NCBI GenBank assembly: GCA_012516935.1
Contig: JAAYVZ010000167.1
Location: 1-64,000, forward strand
Source of the DNA: Holophagae bacterium
GTDB taxonomy: Bacteria; Acidobacteriota; Thermoanaerobaculia; Thermoanaerobaculales; Thermoanaerobaculaceae
Length of the DNA stretch: 64,000 bases
Direction: 5' to 3'
How positions within the stretch are numbered: position 1 is the stretch's first letter; every line of letters starts with the position of its first letter. The notes under the pieces were generated by a model that had not been told where the DNA came from, searched no databases, and saw nothing but the letters and a program-made list of their open reading frames with translations. Position numbers and translations under genes: made by a program. This document shows positions 1 through 64,000 of this stretch, in pieces.

Positions 1-2385
1 GTCGGCGCGCGCCGCGCTCGCGCCGTCACGTGCCCGTTCCGCCTCGCGTGCCAGCACGTCGACCTCGCCTTCGCACTCGGCCGCCCGCCGTTCCAGGCGC
101 AGCGCCTCCGCGCTCGCCGCGGTCTGGCGGGAGAGCAGAGCCTCACCCTCGTTTTCCAGTCTCCGACTCTCGGCTGCCAGGGCGTCCAGCTCGCGTTCGA
201 GGCGCAAGCGCTCACGGTGCAGCGCCTGCTGGGTGGAGGTGGCGGCGGCCAGGGCCTCGGCCCGCTCACGCACGTGCTGATCGGCCTTGTGGAGCGCCTG
301 CTGGAGCTCGCTCACTCTGGTTTGTTCGGCGGTCAGCTCGCCGCTGTGCCGCTGCTCCTCGGCTGTCGACTCGGCCTCGGCAGTCGCCAGCACCCGTTCG
401 CGCTGGCGCAGCTCGAGCACGCCCGGGGTGGCCGTCTGCGTGGAGGGCAGCTCGACGAGGGTGCCGCGTCGCCGCCCGCCGCCCGGTAGCAGCACGACGA
501 GCTCGGGGTCAGCGACGGCCAACCGTACGGCCTCCTCGTCGCTCGCGGCCACCTCAACTCGGGGAAGGGCTGCCCCGAGCCACCCCAGGTCCGCCGGCTG
601 AGCGCCCGCAGCCGCGAGGAGCGGTGAGGGCCGCGGAGGAACGGTGCGATCCGCGACGACCAGCTCGAGGCGACCCTCGCCTTTGAGGCGTCGCCGCACG
701 AGCTCGGCGAGCGCCACCTCGTCGGCCACGACGGGCAGTGCCAGTAGCTCTCCCCAGGCCCGGTCACACAACGCTGCCTGGTCGGGGTCGGGGTTGAGGA
801 AGTCACCCACCGTGCCGAGTAGCTTCTCGGCCGGGAGGGCACGTGCCAGCACGCCGGGCAAGGCCTTGGCGGTCTGCAAGGCGCGCTGCACGGCGAGGCG
901 CTCGTGGTGGGCCTGCCAGCGTGCGTGGCCGGCCTGGTCGCGGGCCGCGGAGAGCTTCTGGATCCGGGCTGCGACGCGTTCTAGGCGGTGGCGCAGCTTC
1001 CCACGTACCTGCTCGGCGGCAACCACTTCGGCACCCAACTCGGCAACCCGGATCACCGCCTGCTCGTCGCTCGTTGCGGCCTGGTTGAGGGAGACCTGGA
1101 GCCGCTCCCGCTCGCCTTGAAGCCGGGTACGCTGGTAGCGTGCCTGCTCGATCTCGACGCTCAGCCGGTGGGCGCGGTTGCGAGCCTCGTTAGCGGCCGA
1201 GGCGGCGCCCAGGAGCTGCCGCCGGGCCTCCTCGGCCCGGGCGGTTGCCTCCCGCGCGGCCTCCTCGCTCGTGCGCGCAGATGCCGAGGCGGCGGTCGCC
1301 TCCGCTTCGGCGTTCTCAGCAGTGGCCGTGGCAGCCGATGCAGCACCGTCGAGTGCGGCCTCGCACCGCTCGCGATCGTGGAGTGCCCTGGCGAGCTCCT
1401 CTGCCTCCCGCAACGCCGCGTTTCGGCGTGCCAGGGCCTCGGCGTGCGTGCGCCGGGCCGCCTCCGCCTCCGCCTCGCGGCGCTGCGCTCGAGCGTTGGC
1501 CGCAGCCTCGTCGTGCCGGGCGGCCGCTACCTGCTCGAGGCCGGCATCCAGCTCGGCTCGTAGGGTCGCCAGGGCGGCCTCCTGCCCTCCCAGCTCGGCG
1601 ACGGCCTGGGCGTCGACCATCTGGGCCGTCGTGAGCGCCTCCAGGCAGCGCTCGAGATGCTTCGTGGCCGCCGCTTTTCGGGCCGCGAAAAGCTGCGCCT
1701 GCACGCCACTCAGCGTGGTACGTAGCTCACCGTGCCGCTCAGCCCGGCGCGCCTGACGTCGGGCCGCTTCGAGGCTGCGCCGCACCTCGCTCGCGACATC
1801 GGTGAGCCGCACGAGGTTGGACCTGGTCTCGGCCAGCTTGAGCTCCGCCTCATGGCGCCGAGCACGGAACTTGGTGATCCCCGCCGCCTCCTCGAACAGT
1901 GTCCTCCGCTCGGAGGCACGCACGGAGAGCACCTGCCCGATCCGCCCTTGCTCGATAATTGCGTACGCCCGGGTTCCCAGCCCGGCATCCATGAGCTGAT
2001 CGAGCACATCTTTGAGCCGCACACGCCGCCCGCCGATGCGGTAGTCCGAGGTCCCGTCCCGCAGCACACGGCGGGAGATGACGAGCTGCTGGCCCGTTCC
2101 TTCCCAACGGCCGTCATCCGCCACCAGGTGGAGCGCCACCGACGCCCCGCCCAGCGCGGCGCGGCGCGGTGAGCCGGCGAAGATCACGTCGGCCATCGAC
2201 TGCGAGCGGAGCAACCGGGCCGACTGCTCGCCGAGTACCCACGCGATGGCATCGGCGAGGTTCGACTTCCCGGTGCCGTTGGGTCCGACGATGGCAATGA
2301 TCGAGCCCGGGAACGACAGCTCGGTCCGACCGGCGAACGACTTGAACCCTTCCAGGGTCAACGAGGCGAGGCGGATCGAGCCCAT
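1..2385 (-). CDS. smc: Chromosome segregation ATPase SMC, N-terminal 795 residues (gene runs off the window)
   Basis: SMC dimers organise and help segregate the chromosome, usually with ScpA and ScpB, neither of which is visible here. The frame opens at ATG 2385 (MGSIRLASLTLEGFKSF) and stays open to base 1. A Walker A motif GPNGTGKSN lies at about residues 33-41, followed by DAIAWVLGEQS, typical of the SMC head. Residues of about 170-490 are charged coiled coil, a hinge follows at about 500-640, and a second coiled coil runs to the window edge. Bacterial SMCs are about 1150-1200 residues, so roughly a third, including the ABC signature and Walker B, lies outside. No clear Shine-Dalgarno precedes the ATG. 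An extended -10-like TGGTACCAT lies 13 nt upstream. Confidence 0.93.
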   Translation of the reverse strand, partial: MGSIRLASLTLEGFKSFAGRTELSFPGSIIAIVGPNGTGKSNLADAIAWVLGEQSARLLRSQSMADVIFAGSPRRAALGGASVALHLVADDGRWEGTGQQLVISRRVLRDGTSDYRIGGRRVRLKDVLDQLMDAGLGTRAYAIIEQGRIGQVLSVRASERRTLFEEAAGITKFRARRHEAELKLAETRSNLVRLTDVASEVRRSLEAARRQARRAERHGELRTTLSGVQAQLFAARKAAATKHLERCLEALTTAQMVDAQAVAELGGQEAALATLRAELDAGLEQVAAARHDEAAANARAQRREAEAEAARRTHAEALARRNAALREAEELARALHDRERCEAALDGAASAATATAENAEAEATAASASARTSEEAAREATARAEEARRQLLGAASAANEARNRAHRLSVEIEQARYQRTRLQGERERLQVSLNQAATSDEQAVIRVAELGAEVVAAEQVRGKLRHRLERVAARIQKLSAARDQAGHARWQAHHERLAVQRALQTAKALPGVLARALPAEKLLGTVGDFLNPDPDQAALCDRAWGELLALPVVADEVALAELVRRRLKGEGRLELVVADRTVPPRPSPLLAAAGAQPADLGWLGAALPRVEVAASDEEAVRLAVADPELVVLLPGGGRRRGTLVELPSTQTATPGVLELRQRERVLATAEAESTAEEQRHSGELTAEQTRVSELQQALHKADQHVRERAEALAAATSTQQALHRERLRLERELDALAAESRRLENEGEALLSRQTAASAEALRLERRAAECEGEVDVLAREAERARDGASAARAD

Positions 2386-2467
2386 CTTCGAGCTGCGGAT
2401 GGTACCACTCCGCCCGTTTCGAGCCGCCTCCGAGATGCGAGGGGTTGGTGATGCGGCGACGGTGCGC

Positions 2468-3544
2468 CTAACCTCCGTCTCGAGTCGCCGGTTCCCGGCT
2501 GCGGAGGGAGAACCGGCCGGGGATCGGGACGCCGCAGGTCGGACACAGGCCATCGGGGGTCAGGCGATTCTCCCTGACCACGAAGCCAAAACGGCGGACG
2601 AGGGTGGTCTCGCAGGCCGGGCAGCGGGTGTCCTCGAGGTCGCCGGTGCGGCCCGGAAGGTTGCCCGCGTACACGAAGCGGAGACCCTGGGCGCGCCCCA
2701 GCTCGACCGCCCGCACGAGGCTCGCAGGCGGTGTCGGCGGCCGGTCGGTGAGCTCGTAGTCGGGGTGGAAGGCGGTCACGTGCCACGGGATGTCAGGCGA
2801 GATTTCGGCGAGGAACGCGGCGATGCTCCCGAGCTCCTGGTCGCTGTCGTTGAAGCCCGGGATGACGAGCGTCACCACCTCCACCCAGACGTTGCGCGCC
2901 CACAGGCCGCGAATTGTCTCCTGCACAGCGGCGAGCGAGCCTCCGAGCGCGGCGTAGGTGGCGGGGTTGAACGCTTTGAGATCGACCTTCATGGCGTCCA
3001 GGACCGGGGTGATGAACTCCAAGACCTCGGTCGTCGCGTGGCCGTTGGAGACGAAAGAGGTCACGAGCCCCGCTTCGCGAGCGAGGCTGAAGACATCGAA
3101 CGACCACTCGGCGGAGATGAGTGGCTCGTTGTAGGTCGACGTAATGACGTGGCAGCCGTGGCTGACAGCCGCGGCCACGAGCTCGTCCGGACGCACGAGC
3201 CGGGCGCGAGGCTCGGCCTGGGGGTCGCGCGCGACCTGGGAGGAGGTCCAGTTCTGGCAGAACGAGCAGTGGAAGTTGCAGCCGAGCATCCCGAAGGAGA
3301 GTGCTCGCGCGCCCGGCAACAGGTGGAAGAACGGTTTCTTTTCGATCGGGTCGATCGCCATGCCGGCGGTGTACCCCCACGGTACCAGCAGGGCGTCCCC
3401 GTCCCGCTGGCGCATCAGACAGACTCCCCTGCCGCCCGGCGCGAGCGCACACCGGTGGGCACAGGCGACGCACCGCAGACGGTCCGGGCCGTGAGGCCTC
3501 GCCAGCTCCGAACGGCGGGCAACGGGGAGTGCGCCACCGCGCAT
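2468..3544 (-). CDS. amrS: AmmeMemoRadiSam-system radical SAM enzyme (AmrS-like)
   Basis: The 358-residue protein belongs to the radical SAM family related to pyruvate formate-lyase activating enzyme. The radical SAM cluster motif CxxxCxxC is at C89, C93 and C96 (GCNFHCSFCQNW). An N-terminal cysteine group (C25, C28, C32) and C-terminal CPACE and CPTCG pairs could hold a second metal site. In other genomes AmrS occurs with AmrA and AmrB, neither of which is in this window, and the substrate of the system is unknown to me. The start ATG 3544 (MRGGALPVARRSELARP) lies 6 nt after a TACACT hexamer on the minus strand, with no Shine-Dalgarno, so the mRNA may be leaderless. The open frame continues upstream antisense to aroA; that extension is spurious. 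Confidence 0.85.
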   Translation of the reverse strand: MRGGALPVARRSELARPHGPDRLRCVACAHRCALAPGGRGVCLMRQRDGDALLVPWGYTAGMAIDPIEKKPFFHLLPGARALSFGMLGCNFHCSFCQNWTSSQVARDPQAEPRARLVRPDELVAAAVSHGCHVITSTYNEPLISAEWSFDVFSLAREAGLVTSFVSNGHATTEVLEFITPVLDAMKVDLKAFNPATYAALGGSLAAVQETIRGLWARNVWVEVVTLVIPGFNDSDQELGSIAAFLAEISPDIPWHVTAFHPDYELTDRPPTPPASLVRAVELGRAQGLRFVYAGNLPGRTGDLEDTRCPACETTLVRRFGFVVRENRLTPDGLCPTCGVPIPGRFSLRSREPATRDGG

Positions 3545-3550
3545 GGGACC

Positions 3551-3556
3551 AGTGTA
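3551..3556 (-). promoter_or_regulatory. Candidate -10 box (TACACT) for a leaderless amrS transcript
   Basis: On the minus strand TACACT is followed by 6 nt (GGTCCC) and then the amrS ATG. No -35 match is evident at 16-18 nt. The same spacing recurs at several other genes in the window, and that recurrence is the main support. Confidence 0.45.
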
Positions 3557-3576
3557 CGCCCGATTCTCTGCCTGCC

Positions 3577-3606
3577 TTGACCCCGGGTGGGTGGGTGGCG
3601 GAGAAT
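3577..3606 (+). promoter_or_regulatory. Candidate sigma70-type promoter of aroA
   Basis: TTGACC (3577-3582) and GAGAAT (3601-3606) are separated by 18 nt. A short leader with a purine-rich ribosome site (CCAGGGA) leads to the aroA ATG at 3629. Confidence 0.4.
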
Positions 3607-3628
3607 CCCGGCGAGAGGCGGCCAGGGA

Positions 3629-4909
3629 ATGAGTGATGAGGTGCGCCTGCTGCGCCACGCACCCAACGGCGTCACCGGACGAGTCGTCGTGCCGTCGTCC
3701 AAGAGCCTCACCCAGCGGGCACTCGTGGCGGCGGCGCATGCCGGTCGTGGTGCGTGTGTCAAGCGGCCGCTCGATGCCGAAGACCCACGGCTGCTGTATC
3801 GGGCCTTGCTTGCCGCCGGGTTCGCCATGACCTGGGATGACGACGAGGTGGTCGCCTTCGGGCGTGCCCCCGTCGATCAGGCCGAGCTCGAGCTCGGCAA
3901 CAACGGCACCGGTCTCCGGTTGCTCCTGGCCCAGCTTGCCGTGCTGCCCGGGAGGTTTCGGGTCGACGGCTCGCTGCGCCTGCGGGAGCGACCGGTCAAG
4001 CCGCTCATCGACGCACTCCGGCGGTTGGGTGCCAGCGTCGAGCCCGCGGTGGCGGGCGCCGGGGAGCGGTTGCCGTTGCTGGTCCAAGGGCAGCCTTTGG
4101 TCGGGGGAAGCATCGAGCTCGACGCCGCCGCTTCGAGCCAGTTCGTCTCGGCGCTGCTCATGCTGGCCCCGCGGCTGCCGGCTGGCCTCGAGGTTCGCGT
4201 TCCGGCGTCGCCGCCTTCGCGTCCGTACATCGACCTCACGGTCGAGGTCCTGCGGCATTTCGGGGTCACCGTGACGTGTCAGCCGGATGGCCTTACGTGG
4301 CGGGTAGCTCCCGGGGTGTTCAGCCCGGCAACCTACGAGGTGGAGGCCGATTGGTCGGCGGCTGCGTTCCCGCTCGTCGCAGTGGCGCTCGCGGGAGGGG
4401 AGATCGAGGTGCCGGGGTTGTGCTATCCGAGCCCACAAGGGGACGCCAGGCTGCTCGACTTGCTGGTGTCGGTCGGCTGCCGACCAGTGGTCTCCCGCGC
4501 GGGCGTGCGCCTCGCAGGACCGGCGAACCGGCCCCTCGAGGCCGACCTGCGGGATACGCCCGATCTGTTTCCGGTGCTGGTCCTCGCCGTTGCCAAGCTG
4601 GGTGGACGCCTGCGCGGCCTGGGAGGTCTGGTGCACAAGGAGAGCGATCGCCTGGCCGAGATGAGCCGGCTCTTGGGCGAGATGGGAGCGAAGCTGAGCC
4701 TGGTTGGCGACGAGCTGTCGGCGCCCGGAGGTGGCCAGCTGGTCGCGCCCCACCACCCCCTCGACCCGGTCGGGGATCACCGGCTGGCGATGGCTCTGGC
4801 CGTCGCAGGCTGCATGGTTCCCGGTCTGCGCCTCGCGTCTCCGGGGTGCGTCGGCAAGTCGTGGCCCACCTTTTGGAGCGCGTGGGACGGGTTGCTGGAG
4901 CCGAGGTGA
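3629..4909 (+). CDS. aroA: 3-phosphoshikimate 1-carboxyvinyltransferase (EPSP synthase)
   Basis: AroA condenses shikimate 3-phosphate with phosphoenolpyruvate in aromatic amino acid synthesis. At 426 residues it has the normal family length. Visible signatures are the N-terminal SSKSLTQRA (substrate lysine), GNNGTGLRLLL at about residue 90, DWSAAAFPL, HKESDRLAEM at about 335 and DHRLAMA at about 383. The start ATG 3629 (MSDEVRLLRH) is preceded by AGGGA; an upstream in-frame ATG at 3587 has no ribosome site and lies within the promoter region. The last base pairs overlap the GTG start of the following regulator gene in a GTGA junction. No other shikimate genes are nearby. Confidence 0.95.
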   Translation: MSDEVRLLRHAPNGVTGRVVVPSSKSLTQRALVAAAHAGRGACVKRPLDAEDPRLLYRALLAAGFAMTWDDDEVVAFGRAPVDQAELELGNNGTGLRLLLAQLAVLPGRFRVDGSLRLRERPVKPLIDALRRLGASVEPAVAGAGERLPLLVQGQPLVGGSIELDAAASSQFVSALLMLAPRLPAGLEVRVPASPPSRPYIDLTVEVLRHFGVTVTCQPDGLTWRVAPGVFSPATYEVEADWSAAAFPLVAVALAGGEIEVPGLCYPSPQGDARLLDLLVSVGCRPVVSRAGVRLAGPANRPLEADLRDTPDLFPVLVLAVAKLGGRLRGLGGLVHKESDRLAEMSRLLGEMGAKLSLVGDELSAPGGGQLVAPHHPLDPVGDHRLAMALAVAGCMVPGLRLASPGCVGKSWPTFWSAWDGLLEPR

Positions 4910-7900
4910 CGCCCGGCGTGGGGCTCTCCGCCGAGAGAGCCTCCCTCCTGGCCTGGGAGTCCGCGTTCCTCGCCGGCGTTGGGGAGGCTGGCGACGACCC
5001 GACGCCGAGGGTTGGCGACCCGCAGGTGGCGCGCTGGCCGAAGAGCCAGCGGCTGGCGATCGCCGTACAGCTCCTTGCGGCTGCCACCTTCGTCCTCGAG
5101 CAGGGCTTTTTCCCCTCGCGGCGTTTGCTCCGGTCTGCCCGAGTCGCCCGCTCTCGGGCCGGGATCGCCGTCAGCCTCTCGGCGCTGCCGCGCTGGCGGC
5201 TCGACGCGGCGGGGCTGGAGCGGCGGGTGCAGCGCATCCTCCCGGCAGGTTGGACCACCTTGGTCGGCGCGCTCTGGCCCCTGCTCGGCGGCCTCGTACC
5301 GGAGCTCCAGCCAGCGCTCGCGAAGGTCGCACGGCGTGAGCCTCCGTGGGAGGTGGCGTCCGCCTGCCTCGAGGTCCTGTTGGCTGGCCATCGGGAGGCG
5401 GCGCTGGCCCACCCGGAAGGTCCGGGGAGGGCACTGTGGGCGTGCCGGATGGAGGCGGTGGGTGCAGGGGTGTGGTGGGCGGAGGATGAAGGCGCAGCCA
5501 GGAGGGTTGCCGCAGCCCTCGCCCATACGGCGCCGGAGATAGCGGTGGCGGTGGGCGAGCTGGACGAGGACGACGTCGTCCGTTTCCAGGCTCGTGCGGC
5601 GGCCGACGGGCGCGACGCCGTCGTGCTGACGCTCTTGCCGCTGCCCTCGGCCCGGGTGTGGGGGTTGGATGCGGGGCCGGACGCAGTCTGGGTACTGGCA
5701 CCGAGATGGGAGCGGGGTCTGGCTCACACCGAGGCGGCCCTGCATGGCAGCGGGAGGCGCCTTGGTGCAGCACGCCACCTTCTCGCTGCCGGTGCTGCCC
5801 GCGGGTTCGGCGACCTCCCCTCCCCGCCGGTCGCGCCTGCCGGTCGCGTCACGTTGGCCTCCCCGCTTGCCCGGCGCATTCTCCATTGGCTCGGTAGCTG
5901 CCCGGGGGGGCTTTCCGAGGTGGAGCTGGGATACCTGGTCGGACCGGCGGGCACCGGCCTTGCGGAGCTCGAGCGCCTGGGGCTCGCGGTACGGCGAGGT
6001 GGCCGGTGGCACACCCAACCGCCGACGCACGATGCCGATCCCGCGCGCATGGAGCGTCTGGTAGCCGAGCTGCCAACGGATTCGGGAGCTCACGTGCTCG
6101 CCTGGGCGCTCACCGGCCGCGGGGACAGCCTGGCACGAACCTGGTGCGAGGAGCGTCTGGAGCGAGGGCAGGCTGCGGAGGTACTGGAGGTGGCGGGAGC
6201 CGCGGCTGGGGTTGGGGAGCTGGCACTGGTGGCGGCCGAGGCGGCGCTGTACAGCGGGCAGTTGACAGCGGCCGAACGGTTCCTGGACGGCGTCGAGGTC
6301 ACGGCGCGCAGCGCCATCTGGCAGGCACTGCGGGCATGGTGGGCGGCGGCGGCAGGCTTGCCCGACGAGGCGAGAGTGGCGCTGGCGCTCGCCCCTGAGT
6401 CGGCGCTGCCACCTCGAGTCGCCGTGCGCACCTTGCGAAACCGTGCCGCGCTGGCCCGCCACCGAGGCGATCGGCCGGAGGCTCGGAGGCTGCTGGAAGA
6501 GGTGCTCGCTCGAACCGGTGATCTCGAGGTTGAGCTCGATCTCGCGTCGCTCGACGGGGTAGCGGCCTTGCATCGCGTGGGTCGCAGGTGCCGGGGGCGC
6601 TGGACGGGCGACCTTCGGGCCCGGTATCTCCACCTGCTCGGGCTGGCGTACTACGAGGCTGACCACCTTCATGCAGCCGGCACCGCGTTCCGTGCGGCGT
6701 TGCGGGCGGTTCGGGGGGAAGACCAGAGGCTGGTGGGTGAGATCCACCTCGACCTCGGGTGCGTTGCCATCCTACTCGAGCGGCGGGGCGCTGCCGAGCG
6801 CCACCTGCTGCTTGCGGAGCGGTTGCTCGAGCGCTGCGGGTCGAAGATGGCGCTCACCGTCACCCGGCACAACCGGGCCGTATTGGCCTGTGACCGCCTC
6901 GACTGGAGGGCTGCCGAGGCCCTCATCGCCGCCAGCCGTGAGCTCAGGGGCGGCAAGGAGGACGCAGCTTTCTGGCTCGGCGAGCTCGAGCTCGCCCGCT
7001 GTGCGCTGGCGCGCGGCGACACAGCGGCCGTGGCGGCGCGTCTGCCGACCCTGGCTGAAGCCGTTGCCGAGCACCTTCCCGACCACCTGGTGGCGAGGCA
7101 AGCACTGGCGAGGTTGCGTGTCAACCTGGCGCTCGCTGCGGGCGAGCTCGAGGCCGCAGCCCGGGCCGGAGCCGACTGCGACGAGGACGAGCAAGCGGGG
7201 GTCGCAGCCTTGCTGGCCGCCACTCGCGGCGAGTTGCCCGTCCGGCCCGCGCCCTCCCGCTGGGGGCTCGCACTGAGCGCCCAAGTCGTCCGAGCGTGGT
7301 GGGTCGGTGATGACGAGCTGGTGCGGGCCCGGGTGGCAGCGGAGCTGGAGCGGGTGCCGTTGGCGGCAGCGGTGGGTATGGTGCGGGCGCTGGCGGTGGC
7401 CGGGCGGATTGGGGTGGAGCCGGAGCAATCTTGGGGTGCGTTTTGGGGCCGCGTCGAAGCGGCTCTGGCGACCGGGAGCCTCGACGGTTGGGCCCAGCAG
7501 TTGCGGCGCCTGCGGGGAGTGGATCCAGCGACGCTCGTGACGGCGCTGGACGGGCTTTTGGGGGCAGGAACCGACGTTCTGGCGCCGCACAGGATCGCGG
7601 CGGTGAATGCTGCCTTGGGGCTGCCTTGGCTGGTTGTGCGGGACGGCGACGAGGTGCTGGCGATGTTCGGCACGCCAACTGGCCAGAGCGAGGAAGTGAC
7701 CGTTGGAACGGTGCGAGTGGGAAGCCGGGCACCGCTCTCCGGAACCGAGCTCGCGACGTTGCGCCTGCTGGCTCGCCAGGTGGAGGAGCAGCGGGCCCGA
7801 CCCGAGAACGCCAGAGCGCTGGCCGGCGGCGGGCTGCTGGGGGTCTCCCCGGCGATGGCCCGGGTGCGCGAGGAGATCTCGCAGTGGGCGCCGCTGCCGG

Positions 7901-8754
7901 TGGTGGTGCTGGTCCTCGGAGAGCCGGGAACGGGCAAGGAGCTGTGTGCCCGGGAGCTGCACCGTCAAAGCCAGCGCCCAGGAGCGTTCGTGCCGATCAA
8001 CTGCGCCGGTATCCCGGCATCGCTGCTCGAGGTAGAGCTTTTCGGGTCGGTGCGCGGTGCCTACACGGGGGCGGACCGCGACCGGCCGGGGCTGGTGGAG
8101 GAGGCGGAGGGCGGGACGCTGTTTCTGGACGAGGTGGGCGAGCTTCCGCTCGAGCTCCAAGGCAAGCTGCTGCGACTCCTGCAGGAGCGCGAGGCTCGGC
8201 GGCTGGGCGCCACGCGCACGCGCACCGTGGACGTCAGGTTCGTGGCCGCGACCAACCGTGACCTGGCCGGTGCGGTGGCGGCGGGCACATTCCGGCCCGA
8301 CCTTTTCTACCGTCTTTCGGTCGGGGTCATCCGCATGCCGCCGCTACGCGAACGGCCGGACGACATCGAGGAGCTCGCTCGCTCCTTCGTGCAGCGCTGT
8401 GCCGCCACCTTCGGACGCTTGGGGGTGCGCCTGGCTCCAGACTCGGTCGGTGTGCTGCGCGCCGGAGCCTGGCCAGGTAACGTACGGGAGCTCGAGTCGG
8501 CAATCGCGCGCGCCGTCGCCGCCGCCCGGCCCGGGGAGGTGCTGGGCCCGGATCGGTTCCCGGAGCTCGTGCCCCAATCCGCTACCAGCCCCCGCTCGTT
8601 GCAGCCCTACAACGAGGCGCTCTGCCTGTTCAGGCGCGAGTACTTCCTTCTGTTGCTCGAGATCTGCGGAGGGAACCGCTCGCAGGCGGCACGGCGCGCC
8701 GGCATCTCGCGCCAGACCCTCCTGTACCACCTGCGGGAGCTCGCCATTCGTTGA
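4906..8754 (+). CDS. Giant sigma54-activator-like regulator with helical-repeat sensor region
   Basis: The 1282-residue protein ends in a bacterial enhancer-binding module. The AAA+ domain starts near residue 973 ([16 protein letters not shown]). It has Walker A GEPGTGKE at about 1004, GAYTGA at about 1050 (the sigma54-contact loop, usually GAFTGA), Walker [17 protein letters not shown], an arginine finger region PLRERPDDI and WPGNVREL. A Fis-type helix-turn-helix follows at about 1255-1282 ([20 protein letters not shown]). Residues of about 400-930 are Ala/Leu/Arg-rich TPR-like helical repeats, then a short GAF-like stretch. The first ~350 residues look like a degenerate kinase/STAND-like part without a Walker A (inference). 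The GTG start at 4906 overlaps the aroA stop. Target genes are not evident. Confidence 0.85.
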
Positions 8755-8829
8755 CCGGCTCCGGATCGCGCGCTTCCGATCTTCGCCGGCACCGAAACCG
8801 TGGGCTTTTGTGCCGCCTTGCGAGCGATG

Positions 8830-8854
8830 AAAAAAGTGGCGGGGGGTCCCCGCC
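8830..8854 (-). terminator. Orphan intrinsic-terminator-like hairpin facing the minus strand
   Basis: A perfect 7-bp stem, GGCGGGG / CCCCGCC (8838-8844 and 8848-8854), has a 3-nt loop. Read on the minus strand it is followed by ACTTTTTT (8830-8837), the classic intrinsic terminator layout. No minus-strand gene lies just upstream of it, so it may end an antisense or small RNA. On the plus strand it could instead be a leader hairpin ahead of the small ORF at 8875. Apart from this hairpin, that small ORF and the acpP promoter, I see nothing in 8755-9130. Confidence 0.4.
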
Positions 8855-8874
8855 AGGAAGAAGAAGGAGGTTGG

Positions 8875-9024
8875 ATGCGTGCGTTCGGGGTCGTGGCCGT
8901 TGACCCGTACCGCGGCCGATGTACAAGCAAGAGGTATGCCAACCTGTGCTCGGGCATGGGGGATGCAGGGTGGGGCGAAGTGCCTCTCTGGCACCGCCGC
9001 GAGGCGGGCAGAAGGGCCGGATGA
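8875..9024 (+). CDS. Possible small protein of 49 residues, unrecognised
   Basis: An ATG at 8875 lies 4 nt after a perfect AAGGAGG and opens a 49-codon frame (MRAFGVVAVDPYRGRC...) with two cysteines and a basic C-terminus. It sits between the sigma54-type regulator and acpP, just after a GC-rich hairpin. I recognise no family. The ribosome site is the only real support, and a chance ORF in GC-rich DNA cannot be excluded. Confidence 0.3.
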   Translation: MRAFGVVAVDPYRGRCTSKRYANLCSGMGDAGWGEVPLWHRREAGRRAG

Positions 9025-9057
9025 CCTCTCGCAGTGACGGGCGCGCGGGCGTCCCGC

Positions 9058-9086
9058 TTGCAAGGTGCGCGGGCCTGTGGTAGAAC
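9058..9086 (+). promoter_or_regulatory. Sigma70-type promoter of acpP-fabF
   Basis: TTGCAA (9058-9063) is followed after exactly 17 nt by TAGAAC (9081-9086). The leader then carries AAGGAG at 9115-9120, 10 nt before the acpP ATG. Confidence 0.6.
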
Positions 9087-9130
9087 TCGCCGGCCTAATG
9101 AAGGCTCAGGCAACGAAGGAGACGACGCAA

Positions 9131-9369
9131 ATGAATATTGAACAAAAGGTTAAGGACATCATCGTACAGCAGCTCGGAGTCGAGTCCGAGAAGGTGAAGC
9201 TCGAGGCCTCGTTCGTCGAGGATCTGGGTGCCGACTCGCTGGATACGGTCGAGCTGGTGATGGCGTTCGAGGAGGAGTTCGGAGTGGAGATTCCGGACGA
9301 AGAGGCGGAGAAGATCCGCTCCGTGGGTGAGGCCGTCACCTATCTCAAGGAGCACGTGAAGGAGTCGTG

Positions 9370-9370
<1 letters not shown>
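9131..9370 (+). CDS. acpP: Acyl carrier protein
   Basis: ACP carries growing acyl chains on a phosphopantetheine arm during fatty acid synthesis in the cytoplasm. The 79-residue acidic protein shows the attachment motif [16 protein letters not shown], with the serine of GADSLD as the modified residue. ATG 9131 ([14 protein letters not shown]) matches the usual ACP N-terminus and has AAGGAG upstream. In-frame upstream codons at 9065 and 9098 would add residues not seen in ACPs. Its codon and base use is noticeably less GC-rich at the 5' end than its neighbours, as common for highly expressed genes. The stop TGA shares one base with the fabF ATG, so the two are translationally coupled. Confidence 0.96.
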
Positions 9371-10608
<1,238 letters not shown>

Positions 10609-10616
10609 GTGATCTG

Positions 10617-10682
10617 CCGGAGCGCCTTTCCGCCCGCCGCAGCCCGGCTGCGGTAGGTGCGTGTCTGCAGGCGCTCTGCCGG
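10617..10682 (+). other. Nested inverted repeat between fabF and etfB
   Basis: An inner 7-bp hairpin CCGCAGC-CCG-GCTGCGG (10637-10653) sits inside outer arms AGCGCCT (10621-10627) and AGGCGCT (10669-10675). These are extended by CCGG at both ends after a 3-nt bulge. There is no T tract, so it is either a Rho-assisted terminator, an RNA processing site or a leader structure for etfB. It fills most of the 168-nt gap. Confidence 0.4.
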
Positions 10683-10776
10683 GTTGGGAGAGGGGTGGGC
10701 AAGGGGTGGCGGGGAAGACTCACGACTCGCAACTGGGTGGGTGAGAGGTGAAGCTGACCTCAAGGAGGTTCGAGCC

Positions 10777-11565
10777 ATGAGAAGCTGTGTGCTGCTGGCC
10801 TGCGTACCTGATACCGCCTCGGTGATCAAGCTGGGTGCGGCGGGCAATCGTATCGACGAAGCCGGCATCAAGTGGGTCATCTCGCCGTATGACGAGTTCG
10901 CCCTGGAAGAGGCGGTGCGGATCAAAGAGGCGGGGTCCGGGCACGTCACCGTGATCAGCTACGGCCCCGACCGGGTGCAGGCGACGTTGCGCGACGGTCT
11001 CGCCCGCGGTGCCGACGCGGCCGTGCAGGTCACGGGCGGCGAGACGACCTTCGGCAACGCGCTCGCCATCGCCCGGGTGCTGGCGGCGGCCATCCGGAAG
11101 CTGGGCGGGTTCGACCTCGTGTGGGCCGGCGTCAAGGGCGTGGGCAGCGACAACTCGCTGGTCGGCGCGATGGTTGCAGAGCTGTGCGATCTGCCGCACG
11201 TGTCGGGGGTGCTCAAGGCCGAGTTCGGCGGCGGCAAGGTCGTGGCCCACCGTGAGGTCGACGGTGGGATGGAGGTCATTGAAGCACCGCTGCCGTGCGT
11301 GCTGACGGCCCAGAAGGGCCTGAACGAGCCGCGATACCCGTCGCTCAAGGGCATCATGGCGTCCAAGAAAGCGGCGATTCAGACCATGTCGGTCGCTGAT
11401 CTCGGTCTCGACGAGGCCGCCCTCGCTGGTGCCGGCTGCCGGTGGCGCTCGCTCGCGCTGCCTCCCGCAAAAGGCGGCGGCATGATCCTCAACGGCGAGA
11501 CCGACCCGGCCGCCGCGGCTCGTGAGCTCGCGCGGCTGCTGCGCGAGCAGGCCAAGGTCATCTAG
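10777..11565 (+). CDS. etfB: Electron transfer flavoprotein, beta subunit
   Basis: EtfB pairs with EtfA to accept electrons from acyl-CoA and related dehydrogenases. The 262-residue protein has the ETF-beta signature region: PYDEFALEEAVRIKE, GADAAVQV, the AMP-site segment KGVGSDNSLVGAMVAELCDLP, and EAPLPCVLTAQKGLNEPRYPSLKGIMASKK. ATG 10777 follows AAGGAGGT at 10762-10769, which decides against the longer frame from 10657. It is followed after 9 nt by etfA. No acyl-CoA dehydrogenase or ETF-quinone oxidoreductase is adjacent, so the redox partner is unknown. Confidence 0.94.
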   Translation: MRSCVLLACVPDTASVIKLGAAGNRIDEAGIKWVISPYDEFALEEAVRIKEAGSGHVTVISYGPDRVQATLRDGLARGADAAVQVTGGETTFGNALAIARVLAAAIRKLGGFDLVWAGVKGVGSDNSLVGAMVAELCDLPHVSGVLKAEFGGGKVVAHREVDGGMEVIEAPLPCVLTAQKGLNEPRYPSLKGIMASKKAAIQTMSVADLGLDEAALAGAGCRWRSLALPPAKGGGMILNGETDPAAAARELARLLREQAKVI

Positions 11566-11574
11566 GAGGAGCGC

Positions 11575-12552
11575 ATGGCAGGCATTCTCTGTGTGATCGA
11601 GCAGCGGGACGGGACCATCCGGCGCGCCTCACTGCAGGCCCTCTCCCAGGCGGCCCGCCTCACGGCGCCGACTGGTGCAGCGGTCACGGCGGTGCTGGTG
11701 GGGCACGGTGTCAGCGGGCTAGCGCCGAGTCTCGGTGGCTACGGCGCCAGTCGGGTCCTGGTGGCCGACGAGCTGCGGTTCGCCCGCTACACACCGGAAG
11801 CGTACGCGGCGGCGATCCAGGCAGCGGCGGCGTTGGTTGTGCCGCAGGCGGTGTTCATGTCGGCGACGACGGTCGGCCGCGACCTTGCGGGTCGCCTGGC
11901 CGCGAGGCTCGGCGTCGACTGCCTGGCCGACGTGGTCAAGGTGTGGCTGGAGGAGGACGCCGTGGTGGCGGTGCGCCCCGTGTACTCGGGCAAGGCCCTC
12001 GCCACGGTCGACGGAGGCTCATCGTCGCCGGTGGTCGTGACGCTCCGCCCCAACGTCTTCGCGGTCGAGCCGATCGCCGCCGCGGGTACGGTGGAGCCAC
12101 TTTCCGTACCCGAGGTGGCGGTGCGGGCCGTGGTCCGCGAGGTGGTGGCGAAAGAGAGCGGCGAGCTCGACGTGGCGGAAGCGGACATCGTGGTCTCCGG
12201 CGGGCGGGGCATGAAGGCGCCCGAGAACCTGGCGCTGGTGCGCGACCTCGCTCACGCCATGGGGGCCGCGGTGGGCGCCTCGCGGGCCATCGTCGACGCG
12301 GGGTGGATCGACCACGCCTACCAGGTCGGACAAACCGGCAAGGTCGTCTCCCCGACGCTCTACCTGGCGTGCGGCATCTCCGGCGCCATTCAACATCTGG
12401 CCGGCATGTCCTCGTCGAAGATCATCGTCGCCATCAACAAGGACCCCGAGGCGCCGATCTTCAAGGCGGCGGACTACGGTATCGTTGGCGACGCCCTCCA
12501 GGTGCTGCCGGCGCTCACCGCCGAGGTGAAGCGCTTGAAGGCCGAAGGCTGA
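11575..12552 (+). CDS. etfA: Electron transfer flavoprotein, alpha subunit
   Basis: EtfA binds FAD and relays electrons towards the quinone pool. The 325-residue protein has the C-terminal FAD-binding domain: VVSGGRGMKAPEN, AVGASRAIVDAGWI, QVGQTGKVVSPTLYLACGISGAIQHLAGM and INKDPEAPIFKAADYGIVGD, all highly typical. The start ATG at 11575 has TAGGAGGAG immediately upstream, shared with the etfB stop. Gene order beta-alpha is standard. Its 3' end overlaps by 38 bp a degraded PLP-enzyme fragment on the opposite strand. Confidence 0.95.
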   Translation: MAGILCVIEQRDGTIRRASLQALSQAARLTAPTGAAVTAVLVGHGVSGLAPSLGGYGASRVLVADELRFARYTPEAYAAAIQAAAALVVPQAVFMSATTVGRDLAGRLAARLGVDCLADVVKVWLEEDAVVAVRPVYSGKALATVDGGSSSPVVVTLRPNVFAVEPIAAAGTVEPLSVPEVAVRAVVREVVAKESGELDVAEADIVVSGGRGMKAPENLALVRDLAHAMGAAVGASRAIVDAGWIDHAYQVGQTGKVVSPTLYLACGISGAIQHLAGMSSSKIIVAINKDPEAPIFKAADYGIVGDALQVLPALTAEVKRLKAEG

Positions 12553-12877
12553 GCCCAACCTGGGTGGACGGTCGCGCCGCCGCCGCGGCGGGCTCGTCGA
12601 CAACTCCGGTCGAGCGGGCGAGCCGTCCGATGGCGTCGAGGATCGCCTCGTCGGAGACGAGCACACCGGCGCCCCCACTGTCCCGCTCCTCCCTGAGCGC
12701 CAGTAGCGTGTTGCGCGCCGCCCCCACCCCGAGCGAGTCGGCAGCGATGGCGAGCGCCACGGACTTCTTGCCCTCGAAGGTGAACGGGTTTCGGGCGGTG
12801 TTGCGGTGGTGCCAGCCGAAGCGCACCGAGGCGGCGAGCGACAGCTCGAACGCCTGGTCGTAGCTGTCCACCGGCAC
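12515..12877 (-). pseudogene. Threonine-synthase-like PLP enzyme, collapsed remnant
   Basis: The 120-codon frame starts at GTG 12877, right after the YgeW-like stop and with no ribosome site. It contains two blocks typical of fold-type II PLP enzymes close to threonine synthase: SYDQAFELSLAASVRFGWHHRN...NPFTFEGKKSVALAI, and LGVGAARNTLLALRE...GGAGVLVSDEAILDAIGRLARSTGVVDEPAAAAA. In intact relatives these are separated by about 60-80 residues holding the phosphate-binding glycine loop. The N-terminal lysine domain and the last ~50 residues are also missing. The tail after EPAAAAA is unrelated and runs into etfA antisense. I read this as a multiply deleted pseudogene. The family call is from memory of motifs. 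Confidence 0.6.
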
Positions 12878-12882
12878 GACAC

Positions 12883-13860
12883 CTACATCGTCAGCGCCAT
12901 GAGCGCCTTTTGCACGTGGAGCCGGTTCTCGGCCTGGTCGTAGACCACCGACTGCGGCCCGTCGATGACTTCGTCGGTGACCTCACGCCCCCGGTCGGCG
13001 GGAAGCGGGTGCATGTAGATGCAGCGCTTCTTCCCGAGCGCCATGTGCTTTTGTTCGCAGCGCCAGGTCGGGTACTTCTCGATCAGCGCCAGCCCTTCCT
13101 GCTTGTCGGTGGTGTGCATGAGCGGGCCCCACGACTTGGGGATGACGATGTCGGCGTCACGGAACGCCGCGTCGAAGTCGTGGGCGATCTCGAAGCGGAC
13201 GCCGGCCTGGGCAGCGTTCTGCCGCGCCTGCTCCTCGATCTCCGGCATGAGGCGGAACTCCGGCGGGTAGGCGAGCGTCACGTCGAGGCCGAAGCGCGGC
13301 ATCATCAGGATGAGGCTCTGCGGCACCGAGAGCGGCCGGATGTAGTTGGGGGCCGAGGTCCACGCCACGCCGATCTTCAGGCCTCGTGTGTCGGTGCCGA
13401 ACTTCTCGCGGATCGTCATGTAGTCGGCCAGGATCTGGCACGGGTGGTAGACGTCGCACTGCATGTTGAGCACCGGCACCGATGCCCAACGCGCGACCTC
13501 GCGCAGGTACGGGTTGCCCTCGCGGAACGCACAGTGGCGGATGGCGATGGCGTCGCCGTACCGCGACAGCACCGAGGCCGTGTCCTTGGCGTTCTCTCCG
13601 TGGCTGATCTGCATCTTGTCGGGGGAGAGGAAGATCCCGTGGCCGCCGAGCTGCGTGATCCCGGTCTCGAAGGAGTTGCGGGTGCGGGTCGAGGAGTCGA
13701 AGAAGATCATGTACAGCGTCTTGTCCTCGAGCAGCCGCATCGGCTTTCCGGTCGCCTTGGCGAGTTTGAGCTCGCGCGCCAGCGCGAAGACGGTCTCGAG
13801 CTCGTCGGTGGTCCACTCTTGAGTGGTGATGAAGTGCTTGCCCTTCAGCTTGGTTTGCAT
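12883..13860 (-). CDS. YgeW-like / ornithine carbamoyltransferase-family transcarbamylase
   Basis: The 325-residue protein transfers a carbamoyl group to an amine. Carbamoyl-phosphate motifs are SSTRTRNSFETG near residue 55 and the HPCQ of YHPCQILADYM. The amino-acid side differs from classic ArgF: LSVPQSLILMMPRFGLDVTLAYPPEF and MHPLPADRGREVTDEVIDG, which recalls the knotted YgeW family. ATG 13860 follows GAGGAG. It lies 11 nt downstream of a YgeY-like M20 hydrolase, the pairing known from ygeW-ygeX-ygeY purine/selenium-linked operons, which favours YgeW over arginine biosynthesis. No arg genes are near. The substrate is not established. Confidence 0.78.
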   Translation of the reverse strand: MQTKLKGKHFITTQEWTTDELETVFALARELKLAKATGKPMRLLEDKTLYMIFFDSSTRTRNSFETGITQLGGHGIFLSPDKMQISHGENAKDTASVLSRYGDAIAIRHCAFREGNPYLREVARWASVPVLNMQCDVYHPCQILADYMTIREKFGTDTRGLKIGVAWTSAPNYIRPLSVPQSLILMMPRFGLDVTLAYPPEFRLMPEIEEQARQNAAQAGVRFEIAHDFDAAFRDADIVIPKSWGPLMHTTDKQEGLALIEKYPTWRCEQKHMALGKKRCIYMHPLPADRGREVTDEVIDGPQSVVYDQAENRLHVQKALMALTM

Positions 13861-13871
13861 TGCCGTTCTCC

Positions 13872-15116
13872 TCATCGGTGAGACGAAGTCCGCCGTTGCT
13901 GGTCGTGAGCTTGGGTGCGAGCTTGGAGGACCCGCTCCGGGATCAGCGAGTACGCGGCCGCAGCGGTGACGAGATCGTCGACCGCCACCCACTCGCCGGT
14001 CGAGTGGGCGAGCTCTTCGCGGCCGGGGGCGAAGCCCACGGTCGGGATGCCGAGCCGCCCCATCGACGCCGTACCGTTGGTTGAAAACACCCAGCGCCCG
14101 ATCGCCGGACGGCGACCCAGCACCTCGGTCGCGGCGGCCACCGTCCCCTGTACCAGGTAGTGCTCCTCGGCCAACACCCAGGTCGGAAACACCTGCTCCT
14201 GCTCGATCCCCAGGCCGGTCCACGCCCGGCCTTCCCACCCCAGCACCCGCACCTCGGCGTCGCCCAGGCTCGGCAGGGCACGAAGCTCGGCCAGCGCCAG
14301 CTCGGGTGTTTCACCGGTGGTGAGCCGACGGTCGAGGACGATGCGGGCACGGTCGGGCACGGCGTTGAAAGACGGTGAGGTGCAGTCGATCCACGACGCG
14401 GTGATGGTGCCCTTGCCGAGGAAGTCGTCGCTCGCGAGGCGGTCGTTGAGGGCCTCGATCTCGGCGATGATCGGCGCCATCTTGTACACCGCGTTCACCC
14501 CCCGCTCGCAGTGGGCGCCGTGGGCCGACACGCCGCGGGTGATGATCTCGATCGACATGCGGCCACGATGGCCGCGATACACGTCGAGGTTGGTCGGCTC
14601 GCCCAGCACCACGACGTCGGGCCGCACCCCTTCGCGGCCGATGAGGTGCATGAGCGGAAGCCCATCACAGTCCTCCTCGAGCACCGAGGCGACGAGCACC
14701 ACGCGCAGACCCGGGGGCCAGCCGCGTTCGGCCAAGAGCTTGACACCATACGCGGCGCAGACGATGCCCGGCAGCTCGTCCACGGCTCCCCTCCCCCAGA
14801 TCTTGCCGTCCTCGAGCTTGCCGACGAATGGGTCGAACGGCCACGAGGCTGGGTCGCCCACCCCCACACAGTCGACGTGACCATCCAGCATGACGGTGAA
14901 CGGTCCCTGGCCAAGAATCGCCACGACCGAGCCCAGACCATCGAAAAAGACACGATCGAATCCGAGCCGCTCGTACTCGGCCTTGACACGCTCACAGCGC
15001 GCCTGTTCCTGGCCCGAAGGAGCCGGAATGGCAATCAGCTCCCGTAGGAAACGCACCATGTCCGCCTGGTACCGCTGGGCGGCCGCAACCGCCTCTGCGC
15101 CCATGCCTTTACTCAT
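13872..15116 (-). CDS. YgeY-like M20 family metallohydrolase
   Basis: The 414-residue M20 peptidase/deacylase has the two-metal motifs in order: VMLDGHVDCVGVGD, GRGAVDELPGIV and the catalytic pair in VLEEDCDGLPLMH. A dimerisation domain (GHRGRMSIEIITRGVSAHGAHCERGVNAV) follows. The family cleaves amide bonds of N-acyl or carbamoyl amino acids. YgeY members travel with YgeW transcarbamylases and a PLP ammonia-lyase, matching this locus. ATG 15116 has GGAAGGGG upstream, and it overlaps the stop of a 73-codon frame by 4 bp. The YgeY label rests on context plus overall resemblance. Confidence 0.8.
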   Translation of the reverse strand: MSKGMGAEAVAAAQRYQADMVRFLRELIAIPAPSGQEQARCERVKAEYERLGFDRVFFDGLGSVVAILGQGPFTVMLDGHVDCVGVGDPASWPFDPFVGKLEDGKIWGRGAVDELPGIVCAAYGVKLLAERGWPPGLRVVLVASVLEEDCDGLPLMHLIGREGVRPDVVVLGEPTNLDVYRGHRGRMSIEIITRGVSAHGAHCERGVNAVYKMAPIIAEIEALNDRLASDDFLGKGTITASWIDCTSPSFNAVPDRARIVLDRRLTTGETPELALAELRALPSLGDAEVRVLGWEGRAWTGLGIEQEQVFPTWVLAEEHYLVQGTVAAATEVLGRRPAIGRWVFSTNGTASMGRLGIPTVGFAPGREELAHSTGEWVAVDDLVTAAAAYSLIPERVLQARTQAHDQQRRTSSHR

Positions 15117-15334
15117 GCCTGTACCCCTTCCCGGACCCCCGTCTCCCGGTCGAACGCCTCGATCTGCCGGTCCCTCGCGGGGAGTTGGGTCTTAAGGTCG
15201 ACGCCCGTAAGGACCGATCCGTTCGCCTCCGGTACCCGCGAAGGGTCGCGTGGCTGGCTCAGCGTCGGGATGACGACTCCCCGCTCGCGGCAGCGCAAAA
15301 TCGCGTGCTGTCGCTGGATCTCGTGCGTGGACAC
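15113..15334 (-). pseudogene. 73-codon frame, probably the two ends of a deleted PLP-enzyme gene
   Basis: GTG 15334 (STHEIQRQHAILRCRERGVVIPTLSQ...RDPSRVP) is preceded by AAAGGA and ends in an ATGA overlap with the ygeY-like gene. The first ~35 residues resemble, from memory, the N-terminus of a PLP-dependent synthase family that often sits with such hydrolases. The last ~35 (LPARDRQIEAFDRETGVREGVQA) look like a native C-terminus. The core is missing, so I read it as an internally deleted gene. A genuine small protein is possible because ribosome site and coupling are intact. Confidence 0.4.
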
Positions 15335-15585
15335 CTGGATGCGTCCTTTCCCCGGACAGCGGACGGGCTGGCTCCGGACAGCTTCGCCCCCGCCGCGTCG
15401 GCGAAGGCGACTCGCCCTTTAGGGGAGCCGGCTTCGCAACGCGTATCGTACCACCCAGGGCCGGTCCCGACCCGCCGGCGAGGAAAGGAATGGCCAGAGG
15501 CAAGGCGCGGTAGGTCGCCCGGGAGGTGACACCGAAACTGTTTCGCGGTCTTCGCTGCCAGCCGCGGCTCATGGGTCACGAGGTC

Positions 15586-15600
15586 TATACTCCCCGCGTG
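15586..15600 (+). promoter_or_regulatory. -10 box TATACT with GTG start 6 nt downstream
   Basis: TATACT at 15586-15591 is followed by CCCCGC and then GTG 15598, where DEAD-box helicase homology begins. Transcription from this box would start at or next to the start codon, giving a leaderless mRNA. No good -35 is visible. The rest of 15335-15585, between divergent genes, shows only a TACGAT-like -10 for the minus-strand operon. Confidence 0.5.
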
Positions 15601-17004
15601 GACACTCCATCGACCCTCTTCTCCCAGCACACCTTCGACGAGTTCGACCTACCGGGTCCGGTACGGGCCGGCCTTTGCGACGCGGGGTTCTCGCGCTGCA
15701 CGCTCGTGCAGGCCGACGTGCTGCCGCTCACCCTCGCCGGGCGCGACGTGGCGGCCCAGGCACAGACCGGCACCGGCAAGACTGCGGCCTACCTGATCAC
15801 GATCTTCACCCGTCTGCTCGCGGGGCCGCGACCCGACCCACCGCAGCCACGCGCGCTCATCGTTGCCCCGACGCGCGAGCTCGTGGTCCAGGTGGCCGCC
15901 GACGCCGAAAAGCTGGGCGCCCACGTCGGCTTGCGCACCGAGGCCGTGTTCGGCGGCATGGACTATCGGGCGCAACGGGAGGAGCTGCGGGCCGGCGTCG
16001 ACGTGCTGGTGGGCACCCCTGGCCGCCTCATCGACTACCTCGAGCAGGGGATCACGTCGCTCCGGCACGTGCAGGTGTTCGTCATCGACGAGGCGGACCG
16101 CATGTTCGACATGGGGTTTATCGACGACCTGCGGCGGATCACCCGGCGCCTGCCACCGCCTGGCCGGCGGCAGACGCTGTTTTTCACTGCCACGCTCTCG
16201 AATCGGGTGCTGTCGCTGGGGTACAGCGAGATGCGGGATCCGGCGGAGGTCGTGGTCAACCCCGAGGAGATCACGCCCGATCGCCTCGAGCAGCGCCTGT
16301 ACCACGTCGGCAGCCACGAGAAGTTCTCCCTGCTCCTGGGGCTGCTCGCCAGCGAGGGGTGCGCGCGCACCATGCTGTTCGTCAACACCCGTGAGGAGGC
16401 ACGGCGGCTGGTCGAGCGGCTCGAGCGCCACGGCTACGTTGCGCGGGGGCTCACCGGCTCGGTGATCCAACGCAGCCGGCTGCGGGTGCTGCAGGATTTC
16501 AAGGAGGGCAGGCTGCCGCTGCTCGTGGCCACCGATGTGGCATCCCGGGGGCTGCACATCGAGGGTGTGACTCACGTCATCAACTACGATCTGCCGTTCG
16601 ACCCCGAGGACTACGTGCACAGGGTCGGTCGTACCGCCCGCGTTGGTCACGAGGGCAAGGCGATCTCCCTTGCGTGTGAAAACTTCGTGTACTCCCTGCC
16701 GGCGATCGAGAAGCTGTTGGGGTTCGAGATCCCGGTCGCGCACGCCGACGATGCACTGTTTCTCCCAGTCAAACCGCGCCCGAGGGCGGACGAGCCCCGG
16801 CGTGAGCGACGTCGCGAACGCTCCGTCCGGCCCCGGCCCGTCGCCGCGACCGAGGCGGCGCCAGACCCCCCCGAGGCAGCGCCATCTACCACCGCCCCCC
16901 CGCCTGGCGATACCGAGGCGGGCGGCAAAGCCGCCAAGAAGCGTCGCCGACGCCGTCGGCGCCGGACCGCCGACGCCTCCAACCCACCGCTCCCGCTGAC
17001 CTGA
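15598..17004 (+). CDS. DEAD-box ATP-dependent RNA helicase
   Basis: The protein (468 residues from GTG 15598) unwinds RNA in ribosome assembly or mRNA turnover. All motifs are present: Q-motif FDEFDLPGPVRAGLCDAGF, AQTGTGKTAA, PTRELVVQ, GTPGRL, DEADRMFDMGF, FFTATL, then VNTREEARR, VATDVASRGLHIEGVTHV and HRVGRTARVGHEG. After residue ~385 comes a low-complexity tail rich in Pro, Ala and Arg ending in KKRRRRRRRR, likely RNA-binding. RhlB/RhlE-like helicases have such tails. Start choice: GTG 15598 follows a TATACT box; longer in-frame starts (15526, 15571) lack a ribosome site. Confidence 0.9.
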   Translation: MDTPSTLFSQHTFDEFDLPGPVRAGLCDAGFSRCTLVQADVLPLTLAGRDVAAQAQTGTGKTAAYLITIFTRLLAGPRPDPPQPRALIVAPTRELVVQVAADAEKLGAHVGLRTEAVFGGMDYRAQREELRAGVDVLVGTPGRLIDYLEQGITSLRHVQVFVIDEADRMFDMGFIDDLRRITRRLPPPGRRQTLFFTATLSNRVLSLGYSEMRDPAEVVVNPEEITPDRLEQRLYHVGSHEKFSLLLGLLASEGCARTMLFVNTREEARRLVERLERHGYVARGLTGSVIQRSRLRVLQDFKEGRLPLLVATDVASRGLHIEGVTHVINYDLPFDPEDYVHRVGRTARVGHEGKAISLACENFVYSLPAIEKLLGFEIPVAHADDALFLPVKPRPRADEPRRERRRERSVRPRPVAATEAAPDPPEAAPSTTAPPPGDTEAGGKAAKKRRRRRRRRTADASNPPLPLT

Positions 17005-17139
17005 CACGGCGCAGCTCACTGCCTTGTTGGCCCGAGACCGGACCACGGCACATTGGGCGGCACGGGCGAGCCCGAGAACGCAGGGTCGGGTGGTAGAATG
17101 CGCCGCTTCGGCCCAGGCCGCAAGCCACGCGGAGGGATC

Positions 17140-18606
17140 GTGGAGGCAGGTGAGCTGCTGCGAGCCAATCGGCGCGCCAAGCTGGAGGCCCTTCGGCAGC
17201 GGGGGGTCGACCCCTTTCCAGCCCGGTTCCGGGTCGACGGGAGGGTGAGCGAGCTGGTCGCGCGCCACGCCGAGCTGGATGGTCCGTCACTGGAGGCGAC
17301 CCCGGTCTGGGTCCGGGTCGGCGGGCGGGTCACCGCGGTGCGGGGCCACGGCAAGGCCGCTTTCATTGACCTCTCGGACGGCGACGGGAGGCTCCAGGTC
17401 CATCTCCGGCGTGACACCCTCGGAGAGGAGGCGTTCGCGCTGCTCGGAACCCTCGACCTCGGTGACTTCTGGGGGGTCGAGGGTACGCTCTTCCGCACCC
17501 GGACCCACGAGCTCACGGTGAGGGCCGAGCGCGTCACGGTGCTGGCCAAAGCGCTGGCACCCTGGCCGGAGAAGTGGCACGGGCTGCAGGACCGCGAGCA
17601 AAGAGCCCGCCAGCGCTATCTGGATCTCGCGACGAACCCCGAGTCCCGCCGTGTCTTCGCGGCGCGCGCGGCGACCGTGCGCGAGATACGCAGCTTCCTC
17701 GAAGAACGAGGGTTCATCGAGGTCGAGACGCCGATGATGCAGCCGATCCCCGGCGGTGCGACGGCTCGTCCCTTCATCACCCACCACAACACGCTCGACC
17801 TCGACCTCTACCTTCGCATCGCCCCTGAGCTCTACCTCAAGCGACTCGTGGTCGGAGGGTTCGAACGGGTGTTCGAGATCAACCGCAACTTCCGCAACGA
17901 AGGGATCTCCACCCAGCACAACCCCGAGTTCACGATGTTGGAGTTCTACTGGGCGTACGCCGACTTCTCCGACCTCATGGATCTCACCCAGGAGATGCTC
18001 TGCCAGGTCGCGGCCCGGGTTGTGGGCACCGAGGTGCTCCCGTGGGGAGAGCAGCGCATCAGCCTCGAACGTCCGTGGAAGCGGTTGGGCATGCGTGAGG
18101 CCGTGCTGACGTTCTCGGACCTCGGACCGCAAGACCTCGCCGATCGGCCGGCTCTCGAGAACGCAGCGCGCCGTTTTGGCATCGGCGATGTCGAGCGGCT
18201 GTCGTCGGGCAAGCTCCTGGCCGAGCTGTTCGAGGCTACCGCAGAGAATAGGTTGGTTGATCCCACCTTCATCACCGACTTTCCGGCCGACATCTCGCCT
18301 CTCGCCAAGCGTAAGCCGGAAGACCCCTCGCTCACCGAGCGCTTCGAGCTCTACGTCGGTGGCATGGAGCTCGCGAACGCCTTCTCCGAGCTCAACGACC
18401 CGGACGACCAGCGGCGCCGTTTCGAGGAGCAAGTGCGGGTCACCGGTGGCGTCGTCGACGAGGACTACGTCCTGGCACTGGAGCACGGCATGCCGCCCAC
18501 GGCCGGGGAGGGCATCGGTATCGACCGGCTGGTGATGCTTCTGACGGGCTCGCGCTCGATTCGGGACGTCATCCTCTTCCCGCTCCTGCGCCCGAAAGAC
18601 GGGTGA
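17140..18606 (+). CDS. lysS: Lysyl-tRNA synthetase, class II
   Basis: LysS charges tRNA-Lys. The 488-residue protein has the N-terminal OB fold ([29 protein letters not shown]), motif 1, motif 2 [23 protein letters not shown] and motif 3 [26 protein letters not shown], all class IIb LysRS features. GTG 17140 has GGAGGG just upstream. A TAGAAT box at 17094-17099 is a probable -10. The upstream ATG that overlaps this box (17098) would not be translated. The stop overlaps the GTG start of the Lol permease, so lysS heads an envelope-biogenesis operon. Confidence 0.94.
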
Positions 18607-19748
18607 GAGTGCGCGTCCTCCTTCTGTTGGTGGGGCGCTATCTCGGAGGGTTGCGCCGGCGGACCCACGTTGCTGCCGTGAGCAGCATCAGCTTCGGCGC
18701 CATGGCCCTCGGTGCCGCCGCGCTCGTTCTCACGCTCGCGCTGCTCGAGGGCTTCCAGCACACGATCCGTGTTCAGCTCAGCGAACGCGGTGTGCACGCC
18801 ATGCTTAGGCCGCGCCACGGCAGCACCCTGCCGACGGGTGACTGGTTGGCTCGGCTCCGTGCCCGTCACCCCGAGCTCGAGTTTCGTGCTCTGGCCGGCG
18901 GCTCGGTGTGGTGCACGGTGCCCGGCGAGGCCACTCCTGCGGAGCTGGAGGTCGTCGACTCCCTGACGCGAGTCGAGGTCAACCGCGTCCTGGCGGCACG
19001 TCTGGGGGTCGGTGCCGGGACCTGGATGGCGGTGGCCAGCCCCCACCTCGTGCTCACGCCGCTGGGTCCGCTGCCGCTGCGGAGTCGGGTCGAGATCGGT
19101 GCGGTGACGGCTCTGCGTCCAGGCGAGGACCGGGCGATCATCAGGGTCGGACCGCAGCTCGGGACGGCCTTGCTCGGCCAGGTCGGGCCGCGCGTGGTGG
19201 AGGTGCGTTCGTCCGATCCGATGCTGGCGTGGGATGTGGCATCGCGTGTGCATGCAGACGTGCCCGATGGTGTCGAGGTGGTGTCGTTTCGGGACCTCAA
19301 CCGCCCTCTTCTCGCGGCGCTTCAGTTGGAGCGCGTGATGATCGGCTTCGGCGTCGCCCTCATCATGGCGGTTGCCGCTCTCAACCTCCTGTGTAACCTG
19401 ACGCTGTTGGCGGCGGAAAAGCGTCTCGATGGAGCCCTTCTGCAGGCCATGGGGTTAGAGTCGGGCAGCCTGCGTCGGCTTTTCGTTCTGATCGGCCTCG
19501 TGGTTGGCGCGGCCGGCGGTGTGGTGGGAACGGCCGTCGGTGCCGTTGCCGCCTGGGTGCTCGACGCGACCCACGCCCTGCCGCTGCCGGCGGGGATATT
19601 CATCGTCTCCCACGTGCCGTTCCGCGTAACACCCGGGGCCGCGGTGGTGGTCTTGGGTGTCTCTCTCGTGGCGGCGGTCGCGGCCTCGCTTCCCCCCGCC
19701 CTGGCAGCGGCGCGGGGCGATGTCGTGGAGGGCCTCCGCTATGAATGA
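18603..19748 (+). CDS. LolC/LolE-type lipoprotein-releasing ABC permease
   Basis: Together with LolD this permease detaches lipoproteins from the inner membrane for transfer to the outer membrane. The 381-residue protein has one transmembrane helix at about 24-48, a large periplasmic MacB-like domain, and three C-terminal helices at about 245-270, 290-325 and 345-370. This is the LolC/E/MacB layout. The GTG start overlaps the lysS stop (GTGA). Only one permease gene is present where E. coli has LolC plus LolE, so it may work as a homodimer (LolF-like), which is inference. Confidence 0.87.
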
Positions 19749-20442
19749 GCCGGTGGCTGTACCGGCAGTCCTGGCGGTGCGCGTCTGTGGGGTCCGCAAA
19801 GGCTACGGCAACGACGAGCGCCGGGTCGAGGTCCTGCGTGGAGTCGACTTGGCGTTGAAGCAGGGTGAGATGCTGGCCTTGGTCGGCCCCTCGGGCGTCG
19901 GCAAGAGCACCTTCCTCCACCTGCTGGGCCTGCTCGACCAGCCGGAGGCGGGAAAGATCGAGCTGTTTGGCCAGGATGCCGGAGCCATGTCGCCCGTCGA
20001 GCGGGCGAGCTGGCGTAACCGGAGGATTGGCTTCGTTTTCCAGTTCCACGGCTTGCTCGCCGAGTTCACGCTGACGGAAAACGTGGCGATGCCGCTGCTG
20101 ATCGGTGGGGCTAGCCGGCGTGAAGCGATGGCGCGAGCCCGGGACCTGCTCGCGGTGGTCGGGCTCGAGCACCGTCGAGAGCACTTTCCGGACCAGCTCT
20201 CGGGCGGCGAGCAACAGCGCGGCGCCATCGCCCGCGCGCTGATCGCGGATCCCTGGCTGCTGCTGGCCGACGAGCCGACCGGGAACCTCGATTCGGCGAC
20301 CGCCGAGGCGGTCTTCGAGCTGCTGTGTAACCTTCATTTGGAACGGGGTTTGAGCAGTGTTATCGTGACCCACAACGGGCGGTTGGCAGCGCGCTGCCAC
20401 CGCACCTTGCGACTCTCCGGAGAGGGGTTGGAGGTGGCATGA
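19741..20442 (+). CDS. lolD: Lipoprotein-releasing ABC transporter ATPase LolD
   Basis: The 233-residue ABC ATPase has Walker [11 protein letters not shown]-loop [23 protein letters not shown], signature [15 protein letters not shown], Walker [13 protein letters not shown] and the H-loop VTHN. The FQFHxLLxEFTxxENV segment is characteristic of LolD. ATG 19741 overlaps the permease gene by 8 bp, and its stop overlaps the bamA ATG (ATGA). The longer frame from 19657 is antisense-free but lies inside the permease gene and is unlikely to be used. Confidence 0.93.
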
Positions 20443-22907
20443 GGCGCGGAGTGCGCGTGGTGACGGGAAGGGGCGTGAAGGCGCGAAAGCTCCTGCTTGG
20501 CGTGGTGCTGCTCGCCGGTGTTCTGCCGCTGGGTGCACAGGGAGACGGTGCCGAGCTGGTTGCCGTCGAGGTGATCGGTGGTGTGAGCCTCAACACCGAT
20601 ACGATCGAGTACTACCTCGGGGTCGGGGAGGGCGACCTCTACGACCCGGAGCAAGTTGCAAAAGGCTTCCGCAAGCTCTGGGATTCCGGGCTGGTAGAAG
20701 ACCTGCGGATCGAGGCAGAGACCGTGGAGCCGGGCAAGATCAAGCTCATTGTCAGCGTGCGTGAACGCCCACGGGTCACGGAGTGGGTCTTCGAAGGCAA
20801 CAAGAAGCTCTCGACCAGCTCAATCAAGGAGAAGCTGGACACCGCCGGGATCGTGATCAAACGTAACGTCCCGTTGCGGACGTCCGAGATCCAGCGCTAT
20901 CGCCAGGCAATTGGGGAGGCCTACGCCAAGGACGGCTATGCGAGTGCGATCGTCGACCCCGTCGTGAGCGATGCTGGTCCCAACCAGAAAAGAGTGACCT
21001 TCCGAATCGACGAAGGGGCGAAGGTGCGTATCGGTCGCATCCGTTACGAAGGAGCGAGCGTGTTCTCGAATTGGCGGCTACACCGCGCCATGAAGAAGCT
21101 CAAAGCTCGTTCGCTCATCCGCCCTTTTGGCAAGAAGCTGATCTGGAGCCGGGAGTCGTGGGGCGAGGACTCGGAGAACCTCAAGAAGCTGTACATGAAC
21201 CACGGCTATAAGGACATCATCGTCGGGGAGCCGCGGGTCGATTTGGAGGCCCGCAACCCCAAAGGAAGAACGCAAAAGGAGAAGAAGTTCAGGATGGTCG
21301 TCACCATCCCCGTCCAGGAGGGGCAGCAGTTCCGCATGGGAGCCCTGAGGCTCGAGGGTCTGACGGTTTTCAAGCCTGAGCCGCTCATGAAGCTGTACGA
21401 GAGCAAGCCGGGAAAGGTCTACAACCACGGCAAGATCGAGCAAGGCAACGAGGCCGTGCGCAACCTTTACCACTCGCGCGGCTACATCTACGCCTACACC
21501 TCACAGCAGCTCCAAGCCCGTCCCGACGGCTCGCAGGTGGTGGACGTGGCCGTGAGCGTGATCGAGGGCGAGCGGTTCCGCCTCGGTCGACTCGAGTTCT
21601 CCGGCAACACCAAAACCCAGGACAAGGTGCTGCGGCGTGAGTTTCGCCTTTTCGAGGGCGACTGGATGGACATGGCGATGTTCCGTCGCTCGATCTTCAA
21701 GGTCAATCAGCTCGGGTACTTCAAGCTCAAGGATGATCCCGTCGAGTTCAAGTTCGACGAGGCGGCCAAGCTCGTGAATGTGACCGTCAAGGGTGAGGAG
21801 GTGGGCCGTACCGACATCCAGTTCGGCGCCGGCTACTCCGAGCTCGATAAGCTGTTCGGCCAGTTCATGTTCTCGACCCGGAACTTCATGGGCCGCGGAG
21901 AGACGCTGTCCGCCTCGGCATCGTTCGGCAAGCGGGCCGACCTGTATTCGATCGGCTTTTCGGAACCATTCTTTCTCGACCGGCGCATGGTGATCGGCGC
22001 TTCGATCTACAAGCAGAGCTACAATATCGACGAGAGATACTCGGTGTTCCAGCAGTATTACCGTGATGCCAAGGGGCTCTCCCTGGTGTGGGGTGTGGGG
22101 CTTGGTTACTTCAGCCAACTCACGTTTTCCTACGGCTGGGAGGACGTCAAAGCGCGCTACAACCTGGGGCGGACCTTCAACGCTGGGGAAGGTCCCGAAA
22201 TCCCCCACCGCCCGCCGATCCCGCCGCCGTACAAGGACATGCCAACGCCTCCGCTCCACTTCCAGATCTACAAGGGCGTGACCTCCTCACTGACTCCCTC
22301 TTTTGCGATGGACTCCCGGGACGATCCCTTCGACCCCAACTCCGGTGCCTCGTTCTTCTCCCGCCTCCGGTGGGCCGGTGGGCCGGTGCTGGGAGGCGAT
22401 TTCGACTACCTGCGTCCGGAGGCAGGCTTCTCCCTGTTCGTGCCGTTGCGCCGCCGGTTCGTGGCTGCTCTCAACGTCGAAGCCGGGTACATCCACCCGT
22501 ACGGGGGCACGGAGATCCCCTACTACGATCGGTACCGTTTGGGGGGTGAAAGGTCGCTCCGGGGGTTCGCCTTCCTGTCGGTCCTGCCCCGCAAGGCAGA
22601 CGGCACCTACTTCTATGACGTCAATGGCGCGGCCCTTGGCGGAGACCGCTATTTTCAGCTCAACCTCGAGTACCAGATCAAGCTCGGCGGGCCGCTGAAG
22701 TTCATCTTCTTCTTCGACGCCGGCAACACCTGGGTGGAGGAGCAGGGATGGGACTTCGGCAACTTGCGCTACGGCACCGGCGCCGAGCTGCGGGTCTTCC
22801 TGCCGATCTTCCAGGCCCCGCTACGGTTCATCTACGGGGTCAACCTGGATCCGTTCAAGGACGAGAAAAAGAGCGACTTCACGTTTTCCATCGGCACGAC
22901 GTTCTGA
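20439..22907 (+). CDS. bamA: Outer membrane protein assembly factor BamA (Omp85)
   Basis: BamA inserts beta-barrel proteins into the outer membrane. The 822-residue precursor has a signal peptide (ARKLLLGVVLLAGVLPLGAQG), five POTRA-like repeats at about 38-420 and a C-terminal 16-strand barrel. The barrel carries the RGF-type motif YRLGGERSLRGFAF and ends in phenylalanine (SIGTTF), the BAM recognition residue. Loop segments rich in proline (EIPHRPPIPPPYKDMPTPP) lie in the barrel. It closes the lysS-lol-bamA operon through a 4-bp overlap. Co-expression of Lol and Bam parts makes sense, since Bam accessory lipoproteins need Lol. Confidence 0.94.
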   Translation: MRRGVRVVTGRGVKARKLLLGVVLLAGVLPLGAQGDGAELVAVEVIGGVSLNTDTIEYYLGVGEGDLYDPEQVAKGFRKLWDSGLVEDLRIEAETVEPGKIKLIVSVRERPRVTEWVFEGNKKLSTSSIKEKLDTAGIVIKRNVPLRTSEIQRYRQAIGEAYAKDGYASAIVDPVVSDAGPNQKRVTFRIDEGAKVRIGRIRYEGASVFSNWRLHRAMKKLKARSLIRPFGKKLIWSRESWGEDSENLKKLYMNHGYKDIIVGEPRVDLEARNPKGRTQKEKKFRMVVTIPVQEGQQFRMGALRLEGLTVFKPEPLMKLYESKPGKVYNHGKIEQGNEAVRNLYHSRGYIYAYTSQQLQARPDGSQVVDVAVSVIEGERFRLGRLEFSGNTKTQDKVLRREFRLFEGDWMDMAMFRRSIFKVNQLGYFKLKDDPVEFKFDEAAKLVNVTVKGEEVGRTDIQFGAGYSELDKLFGQFMFSTRNFMGRGETLSASASFGKRADLYSIGFSEPFFLDRRMVIGASIYKQSYNIDERYSVFQQYYRDAKGLSLVWGVGLGYFSQLTFSYGWEDVKARYNLGRTFNAGEGPEIPHRPPIPPPYKDMPTPPLHFQIYKGVTSSLTPSFAMDSRDDPFDPNSGASFFSRLRWAGGPVLGGDFDYLRPEAGFSLFVPLRRRFVAALNVEAGYIHPYGGTEIPYYDRYRLGGERSLRGFAFLSVLPRKADGTYFYDVNGAALGGDRYFQLNLEYQIKLGGPLKFIFFFDAGNTWVEEQGWDFGNLRYGTGAELRVFLPIFQAPLRFIYGVNLDPFKDEKKSDFTFSIGTTF

Positions 22908-23095
22908 GCTTCACTCGGATGCGGTCTTGCAGCTCTCAAATGCCCATCTTGAGGAAACTTCCGCTCCAGATGGGCGATTCGGCGTGAGCGGCGAGACGCG
23001 CGTGCCGGCTGCGGAACCACGGACCACGGGTGACGATGCGGTACCATCGTGCGACAGCGCATTTTTCGGCCACCGACAGCGCGCAAGGACGGCCC

Positions 23096-23806
23096 ATGAG
23101 CTTCCGAGTCGTGATTCCCAACCTCCTGACAATGGCCAACATCTCGGTCGGGTTCCTGGCCGTGGTGGCGGCCGGTCACGACCGCTTCATGCTGGCCGTC
23201 TGGCTGGTCGTAGCGGCGATTCTGCTCGACCTGTTCGACGGCAAGGTGGCGCGTTGGCTGGGGGCGACGAGCGCGTTCGGGCAGCAGCTCGACAGCTTCT
23301 CGGATGCCGTCAGCTCGGGCGTGGCGCCAGCGTACCTGGTGCACCGGGCGGTGCTCGCGCCCCTCGGTTGGGTTGGCGTGGCGGTGAGCCTCGTCTACCT
23401 CCTGGCCGGCGTGATGCGCCTGACGCGCTTCAACCTCACTGCGAACGCGCATGTCAAGGCGCACAAGACCGTGGGCCTGCCGATACCGGTCGCCGCTGGC
23501 TACATGCTCGCCCTTACCGTGATGCGGGAACGGATGCCACGGTGGGCCACAGCCGTGGTGGTGATCGTCCTGGCGGGGCTCATGATCTCTCGCCTGCGGT
23601 TGCCGGAGCTGCGCGGCAGCGACCTGGTCGGGCTCATGATGGTGATCGGGATTGGCACGTACTTGTGGGTGCTGGTGCGCCCAGGCTGGTTGCCGGTTGC
23701 GATCTGGAACGGCTGGAACGTCGTGATTCTGGTTACCGCAGCCTGGCTCGAGCGCTGTCAGACGCCGGCGCGAAGCGCGAGCCTGACACCGGCGGCCGAG
23801 CCGTAG
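23096..23806 (+). CDS. pssA: CDP-diacylglycerol-serine O-phosphatidyltransferase
   Basis: This 236-residue integral membrane enzyme makes phosphatidylserine, the precursor of phosphatidylethanolamine. The CDP-alcohol phosphotransferase signature is complete: DLFDGKVARWLGATSAFGQQ followed by LDSFSD. NLLTMANISVGFLAV at the N-terminus and MRLTRFN after the third helix favour PssA over PgsA. About eight hydrophobic helices are visible. ATG 23096 has AAGGAC upstream. The 188-nt gap after bamA contains a hairpin with arms GCCCATCT / AGATGGGC (about 22940-22974) and no T tract. Phosphatidylserine decarboxylase is not in the window. Confidence 0.88.
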   Translation: MSFRVVIPNLLTMANISVGFLAVVAAGHDRFMLAVWLVVAAILLDLFDGKVARWLGATSAFGQQLDSFSDAVSSGVAPAYLVHRAVLAPLGWVGVAVSLVYLLAGVMRLTRFNLTANAHVKAHKTVGLPIPVAAGYMLALTVMRERMPRWATAVVVIVLAGLMISRLRLPELRGSDLVGLMMVIGIGTYLWVLVRPGWLPVAIWNGWNVVILVTAAWLERCQTPARSASLTPAAEP

Positions 23807-23979
23807 GATGGCGCCCGGCCCGAGCACACGGGCCTTTCGACCCCCGCCTGCGGCCGTTGCGCTTTGCCACGTCGAGGGCGACGAGCCGGCGCCGGACGGC
23901 TTCGTGGGGGGCGTCAGGCGCTCGCGGATGGATCGCCATCCCGGCGCCGGTGAGGCAACGGGAGCGCGGACTCTTCGGC

Positions 23980-23995
23980 TATACTTCGCCCCGTG
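23980..23995 (+). promoter_or_regulatory. -10 box TATACT with GTG/ATG start 7 nt downstream (rsgA)
   Basis: TATACT at 23980-23985, then 7 nt, then GTG 23993 directly followed by ATG 23996. No Shine-Dalgarno is present. The layout equals that of the DEAD-box helicase gene. Confidence 0.5.
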
Positions 23996-24901
23996 ATGGA
24001 GAGCTCTGGCGCGGTCGTCACCGCTGTCTACGGTCCGCTCGTCCGCGTGCAGGTGGGCGATACCGCGTTGATGGTGCCGTTTCGTCGTCGGCTGCGTTGG
24101 CACGGTGACCCCAAAGACCCGCGACTCGTGGTCGGCGACCGAGTGGTGCTCGAGGGCACACCTCCGGCTGTGATGATCAGCGAGGTGCTGCCACGCCGGA
24201 CAACCCTGACCAGACGCTCACCAGGTGAGAATCGGCTGCGGGTGGTGGCTGCCAACGTGGACCGGGCCGTGATCGTCCTCGCCGCTGCCGGCCCCGACCC
24301 TAACCCCCGCCTGCTCGACCGCTTCCTGGTTGCCTGCCACCATGCCGGGATCGAGCCCTTGGTTTGCGTCAACAAGGTGGACAAAGGCACCCAACTGGTG
24401 GACGAGTGGCTCCAAGACTACGCCGCGACCGGCTATCAGGTGCTGCTGGTGTCGGCTCGCACCGCTCGCGGCATGGGCTCTCTCAAGCGGGCGGTGAGTG
24501 GCCACACGACCCTCTTCTGCGGGCCGTCAGGAGTCGGAAAGTCAGCGCTTCTCAACGCCATCCATCCAGGTTATCGGCTGCGTGAGGGGTCCATCTCCGA
24601 GGCCACCGGCAAGGGGCGGCACACCACCAGTACCGCCCAGCTCTTCGCTCTGCCGGGTGGCGGTTTCGTTGTCGATACTCCAGGAGTCAGAGAGTTCGGG
24701 TTCTGGGATCTGACCCCGCAGAAGCTACGTCAGTGCTTTCCCGATCTCGCTCACCACGCCCACGCCTGTGTGCACAGCGATTGCACCCATGCGGTCGAAG
24801 ACGGTTGCGGGGTGATCGCAGCGGTAGGACGCGGCGAGCTCTCAGCCCGCCGCCTCGCCTCGTACCAGGCCATCCACAGAGAGCTCGTGGGGCTTGGCTG
24901 A
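23993..24901 (+). CDS. rsgA: Ribosome small subunit-dependent GTPase A
   Basis: RsgA is a late 30S assembly GTPase. The 302-residue protein shows the circularly permuted order: OB fold at residues 1-70, G4 NKVDKG at about 125, G1 [12 protein letters not shown] at about 176 and G3 DTPGVREFG at about 227. A zinc knuckle follows (HACVHSDCTHAVEDGC). Start is GTG 23993 or ATG 23996 (MESSGAVVTAVYG); both are 7-10 nt behind a TATACT box. It converges with the minus-strand gene ending at 24907, five bases away. In 23807-23992 I see no convincing gene. Confidence 0.94.
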   Translation: MMESSGAVVTAVYGPLVRVQVGDTALMVPFRRRLRWHGDPKDPRLVVGDRVVLEGTPPAVMISEVLPRRTTLTRRSPGENRLRVVAANVDRAVIVLAAAGPDPNPRLLDRFLVACHHAGIEPLVCVNKVDKGTQLVDEWLQDYAATGYQVLLVSARTARGMGSLKRAVSGHTTLFCGPSGVGKSALLNAIHPGYRLREGSISEATGKGRHTTSTAQLFALPGGGFVVDTPGVREFGFWDLTPQKLRQCFPDLAHHAHACVHSDCTHAVEDGCGVIAAVGRGELSARRLASYQAIHRELVGLG

Positions 24902-24906
24902 GTTCC

Positions 24907-26712
24907 TCACTGCCCCACCGCAAGGCCATCGCTGAACCGCAGCGCGGTCTCGCCGGGCCGCCATCGCCAAAGGCCGAGGCAGGTTGCCATGATCAACGAG
25001 CCGTCGGGACTCGCGTGCAGCGAGGACACGTCTCCGGGCGCCATCGTCAGGCGCTCACGCTGTCCCGTCCCGAGGTCGACGCGCTCAATGACCGGTCCTG
25101 AGGGGGTGCTCGCCGCCAGAAACAGGCAGCCGGGACGTGCCGCGATTGCAGTGGTGCCAGGGGATGTGACTGCCGCGGCTCGTCCCTCCCCCGAGGATGA
25201 GAACAACCCGATATGGGTACCATCGGCAACCGCCAGGACATCGCCATCGACCCACCCGAGGCCAGCGTGGCCCGAGACCGGAATCCGCACGCCAGCACCG
25301 CGCTCGTCGGCGAGCCAAACCTCGGCCTCGGGCCAGCATGCAGCCGCGAGCCGCACACCATCGGGGCTCGCGGCGAGGAGGCGAAAGCTTCCTGCCGCGA
25401 AAAGCACCGGCGGCGTCCGTCCGTCGAGCGAGACGCTCCAGACCCCGTGCGGGTCGATGAAGCACACGGAGCTGCCATGCCGACACAGGGTCGGGCTGAG
25501 TACCCACCGTGGCCAGACCACCACCGGATGCTGTCTGCCGTCCTGGGCCACCCAGGCGATCTCGAAGCCGTGGCCGGGAAGCGGACGGGACAGGAGCCAA
25601 CCCTCGCGTGGCTCGTCGCCGCGGCAGCCGGTGAGCGTCCAGGATGCGATCGTTCGGGCACCCAGCCAAGGGCAGAGGTCGGCGCCGCCGGCGCTGCGTG
25701 CGCGGGCGGCGAGGACCAGGGTCTGAGCCAACGAGAAGTCACCGGATGGAAGGGGCGATACGGTTCCCGCCGCTACGAGCCGTTCCCGGGCAGCGCTGCG
25801 AACCGCTTCGATTTCGCTGCGTGCGGTGGCCGGAGGGAAACCAGCCCGAACCGGATCGGTGAGTGCCCGGCGGAGGATGCGCGGCATCTTCGGGCACCTC
25901 TTCCCTTCGTAGCGCGACCACGCTTCGAGCAAAGCCAGCGGGCGCGTGGCCAGCTCGGCTGGTCGGCCGAGGCACTCGAGCAACCCCGCTGCCGCCTGGG
26001 CGACGGTCGGTGGAGCACCACCCGGCCGACCAGCACCCACCAGGCGAGCTCGGCGAGTTGTCCACGGCGTCCGCTCGTCGAGAGCCTCAGCGACGAAGCC
26101 TTCGAGCGCGCCGCGAGCAGTCGCGACCTCCTGCCATCCGCTGACCGGCCGCAGGCTCGCCGGTAGCGATGCGAGGGCGATCACCCCGCTGTGGCCGATG
26201 GCCTCAGCGAGCGCCAGGAGAGGCTCGCCGATCGCCTCCACCGGGGCGGCGGGAGCGAGAGCGCTGGCCACGAGAGCCTGGGCAGCAGCGCTGGCAACCT
26301 CCTCCACGTCGGCACTTCCATCGCTCGGTACCACCAGTAGCGCCATGCCGCCATGACTGAAAGCCCCGACGCCGCGACGCTCACCGGCGACCAAGGCCAC
26401 GGCAAGGTCGGCGTCGACAGGCCCAGGAAGGAGGGTCTGCAGCCGCGCGCCCACGCGCAGGGCGATCGCGTTGCTGTCGATACCTGAAGGTACGGGGAGG
26501 CGCTTGCCGAGGCCGCCCGGTATCGCCAGCAGCACGGCGGCGTGCCCCGGGTTGTCGAGAACCAGGGCGGGGAACGGCTGATCCGAGAGCACCGAGACTT
26601 CGACGAAGAGTGGGGAGGCGAAGCTCGAGACTGCCGGAACGCCGATCAGAACGGATATGACCGTGGCCGGGAATGCAAAGGACGCGATGAGCGCTTGACA
26701 AACCCGTGACAT
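24907..26712 (-). CDS. Unrecognised exported protein with propeller-like C-terminal half
   Basis: I recognise no family. The 601-residue protein starts with a short hydrophobic segment (CQALIASFAFPATVISVLIGV) suggesting a signal peptide or membrane anchor. Residues of about 25-370 are Ala/Leu/Pro-rich without clear motifs. Residues of about 370-601 hold repeated short strands such as LLAASPDGVRLAAAC, VWLADERG and SLHASPDGSLIMATCLGLWRW, which look like WD40/PD40 beta-propeller blades. ATG 26712 lies 7 nt behind TATTAT on the minus strand, with no ribosome site. The promoter overlaps that of the divergent HU genes. The frame extends upstream antisense to both HU genes; that part is spurious. 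Confidence 0.7.
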   Translation of the reverse strand: MSRVCQALIASFAFPATVISVLIGVPAVSSFASPLFVEVSVLSDQPFPALVLDNPGHAAVLLAIPGGLGKRLPVPSGIDSNAIALRVGARLQTLLPGPVDADLAVALVAGERRGVGAFSHGGMALLVVPSDGSADVEEVASAAAQALVASALAPAAPVEAIGEPLLALAEAIGHSGVIALASLPASLRPVSGWQEVATARGALEGFVAEALDERTPWTTRRARLVGAGRPGGAPPTVAQAAAGLLECLGRPAELATRPLALLEAWSRYEGKRCPKMPRILRRALTDPVRAGFPPATARSEIEAVRSAARERLVAAGTVSPLPSGDFSLAQTLVLAARARSAGGADLCPWLGARTIASWTLTGCRGDEPREGWLLSRPLPGHGFEIAWVAQDGRQHPVVVWPRWVLSPTLCRHGSSVCFIDPHGVWSVSLDGRTPPVLFAAGSFRLLAASPDGVRLAAACWPEAEVWLADERGAGVRIPVSGHAGLGWVDGDVLAVADGTHIGLFSSSGEGRAAAVTSPGTTAIAARPGCLFLAASTPSGPVIERVDLGTGQRERLTMAPGDVSSLHASPDGSLIMATCLGLWRWRPGETALRFSDGLAVGQ

Positions 26713-26724
26713 GGTCCGAATAAT
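26695..26724 (+). promoter_or_regulatory. Strong HU promoter with a divergent -10 on the other strand
   Basis: TTGACA (26695-26700) and AATAAT (26719-26724) are 18 nt apart on the plus strand. The same AT-rich block reads TATTAT (26725-26720) on the minus strand, 7 nt before the divergent ATG at 26712. The two promoters therefore share their -10 region. Confidence 0.6.
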
Positions 26725-26758
26725 AACGTCAGAATCGAACTCTAGAGGAGGACGAGGA

Positions 26759-27046
26759 ATGAACAAATCGGAGTTAGCCGTAAAGTTGGCGAAGAAGGTC
26801 GGCCTCACCCAGGTGAAGGCGGCCGAGGTCGTGGACGCGATCTTCAATGCCCACAAGGGGATCGTGGCCTCGGTCCTGAAGGAAGGCAAGAAGGTGACGA
26901 TCCCTGGGTTCGGCACCTTCTCGACCCGGAAGCGGGCGGCTCGGCAGGGCCGTAATCCGGCGACTGGCAAAGCGATCACCATCAAGGCCAGGCAGCATGC
27001 TGCTTTCAAGGCTGGGAAAACGCTCAAGGAGAAGCTGGCCAAGTAG
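26759..27046 (+). CDS. HU-family DNA-binding protein (first copy)
   Basis: HU is a dimeric nucleoid protein that bends DNA. The 95-residue protein has the HU/IHF core: MNKSELAVKLAKKVGLTQVKAAEVVDAIF, then VTIPGFGTFSTRKRAARQGRNPATGKAI, including the proline of the DNA-intercalating arm. ATG 26759 has GGAGGACGAGGA upstream. It is 24 nt upstream of a second HU gene. Slightly longer alternative starts (26711) overlap the promoter and are rejected. Confidence 0.94.
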   Translation: MNKSELAVKLAKKVGLTQVKAAEVVDAIFNAHKGIVASVLKEGKKVTIPGFGTFSTRKRAARQGRNPATGKAITIKARQHAAFKAGKTLKEKLAK

Positions 27047-27070
27047 GCCGGCCGCAAATAGGGAGAGGGC

Positions 27071-27358
27071 ATGAACAAGACCGAGCTGATCACGAAGCTT
27101 GCCAAGAAGACCGAGCTGACGCATGCGAAGGCAGCCGAGGCGGTGGATGCGATCTTCAACGCCTCCGCCGGCCTCATCGCCGACGAGCTCGGCAAGGGCC
27201 GCAAGGTGATGCTGCCGGGTTTTGGCAGCTTTTCCGTGCGCAAGCGGGCCGCGCGTCAGGGTCGCAACCCGGCAACGGGCAAGGCGATCAAGATCCCGGC
27301 ACGCAAGTATCCGGCTTTCAAGGTCGGCAAGACGCTGCGCGAGAAGGTCGCCAAGTAG
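27071..27358 (+). CDS. HU-family DNA-binding protein (second, tandem copy)
   Basis: The 95-residue paralogue of the preceding gene has the same length and arm motif (MLPGFGSFSVRKRAARQGRNPATGKAIKIPARKYPAFKVGKTLREKVAK). The two differ mainly in helix 2 and the saddle (HAKAAEAVDAIFNASAGLIADEL), so they may form heterodimers like HU alpha/beta. AGGGAGAGGGC precedes ATG 27071. A clear intrinsic terminator follows 24 nt after the stop, closing a two-gene operon. Confidence 0.94.
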   Translation: MNKTELITKLAKKTELTHAKAAEAVDAIFNASAGLIADELGKGRKVMLPGFGSFSVRKRAARQGRNPATGKAIKIPARKYPAFKVGKTLREKVAK

Positions 27359-27381
27359 CTTTCTGTGGCTGTGTTCTCGAG

Positions 27382-27415
27382 GCGGAGCACCCTCCGGGGG
27401 GCTCCGCTTTCTCTT
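27382..27415 (+). terminator. Intrinsic terminator of the HU operon
   Basis: A 7-bp stem GCGGAGC / GCTCCGC (27382-27388, 27401-27407) with a 12-nt GC-rich loop is followed by TTTCTCTT. From here to the nrdJ promoter (27416-27641) I see only a TTGACA near 27455 without a good -10. Confidence 0.75.
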
Positions 27416-27641
27416 GCGTGAGGCGTTGGTGACGCGACTCACCTGCCTAACCATTGACAAACGACGCGCGCTCTGATTCAGCGGAGGGCTGCCCAGGCCC
27501 CACCCGGCGATGGACAGCGTGCTGCCTTGCGGTCTGCCGGGCTCGACTGATGACTCCAGCGTCAACTTACCAGGCAGCAACACTTGCCCTAGATATTGGG
27601 GTTCAGGCCCCATCCCGCCCCTACATCTTGCGGTCACCCCC

Positions 27642-27670
27642 TTGACATCGCCTGGGAGGCGCTCTACAGT
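27642..27670 (+). promoter_or_regulatory. Sigma70-type promoter of nrdJ
   Basis: TTGACA (27642-27647), a 17-nt spacer and TACAGT (27665-27670). It is the closest to consensus of the protein-gene promoters in the window and starts transcription about 45 nt before nrdJ. Confidence 0.7.
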
Positions 27671-27679
27671 CGCCAAGAA

Positions 27680-27700
27680 AGTTCAAGTAGTACTTGAGCT
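27680..27700 (+). promoter_or_regulatory. Palindromic candidate operator in the nrdJ leader
   Basis: TCAAGTA-G-TACTTGA (27683-27697) is a perfect 7+1+7 palindrome. Two of the three pairs outside it also match, extending it to 21 nt with one T/G mismatch. It covers the expected transcription start (about +4 to +24), so a bound dimer would block initiation or clearance. The half-sites TCAAGT/ACTTGA resemble MerR-family sites. It does not look like the AT-rich NrdR box. As RNA it could also form a weak hairpin before the ribosome site. Confidence 0.55.
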
Positions 27701-27720
27701 ATTGGCCGGAGGAGCCGAGA

Positions 27721-30443
27721 TGTCAGCTGAGCCGTCATCCCTTGCCGCTGTCGCCGTCCCTCGAACGCGGGTCGGAGGCCTTCGTCTTGAGCGTCTCTTC
27801 TCGGACGGCGTGCGCCATCCGTACGAGCTCACACGATGGGAGCGACGTGCGGCAAGGATCACTGGCAGCGACGGCTCGATAGTGTTCGAGCAGGCCGATG
27901 TCGAGGTGCCAGAATCCTGGTCGCAGACCGCAACCAACATCGTGGCGCAGAAGTATTTCCACGGTCGAATCGGGACCCCCGAGCGCGAGGCCTCGGTGCG
28001 CGATCTCGTAACCCGGGTGGTGGGAACCCTCGGACGCTGGGGTCGTGAAGGTGGGTACTTCGCGGACGAGGAGTCGGCACTGATCTTCGAGTGGGAGCTC
28101 GCCCACCTGCTGATCAACCAGATGGCGTCGTTCAACTCACCGGTGTGGTTCAACGTCGGTATCGAACCCAGGCCTCAGTGCTCGGCTTGCTTCATCAACT
28201 CGGTGCAGGACTCGATGGAGTCGATTCTCGATCTGGCGAAGACCGAAGGCATGCTCTTCAAGTTTGGCTCGGGGACCGGCTCGAACCTCTCGTCCCTTCG
28301 CTCCTCGAGGGAGCCTCTGGCCGGCGGTGGTACGGCCTCGGGCCCGGTATCGTTCATGCGCGGGTTCGACTCCTTCGCCGGTGTGATCAAGTCCGGTGGC
28401 AAGACCCGACGTGCTGCAAAGATGGTCATTCTCAACGTCGATCATCCGGATATTGTGCAGTTCATCACCTGTAAAGCGGATGAGGAGAAGAAGGCGCACG
28501 TTCTCATCGCGGCTGGCTATCCGGCCTCGTTTGACCAGGAAGGTGGCGCCTATGAGTCGATCCAGTATCAGAACGCCAACCACTCTGTCCGAGTGACCGA
28601 CGAGTTCATGCGCGCTGTCGAGGACGATGGCTGGTGGGAGACGCGGACCGTGCGAGGGAGAGATATCGCCGGACGCTATCGGGCCCGCGAGATCATGCGC
28701 GTGATGGCGGAGTCGACCTGGGTGTGCGGCGACCCCGGAATTCAGTTCGACACCACGGTCAACCGCTGGCACACCTGCAAGGTCACCGGTCGGATCAACG
28801 CCTCGAACCCCTGCTCGGAGTACATGTTCCTCGACGACTCAGCATGCAACCTGGCGTCGCTGAACCTGTTGCGCTTCGTTGGCGAGGACGGCGCGTTCCG
28901 CTGTCGCGAGCTGCGCCAGGCCGTCGACATCATGATCCTGGCCCAGGAGATCATCATCGACTTCGCCCACTATCCCACGGCCAAGATCGCGGCGAACTCA
29001 CACGAGTTTCGGCCGCTCGGCCTGGGCTTCGCCAACCTCGGCGCGCTACTCATGACCGAGGGGCTGCCGTACGACTCAGCCGAGGGTCGAGCGCTCGCCG
29101 CTGCCATCACGGCCTTGATGTGCGGCGAGGCATACCGGCAGTCGGCCCGGATCGCTGACGCCATGGGCCCGTTCCCGGGGTTTTCCGTCAACCGCGAGCC
29201 GATGCTCGAGGTGATCGAGATGCACCGCAGCGCCGCGCACCGCCTCCCGACCCGCGGCATTCCGGCCGAGCTGCGCCTGCAGGCAACCGCGGCGTGGGAC
29301 GAGGCGCTCGAGCTCGGCAGAGTGGCCGGTTACCGCAACGCCCAGGTCACCGTGCTGGCACCTACCGGCACGATCGGCTTCATGATGGACTGTGACACGA
29401 CCGGCATCGAGCCCGATCTGGCCCTCCTCAAGGTCAAGCGTCTGGTCGGCGGCGGCTCGCTCAGGATCGTCAACCAAAGCGTCACCGACGCGCTCACGAG
29501 GCTCGGGTACGACGAGCCGACGCGCACCGGCATCGTCAAGCACCTCAACGACACCGGCACGATCGAAGGCGCCCCGGGGCTACTGGACGCCCACCTACCC
29601 GTGTTCGATTGTGCCTTCAAAGCGGTGAACGGCAGCCGCTTCATCTCGCCGGGTGGGCACCTACGGATGATGGCTGCCGTGCAGCCGTTTCTTTCGGGCG
29701 CGATCTCCAAGACCGTCAACGTACCGGAAGAGACGACGGTGGACGAGATCGCCAAGCTATTCGTGGAGGGCTGGAAGCTGGGGCTCAAGGCGGTGGCGGT
29801 TTACCGGGACAATTGCAAAGGCTCGCAACCTCTGGCAGCGGCCGGCGACACGTCGGTCGTGGCCGATTTCCAGCCCACGCGGCGCAAGCTTCCTGATGAG
29901 CGCGTGGCGAAAACGCACAAGTTCTCGGTCGAAGGCCAGGAGGGTTACGTCACCGTCGGTCTGTACGAAGACGGCACGCCGGGCGAGCTCTTCATCACCA
30001 TGGCCAAGGAAGGATCCACGCTCTCCGGGGTGATGGACGCCTTCGCCACCGCGATCTCCCTCACCCTGCAGTACGGCGTGCCGCTGGAGTTTCTGGTCAA
30101 CAAGTTCTCCCACGTCCGCTTCGAACCCGCCGGGTGGACCAACAACCCCCAGATTCCCTACGCCAAATCGATCATCGACTACATCTTCCGCTGGCTGGCG
30201 GCGAAGTTTCTGGCACCCGAAGAGCAGGCGGCGGTGGGCGTGCAGCCCCTGCCGACGGAGGAGAGCAAGCCGGCGCCATCACCCCAGCCCCGGCAGGCGA
30301 CCCTGCCCCTGGGCGGAGGCAACCCTCAGCTCTTCATCAATCAAGCTGACGCCCCTCCCTGCCCCACGTGCGGGATGGTGATGGTGCGTAGTGGCGCGTG
30401 TTACAAGTGTCTCAACGATGGCACCGTGTACGGCTGTAGCTGA
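27721..30443 (+). CDS. nrdJ: Vitamin B12-dependent (class II) ribonucleoside-diphosphate reductase
   Basis: NrdJ makes deoxyribonucleotides using adenosylcobalamin, independent of oxygen. The 906-residue protein contains PQCSACFINSVQDSM (first active-site cysteine), NPCSEYMFLDDSACNLASLNLLRF (catalytic cysteine region), PTGTIGFMMDCDTTGIEPD and a C-terminal redox/zinc tail CPTCGMVMVRSGACYKCLNDG. The DCDTTGIEP and long C-terminal zinc tail are typical of the large monomeric NrdJ. ATG 27721 follows GGAGGAG. No cobalamin riboswitch box is visible in the leader. No NrdAB genes or nrdR are in the window. Confidence 0.95.
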
Positions 30444-30566
30444 TCCCCTGCCCACCCCGAGGCGAACGCGACGAGAGGACAGGACCCAGGCTTTGCTGGA
30501 CCGCGCCCGCCAGCAGCGGCAGGTCGGGCCGGGGAAATGCGCTACACTCCCTGCCGGAGGTGCGAC

Positions 30567-30674
30567 ATGCCGGTGTGGGTGTGCCAGAAGTGCAAGACCG
30601 AGGTGGACGCGCGCTGCCGACCAGGCAAGTGCCCCAAGTGCGGGGCCGCGAAGGAGACGTTTGCCAAGAAGTAG
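30567..30674 (+). CDS. Rubredoxin-like zinc-ribbon microprotein, 35 residues
   Basis: ATG 30567 (MPVWVCQKCKTEVDARCRPGKCPKCGAAKETFAKK, given here in parts: CQKC at residues 6-9 and CPKC at 22-25) encodes two CxxC knuckles that would bind one zinc or iron. This is the short rubredoxin-like type with an RCxPxKCPKC core. CCGGAGG lies 7 nt upstream of the ATG, and TACACT at 30543-30548 is a possible -10. It follows nrdJ by 124 nt. The exact role is unknown. Such ribbons often act as small structural or electron-transfer proteins. Confidence 0.75.
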   Translation: MPVWVCQKCKTEVDARCRPGKCPKCGAAKETFAKK

Positions 30675-30730
30675 CGGGTGAGCACCTCCAGGCGGCCTGC
30701 AAGATCTCGCGTTGCCGCTGGTTGCGGCGG

Positions 30731-31288
30731 CTAGCTCTGGCCGAGCAGCCCCTGTTTGAGGCGCGAGTCGGCTGGTTTTTGTCCGAGCCATACGGCGAAC
30801 AGAGCATCGGCGAAGTCCTTGCCGTCCGATCTCCCCAGCTCCTTGCCGTTGATCACCAGCGTCGTGCCGTTGCCGGGCACATACGTCATGACGGCGCGAT
30901 CTCCAGCCCGCATGCTGGGCCATAGCGCGCAGAAGGCGTCCAGACGCGCCTGCAGCGTCGACAAGGAGGCAGCGGAGTTGTTGGCGAACCCCTCGCGAAA
31001 CGCCTCCGTCACCTTGGCAGCCTCGACCTCCTTGTACACGAACTGCATGATCATCTGGCGGGGCTCATCGGCGGCCAGGATGGCGGCCGGGTCGGCGTTG
31101 GGAGCCGGCAGGTAAAGACCGCCCACGTAGACCTTGATGATCACCTTCTTGCGGATCCCGACCCCGTTGAGCTTGAGGGTCGATCCCGCTACCTGAACCG
31201 AGTCGGGCAGGCTCACGCCAGCCAACTCGACGGCTCCGACACCGACGGCGCTCGCAAATGAGAGAAGAAACACTCCGGCAACTCGCAT
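30731..31288 (-). CDS. Secreted chalcone isomerase-like protein
   Basis: The 185-residue protein starts with a signal peptide (RVAGVFLLSFASAVGVGAVE). The mature part matches the bacterial chalcone-isomerase-like fold: GVSLPDSVQVAGSTLKLNGVGIRKKVIIKVYVGGLYLP, PRQMIMQFVYKEVEAAKVTEAFREGF, and DRAVMTYVPGNGTTLVINGKELG followed by FADALFAVWLGQKP. These domains occur in bacteria without flavonoids, and their role is thought to be lipid or fatty-acid binding rather than chalcone isomerisation. GGGAGGT precedes ATG 31288. It is 66 nt beyond the end of the decarboxylase operon and could be its last gene. Confidence 0.8.
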   Translation of the reverse strand: MRVAGVFLLSFASAVGVGAVELAGVSLPDSVQVAGSTLKLNGVGIRKKVIIKVYVGGLYLPAPNADPAAILAADEPRQMIMQFVYKEVEAAKVTEAFREGFANNSAASLSTLQARLDAFCALWPSMRAGDRAVMTYVPGNGTTLVINGKELGRSDGKDFADALFAVWLGQKPADSRLKQGLLGQS

Positions 31289-31353
31289 CGTCGTACCTCC
31301 CGGGCACGACAGGGCAGGGTCAAGCGTGAGCGCTAACCCACCCTGTCATGACC

Positions 31354-32472
31354 CTATCTCAGCAGCGCCAGCAGCGACCCTGCGGCTATCGCCGTGCCGA
31401 TCACGCCGGCGACGTTCGGCCCCATCGCATACATCAGAAGGTAGTTGTCTGGATCGGCCTCCTGGCCGAGGTTGTGGGCGACGCGGGCTGCCATGGGCAC
31501 CGCGGAAACGCCGGCCGCACCGATGAGCGGGTTGACCGGGCTGCCCGGCATGCGTGCCATGACCTTGCCAAGCAACACGCCGCCCGCGGTCGAGAACGCA
31601 AAAGCGAGACAGCCGAGGACCAGGATCTTGATCGTCCCGAGCTTGAGGAACGAGTTGCCGTCCATGGTCACACCGACGCACAGCCCGAGCACGATCGTGA
31701 TGAGGTTGATCAGCTCGTTTTGAGCCGAGCGCGTGAGCCGTTCGGTGACCCCGCACTCACGCAGGAGGTTGCCGAACATGAGCAGCCCGATGAGTGCCGT
31801 TGCGGCCGGTACCAATAGGGCGCCGACCACGGTGACGACGATCGGGAACAAGATGCGGAGCCAGCGGGGCGGGTTGAGGTCGCCGGTCATGCGGATCTTG
31901 CGCTCGCGTTCGGTGGTGAGAGCCCGCATGATGGGCGGCTGGATGAGAGGAACCAAAGCCATGTAGGAGTACGCGGACACGGCGATGGGTCCGAGCAGGT
32001 GCGGTGCCAGCTTCATGGTGAGGTAGATCGAGGTCGGGCCATCGGCGCCGCCGATGATACCGATCGACGCCGCCTCCGGCAGCGAGAACCCCATCAGGTG
32101 AGCGAAGAAGAACGCGGCGAAAACCCCGAGCTGGGCCGCGGCACCGAGAACCAGGGTTTTCGGATTCCCCAGCAAGGGGCCGAAGTCCGTGAGCGCCCCG
32201 AGGCCCAGGAAGATGAGCGGCGGAAAGATCTCGAGCCTCAGACCGAAGAGCAAGTAGTAAAACAGCCCGCCCATTTCCTCGCCATGTGGGGGTGTCGTCA
32301 AGCCGTTGAGCGGCAGGTTGGCCATGAGGGCGCCAAAAGCGATCGGGACCAGCAGCAGGGGCTCGAAACCACGGACGATCGCCAGGTAGAGCAGAACGCC
32401 GGCTACCGCCAGCATCGCGCTCTGCTGCCACGTCATGTGGAGCAGCCCGGTGGACTGCAGGAGAGCGTCCAC
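31354..32472 (-). CDS. Na+-translocating decarboxylase, beta subunit (OadB/MmdB/GcdB type)
   Basis: The beta subunit decarboxylates carboxybiotin and drives two Na+ ions out through the membrane. The 372-residue protein has about eleven transmembrane segments and the signature SIGIIGGADGPTSIYLTMKLAP (the key aspartate in GGADGPT). The C-terminal region GAAGVSAVPMAARVAHNLGQEADPDNYLLMYAMGPNVAGVIGTA also fits the family. GTG 32472 is preceded by GGAGGACTGA, where TGA is the stop of the biotin carrier gene. Substrate class cannot be read from this subunit; the alpha subunit points to methylmalonyl-CoA. Confidence 0.92.
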   Translation of the reverse strand: MDALLQSTGLLHMTWQQSAMLAVAGVLLYLAIVRGFEPLLLVPIAFGALMANLPLNGLTTPPHGEEMGGLFYYLLFGLRLEIFPPLIFLGLGALTDFGPLLGNPKTLVLGAAAQLGVFAAFFFAHLMGFSLPEAASIGIIGGADGPTSIYLTMKLAPHLLGPIAVSAYSYMALVPLIQPPIMRALTTERERKIRMTGDLNPPRWLRILFPIVVTVVGALLVPAATALIGLLMFGNLLRECGVTERLTRSAQNELINLITIVLGLCVGVTMDGNSFLKLGTIKILVLGCLAFAFSTAGGVLLGKVMARMPGSPVNPLIGAAGVSAVPMAARVAHNLGQEADPDNYLLMYAMGPNVAGVIGTAIAAGSLLALLR

Positions 32473-32473
32473 C

Positions 32474-32887
32474 TCAGTCCTCCGGACGGTACCGCAGCAG
32501 GACCTGCCCCACCTGCACCGTGTCGCCGACCGCGACCTCGACCGCGGCCACGGTGCCGCTGCGGGGCGCGTAGATGTAGGTGTCCATCTTCATGGCGTCG
32601 AGCAAGAACGCGGGCGCCTTGGCGTCGATGCGCTTGCCCGGCTCCACGAAGACCTTCTGCACGGTGCCGGCGATGGGGGAGGCGATGGAGTTGGCCTCAC
32701 TCGTGCCCGCTGATTTGGTTGGGGACGTCGCCATGGGTGTGGCTGCGGTTGGTTGGCGGACCGGCGCCACGGGTGGAACGACGGGATTGACGAACCCAGC
32801 GCCGGTGACGACCTGCTCGTCGTCTTCGAGGACCTGCACTGTGACGTCGTAGACCATGTTGTTCACGGTGATGCGCAGCTTTTTCAT
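32474..32887 (-). CDS. Biotin carrier subunit of the Na+ pump decarboxylase
   Basis: The 137-residue protein carries the biotin that shuttles CO2 between the carboxyltransferase and the membrane subunit. It has a small N-terminal strand region (MKKLRITVNNMVYDVTVQVLE), a Pro/Ala/Thr-rich flexible linker at about 43-70 and a biotinyl domain with the motif LLDAMKMDTYIYAP. The modified lysine lies in AMKM. ATG 32887 has GAAGGAA upstream and overlaps the stop of the gamma subunit gene (ATGA). A longer frame from 32944 is rejected because it lies wholly inside that gene. Confidence 0.92.
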   Translation of the reverse strand: MKKLRITVNNMVYDVTVQVLEDDEQVVTGAGFVNPVVPPVAPVRQPTAATPMATSPTKSAGTSEANSIASPIAGTVQKVFVEPGKRIDAKAPAFLLDAMKMDTYIYAPRSGTVAAVEVAVGDTVQVGQVLLRYRPED

Positions 32888-33189
32888 TTCCTTCGCTCCA
32901 CTCGATGAGAAACCATGATGTCCATGCGTCCGGCGCGAGACCACAGCTCGCTGGCGTGTTCGCGGTGGATGTGCACCCGGTGGACCCGCACCGCTCGCCC
33001 CAGGGCCTCGGCGGCCGCGGCCGCGAGCACGGCTACCAACTGGGGATCGGTGTCCTGGTCACCTCCGAGCGCCGGTCCGGTGCGCCGACGACCGGCGGTC
33101 CGCATAGCGAACAGCACGAGGGTCAACAGACCCATGCCGACGAAGACCATGGAGAAGGCAACGACGAAGACCTTCAGCGCGTCGAGCAT
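32884..33189 (-). CDS. Na+ pump decarboxylase gamma subunit (OadG/MmdD-like)
   Basis: The 101-residue protein has one N-terminal transmembrane helix (ALKVFVVAFSMVFVGMGLLTLVLFAM) and a soluble basic tail. It sits in the standard slot between the carboxyltransferase and the biotin carrier. Gamma subunits assemble the complex and may bind zinc; the tail here has histidines (HRVHIHREH) that could do so. Sequence conservation in this family is weak, so context carries the call. Confidence 0.8.
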   Translation of the reverse strand: MLDALKVFVVAFSMVFVGMGLLTLVLFAMRTAGRRRTGPALGGDQDTDPQLVAVLAAAAAEALGRAVRVHRVHIHREHASELWSRAGRMDIMVSHRVERRK

Positions 33190-33196
33190 GGCAGCC

Positions 33197-34732
<1,536 letters not shown>

Positions 34733-34763
34733 GGGGGCCTCCGGCGCTCACTCGCCGGCGGCA

Positions 34764-34792
34764 AGCATACACGCCGCGGGTAGACGACTCAA
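34764..34792 (-). promoter_or_regulatory. Promoter of the Na+ pump decarboxylase operon
   Basis: On the minus strand TTGAGT (34792-34787), a 17-nt spacer and TATGCT (34769-34764) give a near-consensus sigma70 site about 30 nt before mmdA. It lies beside the divergent ggt promoter. Confidence 0.6.
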
Positions 34793-34809
34793 ACCCAACC
34801 ACGCCGGCG

Positions 34810-34825
34810 TACACTCCGCTCCATG
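34810..34825 (+). promoter_or_regulatory. -10 box TACACT with ATG 7 nt downstream (ggt)
   Basis: TACACT (34810-34815), then 7 nt, then ATG 34823. No Shine-Dalgarno and no clear -35. Leaderless layout as at rsgA, amrS and others. Confidence 0.5.
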
Positions 34826-36565
34826 AAAGCCCACCGATGTCCTCGTGCGCTGGCTATCCTGCCCACCCTGCTCGCCCTTGTGGGAGGAGCGTGGAGCGAT
34901 GGCTGGGCGAGTTCGGCCGGGGCCGTGGCCAGTGCGGCGCCGGCGGCCACGGCGGCCGGGATGGAGGTGCTCGCCTCCGGCGGCAACGCGACCGATGCCG
35001 CGGTGGCGACGGCCTTGGCGTTGGCCGTTGTCCACCCCGTGGCGGGCAACCTCGGGGGCGGTGGGTTCGCTGTCGTGCGGATGGGCGAAACCGTGGCCGC
35101 ACTGGACTTCCGTGAGACGGCCCCGTCCGCGGCGTGGCGGGAGATGTATCTCGACGCGAGCGGGGCTCCCCGTCCGGAGGCCTCGCTCGTCGGTGGGTTG
35201 GCGGTGGGCGTGCCGGGCTCGCCGGGAGGGTACTTCGAGCTGCATCGCCGCTTCGGGAGGCTGCCGTGGGAGCAGGTCGTCGCGCCTGCGATCCGGCTGG
35301 CCGAGGGGTTCACCGTGACCTCCCGCCTGGCGTCCGATCTCGAGAGCGAGAAGGCTCTGCTCGCCCGCTTCGCTGCGAGCGCGCGGGTGTGGCTGCCTGG
35401 CGGGACGCCACCGCGGGTCGGCTCCACCATGCGGCTCCCCCGCCTGGCGGCGGTGCTGCGCGCCTACGCCGCGGAGGGCCCCGGGGCGGTCACCGCAGGA
35501 ACCCGAGCAGAGGCCCTCGTTGCGGCGGTTCGGGCGCACGGGGGCATCATGACCGTAGCCGATGTCGCCAGTTACCGCCCCGTGTGGCGGGAACCCCTGC
35601 GGTTCCGGGCGTTCGGCTGGGAGCTCGCCGGAATGCCGCTGCCGTCGTCCGGCGGCATCATCATGGCGCAAACGCTCGGCTTGCTCGAGCGAGTCGGGTG
35701 GGCCCGGCAACCGGCGGGCTCGGTGCAGCGGCTCCACCTTCTCGCGGAGAGCTGGCGGCGGGCGTTCGCGGACCGCTTTCTCCTCGGTGACCCTGCCTCC
35801 ACGCGGGCTGCTACCGAGCATCTGCTGGCCTCCGCCTGGCTGGATCGCCGCGCGGCTGAGATCGATCCCAACCACGCCTCGCCCTCGACGATGGTGCGGC
35901 CGTGGACACCCGGGCCCGAGGAGGCGCCGGAGACGACCCACCTCTCGGTGGTGGACGGTGAGGGCAACGCGGTCGCCCTCACCACCACGCTCAACGGCTC
36001 GTTCGGGTCGGGGTTGCTGGTACCGGAGCTGGAAATCCTGCTCAACAACGAGATGGACGATTTTGCCACCGCACCGGGGCGGGCGAACCAGTACGGGTTG
36101 GTACAGGGTGAGGCCAACGCCGTGGCTCCCGGCCGGCGCATGCTCTCCTCGATGACGCCGACGTTGGCCTGGCGCGGCGTGGAGATCGTGGCGATCGGGT
36201 CGCCCGGCGGCTCGCGGATCCCCACGGCGACCACACAGGTACTGCTGGCCGTGCTGGTGGACGGGGCTCCACTCGAGGTCGCCGTGGCGCAGCCTCGCAT
36301 CCACCACCAGTGGATGCCGGACGAGGTGCTGTGCGAAGACGGCGAGGCAAGCCTCCAAGCGGCGCTCATCCGGCTCGGGCACCGCGTGCAGGTGCGCCCG
36401 CGGCTCGGCGAGGTTCATGCCGTCCGGCGGCGCGGAAACGGCAGCCTGGAGGCGGGCGCCGACCCACGAGGGCCGGGAACGGCCGCAGTTTTACCGGCGC
36501 GCCTGCTCGAGTCAGCGGGGCGGCCAAACCCGATTCCGTCGCGACGGTCTGAGCGGCTGGAGTAG
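34823..36565 (+). CDS. ggt: Gamma-glutamyltransferase (periplasmic)
   Basis: Ggt cleaves glutathione and gamma-glutamyl peptides after self-processing into two chains. The 580-residue precursor has a signal peptide (CPRALAILPTLLALVGGAWSDGWA), ASGGNATDAAVATALALAVVHPVAGNLGGGGF, and the autoprocessing threonine in PEETTHLSVVDGEGNAVALTTTLN at about residue 375. GSPGGSRIPTATTQVLL closes the small-subunit site. Length matches the family. The ATG at 34823 sits 7 nt behind TACACT without a ribosome site. The stop TAG 36563-36565 is also the first half of a TAGAAT box that may serve glgP. Confidence 0.92.
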   Translation: MKAHRCPRALAILPTLLALVGGAWSDGWASSAGAVASAAPAATAAGMEVLASGGNATDAAVATALALAVVHPVAGNLGGGGFAVVRMGETVAALDFRETAPSAAWREMYLDASGAPRPEASLVGGLAVGVPGSPGGYFELHRRFGRLPWEQVVAPAIRLAEGFTVTSRLASDLESEKALLARFAASARVWLPGGTPPRVGSTMRLPRLAAVLRAYAAEGPGAVTAGTRAEALVAAVRAHGGIMTVADVASYRPVWREPLRFRAFGWELAGMPLPSSGGIIMAQTLGLLERVGWARQPAGSVQRLHLLAESWRRAFADRFLLGDPASTRAATEHLLASAWLDRRAAEIDPNHASPSTMVRPWTPGPEEAPETTHLSVVDGEGNAVALTTTLNGSFGSGLLVPELEILLNNEMDDFATAPGRANQYGLVQGEANAVAPGRRMLSSMTPTLAWRGVEIVAIGSPGGSRIPTATTQVLLAVLVDGAPLEVAVAQPRIHHQWMPDEVLCEDGEASLQAALIRLGHRVQVRPRLGEVHAVRRRGNGSLEAGADPRGPGTAAVLPARLLESAGRPNPIPSRRSERLE

Positions 36566-36568
36566 AAT
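36563..36568 (+). promoter_or_regulatory. -10-like TAGAAT built on the ggt stop codon, upstream of glgP
   Basis: TAGAAT (36563-36568) lies 46 nt before the glgP TTG. The -35 region is weak. If active it separates glgP transcription from ggt. Confidence 0.35.
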
Positions 36569-36614
36569 TGGCCGTCCGCCGTCGGCTCTGGCGGAGCTGG
36601 TGAGGAGCCCTGGA

Positions 36615-39092
36615 TTGGCCACAGCGGTCCACGAGCACGAAACCCAAACCGAGCTGTTCCGCGAGCGCTTCCTCTTCAACCTGCGGTACATCCGCGGTCT
36701 GGAGCTGGGCGAGGCCAAGCCAGCCGACTACCTGGCTGCCCTGCAGCTCACGATCAGGGAGCAGCTCATCAACCGAGCGGTGCTGACGCAGCAGGTGTAC
36801 GCAAAGCGGCGGCCGAAAACCGTCCACTACCTGTCGATGGAGTACCTCATGGGGCGGTTGGTGGAGAACAACCTCATCTCCACCGAGCTGCGGGAGATCG
36901 CCGCACGGGCCCTGGGCGAGATGGGGCTCGACCTCGACCGCATCGTTGACGAAGAGCCCGACCCGGGGCTCGGCAACGGCGGACTGGGGCGGCTCGCTGC
37001 CTGCTTCATCGAGTCGTTGGCGACCCTCGACTACCCGGCGTTCGCGTACGGACTCCGGTACGACTTCGGGATCTTTCGTCAGGAGCTCGCGGAAGGCTGG
37101 CAGCGCGAGGTTCCCGACACGTGGCTCAAACGTGGGTACGCGTGGGAGATTTGTCGGCCGGACCTGATGGTGCCGGTGCCGATCGGCGGCCACCTTGAGC
37201 TGGAGCCGGACCAGGAAGGGTCTCCGACGGCCCGCTGGATGCACGCCCGGATGCTGCACGGCGTGCCGTACGACGTGTTGGTCGCTGGCTTCGGGACCGC
37301 GACCGTCTCCGTGCTGCGGCTGTGGAAGGCCGAGGCGCCGGACGAGTTCGATTTCGCGATCTTCTCGCAGGGTGATTTCCTGCGGGCAGTAGCTGGCCGT
37401 GAGCGGGCGGAGGCAATCACGCGCGTGCTGTACCCGTCGGATGAGGCGGAAGCCGGCCGCGAGCTGCGCCTGACCCAGGAGTACTTCCTCGTTGCCTGCG
37501 CGGTGCGCGACGTCGTGCGTCGCTTCCGCAACCTTTTCGGCGAGAGCTGGGAGCTGTTCCCGGACAAGGTGGCGTTCCAGCTCAACGACACCCATCCGGC
37601 GCTGACCGTGGCTGAGCTCATGCGCTTCTTCGTCGACGAGGCAGGGCTCGCCTGGGACCGCGCCTGGCGGCTCACCCGGGCCTCGTGTGCGTACACCAAC
37701 CACACACTGCTTCCGGAGGCGCTCGAGACGTGGCCGGTCTGGCTCATGCAGCGCCTCATTCCCCGCCACGTGCAGATCATCTACGACATCAACAAGCGGT
37801 TCCTCGACAAGGTCACCGCCACCTATCCCGGCGACGTCGAGCGGGTTCGTCGCGTCTCGTTGGTCCAGGAAGACGGCGACCGCCGCTTCCGCATGGCGCA
37901 CTTGGCAATCGTTGGCTCGCACCGCGTCAACGGTGTCGCCAAGCTTCACACCGCGCTCCTCAAAGAGCATGTGGTGAGAGATTTCGCCGAAATGTGGCCG
38001 GAGCGCTTCGTATCGATTACCAACGGTATCACGCCGCGGCGTTGGCTGCTGGCCTGCAACCCGCGGCTTTCGAAGGCGATCTCGGCCCGCATCGGCGACG
38101 GGTGGACGCGGGACTTGGAAAGGCTCGACCAGCTCCTGCGCTTCGCTGACTCAGCCGAGTTCCAGGACGAGTTCCTGGCCATCAAGCGAGCCAACAAGGT
38201 CGACCTTGCCGGCCGTCTCGAGTCGTTGTGCGGCATCAAGGTCAACCCAGACTCGCTGTTCGATGTGCAGGTGAAGCGGTTGCACGAGTACAAGCGACAG
38301 CTTCTCAACGCGATGCATATTATAGCCTTGTACCTGCGGCTGAGGGCCGACCCGGGTCTCGATCTGGTTCCCAGGACCTTCGTCTTCGGAGCCAAGGCCG
38401 CGCCGTCCTACCGCATGGCCAAGCTGGTCATCAAGCTCATCAACGCGGTAGCTGACGTGGTCAACAACGATGCGGTCGTGGACGGTCGCCTGAAGGTCGT
38501 GTTCGTGCCTGACTACCGCGTCACCCTGGCCGGTTTGGTCATCCCGGCAGCCGACCTCTCGGAGCAGATCTCGACGGCTGGCATGGAAGCCTCGGGCACG
38601 GGCAACATGAAGATGGCCCTCAACGGCGCGCTCACGATCGGTACCCTCGACGGAGCCAACGTGGAGATCCGGGATGCGGTCGGGGAGGACAACATCTTCA
38701 TCTTCGGCCTCGACGCGGCCCAGGTGGCACAGCTCCGGACCTCGGGGCATCACCACACGCAGGAGCTGGTCGCCGCCGATCCCGAGCTCGGGGCGGTCGT
38801 CGAGGCGATTCGCGAAGGCCTTTTCGTCGATGGCGACCGCACCCTGTTGGCCGATGTCTGGTCGGCGCTCATGGAACGGGGAGACCGCTTCATGCATCTC
38901 GCCGACTTCCGGTCCTACGTCGACGCCCAGGAACGCGTCAGCGAGACTTTCCGAAATCGTCGGCGGTGGGCCGGAATGGCGATTCGGAACGTCGCTCACA
39001 TGGGGAAATTCTCATCCGACCGAGCCATCCACGAGTACGCCCGTCTGATTTGGGACCTCCAGCCGGTGCAACCCAACGGTCATGGCCGCTGA
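36615..39092 (+). CDS. glgP: Glycogen/maltodextrin phosphorylase
   Basis: The enzyme releases glucose 1-phosphate from alpha-1,4-glucans. From TTG 36615 it has 825 residues, near the E. coli enzyme. Motifs: VHYLSMEYLMGRLVENNL, PDPGLGNGGLGRLAACFIESLATL, VAFQLNDTHPALTVAELMR, SITNGITPRRWL, and the PLP lysine in EASGTGNMKMALNGALTIGTLDGANVEI. TTG 36615 lies 7 nt after GAGGAG; an in-frame GTG at 36600 overlaps that ribosome site. No other glycogen genes are adjacent. Confidence 0.93.
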   Translation: MATAVHEHETQTELFRERFLFNLRYIRGLELGEAKPADYLAALQLTIREQLINRAVLTQQVYAKRRPKTVHYLSMEYLMGRLVENNLISTELREIAARALGEMGLDLDRIVDEEPDPGLGNGGLGRLAACFIESLATLDYPAFAYGLRYDFGIFRQELAEGWQREVPDTWLKRGYAWEICRPDLMVPVPIGGHLELEPDQEGSPTARWMHARMLHGVPYDVLVAGFGTATVSVLRLWKAEAPDEFDFAIFSQGDFLRAVAGRERAEAITRVLYPSDEAEAGRELRLTQEYFLVACAVRDVVRRFRNLFGESWELFPDKVAFQLNDTHPALTVAELMRFFVDEAGLAWDRAWRLTRASCAYTNHTLLPEALETWPVWLMQRLIPRHVQIIYDINKRFLDKVTATYPGDVERVRRVSLVQEDGDRRFRMAHLAIVGSHRVNGVAKLHTALLKEHVVRDFAEMWPERFVSITNGITPRRWLLACNPRLSKAISARIGDGWTRDLERLDQLLRFADSAEFQDEFLAIKRANKVDLAGRLESLCGIKVNPDSLFDVQVKRLHEYKRQLLNAMHIIALYLRLRADPGLDLVPRTFVFGAKAAPSYRMAKLVIKLINAVADVVNNDAVVDGRLKVVFVPDYRVTLAGLVIPAADLSEQISTAGMEASGTGNMKMALNGALTIGTLDGANVEIRDAVGEDNIFIFGLDAAQVAQLRTSGHHHTQELVAADPELGAVVEAIREGLFVDGDRTLLADVWSALMERGDRFMHLADFRSYVDAQERVSETFRNRRRWAGMAIRNVAHMGKFSSDRAIHEYARLIWDLQPVQPNGHGR

Positions 39093-39125
39093 CGCGCCGG
39101 CGGCTGCCTCGAAGCGGTCAGGAGC

Positions 39126-40145
39126 TCAGCGGTAGCGCTGGCGGATCGTCGGAATGAGGTAGCCGTCGAAGGCGCGCTGAAGGTCGTACTCGGGTGCGAA
39201 GCCCCAGTCGTGACGGGCGGCGCTATCGTCCACGTCGGCTGGCCACGAGTCGAGAATGCCCTGGCGCCTGGCGTCGATCTGGTAGGAGATTGCGGCTCCG
39301 GGAAACGCCAGCCGGACGATGCTCTCGATCTCGTTTGCCGAGGGGTTGAAGGCGCTGATGTTGTAAACCGTACGAGAGAGCCGCCCGTGGGGCGCCGCAG
39401 CCAACGCGAGCAGGGCGGTGACGCCGTCGGGCATGGCCATGAACGGTATGCGTGTGTCGGGTCGGGCGAAGCAGGCGTACGGCTTGCCTTGGGCCGCTGC
39501 ATGGATCATTTCGGGGGCGTAGTCGGAGGTCCCGCCCGACGGCACCGTCACGGCCGAGATAAGACCGGGGAAGCGGATGGCCCGGAAGTCCACCTTGCCG
39601 GCCAGGATTTCGGGTGCCAAGCGCTTGTAGTGACGGGCGTAATAGCGTCCCAGGTGCTCGCAGTAGAGCTTGTTGCAGCCGTACATCGTCGATGGGGCGT
39701 TGAACTCGTCCTCGCCCACCTTCCCAGCCCGGTCCTTCGCCTCGAGGTTGGGCAACCCGTACGCGGCAATCGAGGACGGGTACAGGAACACCACCGGCCG
39801 TCCGTGCGACTCTCCTTGCCGCTGGGCGAACTCGAGCAGGTGCAGCGTGCCCTCCACGTTGACCTGATGCGCGGCAATAGGTGTGAACTCGCTTCGGGTC
39901 GAAAGCAGTGCTGCAAGGTGGAAGATGAGGTCCACCTCGTACTCGGCGATGAAGCGCTCGAGTAGCGCCGTATCGAGGATCGAACCGATGATCTCCTGGT
40001 CGACGAGCCGGGCCAGCTCGGGTTCCAGAGCCTTGACGTCGAGAGTGACGATACGGCGATCTCCCCGGCCTGCCAGGCTGGTGATGAGCCCGTGACCGAT
40101 CTCGCCGCTAGCACCGGTGATGAGTACGACAGGCTTGCGTAGCAT
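39126..40145 (-). CDS. SDR-type L-threonine 3-dehydrogenase-like epimerase-family protein
   Basis: The 339-residue extended SDR protein has the NAD motif VVLITGASGEIGHGL near residue 6, HLAALLSTRSEFTPIAAHQVNVEGTLHLLE and the catalytic YxxxK (STMYGCNKLYCEHLGRYY). The C-terminal half, NISAFNPSANEIESIV and the stretch DARRQGILDSWPADVDDS followed by ARHDWGF, matches the epimerase-type threonine dehydrogenases rather than UDP-glucose 4-epimerases. Such enzymes oxidise L-threonine to 2-amino-3-ketobutyrate. No glycine C-acetyltransferase (Kbl) is nearby. ATG 40145 has GGAGG 9 nt upstream. A nucleotide-sugar epimerase remains possible, given the flippase and glycosyltransferase next door. Confidence 0.75.
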   Translation of the reverse strand: MLRKPVVLITGASGEIGHGLITSLAGRGDRRIVTLDVKALEPELARLVDQEIIGSILDTALLERFIAEYEVDLIFHLAALLSTRSEFTPIAAHQVNVEGTLHLLEFAQRQGESHGRPVVFLYPSSIAAYGLPNLEAKDRAGKVGEDEFNAPSTMYGCNKLYCEHLGRYYARHYKRLAPEILAGKVDFRAIRFPGLISAVTVPSGGTSDYAPEMIHAAAQGKPYACFARPDTRIPFMAMPDGVTALLALAAAPHGRLSRTVYNISAFNPSANEIESIVRLAFPGAAISYQIDARRQGILDSWPADVDDSAARHDWGFAPEYDLQRAFDGYLIPTIRQRYR

Positions 40146-40251
40146 GTTGGGGGGCCTCCGTGGGGTTGCGGCACAGCCTCGGGGCTGTCCGGTGGTTGCT
40201 GGGCGCAGCCTATCACAACCCGGGCAGTGGGAGAATGCTTTTGGTTGAACC

Positions 40252-41694
40252 GTGGCGCGCCTCGATCTCTCTCGCTCGACGGTCGCTGCGCCGGCGCTGG
40301 CGGTGCTGGCCGGCAGCGTCTCCGCTCTTTTCGGGACGCTAGCCGTCCGCATCATCATGGCTCGCGCCCTGACGCCGACCGAGCTCGGCGTCGTGCTGCT
40401 GGGTATCGCTGTTGTCTCGGCCTTGGGAGGGGTGGCGGGGCTCGGCCTGGCTACGGCCGCGGCGGAGCGGATCGCCCGGCTACGTGCCGGCGGCGCTGAG
40501 GAGGCGGCCCGAAGATGCGCCCAAAGCGCGGTTCGTCTCGGGCTCGGGAGCGGCGCGGCGATGTCGACGCTGGTGGTCGTGACTACCCTTTTCTTTCCCT
40601 TTTCGCTGCAGTCTGCTGCGCTCCGCACAACCCTTCTGGTTCTTGCGCCGGTGGTGCTCGCGCTGGCGATCGGGGGGGCGACAGTGGGCGTCACCAGGGG
40701 CTTTGGCGACACCTTCGGCCGCGCGGTGCTGCGCGATGGTGGGGGAGGGGCGTTGCGTGCCCTGGCCGTGGGTGCAGCGGTGCTTGCGGGCGGGGGGCGC
40801 CTCGCAGTGGCGGCTGGCTTCGCGCTGGGTTCGCTGGTTGCCGAGGCCTCCTTTCTCACCTTCGCGGCGCGACGAGGGTTCTGCGGCGTTCTGACGCGTC
40901 CCGGTGGAGATCGGGGGCTGATCGCGGCTTTGGTGCCGTTTTTGGTCATCGAGCTGTGCGGACAGCTCGGCGCCTGGATGGATGTGATCCTCCTCGGTGT
41001 GTTCGCCCCGGCAGCCGTGGTCGGGGTGTACGGTGTGGCCCGGGGTCTGACCAAGGCTGCGCAGCTCGTACTGGCCTCGGTGGGACACCGCTTTCTCCCG
41101 CAAGCCACCGTGTTCGGTCCGGGTCCGGAGCTGGCCCGGCTCTATGTGCGCTCGAGGCTTTTCACGTTCGCGCTCGTCTGGCCGGCGGTGGTGGCGTTCC
41201 TCCTCGTACCCGAGCTGGTCCTGCGGACGCTGTTCGGTGCCGCCTACGCCGGAGGTGCCGGTCCGCTGCGCCTTTTGGGGTTGGCCCTCCTGGTGGACTG
41301 GTTCGCGGTGGGGAAGGACGGCGCTCTCGTAGCGGCTGGGTGGGGAGCGGTGGTCTCGCGTGTCGCCAGTCTCGCCACCTTGGCCGGCCTCGCTGTGACT
41401 CTGGTGCTGGTACCTCGGCTGGGAGCGGCCGGGGCCGCCCTGGCTCTCCTGATCATGGCCGGCGGGCGCGGGCTCGGGTTGGCCGTCGAGCTCGGGAGAC
41501 GAGAGCCGACGCCACTTCTTCGCCACGATCTGCCTGCACCGGTCGTCGTGGGGCTGCTGGCGGTGCTGGCCGCGGCGGTCCTGACGTTGGGTCCGCTGAC
41601 GCAGCTCGTCAAGGCGGGAGTGGTCGCGGCCGTGGGCTCGGGGCTCGCTGTCAGAAGCCTGTGGCGCGGTCGTCAACCCTGGCCGGCCCGGTAA
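40252..41694 (+). CDS. Polysaccharide-type flippase (MOP/Wzx-like)
   Basis: The 480-residue integral membrane protein has about 13-14 hydrophobic helices. It follows the MOP superfamily pattern: an N-terminal VLAGSVSALFGTLAVRIIMARALTPTELGVVLLGIAVVSALGG, then QLGAWMDVILLGVFAPAAVVGVYGVARGLTKAAQLVLASVGHRFLPQA. These proteins move lipid-linked sugars across the inner membrane. GTG 40252 is the first in-frame start, with no good ribosome site, so the start is uncertain. Its 3' end overlaps the convergent glycosyltransferase gene by 22 bp, and the two plausibly work in the same surface-glycan process. Confidence 0.78.
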   Translation: MARLDLSRSTVAAPALAVLAGSVSALFGTLAVRIIMARALTPTELGVVLLGIAVVSALGGVAGLGLATAAAERIARLRAGGAEEAARRCAQSAVRLGLGSGAAMSTLVVVTTLFFPFSLQSAALRTTLLVLAPVVLALAIGGATVGVTRGFGDTFGRAVLRDGGGGALRALAVGAAVLAGGGRLAVAAGFALGSLVAEASFLTFAARRGFCGVLTRPGGDRGLIAALVPFLVIELCGQLGAWMDVILLGVFAPAAVVGVYGVARGLTKAAQLVLASVGHRFLPQATVFGPGPELARLYVRSRLFTFALVWPAVVAFLLVPELVLRTLFGAAYAGGAGPLRLLGLALLVDWFAVGKDGALVAAGWGAVVSRVASLATLAGLAVTLVLVPRLGAAGAALALLIMAGGRGLGLAVELGRREPTPLLRHDLPAPVVVGLLAVLAAAVLTLGPLTQLVKAGVVAAVGSGLAVRSLWRGRQPWPAR

Positions 41695-42848
41695 CGGCTG
41701 ATCGCCTCCTCGTAGCAGGCACGAGCGGCCGCGGCGATGCGCGAGGGATGGTGCTCGTCGAGCGTCTGCCGGCCGCTGGCGACCAGTTGCTGGCGCAACC
41801 CGGAATCGGTCGCCAACCGGGCCACCTCCGCGGCAAACGCCTCGGCCGATGCGGCCACCAAAGCACCCACAGGGCGGTCCGTGCCGAGCCCCGCACTCCC
41901 TGCCGGTGTGGTGACGGCGGGCACACCCGCGGCCCAGGCCTCCAGCAGGCGCATGCGGACTCCGGAGCCGATCCGCAATGGAATGAGGGCGATAGAACGA
42001 GGGTCGTACATGCGGCGCGCAGCGGCAACGATGCCGTGGCGAACGATGCTGGCCAAGCCCCGCCCGAGGGTGTCCGATCCCGGGCCGGCGAGGTGGAGGA
42101 CAGCATCGGGGAGACACAACCGGAGGCGCGGCCAGACCTCACGTAGCAGCCATTCGGCACCGTCGCGGTTGGGCCGCCAGTCGAAAGAGCCGAGGCACAG
42201 CAGGGGGGGGTCGCCGGAGAGGCGCTCACAGTCGCCTGCCGGCATCAGCGGTAGGGCTGCTGGGACCACCCGCACGATGGCCTCGGGAGCCAACTCGCGC
42301 AGACGGGTGCTGTCGGAGTCGGAGATGGCAGCGACGACGTGGGCACTGCGACAGGCGGCCGACTCGGCTCGAGCCAGCGCGCGGGCCTCGCGAGCAAGGA
42401 AAGCCCGCAAGGGCCACCACGAGATCGTCGCCAGCCGGGCGATCAGGTCGGACTCGACGTTCTCCTGCCGCAGCACGGTCGCGACGCGACCTCTGACGGC
42501 CGGCAACAGCCAGCCGAGCTGTGCCTGCTGGAGATGCAAGACGGCAGGGCGAAAGCGGTCCAACTCCTCGGTGACCGCTGCGGCGAGGGTCTTCATCTCG
42601 TAACGCGCCATCACGGCCGAGCCGCTCCGGACGATCGCCAGAAGGCTCCAGGGCCAGGTGCGGGGGCGGGCAGGGACGGATCGGACATCGACCGCCGGAA
42701 GCTGTGGCGGTTCGCTGCCAACGGTCGGTGCGACGACCCGTGGCTCGGCACCCGCCATGGCCAGGGCGTCCACCAACCCCCGCAGGTCGACCCGGCCGCC
42801 ACCGATGGCCGGCCAAGGTGACTTGGTTGCGACGCACAGAACGCGCAT
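41673..42848 (-). CDS. Glycosyltransferase family 4-like protein
   Basis: The 391-residue protein has a GT-B layout. The N-terminal domain opens with MRVLCVATKSPWPAIGGGRVDLRGLVDAL and carries HLQQAQLG and VLRQENVESDL. The C-terminal nucleotide-sugar domain has LLCLGSFDWRPNRDGAEWLLREVWP, LHLAGPGSD and a catalytic ExxxxxE-like region, IPLRIGSGVRMRLLEAWAAGVPAVTT. The donor and acceptor cannot be read from sequence. ATG 42848 follows GGGAGC; GTG one codon earlier is an alternative. It converges on and overlaps the flippase. Nothing is seen in 42849-43021. Confidence 0.8.
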   Translation of the reverse strand: MRVLCVATKSPWPAIGGGRVDLRGLVDALAMAGAEPRVVAPTVGSEPPQLPAVDVRSVPARPRTWPWSLLAIVRSGSAVMARYEMKTLAAAVTEELDRFRPAVLHLQQAQLGWLLPAVRGRVATVLRQENVESDLIARLATISWWPLRAFLAREARALARAESAACRSAHVVAAISDSDSTRLRELAPEAIVRVVPAALPLMPAGDCERLSGDPPLLCLGSFDWRPNRDGAEWLLREVWPRLRLCLPDAVLHLAGPGSDTLGRGLASIVRHGIVAAARRMYDPRSIALIPLRIGSGVRMRLLEAWAAGVPAVTTPAGSAGLGTDRPVGALVAASAEAFAAEVARLATDSGLRQQLVASGRQTLDEHHPSRIAAAARACYEEAISRYRAGQG

Positions 42849-43021
42849 CACGCTCCCGGGGCGTCGACTCCTCAGACCGAGAGATCGGACAGCAGTCGTC
42901 GGGAGACACGCCCCTCACCCGCCCGGAGGATACATGCCCTTCGGCTGCAAGGGGAGAGGTCGAGAGAAGGCCGAGCTGGAAACCGCACAGCGCGGGTACG
43001 AGGTCGGAAGCGTGCCGCTGC

Positions 43022-44071
43022 TCAAGCGATGGTGACGTCCGGACAGAGGTAGACGTCCTGAATGGCGTGCAGCAGCGCCACGCCGTCGGCCATCGGCTTC
43101 TGGAACGCCTTGCGACCTGAAATGAGCCCCATACCACCAGCACGCTTATTGACTACGGCGGTGAGCACCGCCTGCGCGAGGTCGTTTGCGCCCGAGGCTC
43201 CGCCGGAGTTGATCATCCCCATGCGGCCCAGATAGCAGTTGGCGACCTGCCAGCGGGTCCACTCGATGGGGTTGTTCACGGCCAGCTTCTCGTACACCAG
43301 CTTCGACGTGTGGCCGAAGCCGACCGCGGTGTAGCCGCCCTGGCACTCGGGCTGTTTCTGCTTGATGATGTCGGCTTCGATGGTGACGCCGATGTGATTG
43401 GCCTGCCCTGTCAGGTCGGCGGACGTGTGGTAGTCCACACCGTCCTTCTTGAACGCCGAGTTCCGCGTGTAGCACCACAGCACCGTGAACATCCCCAGCT
43501 CGTGGGCGGCCTGGAACGCCTCCGAGACCTCCTGGATCTGCCGACGCGACTCCGCTGAGCCGAAGTAGATGGTGGCGCCGATACCGGCCGCCCCGAGGTT
43601 GAACGCCTGCTCGACCGTGCCGTACATCGTCTGGTCGTAGGTCAGCGGATAGGTCAGGGTCTCGTTGTGGTTGAGCTTGACGATGAAGGGGATCCGGTGG
43701 GCCCAGCGGCGGGCCACCGAGCCCAGCACCCCGAGTGTCGAGGCGACGGCGTTACACCCGCCCTCCATCGCCAGACGTATGATGTTCTCGCCGTCCATGT
43801 AGATCGGGTTGGGCGCGAACGAGGCTGCGGCCGAGTGCTCGATCCCCTGGTCGACCGGCAGGATCGACAGGTAGCCGCTCCCGGCAAGACGTCCGGTCCC
43901 GAGCATCCAGCTCAGTGCCTTGAGCACGTTCACGGGCCGATCCGAAGGGATGAAGATCCGGTCTACGAAGTCGGGGCCCGGCAGGTGCAGCATGCTCTTG
44001 GGGATCCCCTGGCAGGTGTAGTCGAGCAGCCCGACCTTGTCACCCAGATGCTGGCGGATGGCGTCGATCAT
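43022..44071 (-). CDS. fbaB: Class I fructose-bisphosphate aldolase (FbaB type)
   Basis: The 349-residue Schiff-base aldolase works in gluconeogenesis or glycolysis. Typical segments are [68 protein letters not shown] and [19 protein letters not shown], all close to E. coli FbaB, which is nearly the same length. ATG 44071 has a perfect GGGAGGT 4 nt upstream, and an extended -10 (TGGTACAAT) lies about 25 nt before. It clearly has its own expression signals even though the upstream RluA frame continues into it without a stop. Confidence 0.93.
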
Positions 44072-45064
44072 GGGCACCTCCCTATGGGTTCCGATTGTAC
44101 CAGCTCTCGTCCCCCAAAGGTCCGACCGGTAGCTCCCTCGTGGCGGCACGAAACGTCGCTGCACCATCGACACGTCTTTGACGGCCTCGCCAACCTCGAC
44201 GCGGGGCTGGTTACGCCTTCGGCTCGCGTCACCGCGAGCAGTCGCACCCCGAGAGCCGCCTGCGGCGGCGCGCCTCGCGCAAGGCGGGGGATCGGGCTTC
44301 GATTCGAGGTGAACGAGCCCGGCCTCCCGGGCGACGGCCGAGATGCGTCCCCCGAGCTCGGCGAGAGCTGCGGCGAAGTCGGTGGGCAGTGGCGCCGCAA
44401 GGACGAGCGGCGGCTGGTTGGCGAGTGCCGGAAGGGCTAGACGCCAGGCGTGCAGCAAGGTGTGTCCGGGTGCGAGGTGGCGCCGCAGCCGGGCGTCGCG
44501 CACGCCACGATGACGGGGGCCGCCGTAGAGATCGTCGCCGACAACCGGATGCCCGGCGTGCGCGAGATGAACCCGGAGCTGGTGGGTGCGGCCGGTATGC
44601 GGCACGAGCTCCACGAGCGAGACATGCGGTGCGGTTGCGAGCACCCGGTAGCTGCTCGAGGCGAGCTTACCGCCGTCAGCGACCCGCATGCGGCGGCGGT
44701 CGCGGACGTCCGGCGCCAGCGGCCAGGCGTACCCGCCAACTGCGGGTCGTGGTGAGCCCCAGACGAGCGCCAGATAGGTTTTCTCGATCCGACGATCGGC
44801 GAAGGCGGACACGAGGAGACGGTGATACTCCGCGTCGCGGGCCACGAGAACCAGGCCGGAGGTGCCGATGTCCAAACGATGCACGAGCCATAACGACTGT
44901 GCATCCACTCCCCATACCTTTCGGTCTTCTTGAGAGAGGATCTCGGTCAGCCTCGAGACTGCATCATCTGGCTTGTTGCGAGACGTTGCCAGGCTGAGAC
45001 CAGGTGGCTTGTTGAACGCCACCAGTCGGTCATCGGAGAAGATCAACGCAACAGGATACTCCAC
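43022..45064 (-). CDS. RluA-family rRNA pseudouridine synthase, reading through in frame into fbaB
   Basis: The first ~260 residues form a pseudouridine synthase: [23 protein letters not shown], the catalytic [57 protein letters not shown]. No stop follows. A linker of about 90 residues (Arg/Pro-rich, with the fbaB promoter and ribosome site inside it) joins directly to the aldolase start. The result would be a 680-residue fusion. A lost stop codon or a small indel in sequence or assembly is the simplest reading; a true fusion protein is possible. Start is GTG 45064 or TTG 45082; neither has a strong ribosome site. Confidence 0.7.
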
Positions 45065-45103
45065 GGTGGAAGCTTGCCACAAGTTTTCGTCGTGCTCATC
45101 CTC

Positions 45104-45131
45104 TTGACAACGCGAATAAGAGGTTTACATT
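45104..45131 (+). promoter_or_regulatory. Strong promoter of the kamA cluster
   Basis: TTGACA (45104-45109), a 16-nt spacer and TACATT (45126-45131). A GTG start of a 62-codon frame lies 7 nt after the -10, while kamA starts about 320 nt further on. Confidence 0.65.
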
Positions 45132-45138
45132 GTGCGGC

Positions 45139-45327
45139 GTGGAGACCGATACCTCGCCAGACCACCCCCCAAGTATTTCGGTGCGCGTGACTTCCTGCCA
45201 CGCGTGCCGGCCGGGTGAGGCATCCCTGTCAATCGCCAACGTGCCTTTTCCCCCTGCGCGGGTCTCCGCGCGGGTGCATCTCACCTCCTGCTTGTGGCCC
45301 CGTGCCGCCGTGAAGCCCCAGGGATAA
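45139..45327 (+). CDS. Possible leaderless leader ORF of 62 residues upstream of kamA
   Basis: GTG 45139 (VETDTSPDHPPSISVRV) sits 7 nt after TACATT, the window's leaderless spacing, and runs to TAA 45325. The product has three cysteines, including SCHACRPGEA, and many Pro/Arg/Ser. I recognise no family. It could be a regulatory leader peptide, a small precursor peptide for the downstream ligases, or simply a chance frame across a structured RNA leader, since hairpins such as GCGCGG-GTCT-CCGCGC lie inside it. Confidence 0.3.
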   Translation: METDTSPDHPPSISVRVTSCHACRPGEASLSIANVPFPPARVSARVHLTSCLWPRAAVKPQG

Positions 45328-45459
45328 CGACGCGATGCGCATGGAGCCCCCCGGGGTGAAACGTCCGGTGCTGACCGGGCACGGTGTCCGGCCAGCGTTC
45401 AGCCGCAGGCTTTTCGCCGCTGCAAAACCTGAATCCTCCCCGTGTGGAGGTCGGAGACC
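45328..45459 (+). promoter_or_regulatory. Structured kamA leader with a hairpin masking the ribosome site
   Basis: The leader contains CCGGGCA-CGG-TGTCCGG (around 45380-45396) and, just before the start, CCTCC (45435-45439) that can pair with GGAGG (45446-45450). This would hide the Shine-Dalgarno of kamA. I could not match it to lysine, cobalamin, SAM or glycine riboswitches. It may be an unassigned regulatory RNA or a translation-coupled leader. Confidence 0.4.
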
Positions 45460-46620
45460 ATGAAAGAGACCACTGCACCAGCCGAACCACTGATACCTGG
45501 CGCGCGGCGCCTCGACATCTGCCGGATTCTCGGCGAGTCGTACGACCCCGCGCGCTGGAATGACTGGCACTGGCAGATGCGCCACCGCCTCAGCCGGCCC
45601 GAGCAGCTCGAGCAGCTCCTCCAGCTCATACCGGGAGAGCGCCGGGGCCTAGCGCTTTGTCAGGGCAAGCTTGCCGTTGCCGTTACGCCGTACCTCGCCG
45701 AGCTGCTCGACCCGCTCGACTCGTCATGTCCGCTGCGCATGCAGGTCGTGCCGCGCGAGGAGGAGGCGCTGGTGGCAGCCACCGACATGGTCGACCCGTG
45801 CGGTGAGGAGCACGACAGCGTGGTTCCTGGCCTGGTCCACCGCTACCCTGACCGCGTGCTGCTGCTGGCCATCGACACCTGTGCCGCGTACTGCCGGTAC
45901 TGCACGCGCTCACGTCTGGTCGCCCACGGTCGGCTCGGCGGGTTGGGGCAGCGTATCGATGCCATCATCGCCTATCTCGAGGCGCATACCGAGGTGCGGG
46001 ATGTCCTTATTTCCGGCGGCGATCCGTTGCTCTTCTCGGACGAGAAGCTCGACGAGCTGTTGGGACGGATCCGTGCTGTCCCGCACGTGGAGATGGTGCG
46101 GCTCGGTAGTCGCGTGGTGTCGTTCCTGCCGCAGCGCATCACACCTTCGCTGGTCACGGTGCTGCGCCAGCACCGAGTGTGGCTCTCGCTGCACTTCTCC
46201 CATGCCGCCGAGCTCACGCCGGAGGTCGCCCAGGCGTGCGACCTGCTCGCCGACGGTGGGATTCCGCTGGGCAGCCAGACCGTGCTGCTGCGCGGGATCA
46301 ACGACTCGGTGACGGAGCTGCGGGCGCTTTTTCACGGGCTGCTGAAGCTCCGCGTGCGCCCGTACTACCTCTACCAGTGCGACCCGGTGGTCGGGACGAG
46401 TCACCTACGTACGACGGTGGCCAAGGGGCTCGAGCTGGTTGCCGGCCTGCGGGGTCACACCAGCGGCTATGCCGTGCCCGCCTACGTGATCGACGCGCCT
46501 GGAGGGGGCGGCAAGGTGCCGATCCACCCCGAGACCGTGGTCGGCTACGAGAACGGTACGCTGCTGCTCCGCAACTGGGAAGGCGGGGTGTACACCTACC
46601 GTGATCCTGTGAACGTGTAG
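45460..46620 (+). CDS. kamA: Lysine 2,3-aminomutase (KamA family radical SAM enzyme)
   Basis: KamA turns L-lysine into L-beta-lysine using SAM, a 4Fe-4S cluster and PLP. In this 386-residue protein the cluster motif is C141, C145, C148 (CAAYCRYC). The PLP lysine is K352 in GGGGKVPIHPE. The two aspartates that hold the lysine side-chain amine in the Clostridium enzyme are both conserved (D308 in YQCDPV and D345 in VIDAPGG), so lysine is the likely substrate. It is longer than EpmB and has no EpmA neighbour. ATG 45460 follows GGAGG/GGAG. It is followed by two ATP-grasp ligases and a GNAT acetyltransferase, suggesting that beta-lysine is built into a larger product. Confidence 0.9.
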   Translation: MKETTAPAEPLIPGARRLDICRILGESYDPARWNDWHWQMRHRLSRPEQLEQLLQLIPGERRGLALCQGKLAVAVTPYLAELLDPLDSSCPLRMQVVPREEEALVAATDMVDPCGEEHDSVVPGLVHRYPDRVLLLAIDTCAAYCRYCTRSRLVAHGRLGGLGQRIDAIIAYLEAHTEVRDVLISGGDPLLFSDEKLDELLGRIRAVPHVEMVRLGSRVVSFLPQRITPSLVTVLRQHRVWLSLHFSHAAELTPEVAQACDLLADGGIPLGSQTVLLRGINDSVTELRALFHGLLKLRVRPYYLYQCDPVVGTSHLRTTVAKGLELVAGLRGHTSGYAVPAYVIDAPGGGGKVPIHPETVVGYENGTLLLRNWEGGVYTYRDPVNV

Positions 46621-46631
46621 GATCGTTGGGC

Positions 46632-46685
46632 ATGTCGTCTCCGCTCGGACTTCGACCACGTTCTGGCCGCGAGGCGGGAGCTTGA
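46632..46685 (+). CDS. Possible 17-residue ORF between kamA and the first ligase
   Basis: ATG 46632 (MSSPLGLRPRSGREAGA) is 8 nt after TAGGAT, which includes the kamA stop. Its TGA ends 2 nt before the ligase GTG, and the ligase ribosome site GGGAG lies inside its last codons. The arrangement would couple translation. Length alone gives little support. Confidence 0.2.
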   Translation: MSSPLGLRPRSGREAGA

Positions 46686-46687
46686 CC

Positions 46688-47683
46688 GTGCGGGTAGGAC
46701 TGACGTACGACCTCCGGGACGACTACCTGGCGCTCGGCTACTCGGCGGAGGAGACGGCGGAGTTCGACCGCGCCGAGACGATCGACGTCATCGCAGAGAC
46801 ACTCCGCTCGCTCGGCTACGAGGTCGATCGGATCGGGCATGCGCGAGCCTTGATGGCGCGCCTGCTGGCCGGAGACCGGTGGGACCTGGTGTTCAACGTG
46901 GCGGAAGGGCTGCACGGCTACGGCCGCGAGGCGCTGGTGCCGGCGTTGCTGGACGCCTATCAGATCCCATACACCTTCTCGGACCCGCTGGTGCTCGCCG
47001 TGACGCTCCACAAGGCGGCGTGCAAGCGCCTGGTCCGCGACCTCGGTGTGGCCACCCCGGCGTTCGCAGTCGTGGAGTCGGAGTCCGACCTGTGGGCCGT
47101 CGACCTCCCGTTTCCGCTGTTCGCAAAGCCGCTGGCGGAGGGCACCTCGAAGGGGATCTCGTCGGCCTCACGCTTGGTCGACCGGCCGGGTCTCGAGGGC
47201 CGCTGCCGCGAGCTACTCGCGGCCTTCGGGCAGCCGGTGCTGGTCGAGACCTACCTGCCTGGCCGCGAAGTGACGGTGGGCGTGCTCGGCACCGGGCCAC
47301 GGGCGCGAGTCCTCGCGGTCATGGAAGTGCTGCTCCGGGAAGCGGCCGAGGCCGGCGTGTACTCGCTGCACAACAAGGAGCACTACGAGCGGCTGGTCGA
47401 CTACCGGCTGGTCCCGCTCGACTCCGCTCTCGGGAGCGAGGCCGCCGAGATGAGCCTGCGCGTCTGGCGGGGGCTCGGCTGCCGGGACGGCGGGCGCGTC
47501 GACCTGCGGCAGGGGCCGGACGGACGGCTGCAGTTCATCGAGGTGAACCCCCTCGCCGGCCTCCATTACGAGCACTCGGACCTGCCCATCATGGCGCGCC
47601 TGTCCGGGATGCGCTTCGACGAGCTTGTGGCCGCCGTCATGGGCTCCGCGTCGGAGCGGCTCCGCGCGGCAGGAAAGGAGTAG
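46688..47683 (+). CDS. D-Ala-D-Ala ligase-like ATP-grasp enzyme 1
   Basis: The 331-residue protein has the ATP-grasp layout of carboxylate-amine ligases: N-terminal VRVGLTYDLRDDY..., LVFNVAEGLHGYGREALVPALLDAYQIPYTFSDPLVLAVTLHKAACKRLV, FPLFAKPLAEGTSKGISSAS (ATP lysine and glycine-rich loop), VETYLPGREVTVGVLGTG, and the metal site DLRQGPDGRLQFIEVNPLAGLHYEHSDLPIMARLSG. It should activate an acid by phosphorylation and join it to an amine; neither substrate is known. GTG 46688 has GGGAG 7 nt upstream; TTG 46682 is an alternative. The next gene starts 3 nt after the stop. Confidence 0.82.
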   Translation: MRVGLTYDLRDDYLALGYSAEETAEFDRAETIDVIAETLRSLGYEVDRIGHARALMARLLAGDRWDLVFNVAEGLHGYGREALVPALLDAYQIPYTFSDPLVLAVTLHKAACKRLVRDLGVATPAFAVVESESDLWAVDLPFPLFAKPLAEGTSKGISSASRLVDRPGLEGRCRELLAAFGQPVLVETYLPGREVTVGVLGTGPRARVLAVMEVLLREAAEAGVYSLHNKEHYERLVDYRLVPLDSALGSEAAEMSLRVWRGLGCRDGGRVDLRQGPDGRLQFIEVNPLAGLHYEHSDLPIMARLSGMRFDELVAAVMGSASERLRAAGKE

Positions 47684-47686
47684 GCG

Positions 47687-48748
47687 ATGGCGGTCGAGCG
47701 CGCGTGGCCCGAGTGGCTCGCACACCGGCGGACTCGTCGGGTCGCCATTGCCCACACGTTCATCACCTCCACCTCCCGACCCGACGACCAGGACACTCTC
47801 GAGGAAATCGAGACGGTGGCCGCCGCGCTTGGCGAGCTCGGCTTCGACCCCGAGCCGGTACCGTTCACCCTCGACCTCCACGCGTTCATCGCGGCGCTCC
47901 GGGACCTCGAGCCGGCGTTCGTCTTCAACCTCGTGGAAGGGGTCGACGGCACGGGCCGGCTCATCCACATGGCACCGGCGCTCTGCGAGCATCTCGGCCT
48001 CGCCTGCACGGGTGCGCCCGCCTCGGCGATCCTGGTCACGACATCGAAGCTCGAGACCAAGCGGCAACTCAAGGTTGCGGGGCTGCCGACGGCCCCCTGG
48101 GCCACCCCAGCACGCCTCGCGGCCGGGAGAGTCGGGTTTCCGGGGCCGTACATCCTCAAGCCGGTGTGGGAGGACGCGTCGGTGGGTATCGACCACGACG
48201 GTGTCTGCGACAGCCGGGCGCGCCTCGTGGAGCTGTGGCGCGAGCGGACGCGGGGTTCGGGCGGCGAGTTCTTCGCGGAACGCTACATCGACGGACGGGA
48301 GATCAACCAGGCGCTGCTCGCTGGTCCTCGCGGCCCGCAGGCGCTGCCGACGGCGGAGATCGACTTCCTCAACTGGGAGGAGGGTGCCCCCCGTATTGTC
48401 GGTTGGCGTGCGAAGTGGGACGAGGACGCACCGGAGTTCGAACGCACCCGGCGTCGTTTCTTACGTGGCGGTAGCGACGTCGGGCTCCGGCGGCGGGTCA
48501 AAGCGCTGGCGCGACGCTGCTGGCACTTGTTCGGCCTCCATGGCTACGCACGGGTCGACCTGAGGGTCGACCGGAGCGGACGGCCGTATATCCTGGAGGT
48601 CAACGCCAACCCCTGCGTCTCGCCGGATGCCGGGTTCCTGGCTGCCACGCGAGAGCTCGGGATGCAGCCCAATGACGTCGTGGCTCGCATCATCTGCGAC
48701 TGCCCTCCGCCTGCCGCTCCCCTCGCCGGCAGCCAATACCACCACTGA
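47687..48748 (+). CDS. D-Ala-D-Ala ligase-like ATP-grasp enzyme 2
   Basis: This 353-residue ATP-grasp protein is only distantly similar to its neighbour. Motifs: RRVAIAHTFITSTSRPDDQDTLEEIETVAAALGELG, AFVFNLVEGVDGTGRLIHMAPALCEHLGLACTGAPASAILVTTSKLETKRQL, PYILKPVWEDASVGIDHDGVC, EFFAERYIDGREINQALLAG, and the metal site YARVDLRVDRSGRPYILEVNANPCVSPDAGFLAA. ATG 47687 directly follows the previous stop. The tail after residue ~335 has CDCPP and ends in HH. Two unlike ligases in a row suggest two successive amide-bond steps, for example on beta-lysine from KamA (inference). Confidence 0.82.
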   Translation: MAVERAWPEWLAHRRTRRVAIAHTFITSTSRPDDQDTLEEIETVAAALGELGFDPEPVPFTLDLHAFIAALRDLEPAFVFNLVEGVDGTGRLIHMAPALCEHLGLACTGAPASAILVTTSKLETKRQLKVAGLPTAPWATPARLAAGRVGFPGPYILKPVWEDASVGIDHDGVCDSRARLVELWRERTRGSGGEFFAERYIDGREINQALLAGPRGPQALPTAEIDFLNWEEGAPRIVGWRAKWDEDAPEFERTRRRFLRGGSDVGLRRRVKALARRCWHLFGLHGYARVDLRVDRSGRPYILEVNANPCVSPDAGFLAATRELGMQPNDVVARIICDCPPPAAPLAGSQYHH

Positions 48749-48760
48749 TCCGGAGCCCCC

Positions 48761-49255
48761 ATGGACGACCTGTTGTTTCGCACCGCGGTGAAGCCCTCCG
48801 ACCCGGACGCCGTCCGGCGCATCGTGGAGTCCACCGGGTTTTTCTACCCCTACGAGGTGGATGTCGCCGTCGAGCTGGTCGACGCGCACCTCGCAGAGGG
48901 CGAAGCCTCGGGCTACCACTTCGTGTTCGCCGAGCTCGGCGGCGAAACGGTGGGGTACGGGTGCGTCGGGCCGATTGCCTGCACGCAGTCGAGCTTCGAC
49001 TTCTTTTGGATCGCAGTGCACTCGCGCTGTCGAGGTCGGGGAGTGGGACGCCACCTGGTCGAGGCGTGCGAGGCCCGCATGCGCCAGCTCGGCGCCTCGC
49101 GCGTGTACGTCGAGACGTCGGGGCGGGAGCAGTACGAGCCGACCAGGCGCTTCTACCTCGCCTGCGGCTATCAAGAGGTCGCGGTGTTTCCGGACTACTA
49201 CGCCCCCGGTGACGCCAAGGTCGTCTACCTCAAGGTGCTCGGGCCGGCGATCTAG
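48761..49255 (+). CDS. GNAT family N-acetyltransferase
   Basis: The 164-residue protein has the acetyl-CoA loop CRGRGVGRHLVEACEARMRQLG and the beta-strand/helix end region YVETSGREQYEPTRRFYLACGYQEVAVFPDYYAPGDAKVVYLKVL typical of GNATs. It is the last gene of the kamA cluster, 12 nt after ATP-grasp 2. A beta-lysine N6-acetyltransferase (AblB) would be larger, so this one may instead acetylate the ligase product or give self-protection. ATG 48761 is the first start; the ribosome site CCGGAGCC is modest. Confidence 0.85.
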   Translation: MDDLLFRTAVKPSDPDAVRRIVESTGFFYPYEVDVAVELVDAHLAEGEASGYHFVFAELGGETVGYGCVGPIACTQSSFDFFWIAVHSRCRGRGVGRHLVEACEARMRQLGASRVYVETSGREQYEPTRRFYLACGYQEVAVFPDYYAPGDAKVVYLKVLGPAI

Positions 49256-49267
49256 CCGGCCGCTCGC

Positions 49268-50443
49268 TCAGGCGGCGGAGGGCAGCGGAGGCGGTCCCGC
49301 CTTCTTCCTGCGCGTGAGGATGAGCACGAGGGCCACGGCGGCGACGGCGAGCAGACCGATCCCCAGCAGCGGCCGATGGGCGATCCACGCCAGAGCGATG
49401 ACCACCAGGGCGATGACGGCGGCGATGAGGAACGAGACGGCCGCCGTCCCCTTGCCCAGCAGGTTGCCGATGAACGGGACGACGTCGCCGAGCACGACGA
49501 ACGGGCGGAACAAGGCGTTGAGGCCGACGAAGAGCAGGACGAAGCCGACCAGCCGCAAGAGCCAGGTGAGCATCGTGTTGCTCTGCTCGGCGGCCTCGAA
49601 CATGGCGTCGGCTGGGCGAACGCCCAGCGCAAGCATTTGCAATGCCCTCCCGGCCTTGGTCTGGTACGCGGTGAGGGTGCCGCCGGTCTGCTGAGCCACG
49701 ACACTGACCGTGGTGGGTCGAACCATCGCGAACGACAGCCGCAGATCTCCGACTTCGGGACGGCCAGGATCGAACCCCAGGTAGAGGTAGCTGCCCTGAA
49801 GGTGCGCGCGTCGGCCGCGAGCGGGTGCGATCGCGACCCGTGCAGGGTCAGGTGGAGGTAGCGGGTCGAAGGTGCCGATCTGGCTCACCAACCCAGGTGA
49901 GAGCGTGAACGCGCCGAGCGTCACCGTGGCGGCCCGCCAGGTCTCGCTGTCGAGCGGGAACGATCCCGGGTTGGTGTGCCCTTCCGGCTTTTTGAAGTCG
50001 TTGGAGTCGATTGGCTTGTCGACCCACGCCCGCTCGTACGTGTAGGTGGTGACGGTCTCCTCGCCACCGCCGAGCTTCTTCCTGGTCTCGGATCGAGAGC
50101 TCTCCTGCCACTGGTACATCTCGACCTTGCGTCGGAGAGCGATGGCCTGCACTTGTACACCACACACGGGGTCGACGAGCGTCTCGCTGGTAGTGGCCTC
50201 ACCGCTGGTGTGGATGGGCTTGCCCTCGTTGCCGGCATCCACTCGCTCGGCGAGGACCGAGACGACATCGCGAGCGCCTTCCTTGAGGCTGCGGGCGGTG
50301 GTGACGGCCCGACCCTCGTTCCACCAAAGAAGCACCACGCCAATCGCGGCAATGACCAGCCCGCCGAAGATGCCCTTGATGGAGCCGCCCAGCTTGCTTC
50401 CCCACGAGCGGCGAGTGACCTCGGTGTAGGTGTCGGCAGCCAT
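49268..50443 (-). CDS. TMEM43-family membrane protein
   Basis: The 391-residue protein follows the TMEM43 layout: one N-terminal transmembrane helix with KGIFGGLVIAAIGVVLLWWNEGRAVTTARSLKEGARDVVSV, a large loop domain (residues about 60-270) with VYTYERAWV-like and DSNDFKKPEGHTNP segments, and three C-terminal helices. GAFTLSPGLVSQIG is also characteristic of bacterial TMEM43 proteins. Function in bacteria is unknown; some sit with membrane-stress or prohibitin-like systems. GGAGGGACA precedes ATG 50443. It converges with the kamA cluster 12 nt away. Confidence 0.82.
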   Translation of the reverse strand: MAADTYTEVTRRSWGSKLGGSIKGIFGGLVIAAIGVVLLWWNEGRAVTTARSLKEGARDVVSVLAERVDAGNEGKPIHTSGEATTSETLVDPVCGVQVQAIALRRKVEMYQWQESSRSETRKKLGGGEETVTTYTYERAWVDKPIDSNDFKKPEGHTNPGSFPLDSETWRAATVTLGAFTLSPGLVSQIGTFDPLPPPDPARVAIAPARGRRAHLQGSYLYLGFDPGRPEVGDLRLSFAMVRPTTVSVVAQQTGGTLTAYQTKAGRALQMLALGVRPADAMFEAAEQSNTMLTWLLRLVGFVLLFVGLNALFRPFVVLGDVVPFIGNLLGKGTAAVSFLIAAVIALVVIALAWIAHRPLLGIGLLAVAAVALVLILTRRKKAGPPPLPSAA

Positions 50444-50666
50444 TGTCCCTCCACGAGTCGAACACTCGCGCCAGCATGGCGCAGCCTGGCGGTGCTCGTC
50501 AATAGCGACCCGACAGCGATCCCGACCGCTGGCTGCCGAGCCTTCGCTGGCAGGGCTGGTGCCAGTGCGCACGAGCCCGTCCCCGGCTGCGATGGCCGCG
50601 CGCGAGTCACGCGCCGGTCCCGGGCCAGCACAAAAGCCCCCGACAGCGCCCACCGCCGAATCGGGC

Positions 50667-50681
50667 TAGACTTGCGCCATG
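50667..50681 (+). promoter_or_regulatory. -10 box TAGACT with ATG 6 nt downstream (S46 peptidase)
   Basis: TAGACT (50667-50672), 6 nt, ATG 50679. There is no Shine-Dalgarno. Nothing else is seen in the 235-nt divergent gap with the TMEM43 gene. Confidence 0.5.
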
Positions 50682-52847
50682 TACGTGCGCACCGCTCTGG
50701 CCACAGTGTCTGCGGTACTGGCGGCAGTGGGTGTCTGGGCCTCGGAGGGCAAGTGGACGCCCCAGCAGCTCTCCCAGCTCGGCGTGAAATGGCTCCGAGA
50801 GCAGGGCCTCCAGCTCGAACCAAGCGAGCTGTGGAACCCGGCGACCTCGCAGGGTCTGCTGGCAGCCGTAGCCGATATCGGCGGCTGCTCGAGTGCCCTC
50901 GTGTCCCCCCAGGGCTTGCTGCTGACCAACCACCACTGCGTCTGGTCCGTGCTCCAGCAGCACAGCAGGGCCGGAAAGAACCTGATCGCGACCGGCTTTT
51001 TGGCGTCGACGCTCGAGGCCGAGCTGCCAGCTCCGAGCCTTTCAGCACTCTTTCCCACGGGGTTTAGGGATGTCACTGCGGAGCTCGTGGGCGCCGCGCC
51101 CGCCGGCGCCGATGACCTGACTCGCGCGCACGCCGTTGCGCAGGCCGAGAAGGCGCTGGTGGCGGCATGCGAGGGTCAGGGGGACCGACGCTGCAAGGTC
51201 GCCGCCTTCGATGACGGTCTCCAGTACGTCCTGATCGAGAGCCTCGAGTACCGGGACGTCCGTTTGGTGTACGCGCCGCCCCGGGCGCTCGGCGACTTCG
51301 GCGGCGAGGTTGACAACTGGATGTGGCCTCGCCATACGGGTGACTTTGCCCTCCTACGGCTGTGGGGCAGCCGAGCCGGCCAGCCAGCTGCGATGTCGAA
51401 GGACAACGTGCCACTGTCGACCCAGCACTTCCTCAAGCTGGGGTTTCAGGGTGTGACCCCGGGCGAGCTCGTCTTCACGGCAGGGTACCCGGTCCGTTCG
51501 TTCAGATCCCTCACAGCGCCGGAAATGGGAGAGCGGGCGGGTCTTTACTTTCCCCTCCGAGCCGAGCTGTACAGCGACTGGCTGACGATCCTCCAGAACG
51601 CTGCCGCGGAGTCGGAAGCGACCCGCCTGGCGCTTTCCGATCGGATGCAGAACCTGGCCAACGTGGCCAAGAATGCGCGTGGCCAGGTGGCGGGTCTGCG
51701 GCGGGGCAACCTGGTCGAGAAGAAGTGGGCGCTCGAGAATCTGGTGTTGGCGCGGGCGGCCGCCCGGGCGGAGATGCGCGAGGCAGTAGCGGCGCGCCAG
51801 ATGCTGGCGTCGATCGTCGAGCAGCGACGGACGGTATGGCGGCGAGATGCGCTGCTGGAGGCGATGCAGCGTGGGCCGTTGCCGTTGCACTTTGCCCTGA
51901 CACTGGTGCGCTGGGCGCGCGAACGGGTGAAACCCGACATGGAACGGCAACCGGAGTACATGGAGCGCAACCGGGCGCGGCTGTGGGAGGCGTTGTTGCG
52001 GGCGCAGGAGGGTTTCCACCTGCCGACTGAAAAGGCACTGATGACCGACCTCTTCCTCCGTTTCGCCGCCCTGCCGGAGGAGTGCCGCAGCCCCACCGTG
52101 GACCGGTTTCTGGGCCCGGCGCGCAGTAGGGAGGCGATCGCCGGACGAGTGGACCACCTCCTGGCACCGACGCGGGTGCTGGACTGGCCCTCCCTGAAGA
52201 CGATGTTCGACGAAAGCTTTGCAGCGCTCCGCCTGCGCCGTGACCCGCTGCTCGAGCTGGCCATCGCCCTCGATGACGAGCTACGGACGGCCGAGAAACG
52301 GCGTGAGCAGTCCGAGGGGACGATCTCACGGCTGCGGCCGGCATGGCTGGCGGCAGTGCACGAGCTCGTGGGTCAGCCGGTGTCGCCGGATGCCAACCAG
52401 ACACTCCGTGTGAGCTTCGGGCACGTCAAAGGGTACGCCCCCCAGGACGGTCTGCTGATGCTGCCGCAGACCACGCTTTCGGGGCTGCTGGCCAAGGCCG
52501 GGGAAGAGCCGCCGTTCACGGTCTCCGAGGCCATTTGGGCGGCGAGCCGACGGATCACCGAAAGCCGCTGGCGCGACGGGACGCTGGGGGACATCCCGGT
52601 CAACTTCCTGGCCGACCTCGATACCTCGCTCGGGACCTCCGGCTCGCCCATCCTCAACGCCAGGGGTGAGCTGGTGGGGCTCAACTTCGATCGGGTCTGG
52701 GAAGCCGTGGCGTCCGACTTCGGGTACGACCCCGAGCTCAACCGCAACATCTCGGTCGACGTTCGTTTCCTGCTCTGGACGCTGGAAGAGGTCGAGGGTC
52801 GTCCGGCCGAGAGGTTGCTTCGCGAGCTGGGGGCGAAACCCTTCTGA
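50679..52847 (+). CDS. S46 family dipeptidyl-peptidase (DPP7/DPP11-like), secreted
   Basis: S46 enzymes trim dipeptides from the N-termini of oligopeptides in the periplasm. The 722-residue precursor has a signal peptide (YVRTALATVSAVLAAVGVWA) and the mature start EGKWTPQQLSQLGVKWLREQGLQL. The catalytic triad is His in LLLTNHHCVWSVLQ (about residue 88), Asp in EVDNWMWPRHTGDFALLRLW, and Ser in LDTSLGTSGSPILNARGELVGLNFDRVWE (about 660). An all-helical insert lies between about 290 and 560, as in the family. Whether it prefers hydrophobic or acidic P1 residues cannot be decided safely. It abuts the convergent HD-GYP gene with no gap. Confidence 0.9.
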   Translation: MYVRTALATVSAVLAAVGVWASEGKWTPQQLSQLGVKWLREQGLQLEPSELWNPATSQGLLAAVADIGGCSSALVSPQGLLLTNHHCVWSVLQQHSRAGKNLIATGFLASTLEAELPAPSLSALFPTGFRDVTAELVGAAPAGADDLTRAHAVAQAEKALVAACEGQGDRRCKVAAFDDGLQYVLIESLEYRDVRLVYAPPRALGDFGGEVDNWMWPRHTGDFALLRLWGSRAGQPAAMSKDNVPLSTQHFLKLGFQGVTPGELVFTAGYPVRSFRSLTAPEMGERAGLYFPLRAELYSDWLTILQNAAAESEATRLALSDRMQNLANVAKNARGQVAGLRRGNLVEKKWALENLVLARAAARAEMREAVAARQMLASIVEQRRTVWRRDALLEAMQRGPLPLHFALTLVRWARERVKPDMERQPEYMERNRARLWEALLRAQEGFHLPTEKALMTDLFLRFAALPEECRSPTVDRFLGPARSREAIAGRVDHLLAPTRVLDWPSLKTMFDESFAALRLRRDPLLELAIALDDELRTAEKRREQSEGTISRLRPAWLAAVHELVGQPVSPDANQTLRVSFGHVKGYAPQDGLLMLPQTTLSGLLAKAGEEPPFTVSEAIWAASRRITESRWRDGTLGDIPVNFLADLDTSLGTSGSPILNARGELVGLNFDRVWEAVASDFGYDPELNRNISVDVRFLLWTLEEVEGRPAERLLRELGAKPF

Positions 52848-54809
52848 TCAGCTCGGAGGCGCCGCGCTTCGCACCATCCGCACGAGGGCTGCGAACACCT
52901 CGGGGTCCCAACGTCCCGCCGCCGTCTCGTCGTTGAGCAGGCACAGGGCCTGCTCCGGTGTGAAGCTACGTCGGTAGGAGCGGGCCGAGGTCAGCGCGTC
53001 GTAGGCGTCCACCATGCCGAGGATGCGTGCCCCGAGAGAGATCTCCTCGCCCTGGAGGCCGTCCGGGTAGCCGCTGCCGTCATATCGCTCGTGATGGTGG
53101 CGGATGAGCTCGAGCAACCGGCGCAGCGTCTTGAGCGGCCGGCAGATGAGTTCGCCGAGGTCGGGATGGCGCCGGACGGTCTGCAGCTCGCTGCTGTCGA
53201 GCCGACCCTCCTTGTTGAGCACCGACTCGGGAATACCGATCTTACCGATGTCGTGGAGTTGTCCAGCCATGTGCAGCAGCCAGCAGTCCTCATCCGGCAG
53301 ACCGAGGTCGCGCCCGAGGCGGGCCGCCAGCACCCCGACCCGTTCCGAGTGTCCGCGGGTGTAGGCGTCCTTCGCTTCGAGAGCCGAGGCGAGGGAGAGG
53401 ATGACGCTGTGGTGCTCCTCGAGGCCGCGGAAGTACTGGCGGATGCGCAACAGGGAGTTGACTCGGGCGACCAGCTCGAGTCGGTTGATGGGTAGTACCA
53501 GGAAGTCGTCGGCCCACACGCGTGGGCCATCGGGCAGGTCGCTGAGCTCGCGCTGAGCGGCGGCCAGGATGACTGGAAGGAACTCCGCGCCAGGGCGGCT
53601 CTTGATGGCGCGGGTGAGCTCGAACCCACTGCGATTCTGACCGTGGATGTCCACCATCACGAGGTCGGGTTTCTCCCGCTCCACGGCCTCCACCACGGCA
53701 GCCGCGGTCTCCACGCTCACGACCTCGTGCCCCTCAGCCTCCAACACCGTTCGCAAGAACTCGCGGCTGGATGCCAGGTCATCGCCGAGGAGGATCCGAC
53801 CGCGCCGGTTTCCGCTCGGGATCGGCAGGAGCTCGGACCAGGGGGTGGCGAGGTCGGCGCTTGGGGCGACGACCGACACCAGGGCTTCCACGATCTCGGC
53901 GTGGTACTCACCGCGCGCCGCGGCCGAGCGGAGCTCCTTCGCGGCCACCTCAGGGCCCTCGGTCGAGGCGATCGCGTCGTACAAGTTGGCGAGCGCAACG
54001 ACCTCGATCGGCAGCTCGAAGCTCGTGCCCCGGAGGCCATCCGGGTAACCCGAGCCATCGAGCCGCTCGTGGTGGCCGCGCACGAGCGCCCGGGCACCGG
54101 CGAAGCTCGAGAACGGCGCCAGAATCCGCTCACCGAGCACGACGTGATGGCGGTACTCCTCCCAGCTCCTCTCGGCCAGCGTGTGCTCGGGACCGAGCAG
54201 GCGGTCGGGCAATCCGATCTTGCCGATGTCGTGGAGTATGGCGCCTCGGGTGATGAGCTCCACCTGGTCGCTGGGTGCCGCGAGGTGCTGCGCCAGCGCC
54301 GTCGCCAGCACCGCGACGCGCTGCGAGTGGCCGGCAGTACGCGAGTCCTTGCTCTCCAGTGCCTGCACCATGGAGATGAGAATGCTCTCCGAGGTGTCCA
54401 GCTCGTCCCGCAGGCGCTTGATGCGCACCAGCGACCGGACGCGGGCGGCCAGCTCGTGGATGTCGACAGGCTTGTTGATGAAGTCATCGGCTCCGAGCTC
54501 GTAGGCGCGGACCTTGTCGTCCACCCTGGTCAGGGCCGTGAGCATGACCACGGGCACGAAGTGAGTGTCACGGCTGCGCTTGAGCCGACGGCAGACCTCG
54601 AACCCGTCGAGCCGAGGCATCATGACGTCGAGAACGATGCAGTCGGGCAGATCGGCGGCCACGGCAGCGAGCGCCTCCTCGCCGTCGGCCGCACGACGAA
54701 CCCTGAACCCTTCCTCGCTCAACACCTCCTCCACCAGCGTCAGGTTCTCGGGCTGATCGTCGACAGCCAGCACCGAGCCGCCAGCGGGAAGAGAGCCGGC
54801 TGTGGTCAC
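52848..54809 (-). CDS. Double response regulator: REC-HD-GYP-REC-HD-GYP
   Basis: The 653-residue protein consists of two receiver / HD-GYP units. Receiver 1 (about 12-125) has D61 in CIVLDVMMP and the lysine in FINKPVD. HD-GYP 1 shows ILHDIGKIGLPD and GHHERLDGSGYPDG. Receiver 2 (about 355-465) keeps an aspartate (VMVDIHG) but has LPIN where the conserved lysine should be, so it is probably degenerate. HD-GYP 2 has QLHDIGKIGIPE and HHHERYDGSGYPDG. HD-GYP domains hydrolyse cyclic di-GMP. The GTG start overlaps the preceding receiver gene (GTGA). One gene doing two HD-GYP reactions under two receivers is unusual. Confidence 0.88.
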   Translation of the reverse strand: MTTAGSLPAGGSVLAVDDQPENLTLVEEVLSEEGFRVRRAADGEEALAAVAADLPDCIVLDVMMPRLDGFEVCRRLKRSRDTHFVPVVMLTALTRVDDKVRAYELGADDFINKPVDIHELAARVRSLVRIKRLRDELDTSESILISMVQALESKDSRTAGHSQRVAVLATALAQHLAAPSDQVELITRGAILHDIGKIGLPDRLLGPEHTLAERSWEEYRHHVVLGERILAPFSSFAGARALVRGHHERLDGSGYPDGLRGTSFELPIEVVALANLYDAIASTEGPEVAAKELRSAAARGEYHAEIVEALVSVVAPSADLATPWSELLPIPSGNRRGRILLGDDLASSREFLRTVLEAEGHEVVSVETAAAVVEAVEREKPDLVMVDIHGQNRSGFELTRAIKSRPGAEFLPVILAAAQRELSDLPDGPRVWADDFLVLPINRLELVARVNSLLRIRQYFRGLEEHHSVILSLASALEAKDAYTRGHSERVGVLAARLGRDLGLPDEDCWLLHMAGQLHDIGKIGIPESVLNKEGRLDSSELQTVRRHPDLGELICRPLKTLRRLLELIRHHHERYDGSGYPDGLQGEEISLGARILGMVDAYDALTSARSYRRSFTPEQALCLLNDETAAGRWDPEVFAALVRMVRSAAPPS

Positions 54810-55193
54810 GCCCTGACCTCGCCCTCCGCCCGCGACCGGGCCAGGGCAGCCTGCACCTCGTCCACGAACGATGTCACGTTGATCGGCTTGGCGATGTAGC
54901 CGTCGCACCCTCCGGCTATGAAGCGTTCACGGTCGCCGCGCATGGCATGGGCCGTGAGGGCGAGAACCGGTATGCGAGCGAACCTGGGGTCGCGCCGCAG
55001 CTCCTCGACCAGCGTGAGCCCGTCGGTACCGGGAAGCTGCATGTCCATCAGCACCAGATCCGGTCGGCCGGCGGCGAGCTGGGCGCGTGCCTCCTCGGCG
55101 TCCCGCGCCTTTCGCACCTTCAGGCCGGCCTCCTCGAGCAGGAACTCGACCAGCTCGAGGTTTTGCTCGTTGTCCTCCACCACCAGGATGGTG

Positions 55194-55207
<14 letters not shown>
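54806..55207 (-). CDS. Single-domain response regulator (CheY/DivK-like)
   Basis: The 133-residue protein is one receiver domain with acidic pocket VVEDNEQN, phosphoacceptor D55 in LVLMDMQLPGTDG, conserved T/A in LALTAHAM and K107 in YIAKPIN. There is no output domain. GTG 55207 has GAGGAGG 6 nt upstream and overlaps the hybrid kinase gene by 14 bp. It likely relays phosphate between the kinase and the HD-GYP protein encoded next, to which it is coupled by a 4-bp overlap. Confidence 0.9.
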
Positions 55208-57479
<2,272 letters not shown>

Positions 57480-57501
57480 TCTCCGAGCCCCCCATCCATT
57501 G

Positions 57502-58251
57502 TCACATGGTTTCGAGCCGCGTGGCGAGCTCCCTCCACAGCGCGGCATAGGCTCCGGCCGCCGGAGCCGAGGGCGCGAAAGCAGGCAGCGGAGCCCGCTC
57601 GATACCCATCCGCTCGACCACGCTGGCAGACGGGATGACGGTCCGGAAGAACGCCTCCCCCTGTAGCTCCGGGACGGCGGTCAGCTCCCGGTGAAGGCGT
57701 TTGCGCACGTCTACCTGGCAGAAGAACGGCGCCAGGCGGAGCTTTTTGGGGCCTCGTTCGGCGACGAACTCCTCGATCTGACGTAGCGTCCGCAGCGACA
57801 GCGTGGTGGGAATCACCGGGATCAGCAGCAGGTCGGCCGCCCGCAGCACCGCCTCCGAGACGAGCGAAACGGAGGGCGGACAGTCGAGCATGACGAGGTC
57901 GTAGCGCGTGCCCAGGGGTTCGATGGTCCTGGCGAGCTGCCGGGTAGGTTTTTTCGCGTCATTGAGGTCGAGGTCGAGGCCACGGTAGGAAAAATCGGCC
58001 GGCAGCAGGTCGAGACCGGGGTATGCCGTGGTGCGGATTACCTCGTCGACGGCGGTACGCCCCTTGACCAGGTTGCGACCACCCCCTTTGACCTTGGGCT
58101 TGACGCGCAAATAAAAGCTCGCGGCCCCCTGCGGGTCGAGGTCCCAAAGCAGTGTACGCCGCCCGTCCTGTGCGGCGAGGAAGCCGAGGTTGACGGCGGT
58201 GGCGGTCTTGCCGACGCCACCTTTGAGGTTGTAGACCGCGACGGTCCGCAT
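57502..58251 (-). CDS. Lone ParA/Soj-like ATPase
   Basis: The 249-residue P-loop ATPase has the deviant Walker A KGGVGKTATAVNLG, LLWDLDPQGAASFYL (Walker A') and DLVMLDCPPSVSLVSEAVLRAADLLLIP. These fit ParA/MinD-family plasmid- or cargo-positioning ATPases. No ParB gene or parS-like repeat is near. It is 22 nt upstream of the hybrid kinase gene on the same strand, so it may position the signalling complex or another cargo (inference). ATG 58251 has GGAG 9 nt upstream; GTG 58260 is possible. Confidence 0.86.
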   Translation of the reverse strand: MRTVAVYNLKGGVGKTATAVNLGFLAAQDGRRTLLWDLDPQGAASFYLRVKPKVKGGGRNLVKGRTAVDEVIRTTAYPGLDLLPADFSYRGLDLDLNDAKKPTRQLARTIEPLGTRYDLVMLDCPPSVSLVSEAVLRAADLLLIPVIPTTLSLRTLRQIEEFVAERGPKKLRLAPFFCQVDVRKRLHRELTAVPELQGEAFFRTVIPSASVVERMGIERAPLPAFAPSAPAAGAYAALWRELATRLETM

Positions 58252-58316
58252 CTGCCACACTCCGCACCCTGCACGACGCCGATGACAGCACAGGGCGACG
58301 CTGCCCAGTGTAGCGC

Positions 58317-59441
58317 CTACGCCGCCCGCTGCTGCAGCACCCGCTGTCGCTGCAGGAACGCCACCACCGTCATCGCCTCGGCTAGGTCCTCGCGGCTCAC
58401 CAGGCCGAGGTAGCGCCCTCCCTCCTGGACGGCAACGATGCGGGAGCTCGTCTCATCCATTCGGGCCAGCACCTCGTCGAGGCTCATCGTTGCCTCGACA
58501 CGCACCACCTCACGCTGCATGATCCCGGTAACGTACGCGTCGTCGGCACTCGAGGCGAGGCTTCGCAGGAGATCGTCGCGGGTCACCACCCCCAGCAGGC
58601 GCCCGCCCTGCAGCACCGCGAAGTCCGGCTGGTACGAGGTGAGGATGTAGTCCACGACCCGGCTCGCGCGGTCGGCGGGCACCAGAGTGATGGCGTGCTT
58701 GTTGTATGCCTCACCGACCCGCAGTGTCGAGAGCACGCTCTTGGCCTGCGCGTGGGCGCTCTCGATCCCGGCGCCGAAGAAGACGAACACCGCCACCAGC
58801 ACCAGCAGGAAGTTGCCGCTGGCCACGCCGAGCAGACCCAACCCGAACGCAAAAAGCTGGCCGATCCCGGTGACGATCCGTGTCGCGCGGGCATAGCCCA
58901 TGCCCATGGTCAGCAGCGCCCGCAGGATTCGCCCGCCGTCGAGCGGGAACGCCGGAATGAGGTTGAACAGCACCAGCATCACGTTGGCCTGCAGCATCCA
59001 GACGAGGAACGTCGAAAGCGACGGCCCGGCGGCGCCGGACACCAGCTGCTGCGGGTCAAGGCCGCTCCAGCTCACCGCGACCCCGGTCACCGGCAGCAGC
59101 ACCGCGGCGATGACCACGTTCACCGCCGGCCCGGCGCCGGCAATCAGCAGCTCGTGCAGCGGCCGGTCGGGGTTCTTGCCGAGCACCGCGACACCGCCCA
59201 GTGGCAGCAGCACGATCTCGCGCACCGGCACGTGAAAGCGCTGGGCCACCAGCGCGTGGCCGAGCTCGTGCAGCGTCACGCAGGCGAACAGCGCCAGCAT
59301 CAGGAGCACGCCGAACAACGCGCCGATCGGCCCGTGCGGGCGGCCCCACTGGAGCGCTCCGAGCACCAGGATGAGGACGAACGTCAGGTGGACCTTGATG
59401 TCGATCCCGGACACGCGGGCGAAGCGCAACGACCAGCTCAT
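58317..59441 (-). CDS. Site-2 protease family M50 metallopeptidase with two CBS domains
   Basis: This intramembrane protease of 374 residues has HELGH at residues 58-62 and NLIPAFPLDGGR at about 167-178, supplying the zinc ligands. Six hydrophobic helices span residues 15-225. Two CBS domains follow at about 235-365 (ITLVPADRASRVVDYI..., VVRVEATMSLDEVLARM...), which usually bind adenine nucleotides. It is the SpoIVFB-type subgroup. Its substrate is unknown, and no adjacent anti-sigma factor is visible. ATG 59441 follows GGAGGGG. Confidence 0.92.
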   Translation of the reverse strand: MSWSLRFARVSGIDIKVHLTFVLILVLGALQWGRPHGPIGALFGVLLMLALFACVTLHELGHALVAQRFHVPVREIVLLPLGGVAVLGKNPDRPLHELLIAGAGPAVNVVIAAVLLPVTGVAVSWSGLDPQQLVSGAAGPSLSTFLVWMLQANVMLVLFNLIPAFPLDGGRILRALLTMGMGYARATRIVTGIGQLFAFGLGLLGVASGNFLLVLVAVFVFFGAGIESAHAQAKSVLSTLRVGEAYNKHAITLVPADRASRVVDYILTSYQPDFAVLQGGRLLGVVTRDDLLRSLASSADDAYVTGIMQREVVRVEATMSLDEVLARMDETSSRIVAVQEGGRYLGLVSREDLAEAMTVVAFLQRQRVLQQRAA

Positions 59442-59589
59442 GGCAACCCCTCCGATGCTGCGGAGCCGCCCGTGTCGTCTTGTCCTCGGGAGGAGGTGCG
59501 GACCGTCATCGGGGGCGGCCGCGTTCGCCGCGGTCAACCGGCGGCCGGCCGCGCGGATTCCCGGACCAGCACGGCAGGCCTTCCACCAT

Positions 59590-59617
59590 TTGACTTCTCG
59601 GGGAAGCCGCCTATAAT
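59590..59617 (+). promoter_or_regulatory. Promoter of the initiator tRNA gene
   Basis: TTGACT (59590-59595), 16 nt, TATAAT (59612-59617), the only perfect -10 I found in the window. The tRNA 5' end is 16 nt downstream. Confidence 0.8.
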
Positions 59618-59632
59618 TCACTGTCCGAGCGA

Positions 59633-59710
<78 letters not shown>

Positions 59711-59719
59711 ACACGATCA

Positions 59720-59749
59720 TCGGCCGCCGCGAGGCGGCCGATTTCGTTT
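59720..59749 (+). terminator. Intrinsic terminator after the initiator tRNA
   Basis: A 9-bp stem TCGGCCGCC / GGCGGCCGA with loop GCGA is followed by TTTCGTTT, 10 nt after the tRNA CCA. Confidence 0.85.
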
Positions 59750-60134
59750 GGGGTGCGCCCAGCATGATCATCGACTACGGGTGGGGGTCCCGGAGGGAGG
59801 AGGTTGCACCGACCTGAGCGAAGCGCAAGGGCAGCCAAGCGAGGTGCTGTCTGGAGCAAGCGCGGAGCGAAAGGAGCGGGCCGACGAACAGAAACCGGAT
59901 ACGAGGCGGCGCCGACCGGGGCGAGTGGGCCCATGACCACGAAGCTCCAGCAACCAAAGGGCGGCGGCATCGATCCGGCGGTCGTGCTCCGAACGCCGAT
60001 GGTCGTAACCGAGGGGAGATCTCGCCTCATGTCTGAAAGGGCGACGCTCGCTCGGGAACGTGGCGCAACCCAGCGCCCTGACCTCGACCTTCCGAACCGC
60101 CGGATGCGGACCCGCATGGCCGGTGGTGTGGGAG
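59750..60134. other. Gene-poor stretch after the tRNA
   Basis: No convincing gene is seen. Frames exist on both strands, but the minus-strand one contains the well-known spurious antisense-of-tRNA peptide (DLNLRPLGYEPNELPD). Short repeats of GAGCGAA/GGAGCGA occur around 59816-59880. Confidence 0.4.
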
Positions 60135-60163
60135 GGGAGCGGCGGTCACCTACCGCCGCTCCC
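60135..60163 (-). terminator. 12-bp hairpin downstream of katG
   Basis: GGGAGCGGCGGT (60135-60146) and ACCGCCGCTCCC (60152-60163) form a perfect 12-bp stem with a 5-nt loop, 24 nt after the katG stop in its reading direction. There is no T tract, so it is a strong hairpin rather than a canonical intrinsic terminator. Confidence 0.6.
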
Positions 60164-60186
60164 TATCCCGATCCGGGTGAGGCGGA

Positions 60187-62915
<2,729 letters not shown>

Positions 62916-62921
62916 GCTCGA

Positions 62922-62950
62922 AGCATGACTCCACGATTAGATTAAGTCAA
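62922..62950 (-). promoter_or_regulatory. furA-katG promoter with candidate autoregulatory repeat
   Basis: On the minus strand TTGACT (62950-62945), a 17-nt spacer and CATGCT (62927-62922). TGACT and AGTCA form a 5-bp inverted repeat (62949-62945 and 62930-62926) that spans the spacer and overlaps both promoter elements, where a Fur-family dimer could bind. The spacer is AT-richer than its surroundings (TTAATCTAATC). Confidence 0.45.
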
Positions 62951-63136
62951 GATGTGGTAGAAATCCGGAAGGCATCGAGTGCAGCCCACCGCTGTTCCGG
63001 AGCGAGAGCGCCGGCCGGATCTCGGCCTGTCTCTCCTCCGCCAGGTCGTCGACCTGCGAGGTGGATCGGGCAACAGGCCGAGCCGCGCGGGTGGGAGTAT
63101 CGTCGGTCCAGCCTGCCGGACCAGCCGCGGCCGCAG

Positions 63137-63793
63137 TCACCGTAGGACGAAGCTGGCGAACTCCTCGATCGTGGCGAAGTACGCAACGCAAGTCCGCTGC
63201 ATCCACGTGCGGATGGCTGGGATGTCGTGAGCCCAGCCGGCGGCAGCGGCATCGACACCCGCGGAGCCTGCCATCTGGATACCTGGCCGGAGGTCGTCCA
63301 CGACCAGAACGTCGCCGGGCTCGAGCTGCAGCCGCCGCATGACCTCGTGGACGGCCCAAGGGCTGGGCTTGCGGTGCTCGGGCCCCTCGTCCCACCCGAA
63401 CACGAGGTCGGGCTCGGGATGGCCGGCTGCCCGATAGTGACGGCGGATAACGTCCGCCTCGGAATGCGAGACGACGGTGACGAGCCCGCCCCGCTGTCGA
63501 AAGGCCGTCAGCACCTCGAGAAAGCCAGGGTAGAACTCCGGCGTTGTCGTGGCCGTGTGCTGACGCCAGATGCGGTGCTCGACGGCCAGCTCCGCCGGGG
63601 TCAGGCCGAGTTCCTGAACGAGAAACGCCATGATCCCGGGGTCGAAGTTCTTGACGAACCAGCCGTCGAGGTCCACCGGCGTTACCCCTGGACGGAGCAC
63701 CTCCATGCTTCGCACGTGCGCGGGGTGGTGGACCCGGGCCGAGCTGTCGACGGCGGTGTCGTCGTGATCGAGGATCAGGCAGCGGTAGCGCGT
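63137..63793 (-). CDS. HAD-family hydrolase, start codon possibly ACG
   Basis: The 218-residue protein has HAD motif I YRCLILDHDDTAVDSS, motif II VTVVSHSEAD, motif III lysine in HRKPSPWAV and motif IV VLVVDDLRPGIQMAGSAG. This fits a phosphoglycolate-phosphatase-like or beta-phosphoglucomutase-like hydrolase; the substrate is unknown. Homology begins at the ACG at 63793, which is 7 nt after a perfect GGAGGA. No ATG, GTG or TTG in frame lies at that site. An in-frame TTG at 63856 and a longer start at 63973 are alternatives. The neighbouring 62951-63136 has no recognisable gene. Confidence 0.78.
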   Translation of the reverse strand, partial: TRYRCLILDHDDTAVDSSARVHHPAHVRSMEVLRPGVTPVDLDGWFVKNFDPGIMAFLVQELGLTPAELAVEHRIWRQHTATTTPEFYPGFLEVLTAFRQRGGLVTVVSHSEADVIRRHYRAAGHPEPDLVFGWDEGPEHRKPSPWAVHEVMRRLQLEPGDVLVVDDLRPGIQMAGSAGVDAAAAGWAHDIPAIRTWMQRTCVAYFATIEEFASFVLR

Positions 63794-63842
63794 CGTACAC
63801 TCCTCCGACGACCGGCGATGATAGCGCGCCGAAAGGCGGAGA

Positions 63843-64000
63843 TCAGGAGCACCCAACCGGGTTTCCCTGAGCGGGGAAACGCAGGATGACCTCCAGGCCG
63901 CCCTCGGCGCGGTTCGCGGCGGTGGCGGAACCGCCGTGCAGCGCTGCGGCGCGTGCGGTGATGGCGAGCCCAAGACCGGCTCCGCCGCGTCCCCGCTCGC
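63843..64000 (-). CDS. Sensor histidine kinase, last ~51 residues (runs off the window)
   Basis: The frame entering from base 64000 reads ERGRGGAGLGLAITARAAALHGG and ends in LEVILRFPAQGNPVGCS at TGA 63843. GRGGAGLGLAI is the G2 box of the HATPase domain, followed by the usual closing helix and strand. Only this tail is in view, so the sensor domain and partner are unknown. The HAD gene follows 50 nt later on the same strand. Confidence 0.85.
   Translation of the reverse strand, partial: ERGRGGAGLGLAITARAAALHGGSATAANRAEGGLEVILRFPAQGNPVGCS

Follow-up and report, generated by a model that had tools for sequence, protein, structure and literature searches.

A gene set for a lysine 2,3-aminomutase, two Ddl-type ATP-grasp ligases and a GNAT as a candidate pathway for an acetylated beta-lysine peptide

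The synthesis of N-acetylglutaminylglutamine amide (NAGGN) makes use of a GNAT/ATP-grasp enzyme. NAGGN serves as an osmolyte, as does the N-epsilon-acetyl-beta-lysine of methanogens, for which the aminomutase AblA and the acetyltransferase AblB are encoded in one operon (PMC1224877). Here we describe a gene set in which a lysine 2,3-aminomutase (KamA) and an acetyltransferase of the GNAT family are accompanied by two ligases of the D-Ala-D-Ala ligase (Ddl) type, LigA and LigB. It is located in a stretch of 64,000 nucleotides, referred to as the window, that was analysed as a whole and in the context of its genome. We consider it probable that the four genes form one biosynthetic unit for an acetylated beta-lysine di- or tripeptide, whose substrates, order of steps, product and role we infer. 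No description of the gene set was found in the part of the literature covered by our search.

The four genes and their products

All four genes are encoded on the + strand and are hence co-directional, as the earlier note on this DNA had it. Profile searches of the window returned matches to the KamA family (LAM_C / TIGR00238), twice to Dala_Dala_lig_C and once to Acetyltransf_1. The kamA gene (45460..46620) starts with an ATG at position 45460 that is preceded by GGAGG, a GTG at 45442 being an alternative open start upstream; ligA (46688..47683) starts with a GTG at 46688, with a TTG at 46682 as an alternative open start. The ribosome site of ligB (47687..48748), AAGGAG, overlaps the 3' end of ligA, and the GNAT gene follows at 48761..49255. 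A spacing of 0-3 nt, as noted previously, holds for the ligA-ligB gap (3 nt) but not for the gaps between kamA and ligA (about 67 nt) and between ligB and the GNAT gene (12 nt). The 'one strong promoter' claimed for the set comes down to a single promoter-like site on the + strand (TTGACA-16-TACATT; 45104..45131), positioned 329 nt upstream of the kamA start and matching 10 of 12 consensus positions; with one site found versus 0.3 expected by chance in the consensus scan, it is weak evidence and suggestive only of a promoter. A riboswitch in the 329-nt leader was rejected, since no Rfam match was present there or beside the module in eight relatives, and neither the promoter scan nor the Rfam searches revealed a regulatory element or a salt link for the set.

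KamA, a radical SAM and PLP enzyme, aligns over 357 amino acids with the solved lysine 2,3-aminomutase 2a5h (E 4e-125) and passes the subfamily model TIGR00238. This alignment bears out the intactness of the residues that we take, from general knowledge, to serve the cluster, PLP and lysine binding: C125/C129/C132 of the CxxxCxxC cluster motif, R134, the PLP lysine Lys337, and the lysine-binding residues Asp293 and Asp330. The two aspartates are present in every sampled KamA of two-ligase modules, and exceptions occur only among KamAs outside the module. These residues lend good support to the view that KamA very probably turns L-lysine into beta-lysine. With respect to the AblA equivalog model (TIGR03820, cut-off 525 bits), the KamA of the window (423 bits) and those of other modules (449-486 bits) all score below the cut-off. 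The window KamA branches with those of three other loci (L071, L072 and L140), apart from the main type I KamAs, and hence some gene exchange has occurred.

LigA and LigB match PF07478 with 77 and 52 bits, respectively, belong to conserved families and are 27% identical to each other, in keeping with the two mutually divergent Ddl-like ATP-grasp enzymes described before. For their AlphaFold models (pLDDT 89.6 for LigA and 89.4 for LigB), DdlB (8evz) is the best PDB fold in both cases. The ATP-grasp fold and the catalytic Arg, Glu and Asn of Ddl are present in both enzymes; LigA conserves the ATP/Mg catalytic residues K111, K149, E189, K232, R272, D274, E287 and N289, and LigB has equivalents. 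The Ddl pocket histidine (His63) corresponds to an invariant Glu in either family (E75 in 45/45 LigA and E84 in 44/44 LigB sequences), the Ddl Tyr216 position is Trp244 in LigB, and the two ligases reach 145 and 88 bits with Ddl family models whose cut-offs are 243 or more. They form separate deep families, apart from the canonical Ddl that the genome encodes elsewhere (C132). A housekeeping Ddl identity, the outcome that the earlier note had named as speaking against a pathway, was therefore rejected for both ligases. Reduced KamA+LigA pairs occur at two loci (L137 and L138), where the aminomutase scores nearest to arginine 2,3-aminomutase and D293 is replaced by Gln; these pairs suggest LigA as the ligase that accepts the beta-amino acid. 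One-gene relatives of LigB beside a Peptidase_Mx-type gene (L097, L101, L103) belong to another system and were not included in the analysis.

The GNAT (PF00583, 54 bits) is of the type of PDB 2r7h (E 4e-40), a 'putative D-alanine N-acetyltransferase'. The AblB profile (TIGR03827) had no match anywhere in the genome, the GNAT included, and gave matches in the controls; the distinction from AblB drawn in the earlier note thus stands, and with AblB absent, a strictly AblB-type osmolyte synthesis was rejected.

Conservation and linkage of the gene set

We assembled 70 LigA-LigB pairs with flanking DNA, selected on the similarity of the ligases, irrespective of KamA. The earlier concern that the four genes might be rarely linked in relatives was not borne out: both KamA and a GNAT were found beside 63 of these pairs, KamA was not nearby in three and a recognised GNAT was missing in five, and in all 67 loci having KamA it is encoded on the same strand. 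The set occurs in no fewer than three phyla, namely Bacteroidota, one that includes sulfate reducers, and that of the window; such recurrence puts the linkage far beyond chance. Two gene orders predominate across three phylum samples, with variants scattered among them, and the order LigA-LigB-GNAT is kept even where KamA sits at the other end. The distance matrices of the four genes agree with each other (Mantel r 0.86-0.92 across 59 loci; shuffled maximum 0.18). Collectively, these comparisons support the four genes as a conserved functional unit. Strong LigA matches were present in about one third of a 345-genome phylum sample. The distribution is patchy, however, and the set is dispensable, since it is missing from four genomes belonging to the same order and from most of those in the class.

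Several partners recur in relatives. An acetylpolyamine-deacetylase-like (APAH/HDAC) gene, whose product best matches acetylpolyamine amidohydrolase structures (E 2e-67), lies inside or beside 10 of the 70 LigA-LigB pairs. A DMT_6 membrane gene is found between LigB and GNAT in one locus (L167) or after GNAT in Bacteroidales, and a YitT membrane gene is likewise found repeatedly within or next to the set. The deacetylase and DMT_6 partners are optional, because a genome-wide search detected neither gene in the genome of the window. The second gene order, the deacetylase and membrane-protein partners and the KamA+LigA pairs are new beyond the earlier note.

Candidate product and alternative readings

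In the proposed route, LigA would use ATP to activate an acid as an acyl phosphate that is then joined to an amine, with the beta-lysine formed by KamA most likely being one partner. LigB would form a second amide bond, and the GNAT would acetylate an amino group, most likely one of the beta-lysine unit, to give a small acetylated di- or tripeptide. The APAH/HDAC-like enzyme of relatives could take such an acetyl group off again, and the small DMT_6 or YitT membrane protein may move the product. Since the set is widespread, chromosomal, mostly single-copy and without regulators or resistance genes, its distribution suggests that the product is most likely an intracellular solute or a nitrogen/carbon reserve and not a weapon. 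More tentatively, these peptides might constitute an undescribed class, with HDAC-type turnover in many hosts, that is widely used as a solute or reserve in the cytoplasm of bacteria, mostly anaerobes, from several phyla. If so, an unrecognised beta-amino-acid peptide would be made by many anaerobic Bacteroidota and by a sizeable share of sulfate reducers, and metabolomes obtained from sediments, digesters and saline springs would overlook a regular component.

The same chemistry could instead lead to a secreted specialised metabolite with beta-lysine, such as an antibiotic, a signal or a metal ligand. Beta-lysine occurs in antibiotics such as streptothricin and viomycin, a Thioflavicoccus plasmid carries KamA and a Ddl-like ligase together with genes for 2,3-diaminopropionate synthesis (SbnA), an ornithine cyclodeaminase-like protein and a diaminobutyrate transaminase, and the membrane genes mentioned above adjoin some modules. 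We nevertheless judge this reading to be unlikely, given that carrier domains, resistance genes, regulators and exporters are absent from the window, that LigA is so frequent in the phylum sample, and that the four genes diverge in step, in the manner of a stable physiological set. Less likely again is a product consisting only of N-acetyl-beta-lysine, in which case KamA and the GNAT would act like AblA/AblB and the ligases separately; against it stand the missing AblB, the constant LigA-LigB-GNAT order irrespective of the position of KamA, and the co-evolution of all four genes. The Ddl fold of both ligases would fit the building of a cell-wall or envelope component with beta-lysine, a proposal to which we assign a slightly lower probability still: the genome has its separate canonical Ddl, the pocket has changed in both ligases, and the neighbour analysis showed no recurrent Mur, Fem or cell-wall genes next to the module. 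A protein or a ribosomal peptide is very improbable as the acceptor to which the ligases attach beta-lysine. Some ATP-grasp enzymes modify peptides, graspetides being one example (PMC8939145), but both ligase models match Ddl-group free amino-acid ligases over nearly the full length, and an unsystematic look beside the module disclosed no small precursor gene.

No EpmA was found in the 98% complete genome, all of which was searched, so that its absence, claimed previously from the window, holds genome-wide; the only strong GenX-profile match (17662-18579) falls inside the full-length housekeeping LysRS (17053-18606). Neither of the two EF-Ps encoded has a lysine at the place in the loop where the modified one would be expected, the sequences there being PGNWRG and PSARGA, and EF-P modification by the set is therefore ruled out. 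That KamA serves EF-P beta-lysylation amid unrelated neighbours can accordingly be dismissed as extremely improbable, even though a related KamA (L151) directly adjoins EF-P and EpmA genes, as that protein is outside any module and is without Asp293.

Comparison with described systems

The acetylated beta-lysine peptide pathway that we favour shares individual elements with several described systems. With EpmB/EpmA it has a KamA-family lysine 2,3-aminomutase in common, but its ligases are ATP-grasp enzymes and EpmA is tRNA-synthetase-like. LigA and LigB resemble Ddl in fold and in the ATP/Mg/oxyanion residues and differ from it in their pocket and phylogenetic position; the set offers two new amide ligase families, putative makers of beta-amino-acid peptides. 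It also corrects annotation, as relatives are labelled D-Ala-D-Ala ligase or just ATP-grasp, and the GNAT homologue 2r7h was deposited as a putative acetyltransferase of D-alanine. The accessory deacetylase is closest to acetylpolyamine amidohydrolases of the HDAC family but is fused to a GNAT domain in relatives. The marker of lysine fermentation, beta-lysine 5,6-aminomutase (KamD, PF09043), had no match in the window's genome, nor in control genomes.

NAGGN synthesis is similar in that a GNAT and an ATP-grasp ligase yield an acetylated dipeptide solute; however, the Ddl-type ligases of the set are unrelated to it, and the set has an enzyme forming a beta-amino acid. Inspection of module loci showed no amidotransferase of NAGGN synthesis (AsnO). 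The AblA/AblB system likewise brings together a lysine 2,3-aminomutase and an acetyltransferase, from which the set departs by a GNAT that is not AblB, by KamAs that score below the AblA cut-off, and by its two additional amide ligases.

Organization and conservation of the four-gene module

The genes of the module lie on the plus strand in the order kamA (45460-46620), ligA (46688-47683), ligB (47687-48748), whose ribosome-binding site overlaps the end of ligA, and the GNAT gene (48761-49255). The spacing of 0-3 nt proposed in the earlier note applies to the ligase pair only (3 nt); the other gaps measure about 67 nt (kamA-ligA) and 12 nt (ligB-GNAT). A promoter-like site (10/12 match; one found versus 0.3 expected) precedes kamA by 329 nt, and the kamA leader showed no match to a known RNA element. 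Divergent from kamA, a 686-amino-acid open frame (43022-45082, minus strand) combines fructose-bisphosphate aldolase-like (aldolase-type) and RluA-type pseudouridine synthase sequences, representing either a fusion or a missed start. Translations judged by eye place a membrane protein (49268-50653, minus strand), an S46-type dipeptidyl peptidase (50679-52847, plus strand) and a double HD-GYP response regulator (52848-54908, minus strand) 3' of the module.

A LigB search with one genome per species yielded 26 loci, mainly from Bacteroidales plus one record labelled Deltaproteobacteria; nearly all of them displayed KamA-LigA-LigB-GNAT (type I) in identical order and strand, or what a short contig permits. 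Of 297 genomes searched in the phylum to which the window belongs, 14 had strong LigB orthologues, the window's genome included, and weaker LigA-LigB pairs occurred in many further genomes, mostly in a second order, LigA-LigB-GNAT-KamA. In the phylum of the genome carrying locus L031 (recorded as Syntrophobacterales), 123 of 345 genomes possessed LigA at E <= 1e-50, and all four genes were found in each of 20 strong-LigA loci with flanks (19 genomes); the same was true for four of five second-type candidates with flanks in the Bacteroidota sample. We then considered 70 LigA-LigB pairs flanked on both sides by 2.5 kb or more of sequence. KamA was located within 6 kb in 67 of them, invariably on the same strand, and since these loci were picked by ligase similarity, its linkage is independent evidence. 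GNAT accompanied 65 pairs, and all four genes were present in 63. Rare linkage in relatives, which the earlier note named as fatal to its pathway idea, is not what these loci show.

For the four proteins of 59 complete loci, matrices of pairwise distances correlate at 0.86-0.92 (shuffled, at most 0.18), values that do not prove vertical descent because related sequences inflate such correlations. In the trees, relatives of different phyla group together; hence, transfer between phyla also occurs, for the most part of the whole set at once. The KamA of the window clusters with those of loci L071, L072 and L140, outside the main type I group, so that single genes have sometimes been exchanged.

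Identity of the encoded enzymes

Over 357 residues, the window's KamA can be aligned with 2a5h, a lysine 2,3-aminomutase of solved structure; its three cluster cysteines, Arg134, the PLP-binding Lys337 and both lysine-binding aspartates are all retained. It scores above the KamA subfamily cut-off and reaches 423 bits against the AblA profile, under the equivalog cut-off of 525. The module GNAT matches 2r7h (E 4e-40), an entry annotated on deposition as a putative D-alanine acetyltransferase. LigA and LigB (27% identity to each other) give Pfam hits to the Ddl C-terminal domain and score far under the Ddl cut-offs; the best solved folds for their AlphaFold models, built from alignments of relatives (pLDDT 89.6 and 89.4, respectively), are Ddl enzymes.

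That the ligases might be housekeeping Ddl enzymes, a possibility raised in the earlier note, is ruled out: the canonical Ddl of the window's genome is encoded on a different contig, LigA and LigB branch in the tree as two deep families, distinct from each other and from this Ddl, and their pockets are altered. In 45 LigA and 44 LigB sequences, the residues that bind ATP, Mg and the oxyanion are invariant or nearly so, glutamate invariably replaces the histidine of the Ddl pocket (LigA E75, LigB E84), and the position of Ddl Tyr216 is an invariant tryptophan in LigB. An acidic residue in the pocket might suit an amino group.

Possible ligase partners and accessory genes

In two Bacteroidota genomes the set is reduced to two paired genes, LigA and a 2,3-aminomutase of the arginine type (L137, 8042-10259; L138, 7903-10226). 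Both aminomutases carry Gln at the Asp293 position, and the one tested (L138) scored nearest to arginine 2,3-aminomutase. The fact that LigA stays with aminomutases of differing residue type suggests that it handles the beta-amino acid. On a Thioflavicoccus plasmid (L107, 2683-8164), diaminopropionate-type synthesis genes accompany KamA and one Ddl-like ligase, the cluster comprising SbnA, an ornithine cyclodeaminase-like protein and a diaminobutyrate transaminase. The cluster is probably a separate one for a beta-amino-acid natural product, and its gene content gives a hint that diamino acids can act as partners.

Relatives of the ligases also occur elsewhere. A viral contig (IMG/VR; L166, 6004-7020) encodes a LigA relative (44% identity) with no KamA or LigB nearby and with neighbours resembling glycosyltransferases and methyltransferases. 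Single LigB-like ligases adjoining a putative zinc metallopeptidase (Peptidase_Mx; L097, 5918-8207; L101; L103) represent a different ATP-grasp system, and a Vibrio tubiashii plasmid (L108, 5980-12139) carries a Ddl-like ligase gene within a type VI secretion gene block.

Ten of the 70 loci, spread over all three phylum samples, have a GNAT-HDAC fusion within the module or adjoining it (L033, L070, L083, L084, L152, L170, L171, L172, L183, L186); in L070 the HDAC gene is fused with the module GNAT itself, and L170 has only a piece of it, on the opposite strand. The deacetylase half best matches acetylpolyamine amidohydrolases, enzymes that act on acetylated long-chain amines, a substrate range that fits a reversibly masked, acetylated beta-lysine side chain. 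A DMT_6 gene separates LigB from GNAT in L167, and apparently in L179 as well, and stands immediately 3' of GNAT in many Bacteroidales; in L171, L180, L184 and L186 the module is followed directly by a gene for a YitT-family membrane protein. Neither HDAC nor DMT_6 was found in the window's genome. Phosphate uptake genes (Pst/PhoU, or PhoU-like and PiT) adjoin the module in five loci, upstream in L065-L067 and downstream in L167 and L179, which may be chance.

Candidate product and relation to known solute pathways

A role in EF-P beta-lysylation, already doubted in the earlier note for want of EpmA, is excluded. EpmA was not found with the GenX profile in the 98%-complete genome, whose only strong match is a full-length LysRS (17053-18606), and its two EF-P paralogues (L155, L156) have the loops PGNWRG and PSARGA, missing the normally modified lysine. 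In contrast, locus L151 has KamA beside EF-P and EpmA genes, and this KamA is without Asp293.

The best-supported reading is that the module serves to synthesize an acetylated di- or tripeptide of beta-lysine. Its breadth, the accessory deacetylase and the fact that neither regulators nor resistance genes accompany it argue, with moderate strength, for a solute or reserve role of the product. No description of the four-gene set was found in the literature searched, a coverage without most subscription journals.

Two known solutes (PMC1224877) offer a comparison: N-epsilon-acetyl-beta-lysine, made by an aminomutase and an acetyltransferase, and the acetylated dipeptide N-acetylglutaminylglutamine amide (NAGGN). 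The module shares the aminomutase and an acetyltransferase with the first pathway, but AblB is absent from the window's genome by profile search; it would share the acetylated-dipeptide theme with the second, but NAGGN genes were not seen in the module loci inspected. We therefore count it in neither; by analogy, the proposed pathway would resemble a blend of the two.

Follow-up and report, generated by a model that had tools for sequence, protein, structure and literature searches.

Upstream of an operon encoding a lysine 2,3-aminomutase family enzyme (kamA), two ATP-grasp ligases and a GNAT acetyltransferase, we identified a leaderless 62-codon frame, here termed ORF1, whose conserved first part carries two consecutive prolines. 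With moderate confidence, we read ORF1 as a cis-acting leader peptide whose Pro-Pro-Ser (PPS) pause would control expression of the kamA–ligase–ligase–GNAT operon, the motif suggesting control by the ease with which ribosomes pass over the two prolines. In KamA proteins of other phyla, a similar motif resides near the N-terminus of the enzyme itself. As judged from sequence, it would be a leader peptide designed around a predicted diproline pause, of which the enzyme carries a fused counterpart in those relatives.

The kamA leader in the window and across its class

The window, i.e. the entire 64,000-nucleotide stretch of acidobacterial DNA analysed here, contains on its forward strand a promoter (45104–45131) recognized from its sequence, comprising TTGACA (45104–45109), a 16-nt spacer and TACATT (45126–45131), just as the initial annotation had it. 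ORF1 (45139–45327, +) begins with a GTG at 45139, 7 nt downstream of the –10 hexamer, and terminates with TAA (45325–45327); its codons 10–12 (CCC CCA AGT; 45166–45174, +) encode the PPS motif, the putative pause site. In a second genome of the same genus (G001), the 345-nt leader aligned without gaps at 71% identity, with ATG replacing GTG and the stop codon at the identical position. A single lysine codon is found among the 62 of ORF1, rather than the run of lysine codons of an amino-acid attenuator. A match to the leader DNA in G003 proved to be antisense within a long coding frame and was dismissed as chance.

Downstream, kamA (45460–46620, +) scored above the cut-off of TIGR00238 and matched PDB entry 2a5h (E = 3.6e-125), yet reached 423.4 bits with the model for the lysine 2,3-aminomutase AblA (TIGR03820), below its cut-off of 525.4. 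It is followed by ligase 1 (46682–47683, +; PF07478, D-Ala-D-Ala ligase fold), ligase 2 (47687–48748, +; PF07478) and, as the fourth gene of the operon, a GNAT acetyltransferase (48761–49255, +; PF00583). Many relatives likewise possess ligase 1 downstream of kamA and ligase 2 downstream of ligase 1, and a GNAT gene follows ligase 2 at many loci of other phyla; presence of the operon was read by eye and goes unseen where a contig stops short. Two variants of the operon stood out. In a member of the Desulfobacteraceae (L023, 10533–11846), a single open frame combines the GNAT domain with one of the histone-deacetylase family, which hints at a chemistry of acetylated, polyamine-like compounds, and in a planctomycete operon (L014, 7124–7609) a putative metal-chelating protein with a CxxCxxCC motif is encoded between kamA and ligase 1.

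Between ORF1 and kamA lies a further frame, overlooked in the initial annotation. This 42-codon ORF2 (45335–45463, +) starts 7 nt past the ORF1 stop codon, overlaps the kamA start in an ATGA and encodes Glu-Pro-Pro-Gly at codons 4–7 (45344–45355). An ATG 6–13 nt past the ORF1 stop was present in 19 of the 20 class leaders described below, with ORF2 either ending near the kamA start or being in frame with kamA. The EPPG opening is shared by the window's genus and family f17 (MRMEPPG, MLDEPPG, MRTEPPG and MNTEPPG; window, L116, L129, L200 and L202), and genus g6 and family f2 possess only CCC-GGG-like nucleotides at this position. ORF2 also gave weak matches (E up to 1) in 138 of 148 genomes, which we ascribe to chance except in G000 and G001. 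The initial annotation had noted a CCTCC able to pair with the GGAGG of kamA. The nearest such pair forms a small local hairpin over the kamA Shine-Dalgarno sequence (45435–45450, +; CCTCC at 45435–45439, GGAGG at 45446–45450), which is retained in G001 and genus g6 and was not seen by eye in family f2.

Thirty kamA loci were fetched from the window's class (L115–L144), and 22 of these (L115–L135 and L140) constitute the leader study. At 20 of the 22, a promoter precedes a leaderless frame in which a PPS comes early, which establishes the GTG frame of the initial annotation as real. These 20 "split" leaders were chosen by an in-frame early CCNCC-AGY after a start codon together with an upstream TTGAC, so that motif and TTGAC, as selection criteria, are not independent evidence. 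Features outside the selection were nonetheless uniform: the full TTGACA and a 16-nt spacer to a TANNNT hexamer occurred in all 20, the start codon was located 6–17 nt past the –10 hexamer (6–10 nt in 18), the PPS started at codon 9–11 in every case, and ORF1 spanned 56–62 codons in 18 leaders (39 in L133, 95 in L126). The residue preceding Pro-Pro was Glu in four of the 20 and Gln, His, Arg or Lys in the rest. An additional promoter directly before kamA, named by the initial annotation as a finding that would speak against a long leader, was not apparent, as 19 of the 20 leaders, including that of the window, lacked any TTGAC[AT] from around ORF1 codon 20 to kamA; the sole exception, L126, contained two.

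As for the other two loci, L135 (the same locus as L012) has the motif fused into KamA and no split leader, and L140 (genome G007) has kept the motif with the ORF1 start codon changed. In G007 (L140, G007:C28; L166) the –35 element is changed as well, the kamA match is partial and that of ligase 2 contains an internal stop; the operon seems to be decaying jointly with its leader. Specificity was assessed with a pattern (promoter, start codon and CCNCCVAGT) built from the 20 split leaders. Among 145 genomes of the class it matched in 20, once each and invariably at kamA (reversed control: 0), and among 396 genomes drawn from the phylum it matched five times, all in class members. As matches at kamA are expected, the result lies in the absence of other sites: the leader is not a general one in this group. 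Two further split leaders, in G132 and G134 (L200 and L202; ORF1 of 66 codons), were found later by this pattern and count solely in the pattern scan and in the comparison of ORF1 lengths and fused pairs.

Elsewhere in the window, a 686-codon frame (43022–45082, –) matched RNA pseudouridine synthase with its N-terminal and DeoC/LacD aldolase with its C-terminal part, representing either an unusual fusion or a pair of genes with no stop codon between them, and the Rfam group-II-D1D4-3 intron RNA (91 bits) was detected at 59833–60003 (+) and 59633–59706 (+), ~130 nt downstream of a tRNA gene.

A diproline motif inside KamA of other phyla

KamA relatives were taken as the best 80 of at least 585 confirmed candidates. 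Among the matches listed, KamA of other phyla mostly possessed an N-terminal extension ahead of the KamA fold and, 7 to 31 codons past the best-judged start, often an acidic stretch followed by Pro-Pro and mostly Ser, Gly or Asp, i.e. a motif of the form [DE]PP[SGD] that resembles the PPS segment of ORF1. Using one start rule throughout, [DE]PP[GSDTANEQPW] occurred within the first 45 residues at 42 of these best 80 KamA loci vs. two of 421 other ORFs taken from those loci, and within the first 150 residues at 46 of 80 vs. eight of 421. KamA extensions of at least 20 residues harbored the motif at 46 of 68 listed loci (500 shuffles: mean 4.1, maximum 11), a count that takes in the whole extension, as opposed to 45 residues of the control ORFs, and for which the 42 of 80 is the recount under a single rule. 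Outside cyanobacteria, 36 of 39 listed loci bearing the operon had [DE]PP, the remainder being KPP (L016) or lacking it (L029, L066).

In a tree of 104 KamA proteins (L010, L115, L135, L138 and L140 omitted by choice, L081 as too short), the split form occupied 19 rows with two changes (shuffled mean 17.9) and the fused form 48 rows with eight changes (shuffled mean 34.7). The main fused clade carried the motif in 41 of 43 rows, with labels from eight phyla. The fused form is also present in the window's own order, in G023 (L012/L135). No diproline motif was found in seven cyanobacterial operons, whose KamA (six of them in the tree) fall inside the split clade. Among the matches listed, these cyanobacteria (L005–L011) encode the nearest KamA outside the class (69–73% identity, ligase downstream); horizontal transfer is probable. 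Six Verrucomicrobia KamA with no operon in reach (L015, L021, L022, L031, L065 and L078) have [DE]PP near the N-terminus, the first proline being CCG in five of the six; they count in the 46 of 68, in the 42 of 80 and in the 50 extensions used below, the last of which also include L135, and are not part of the 43 fused loci of the operon clade. Since motif, position and operon context agree, ORF1 and the tail of KamA are most simply viewed as one element in two arrangements; they may well descend from a common ancestor, although the motif is too short to prove it.

Selection, codon choice and rival explanations

Comparison of related leaders located the constraint on ORF1. Ratios of pN/pS for codons 1–17, the remainder of ORF1 and kamA were 0.28, 0.73 and 0.14 (300 kamA codons) in genus g6 (eight leaders), 0.33, 0.81 and 0.18 in the window's genus g1 (two leaders), and 0.55, 1.03 and 0.29 in family f2 (four leaders, far apart). 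Protein-level selection on ORF1 is thus limited to codons 1–17, the segment that is coding in the sense of being conserved as protein, and the remainder drifts nearly neutrally. The ORF2 peptide, with ratios from 0.69 to 1.31, is nearly neutral. Fused genes follow a comparable pattern, since in eight hand-chosen pairs the 10 motif codons had a pN/pS of 0.27, the other extension 0.58 and the KamA core 0.17.

Codon usage at the two prolines is biased at the first position. Across the 43 listed fused loci of the operon clade, the first proline is encoded by CCT in 38, CCC in four and CCG in one, with CCT making up 10.9% of proline codons in the KamA cores; the rows are related, and a binomial value for this bias is therefore no true probability. 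The second proline is far more evenly encoded (CCG 15, CCA 13, CCC 11, CCT 4). Glu or Asp, encoded by GAR or GAC, precedes Pro-Pro in 42 of the 43, and Ser (16), Gly (14) or Asp (6) most often follows. Split leaders share the bias, with CCT in 16, CCC in three and CCG in one, against 5.1% CCT in their cores. CCC or CCU before C forms slow, slip-prone proline pairs that genomes avoid (PMC8129111). The same source reports that in E. coli CCU is the faster of the two and that codon choice matters little for strong pausers (PMC8129111); given this order, the dominance of CCT over CCC is a point against a codon-slowed pause. Frameshifting (+1) at CCY-C was considered and rejected, as the +1 frame yields no common product: its stop comes after six codons in nine split leaders, after 9 to 133 in the remaining 11, and after 3 to 216 in the 43 listed fused loci.

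Could the conserved entity be RNA rather than peptide? We judge it quite improbable that CCTCC-RAGT acts as a nucleotide element, pairing with a Shine-Dalgarno sequence or binding a protein. CCT-CC is retained far above the expectation from codon usage, and the serine is AGT in 19 of the 20 split leaders, but the wobble base of the second proline is free, and the window, G001 and L131 read CCCCC and L128 CCGCC with no matching change in the GGAGG before kamA. Pairing of CCTCC with a Shine-Dalgarno sequence was in fact dropped as a candidate, a predicted pairing of motif and upstream Shine-Dalgarno above 0.3 being obtained for only four of 42 fused genes. Control of kamA by a structured RNA such as a new riboswitch, one of the options raised in the initial annotation, appears very unlikely, even though genus g6 leaders are highly conserved as nucleotides (88% mean column identity), g6 ORF1 holds a GCGGCCGC stem before a T-run, and most leaders show by eye a small CCC-GGG hairpin past the ORF2 ATG. 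Folding of the leader did not exceed that of shuffles (z = –0.91; 21 of 100 folded equally well), and in nine g6 leaders RNAalifold found double changes in just three of 88 predicted pairs, so the hairpins invoked to call the leader "structured" amount to no more than chance. Around ORF2, RNAalifold returned no consensus pair over 18 leaders, the alignment being poor. The Rfam scan of the window at gathering threshold gave no match within the leader, and scans of 16 relatives at E up to 1 returned a single sub-threshold miRNA match. Taken together, low pN/pS in codons 1–17, no excess folding and a silent Rfam identify the first part of the peptide as the conserved entity.

A conserved peptide might also work in trans, as a small protein split off from the KamA tail that docks something onto the operon enzymes via its acidic Pro-Pro-Ser. 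The motif does sit inside the KamA chain in other phyla, codons 1–17 are under purifying selection, and, with G132 and G134 added, 20 of the 22 split leaders have an ORF1 of 56–66 codons, but ORF1 drifts almost freely past codon 17 (pN/pS 0.73–1.03), so that little is left able to bind KamA, its length ranges from 39 to 95 codons, and docking leaves the first-proline CCT at 38 of 43 listed fused loci unexplained; we hold a role in trans to be rather unlikely. That ORF1 supplies a precursor for processing by the two ligases is scarcely credible, although a small frame does lie beside genes for a radical SAM enzyme and a pair of ATP-grasp ligases: no conserved core of the kind expected of a RiPP exists past codon 17, where ORF1 is near-neutral, and in other phyla the motif belongs to the KamA polypeptide. 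Of the three readings proposed in the initial annotation, the regulatory peptide is hence supported by codons 1–17, conserved as protein and containing the Pro-Pro-Ser, and neither the regulatory RNA nor the ligase precursor finds support. Feedback through beta-lysylated EF-P, in which low beta-lysine would leave EF-P unmodified, ribosomes would stall at PPS and kamA would respond, has its appeal, KamA being in the same superfamily as EpmB (lysine 2,3-aminomutase). Two family f2 genomes, G021 and G025, indeed combine an EpmA above cut-off with an EF-P of PGKG type, and a gene of G025 was taken by eye for EpmB. These were the only two of 13 genomes searched to have EpmA above cut-off, however, with none in the seven searched from the window's family f1. 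There, the best TIGR00462 scores were 237–248 bits vs. a cut-off of 286.9, in frames of 494–599 aa that, going by their length, we take to be lysyl-tRNA synthetases, and the canonical EF-P loop reads PGNWRG in G000 and G001, devoid of the lysine of the PGKG type. On the EpmA and loop evidence, this feedback is unlikely in the window's family and was given up for f1; as leaders of the same kind occur in both f1 and f2, it is not their general purpose, and overall we deem it highly improbable. Family f1 does encode an EfpL-like second EF-P with a TPSARGAS loop (G000, G003 and G006; SPTARGAAT in E. coli EfpL, PMC11611912). EF-P and EfpL-like loci of this family were recorded at G000:C139 (L195), G000:C17 (L194), L192, L196 and L197.

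A candidate mechanism and its known counterparts

In the cis-acting pause that we favour, a 70S ribosome would start on the leaderless GTG or ATG of ORF1 and, at codons 10–12, meet a programmed Pro-Pro-Ser pause, and the time spent there would set the expression level of the kamA–ligase–ligase–GNAT operon. Motif and codons point to ribosome pausing at PPS, which may in turn act on kamA; relief would presumably come from EF-P or its paralog EfpL. Over the ~300 nt that follow, pausing could break the coupling between ribosome and RNA polymerase, with Rho, or an intrinsic terminator in some lineages, acting there, and/or it could govern a relay from ORF1 via ORF2 to kamA by reinitiation, the kamA Shine-Dalgarno sequence being hidden in its hairpin. 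In the fused relatives, the same pause would fall early in kamA itself, rendering the relay unneeded. In E. coli lacking EF-P, polyproline stalls have been reported to uncouple transcription and to permit Rho-dependent or intrinsic termination (PMC5021804). A point against the proposed pause is that most PPX motifs are not strong stallers in E. coli, 2.8% having exceeded a strict cut-off in the absence of EF-P (PMC4140641).

A C>G-rich stretch, uncovered as the ribosome falls behind, would be expected of a Rho-dependent attenuator. C exceeds G after the PPS in all 20 split leaders, and the skew surpasses that of the KamA core in 16 of them, as does that of the fused extensions in 44 of 50 listed loci. 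The effect is modest (mean 0.12 in split and 0.18 in fused forms vs. 0.05 in the KamA core). In a first terminator scan, T-runs preceded by a stem turned up in genus g6, L126 and L127. Intrinsic terminators as a general feature were not borne out by a strict scan with control regions, which called them in seven of 20 split leaders and 12 of 49 listed fused loci compared with six of 49 control regions, with hairpins at scattered positions and partly inside the KamA core.

Several known systems share parts of this design. The CruR uORF of Bordetella pertussis (bp2923-bfrG-bp2921) is, like ORF1, an upstream frame with a conserved diproline motif (RAPP, an arrest motif in CruR), is likewise associated with a C>G-rich stretch and controls the downstream genes by Rho; unlike ORF1, it encodes a DUF2946 protein that has a signal peptide and binds copper through a CXXC, and its source describes an EF-P knockout as being of no effect (PMC9426467). 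Salmonella MgtL and MgtP match the proposal in that the rate of translation of a proline-rich leader frame sets transcription of the operon, with an effect of EF-P, but they act on Mg transport and virulence genes through alternative stems and a Rho site (PMC5021804, PMC6460261); no such alternative stems were conserved in the kamA leaders. In CadC, consecutive prolines with chosen slow codons set the amount of protein, as proposed here, although they form a triproline within the coding region of a sensor and act on CadC itself (PMC8129111). In E. coli, targets of EF-P and EfpL (YeiP) are marked by a codon starting with G ahead of Pro-Pro (PMC11611912). This G is shared by 42 of 43 listed fused motifs, and family f1 has the EfpL-like paralog, whereas the corresponding codon starts with C or A in 16 of the 20 split leaders. 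In titles and abstract openings, including few subscription papers, we found no report of such a leader or of a KamA diproline motif.

Diproline-based control by polyamines operates in eukaryotes, and an analogous role can be envisaged here, in which the diproline pause senses the polyamine-like polycation that the operon would derive from beta-lysine, feeding back on its synthesis. The polycation would do so by altering ribosome speed across the acidic residue and the two prolines. Though unlikely, such a sensor would be the bacterial parallel to the eukaryotic systems and, if true, old enough to have resided in KamA tails of eight phyla before becoming detached as a leaderless leader peptide.

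Diproline pauses have mostly been studied as a burden that EF-P relieves. Here, a diproline motif with a biased first codon has been kept in eight phyla at the start of the same operon, and it is also found where a separate leader peptide carries it. Its split and fused forms provide a natural experiment for telling action in cis from a function of the peptide within the protein, and the kamA leader may serve to test whether EF-P or EfpL exerts control in non-model species.
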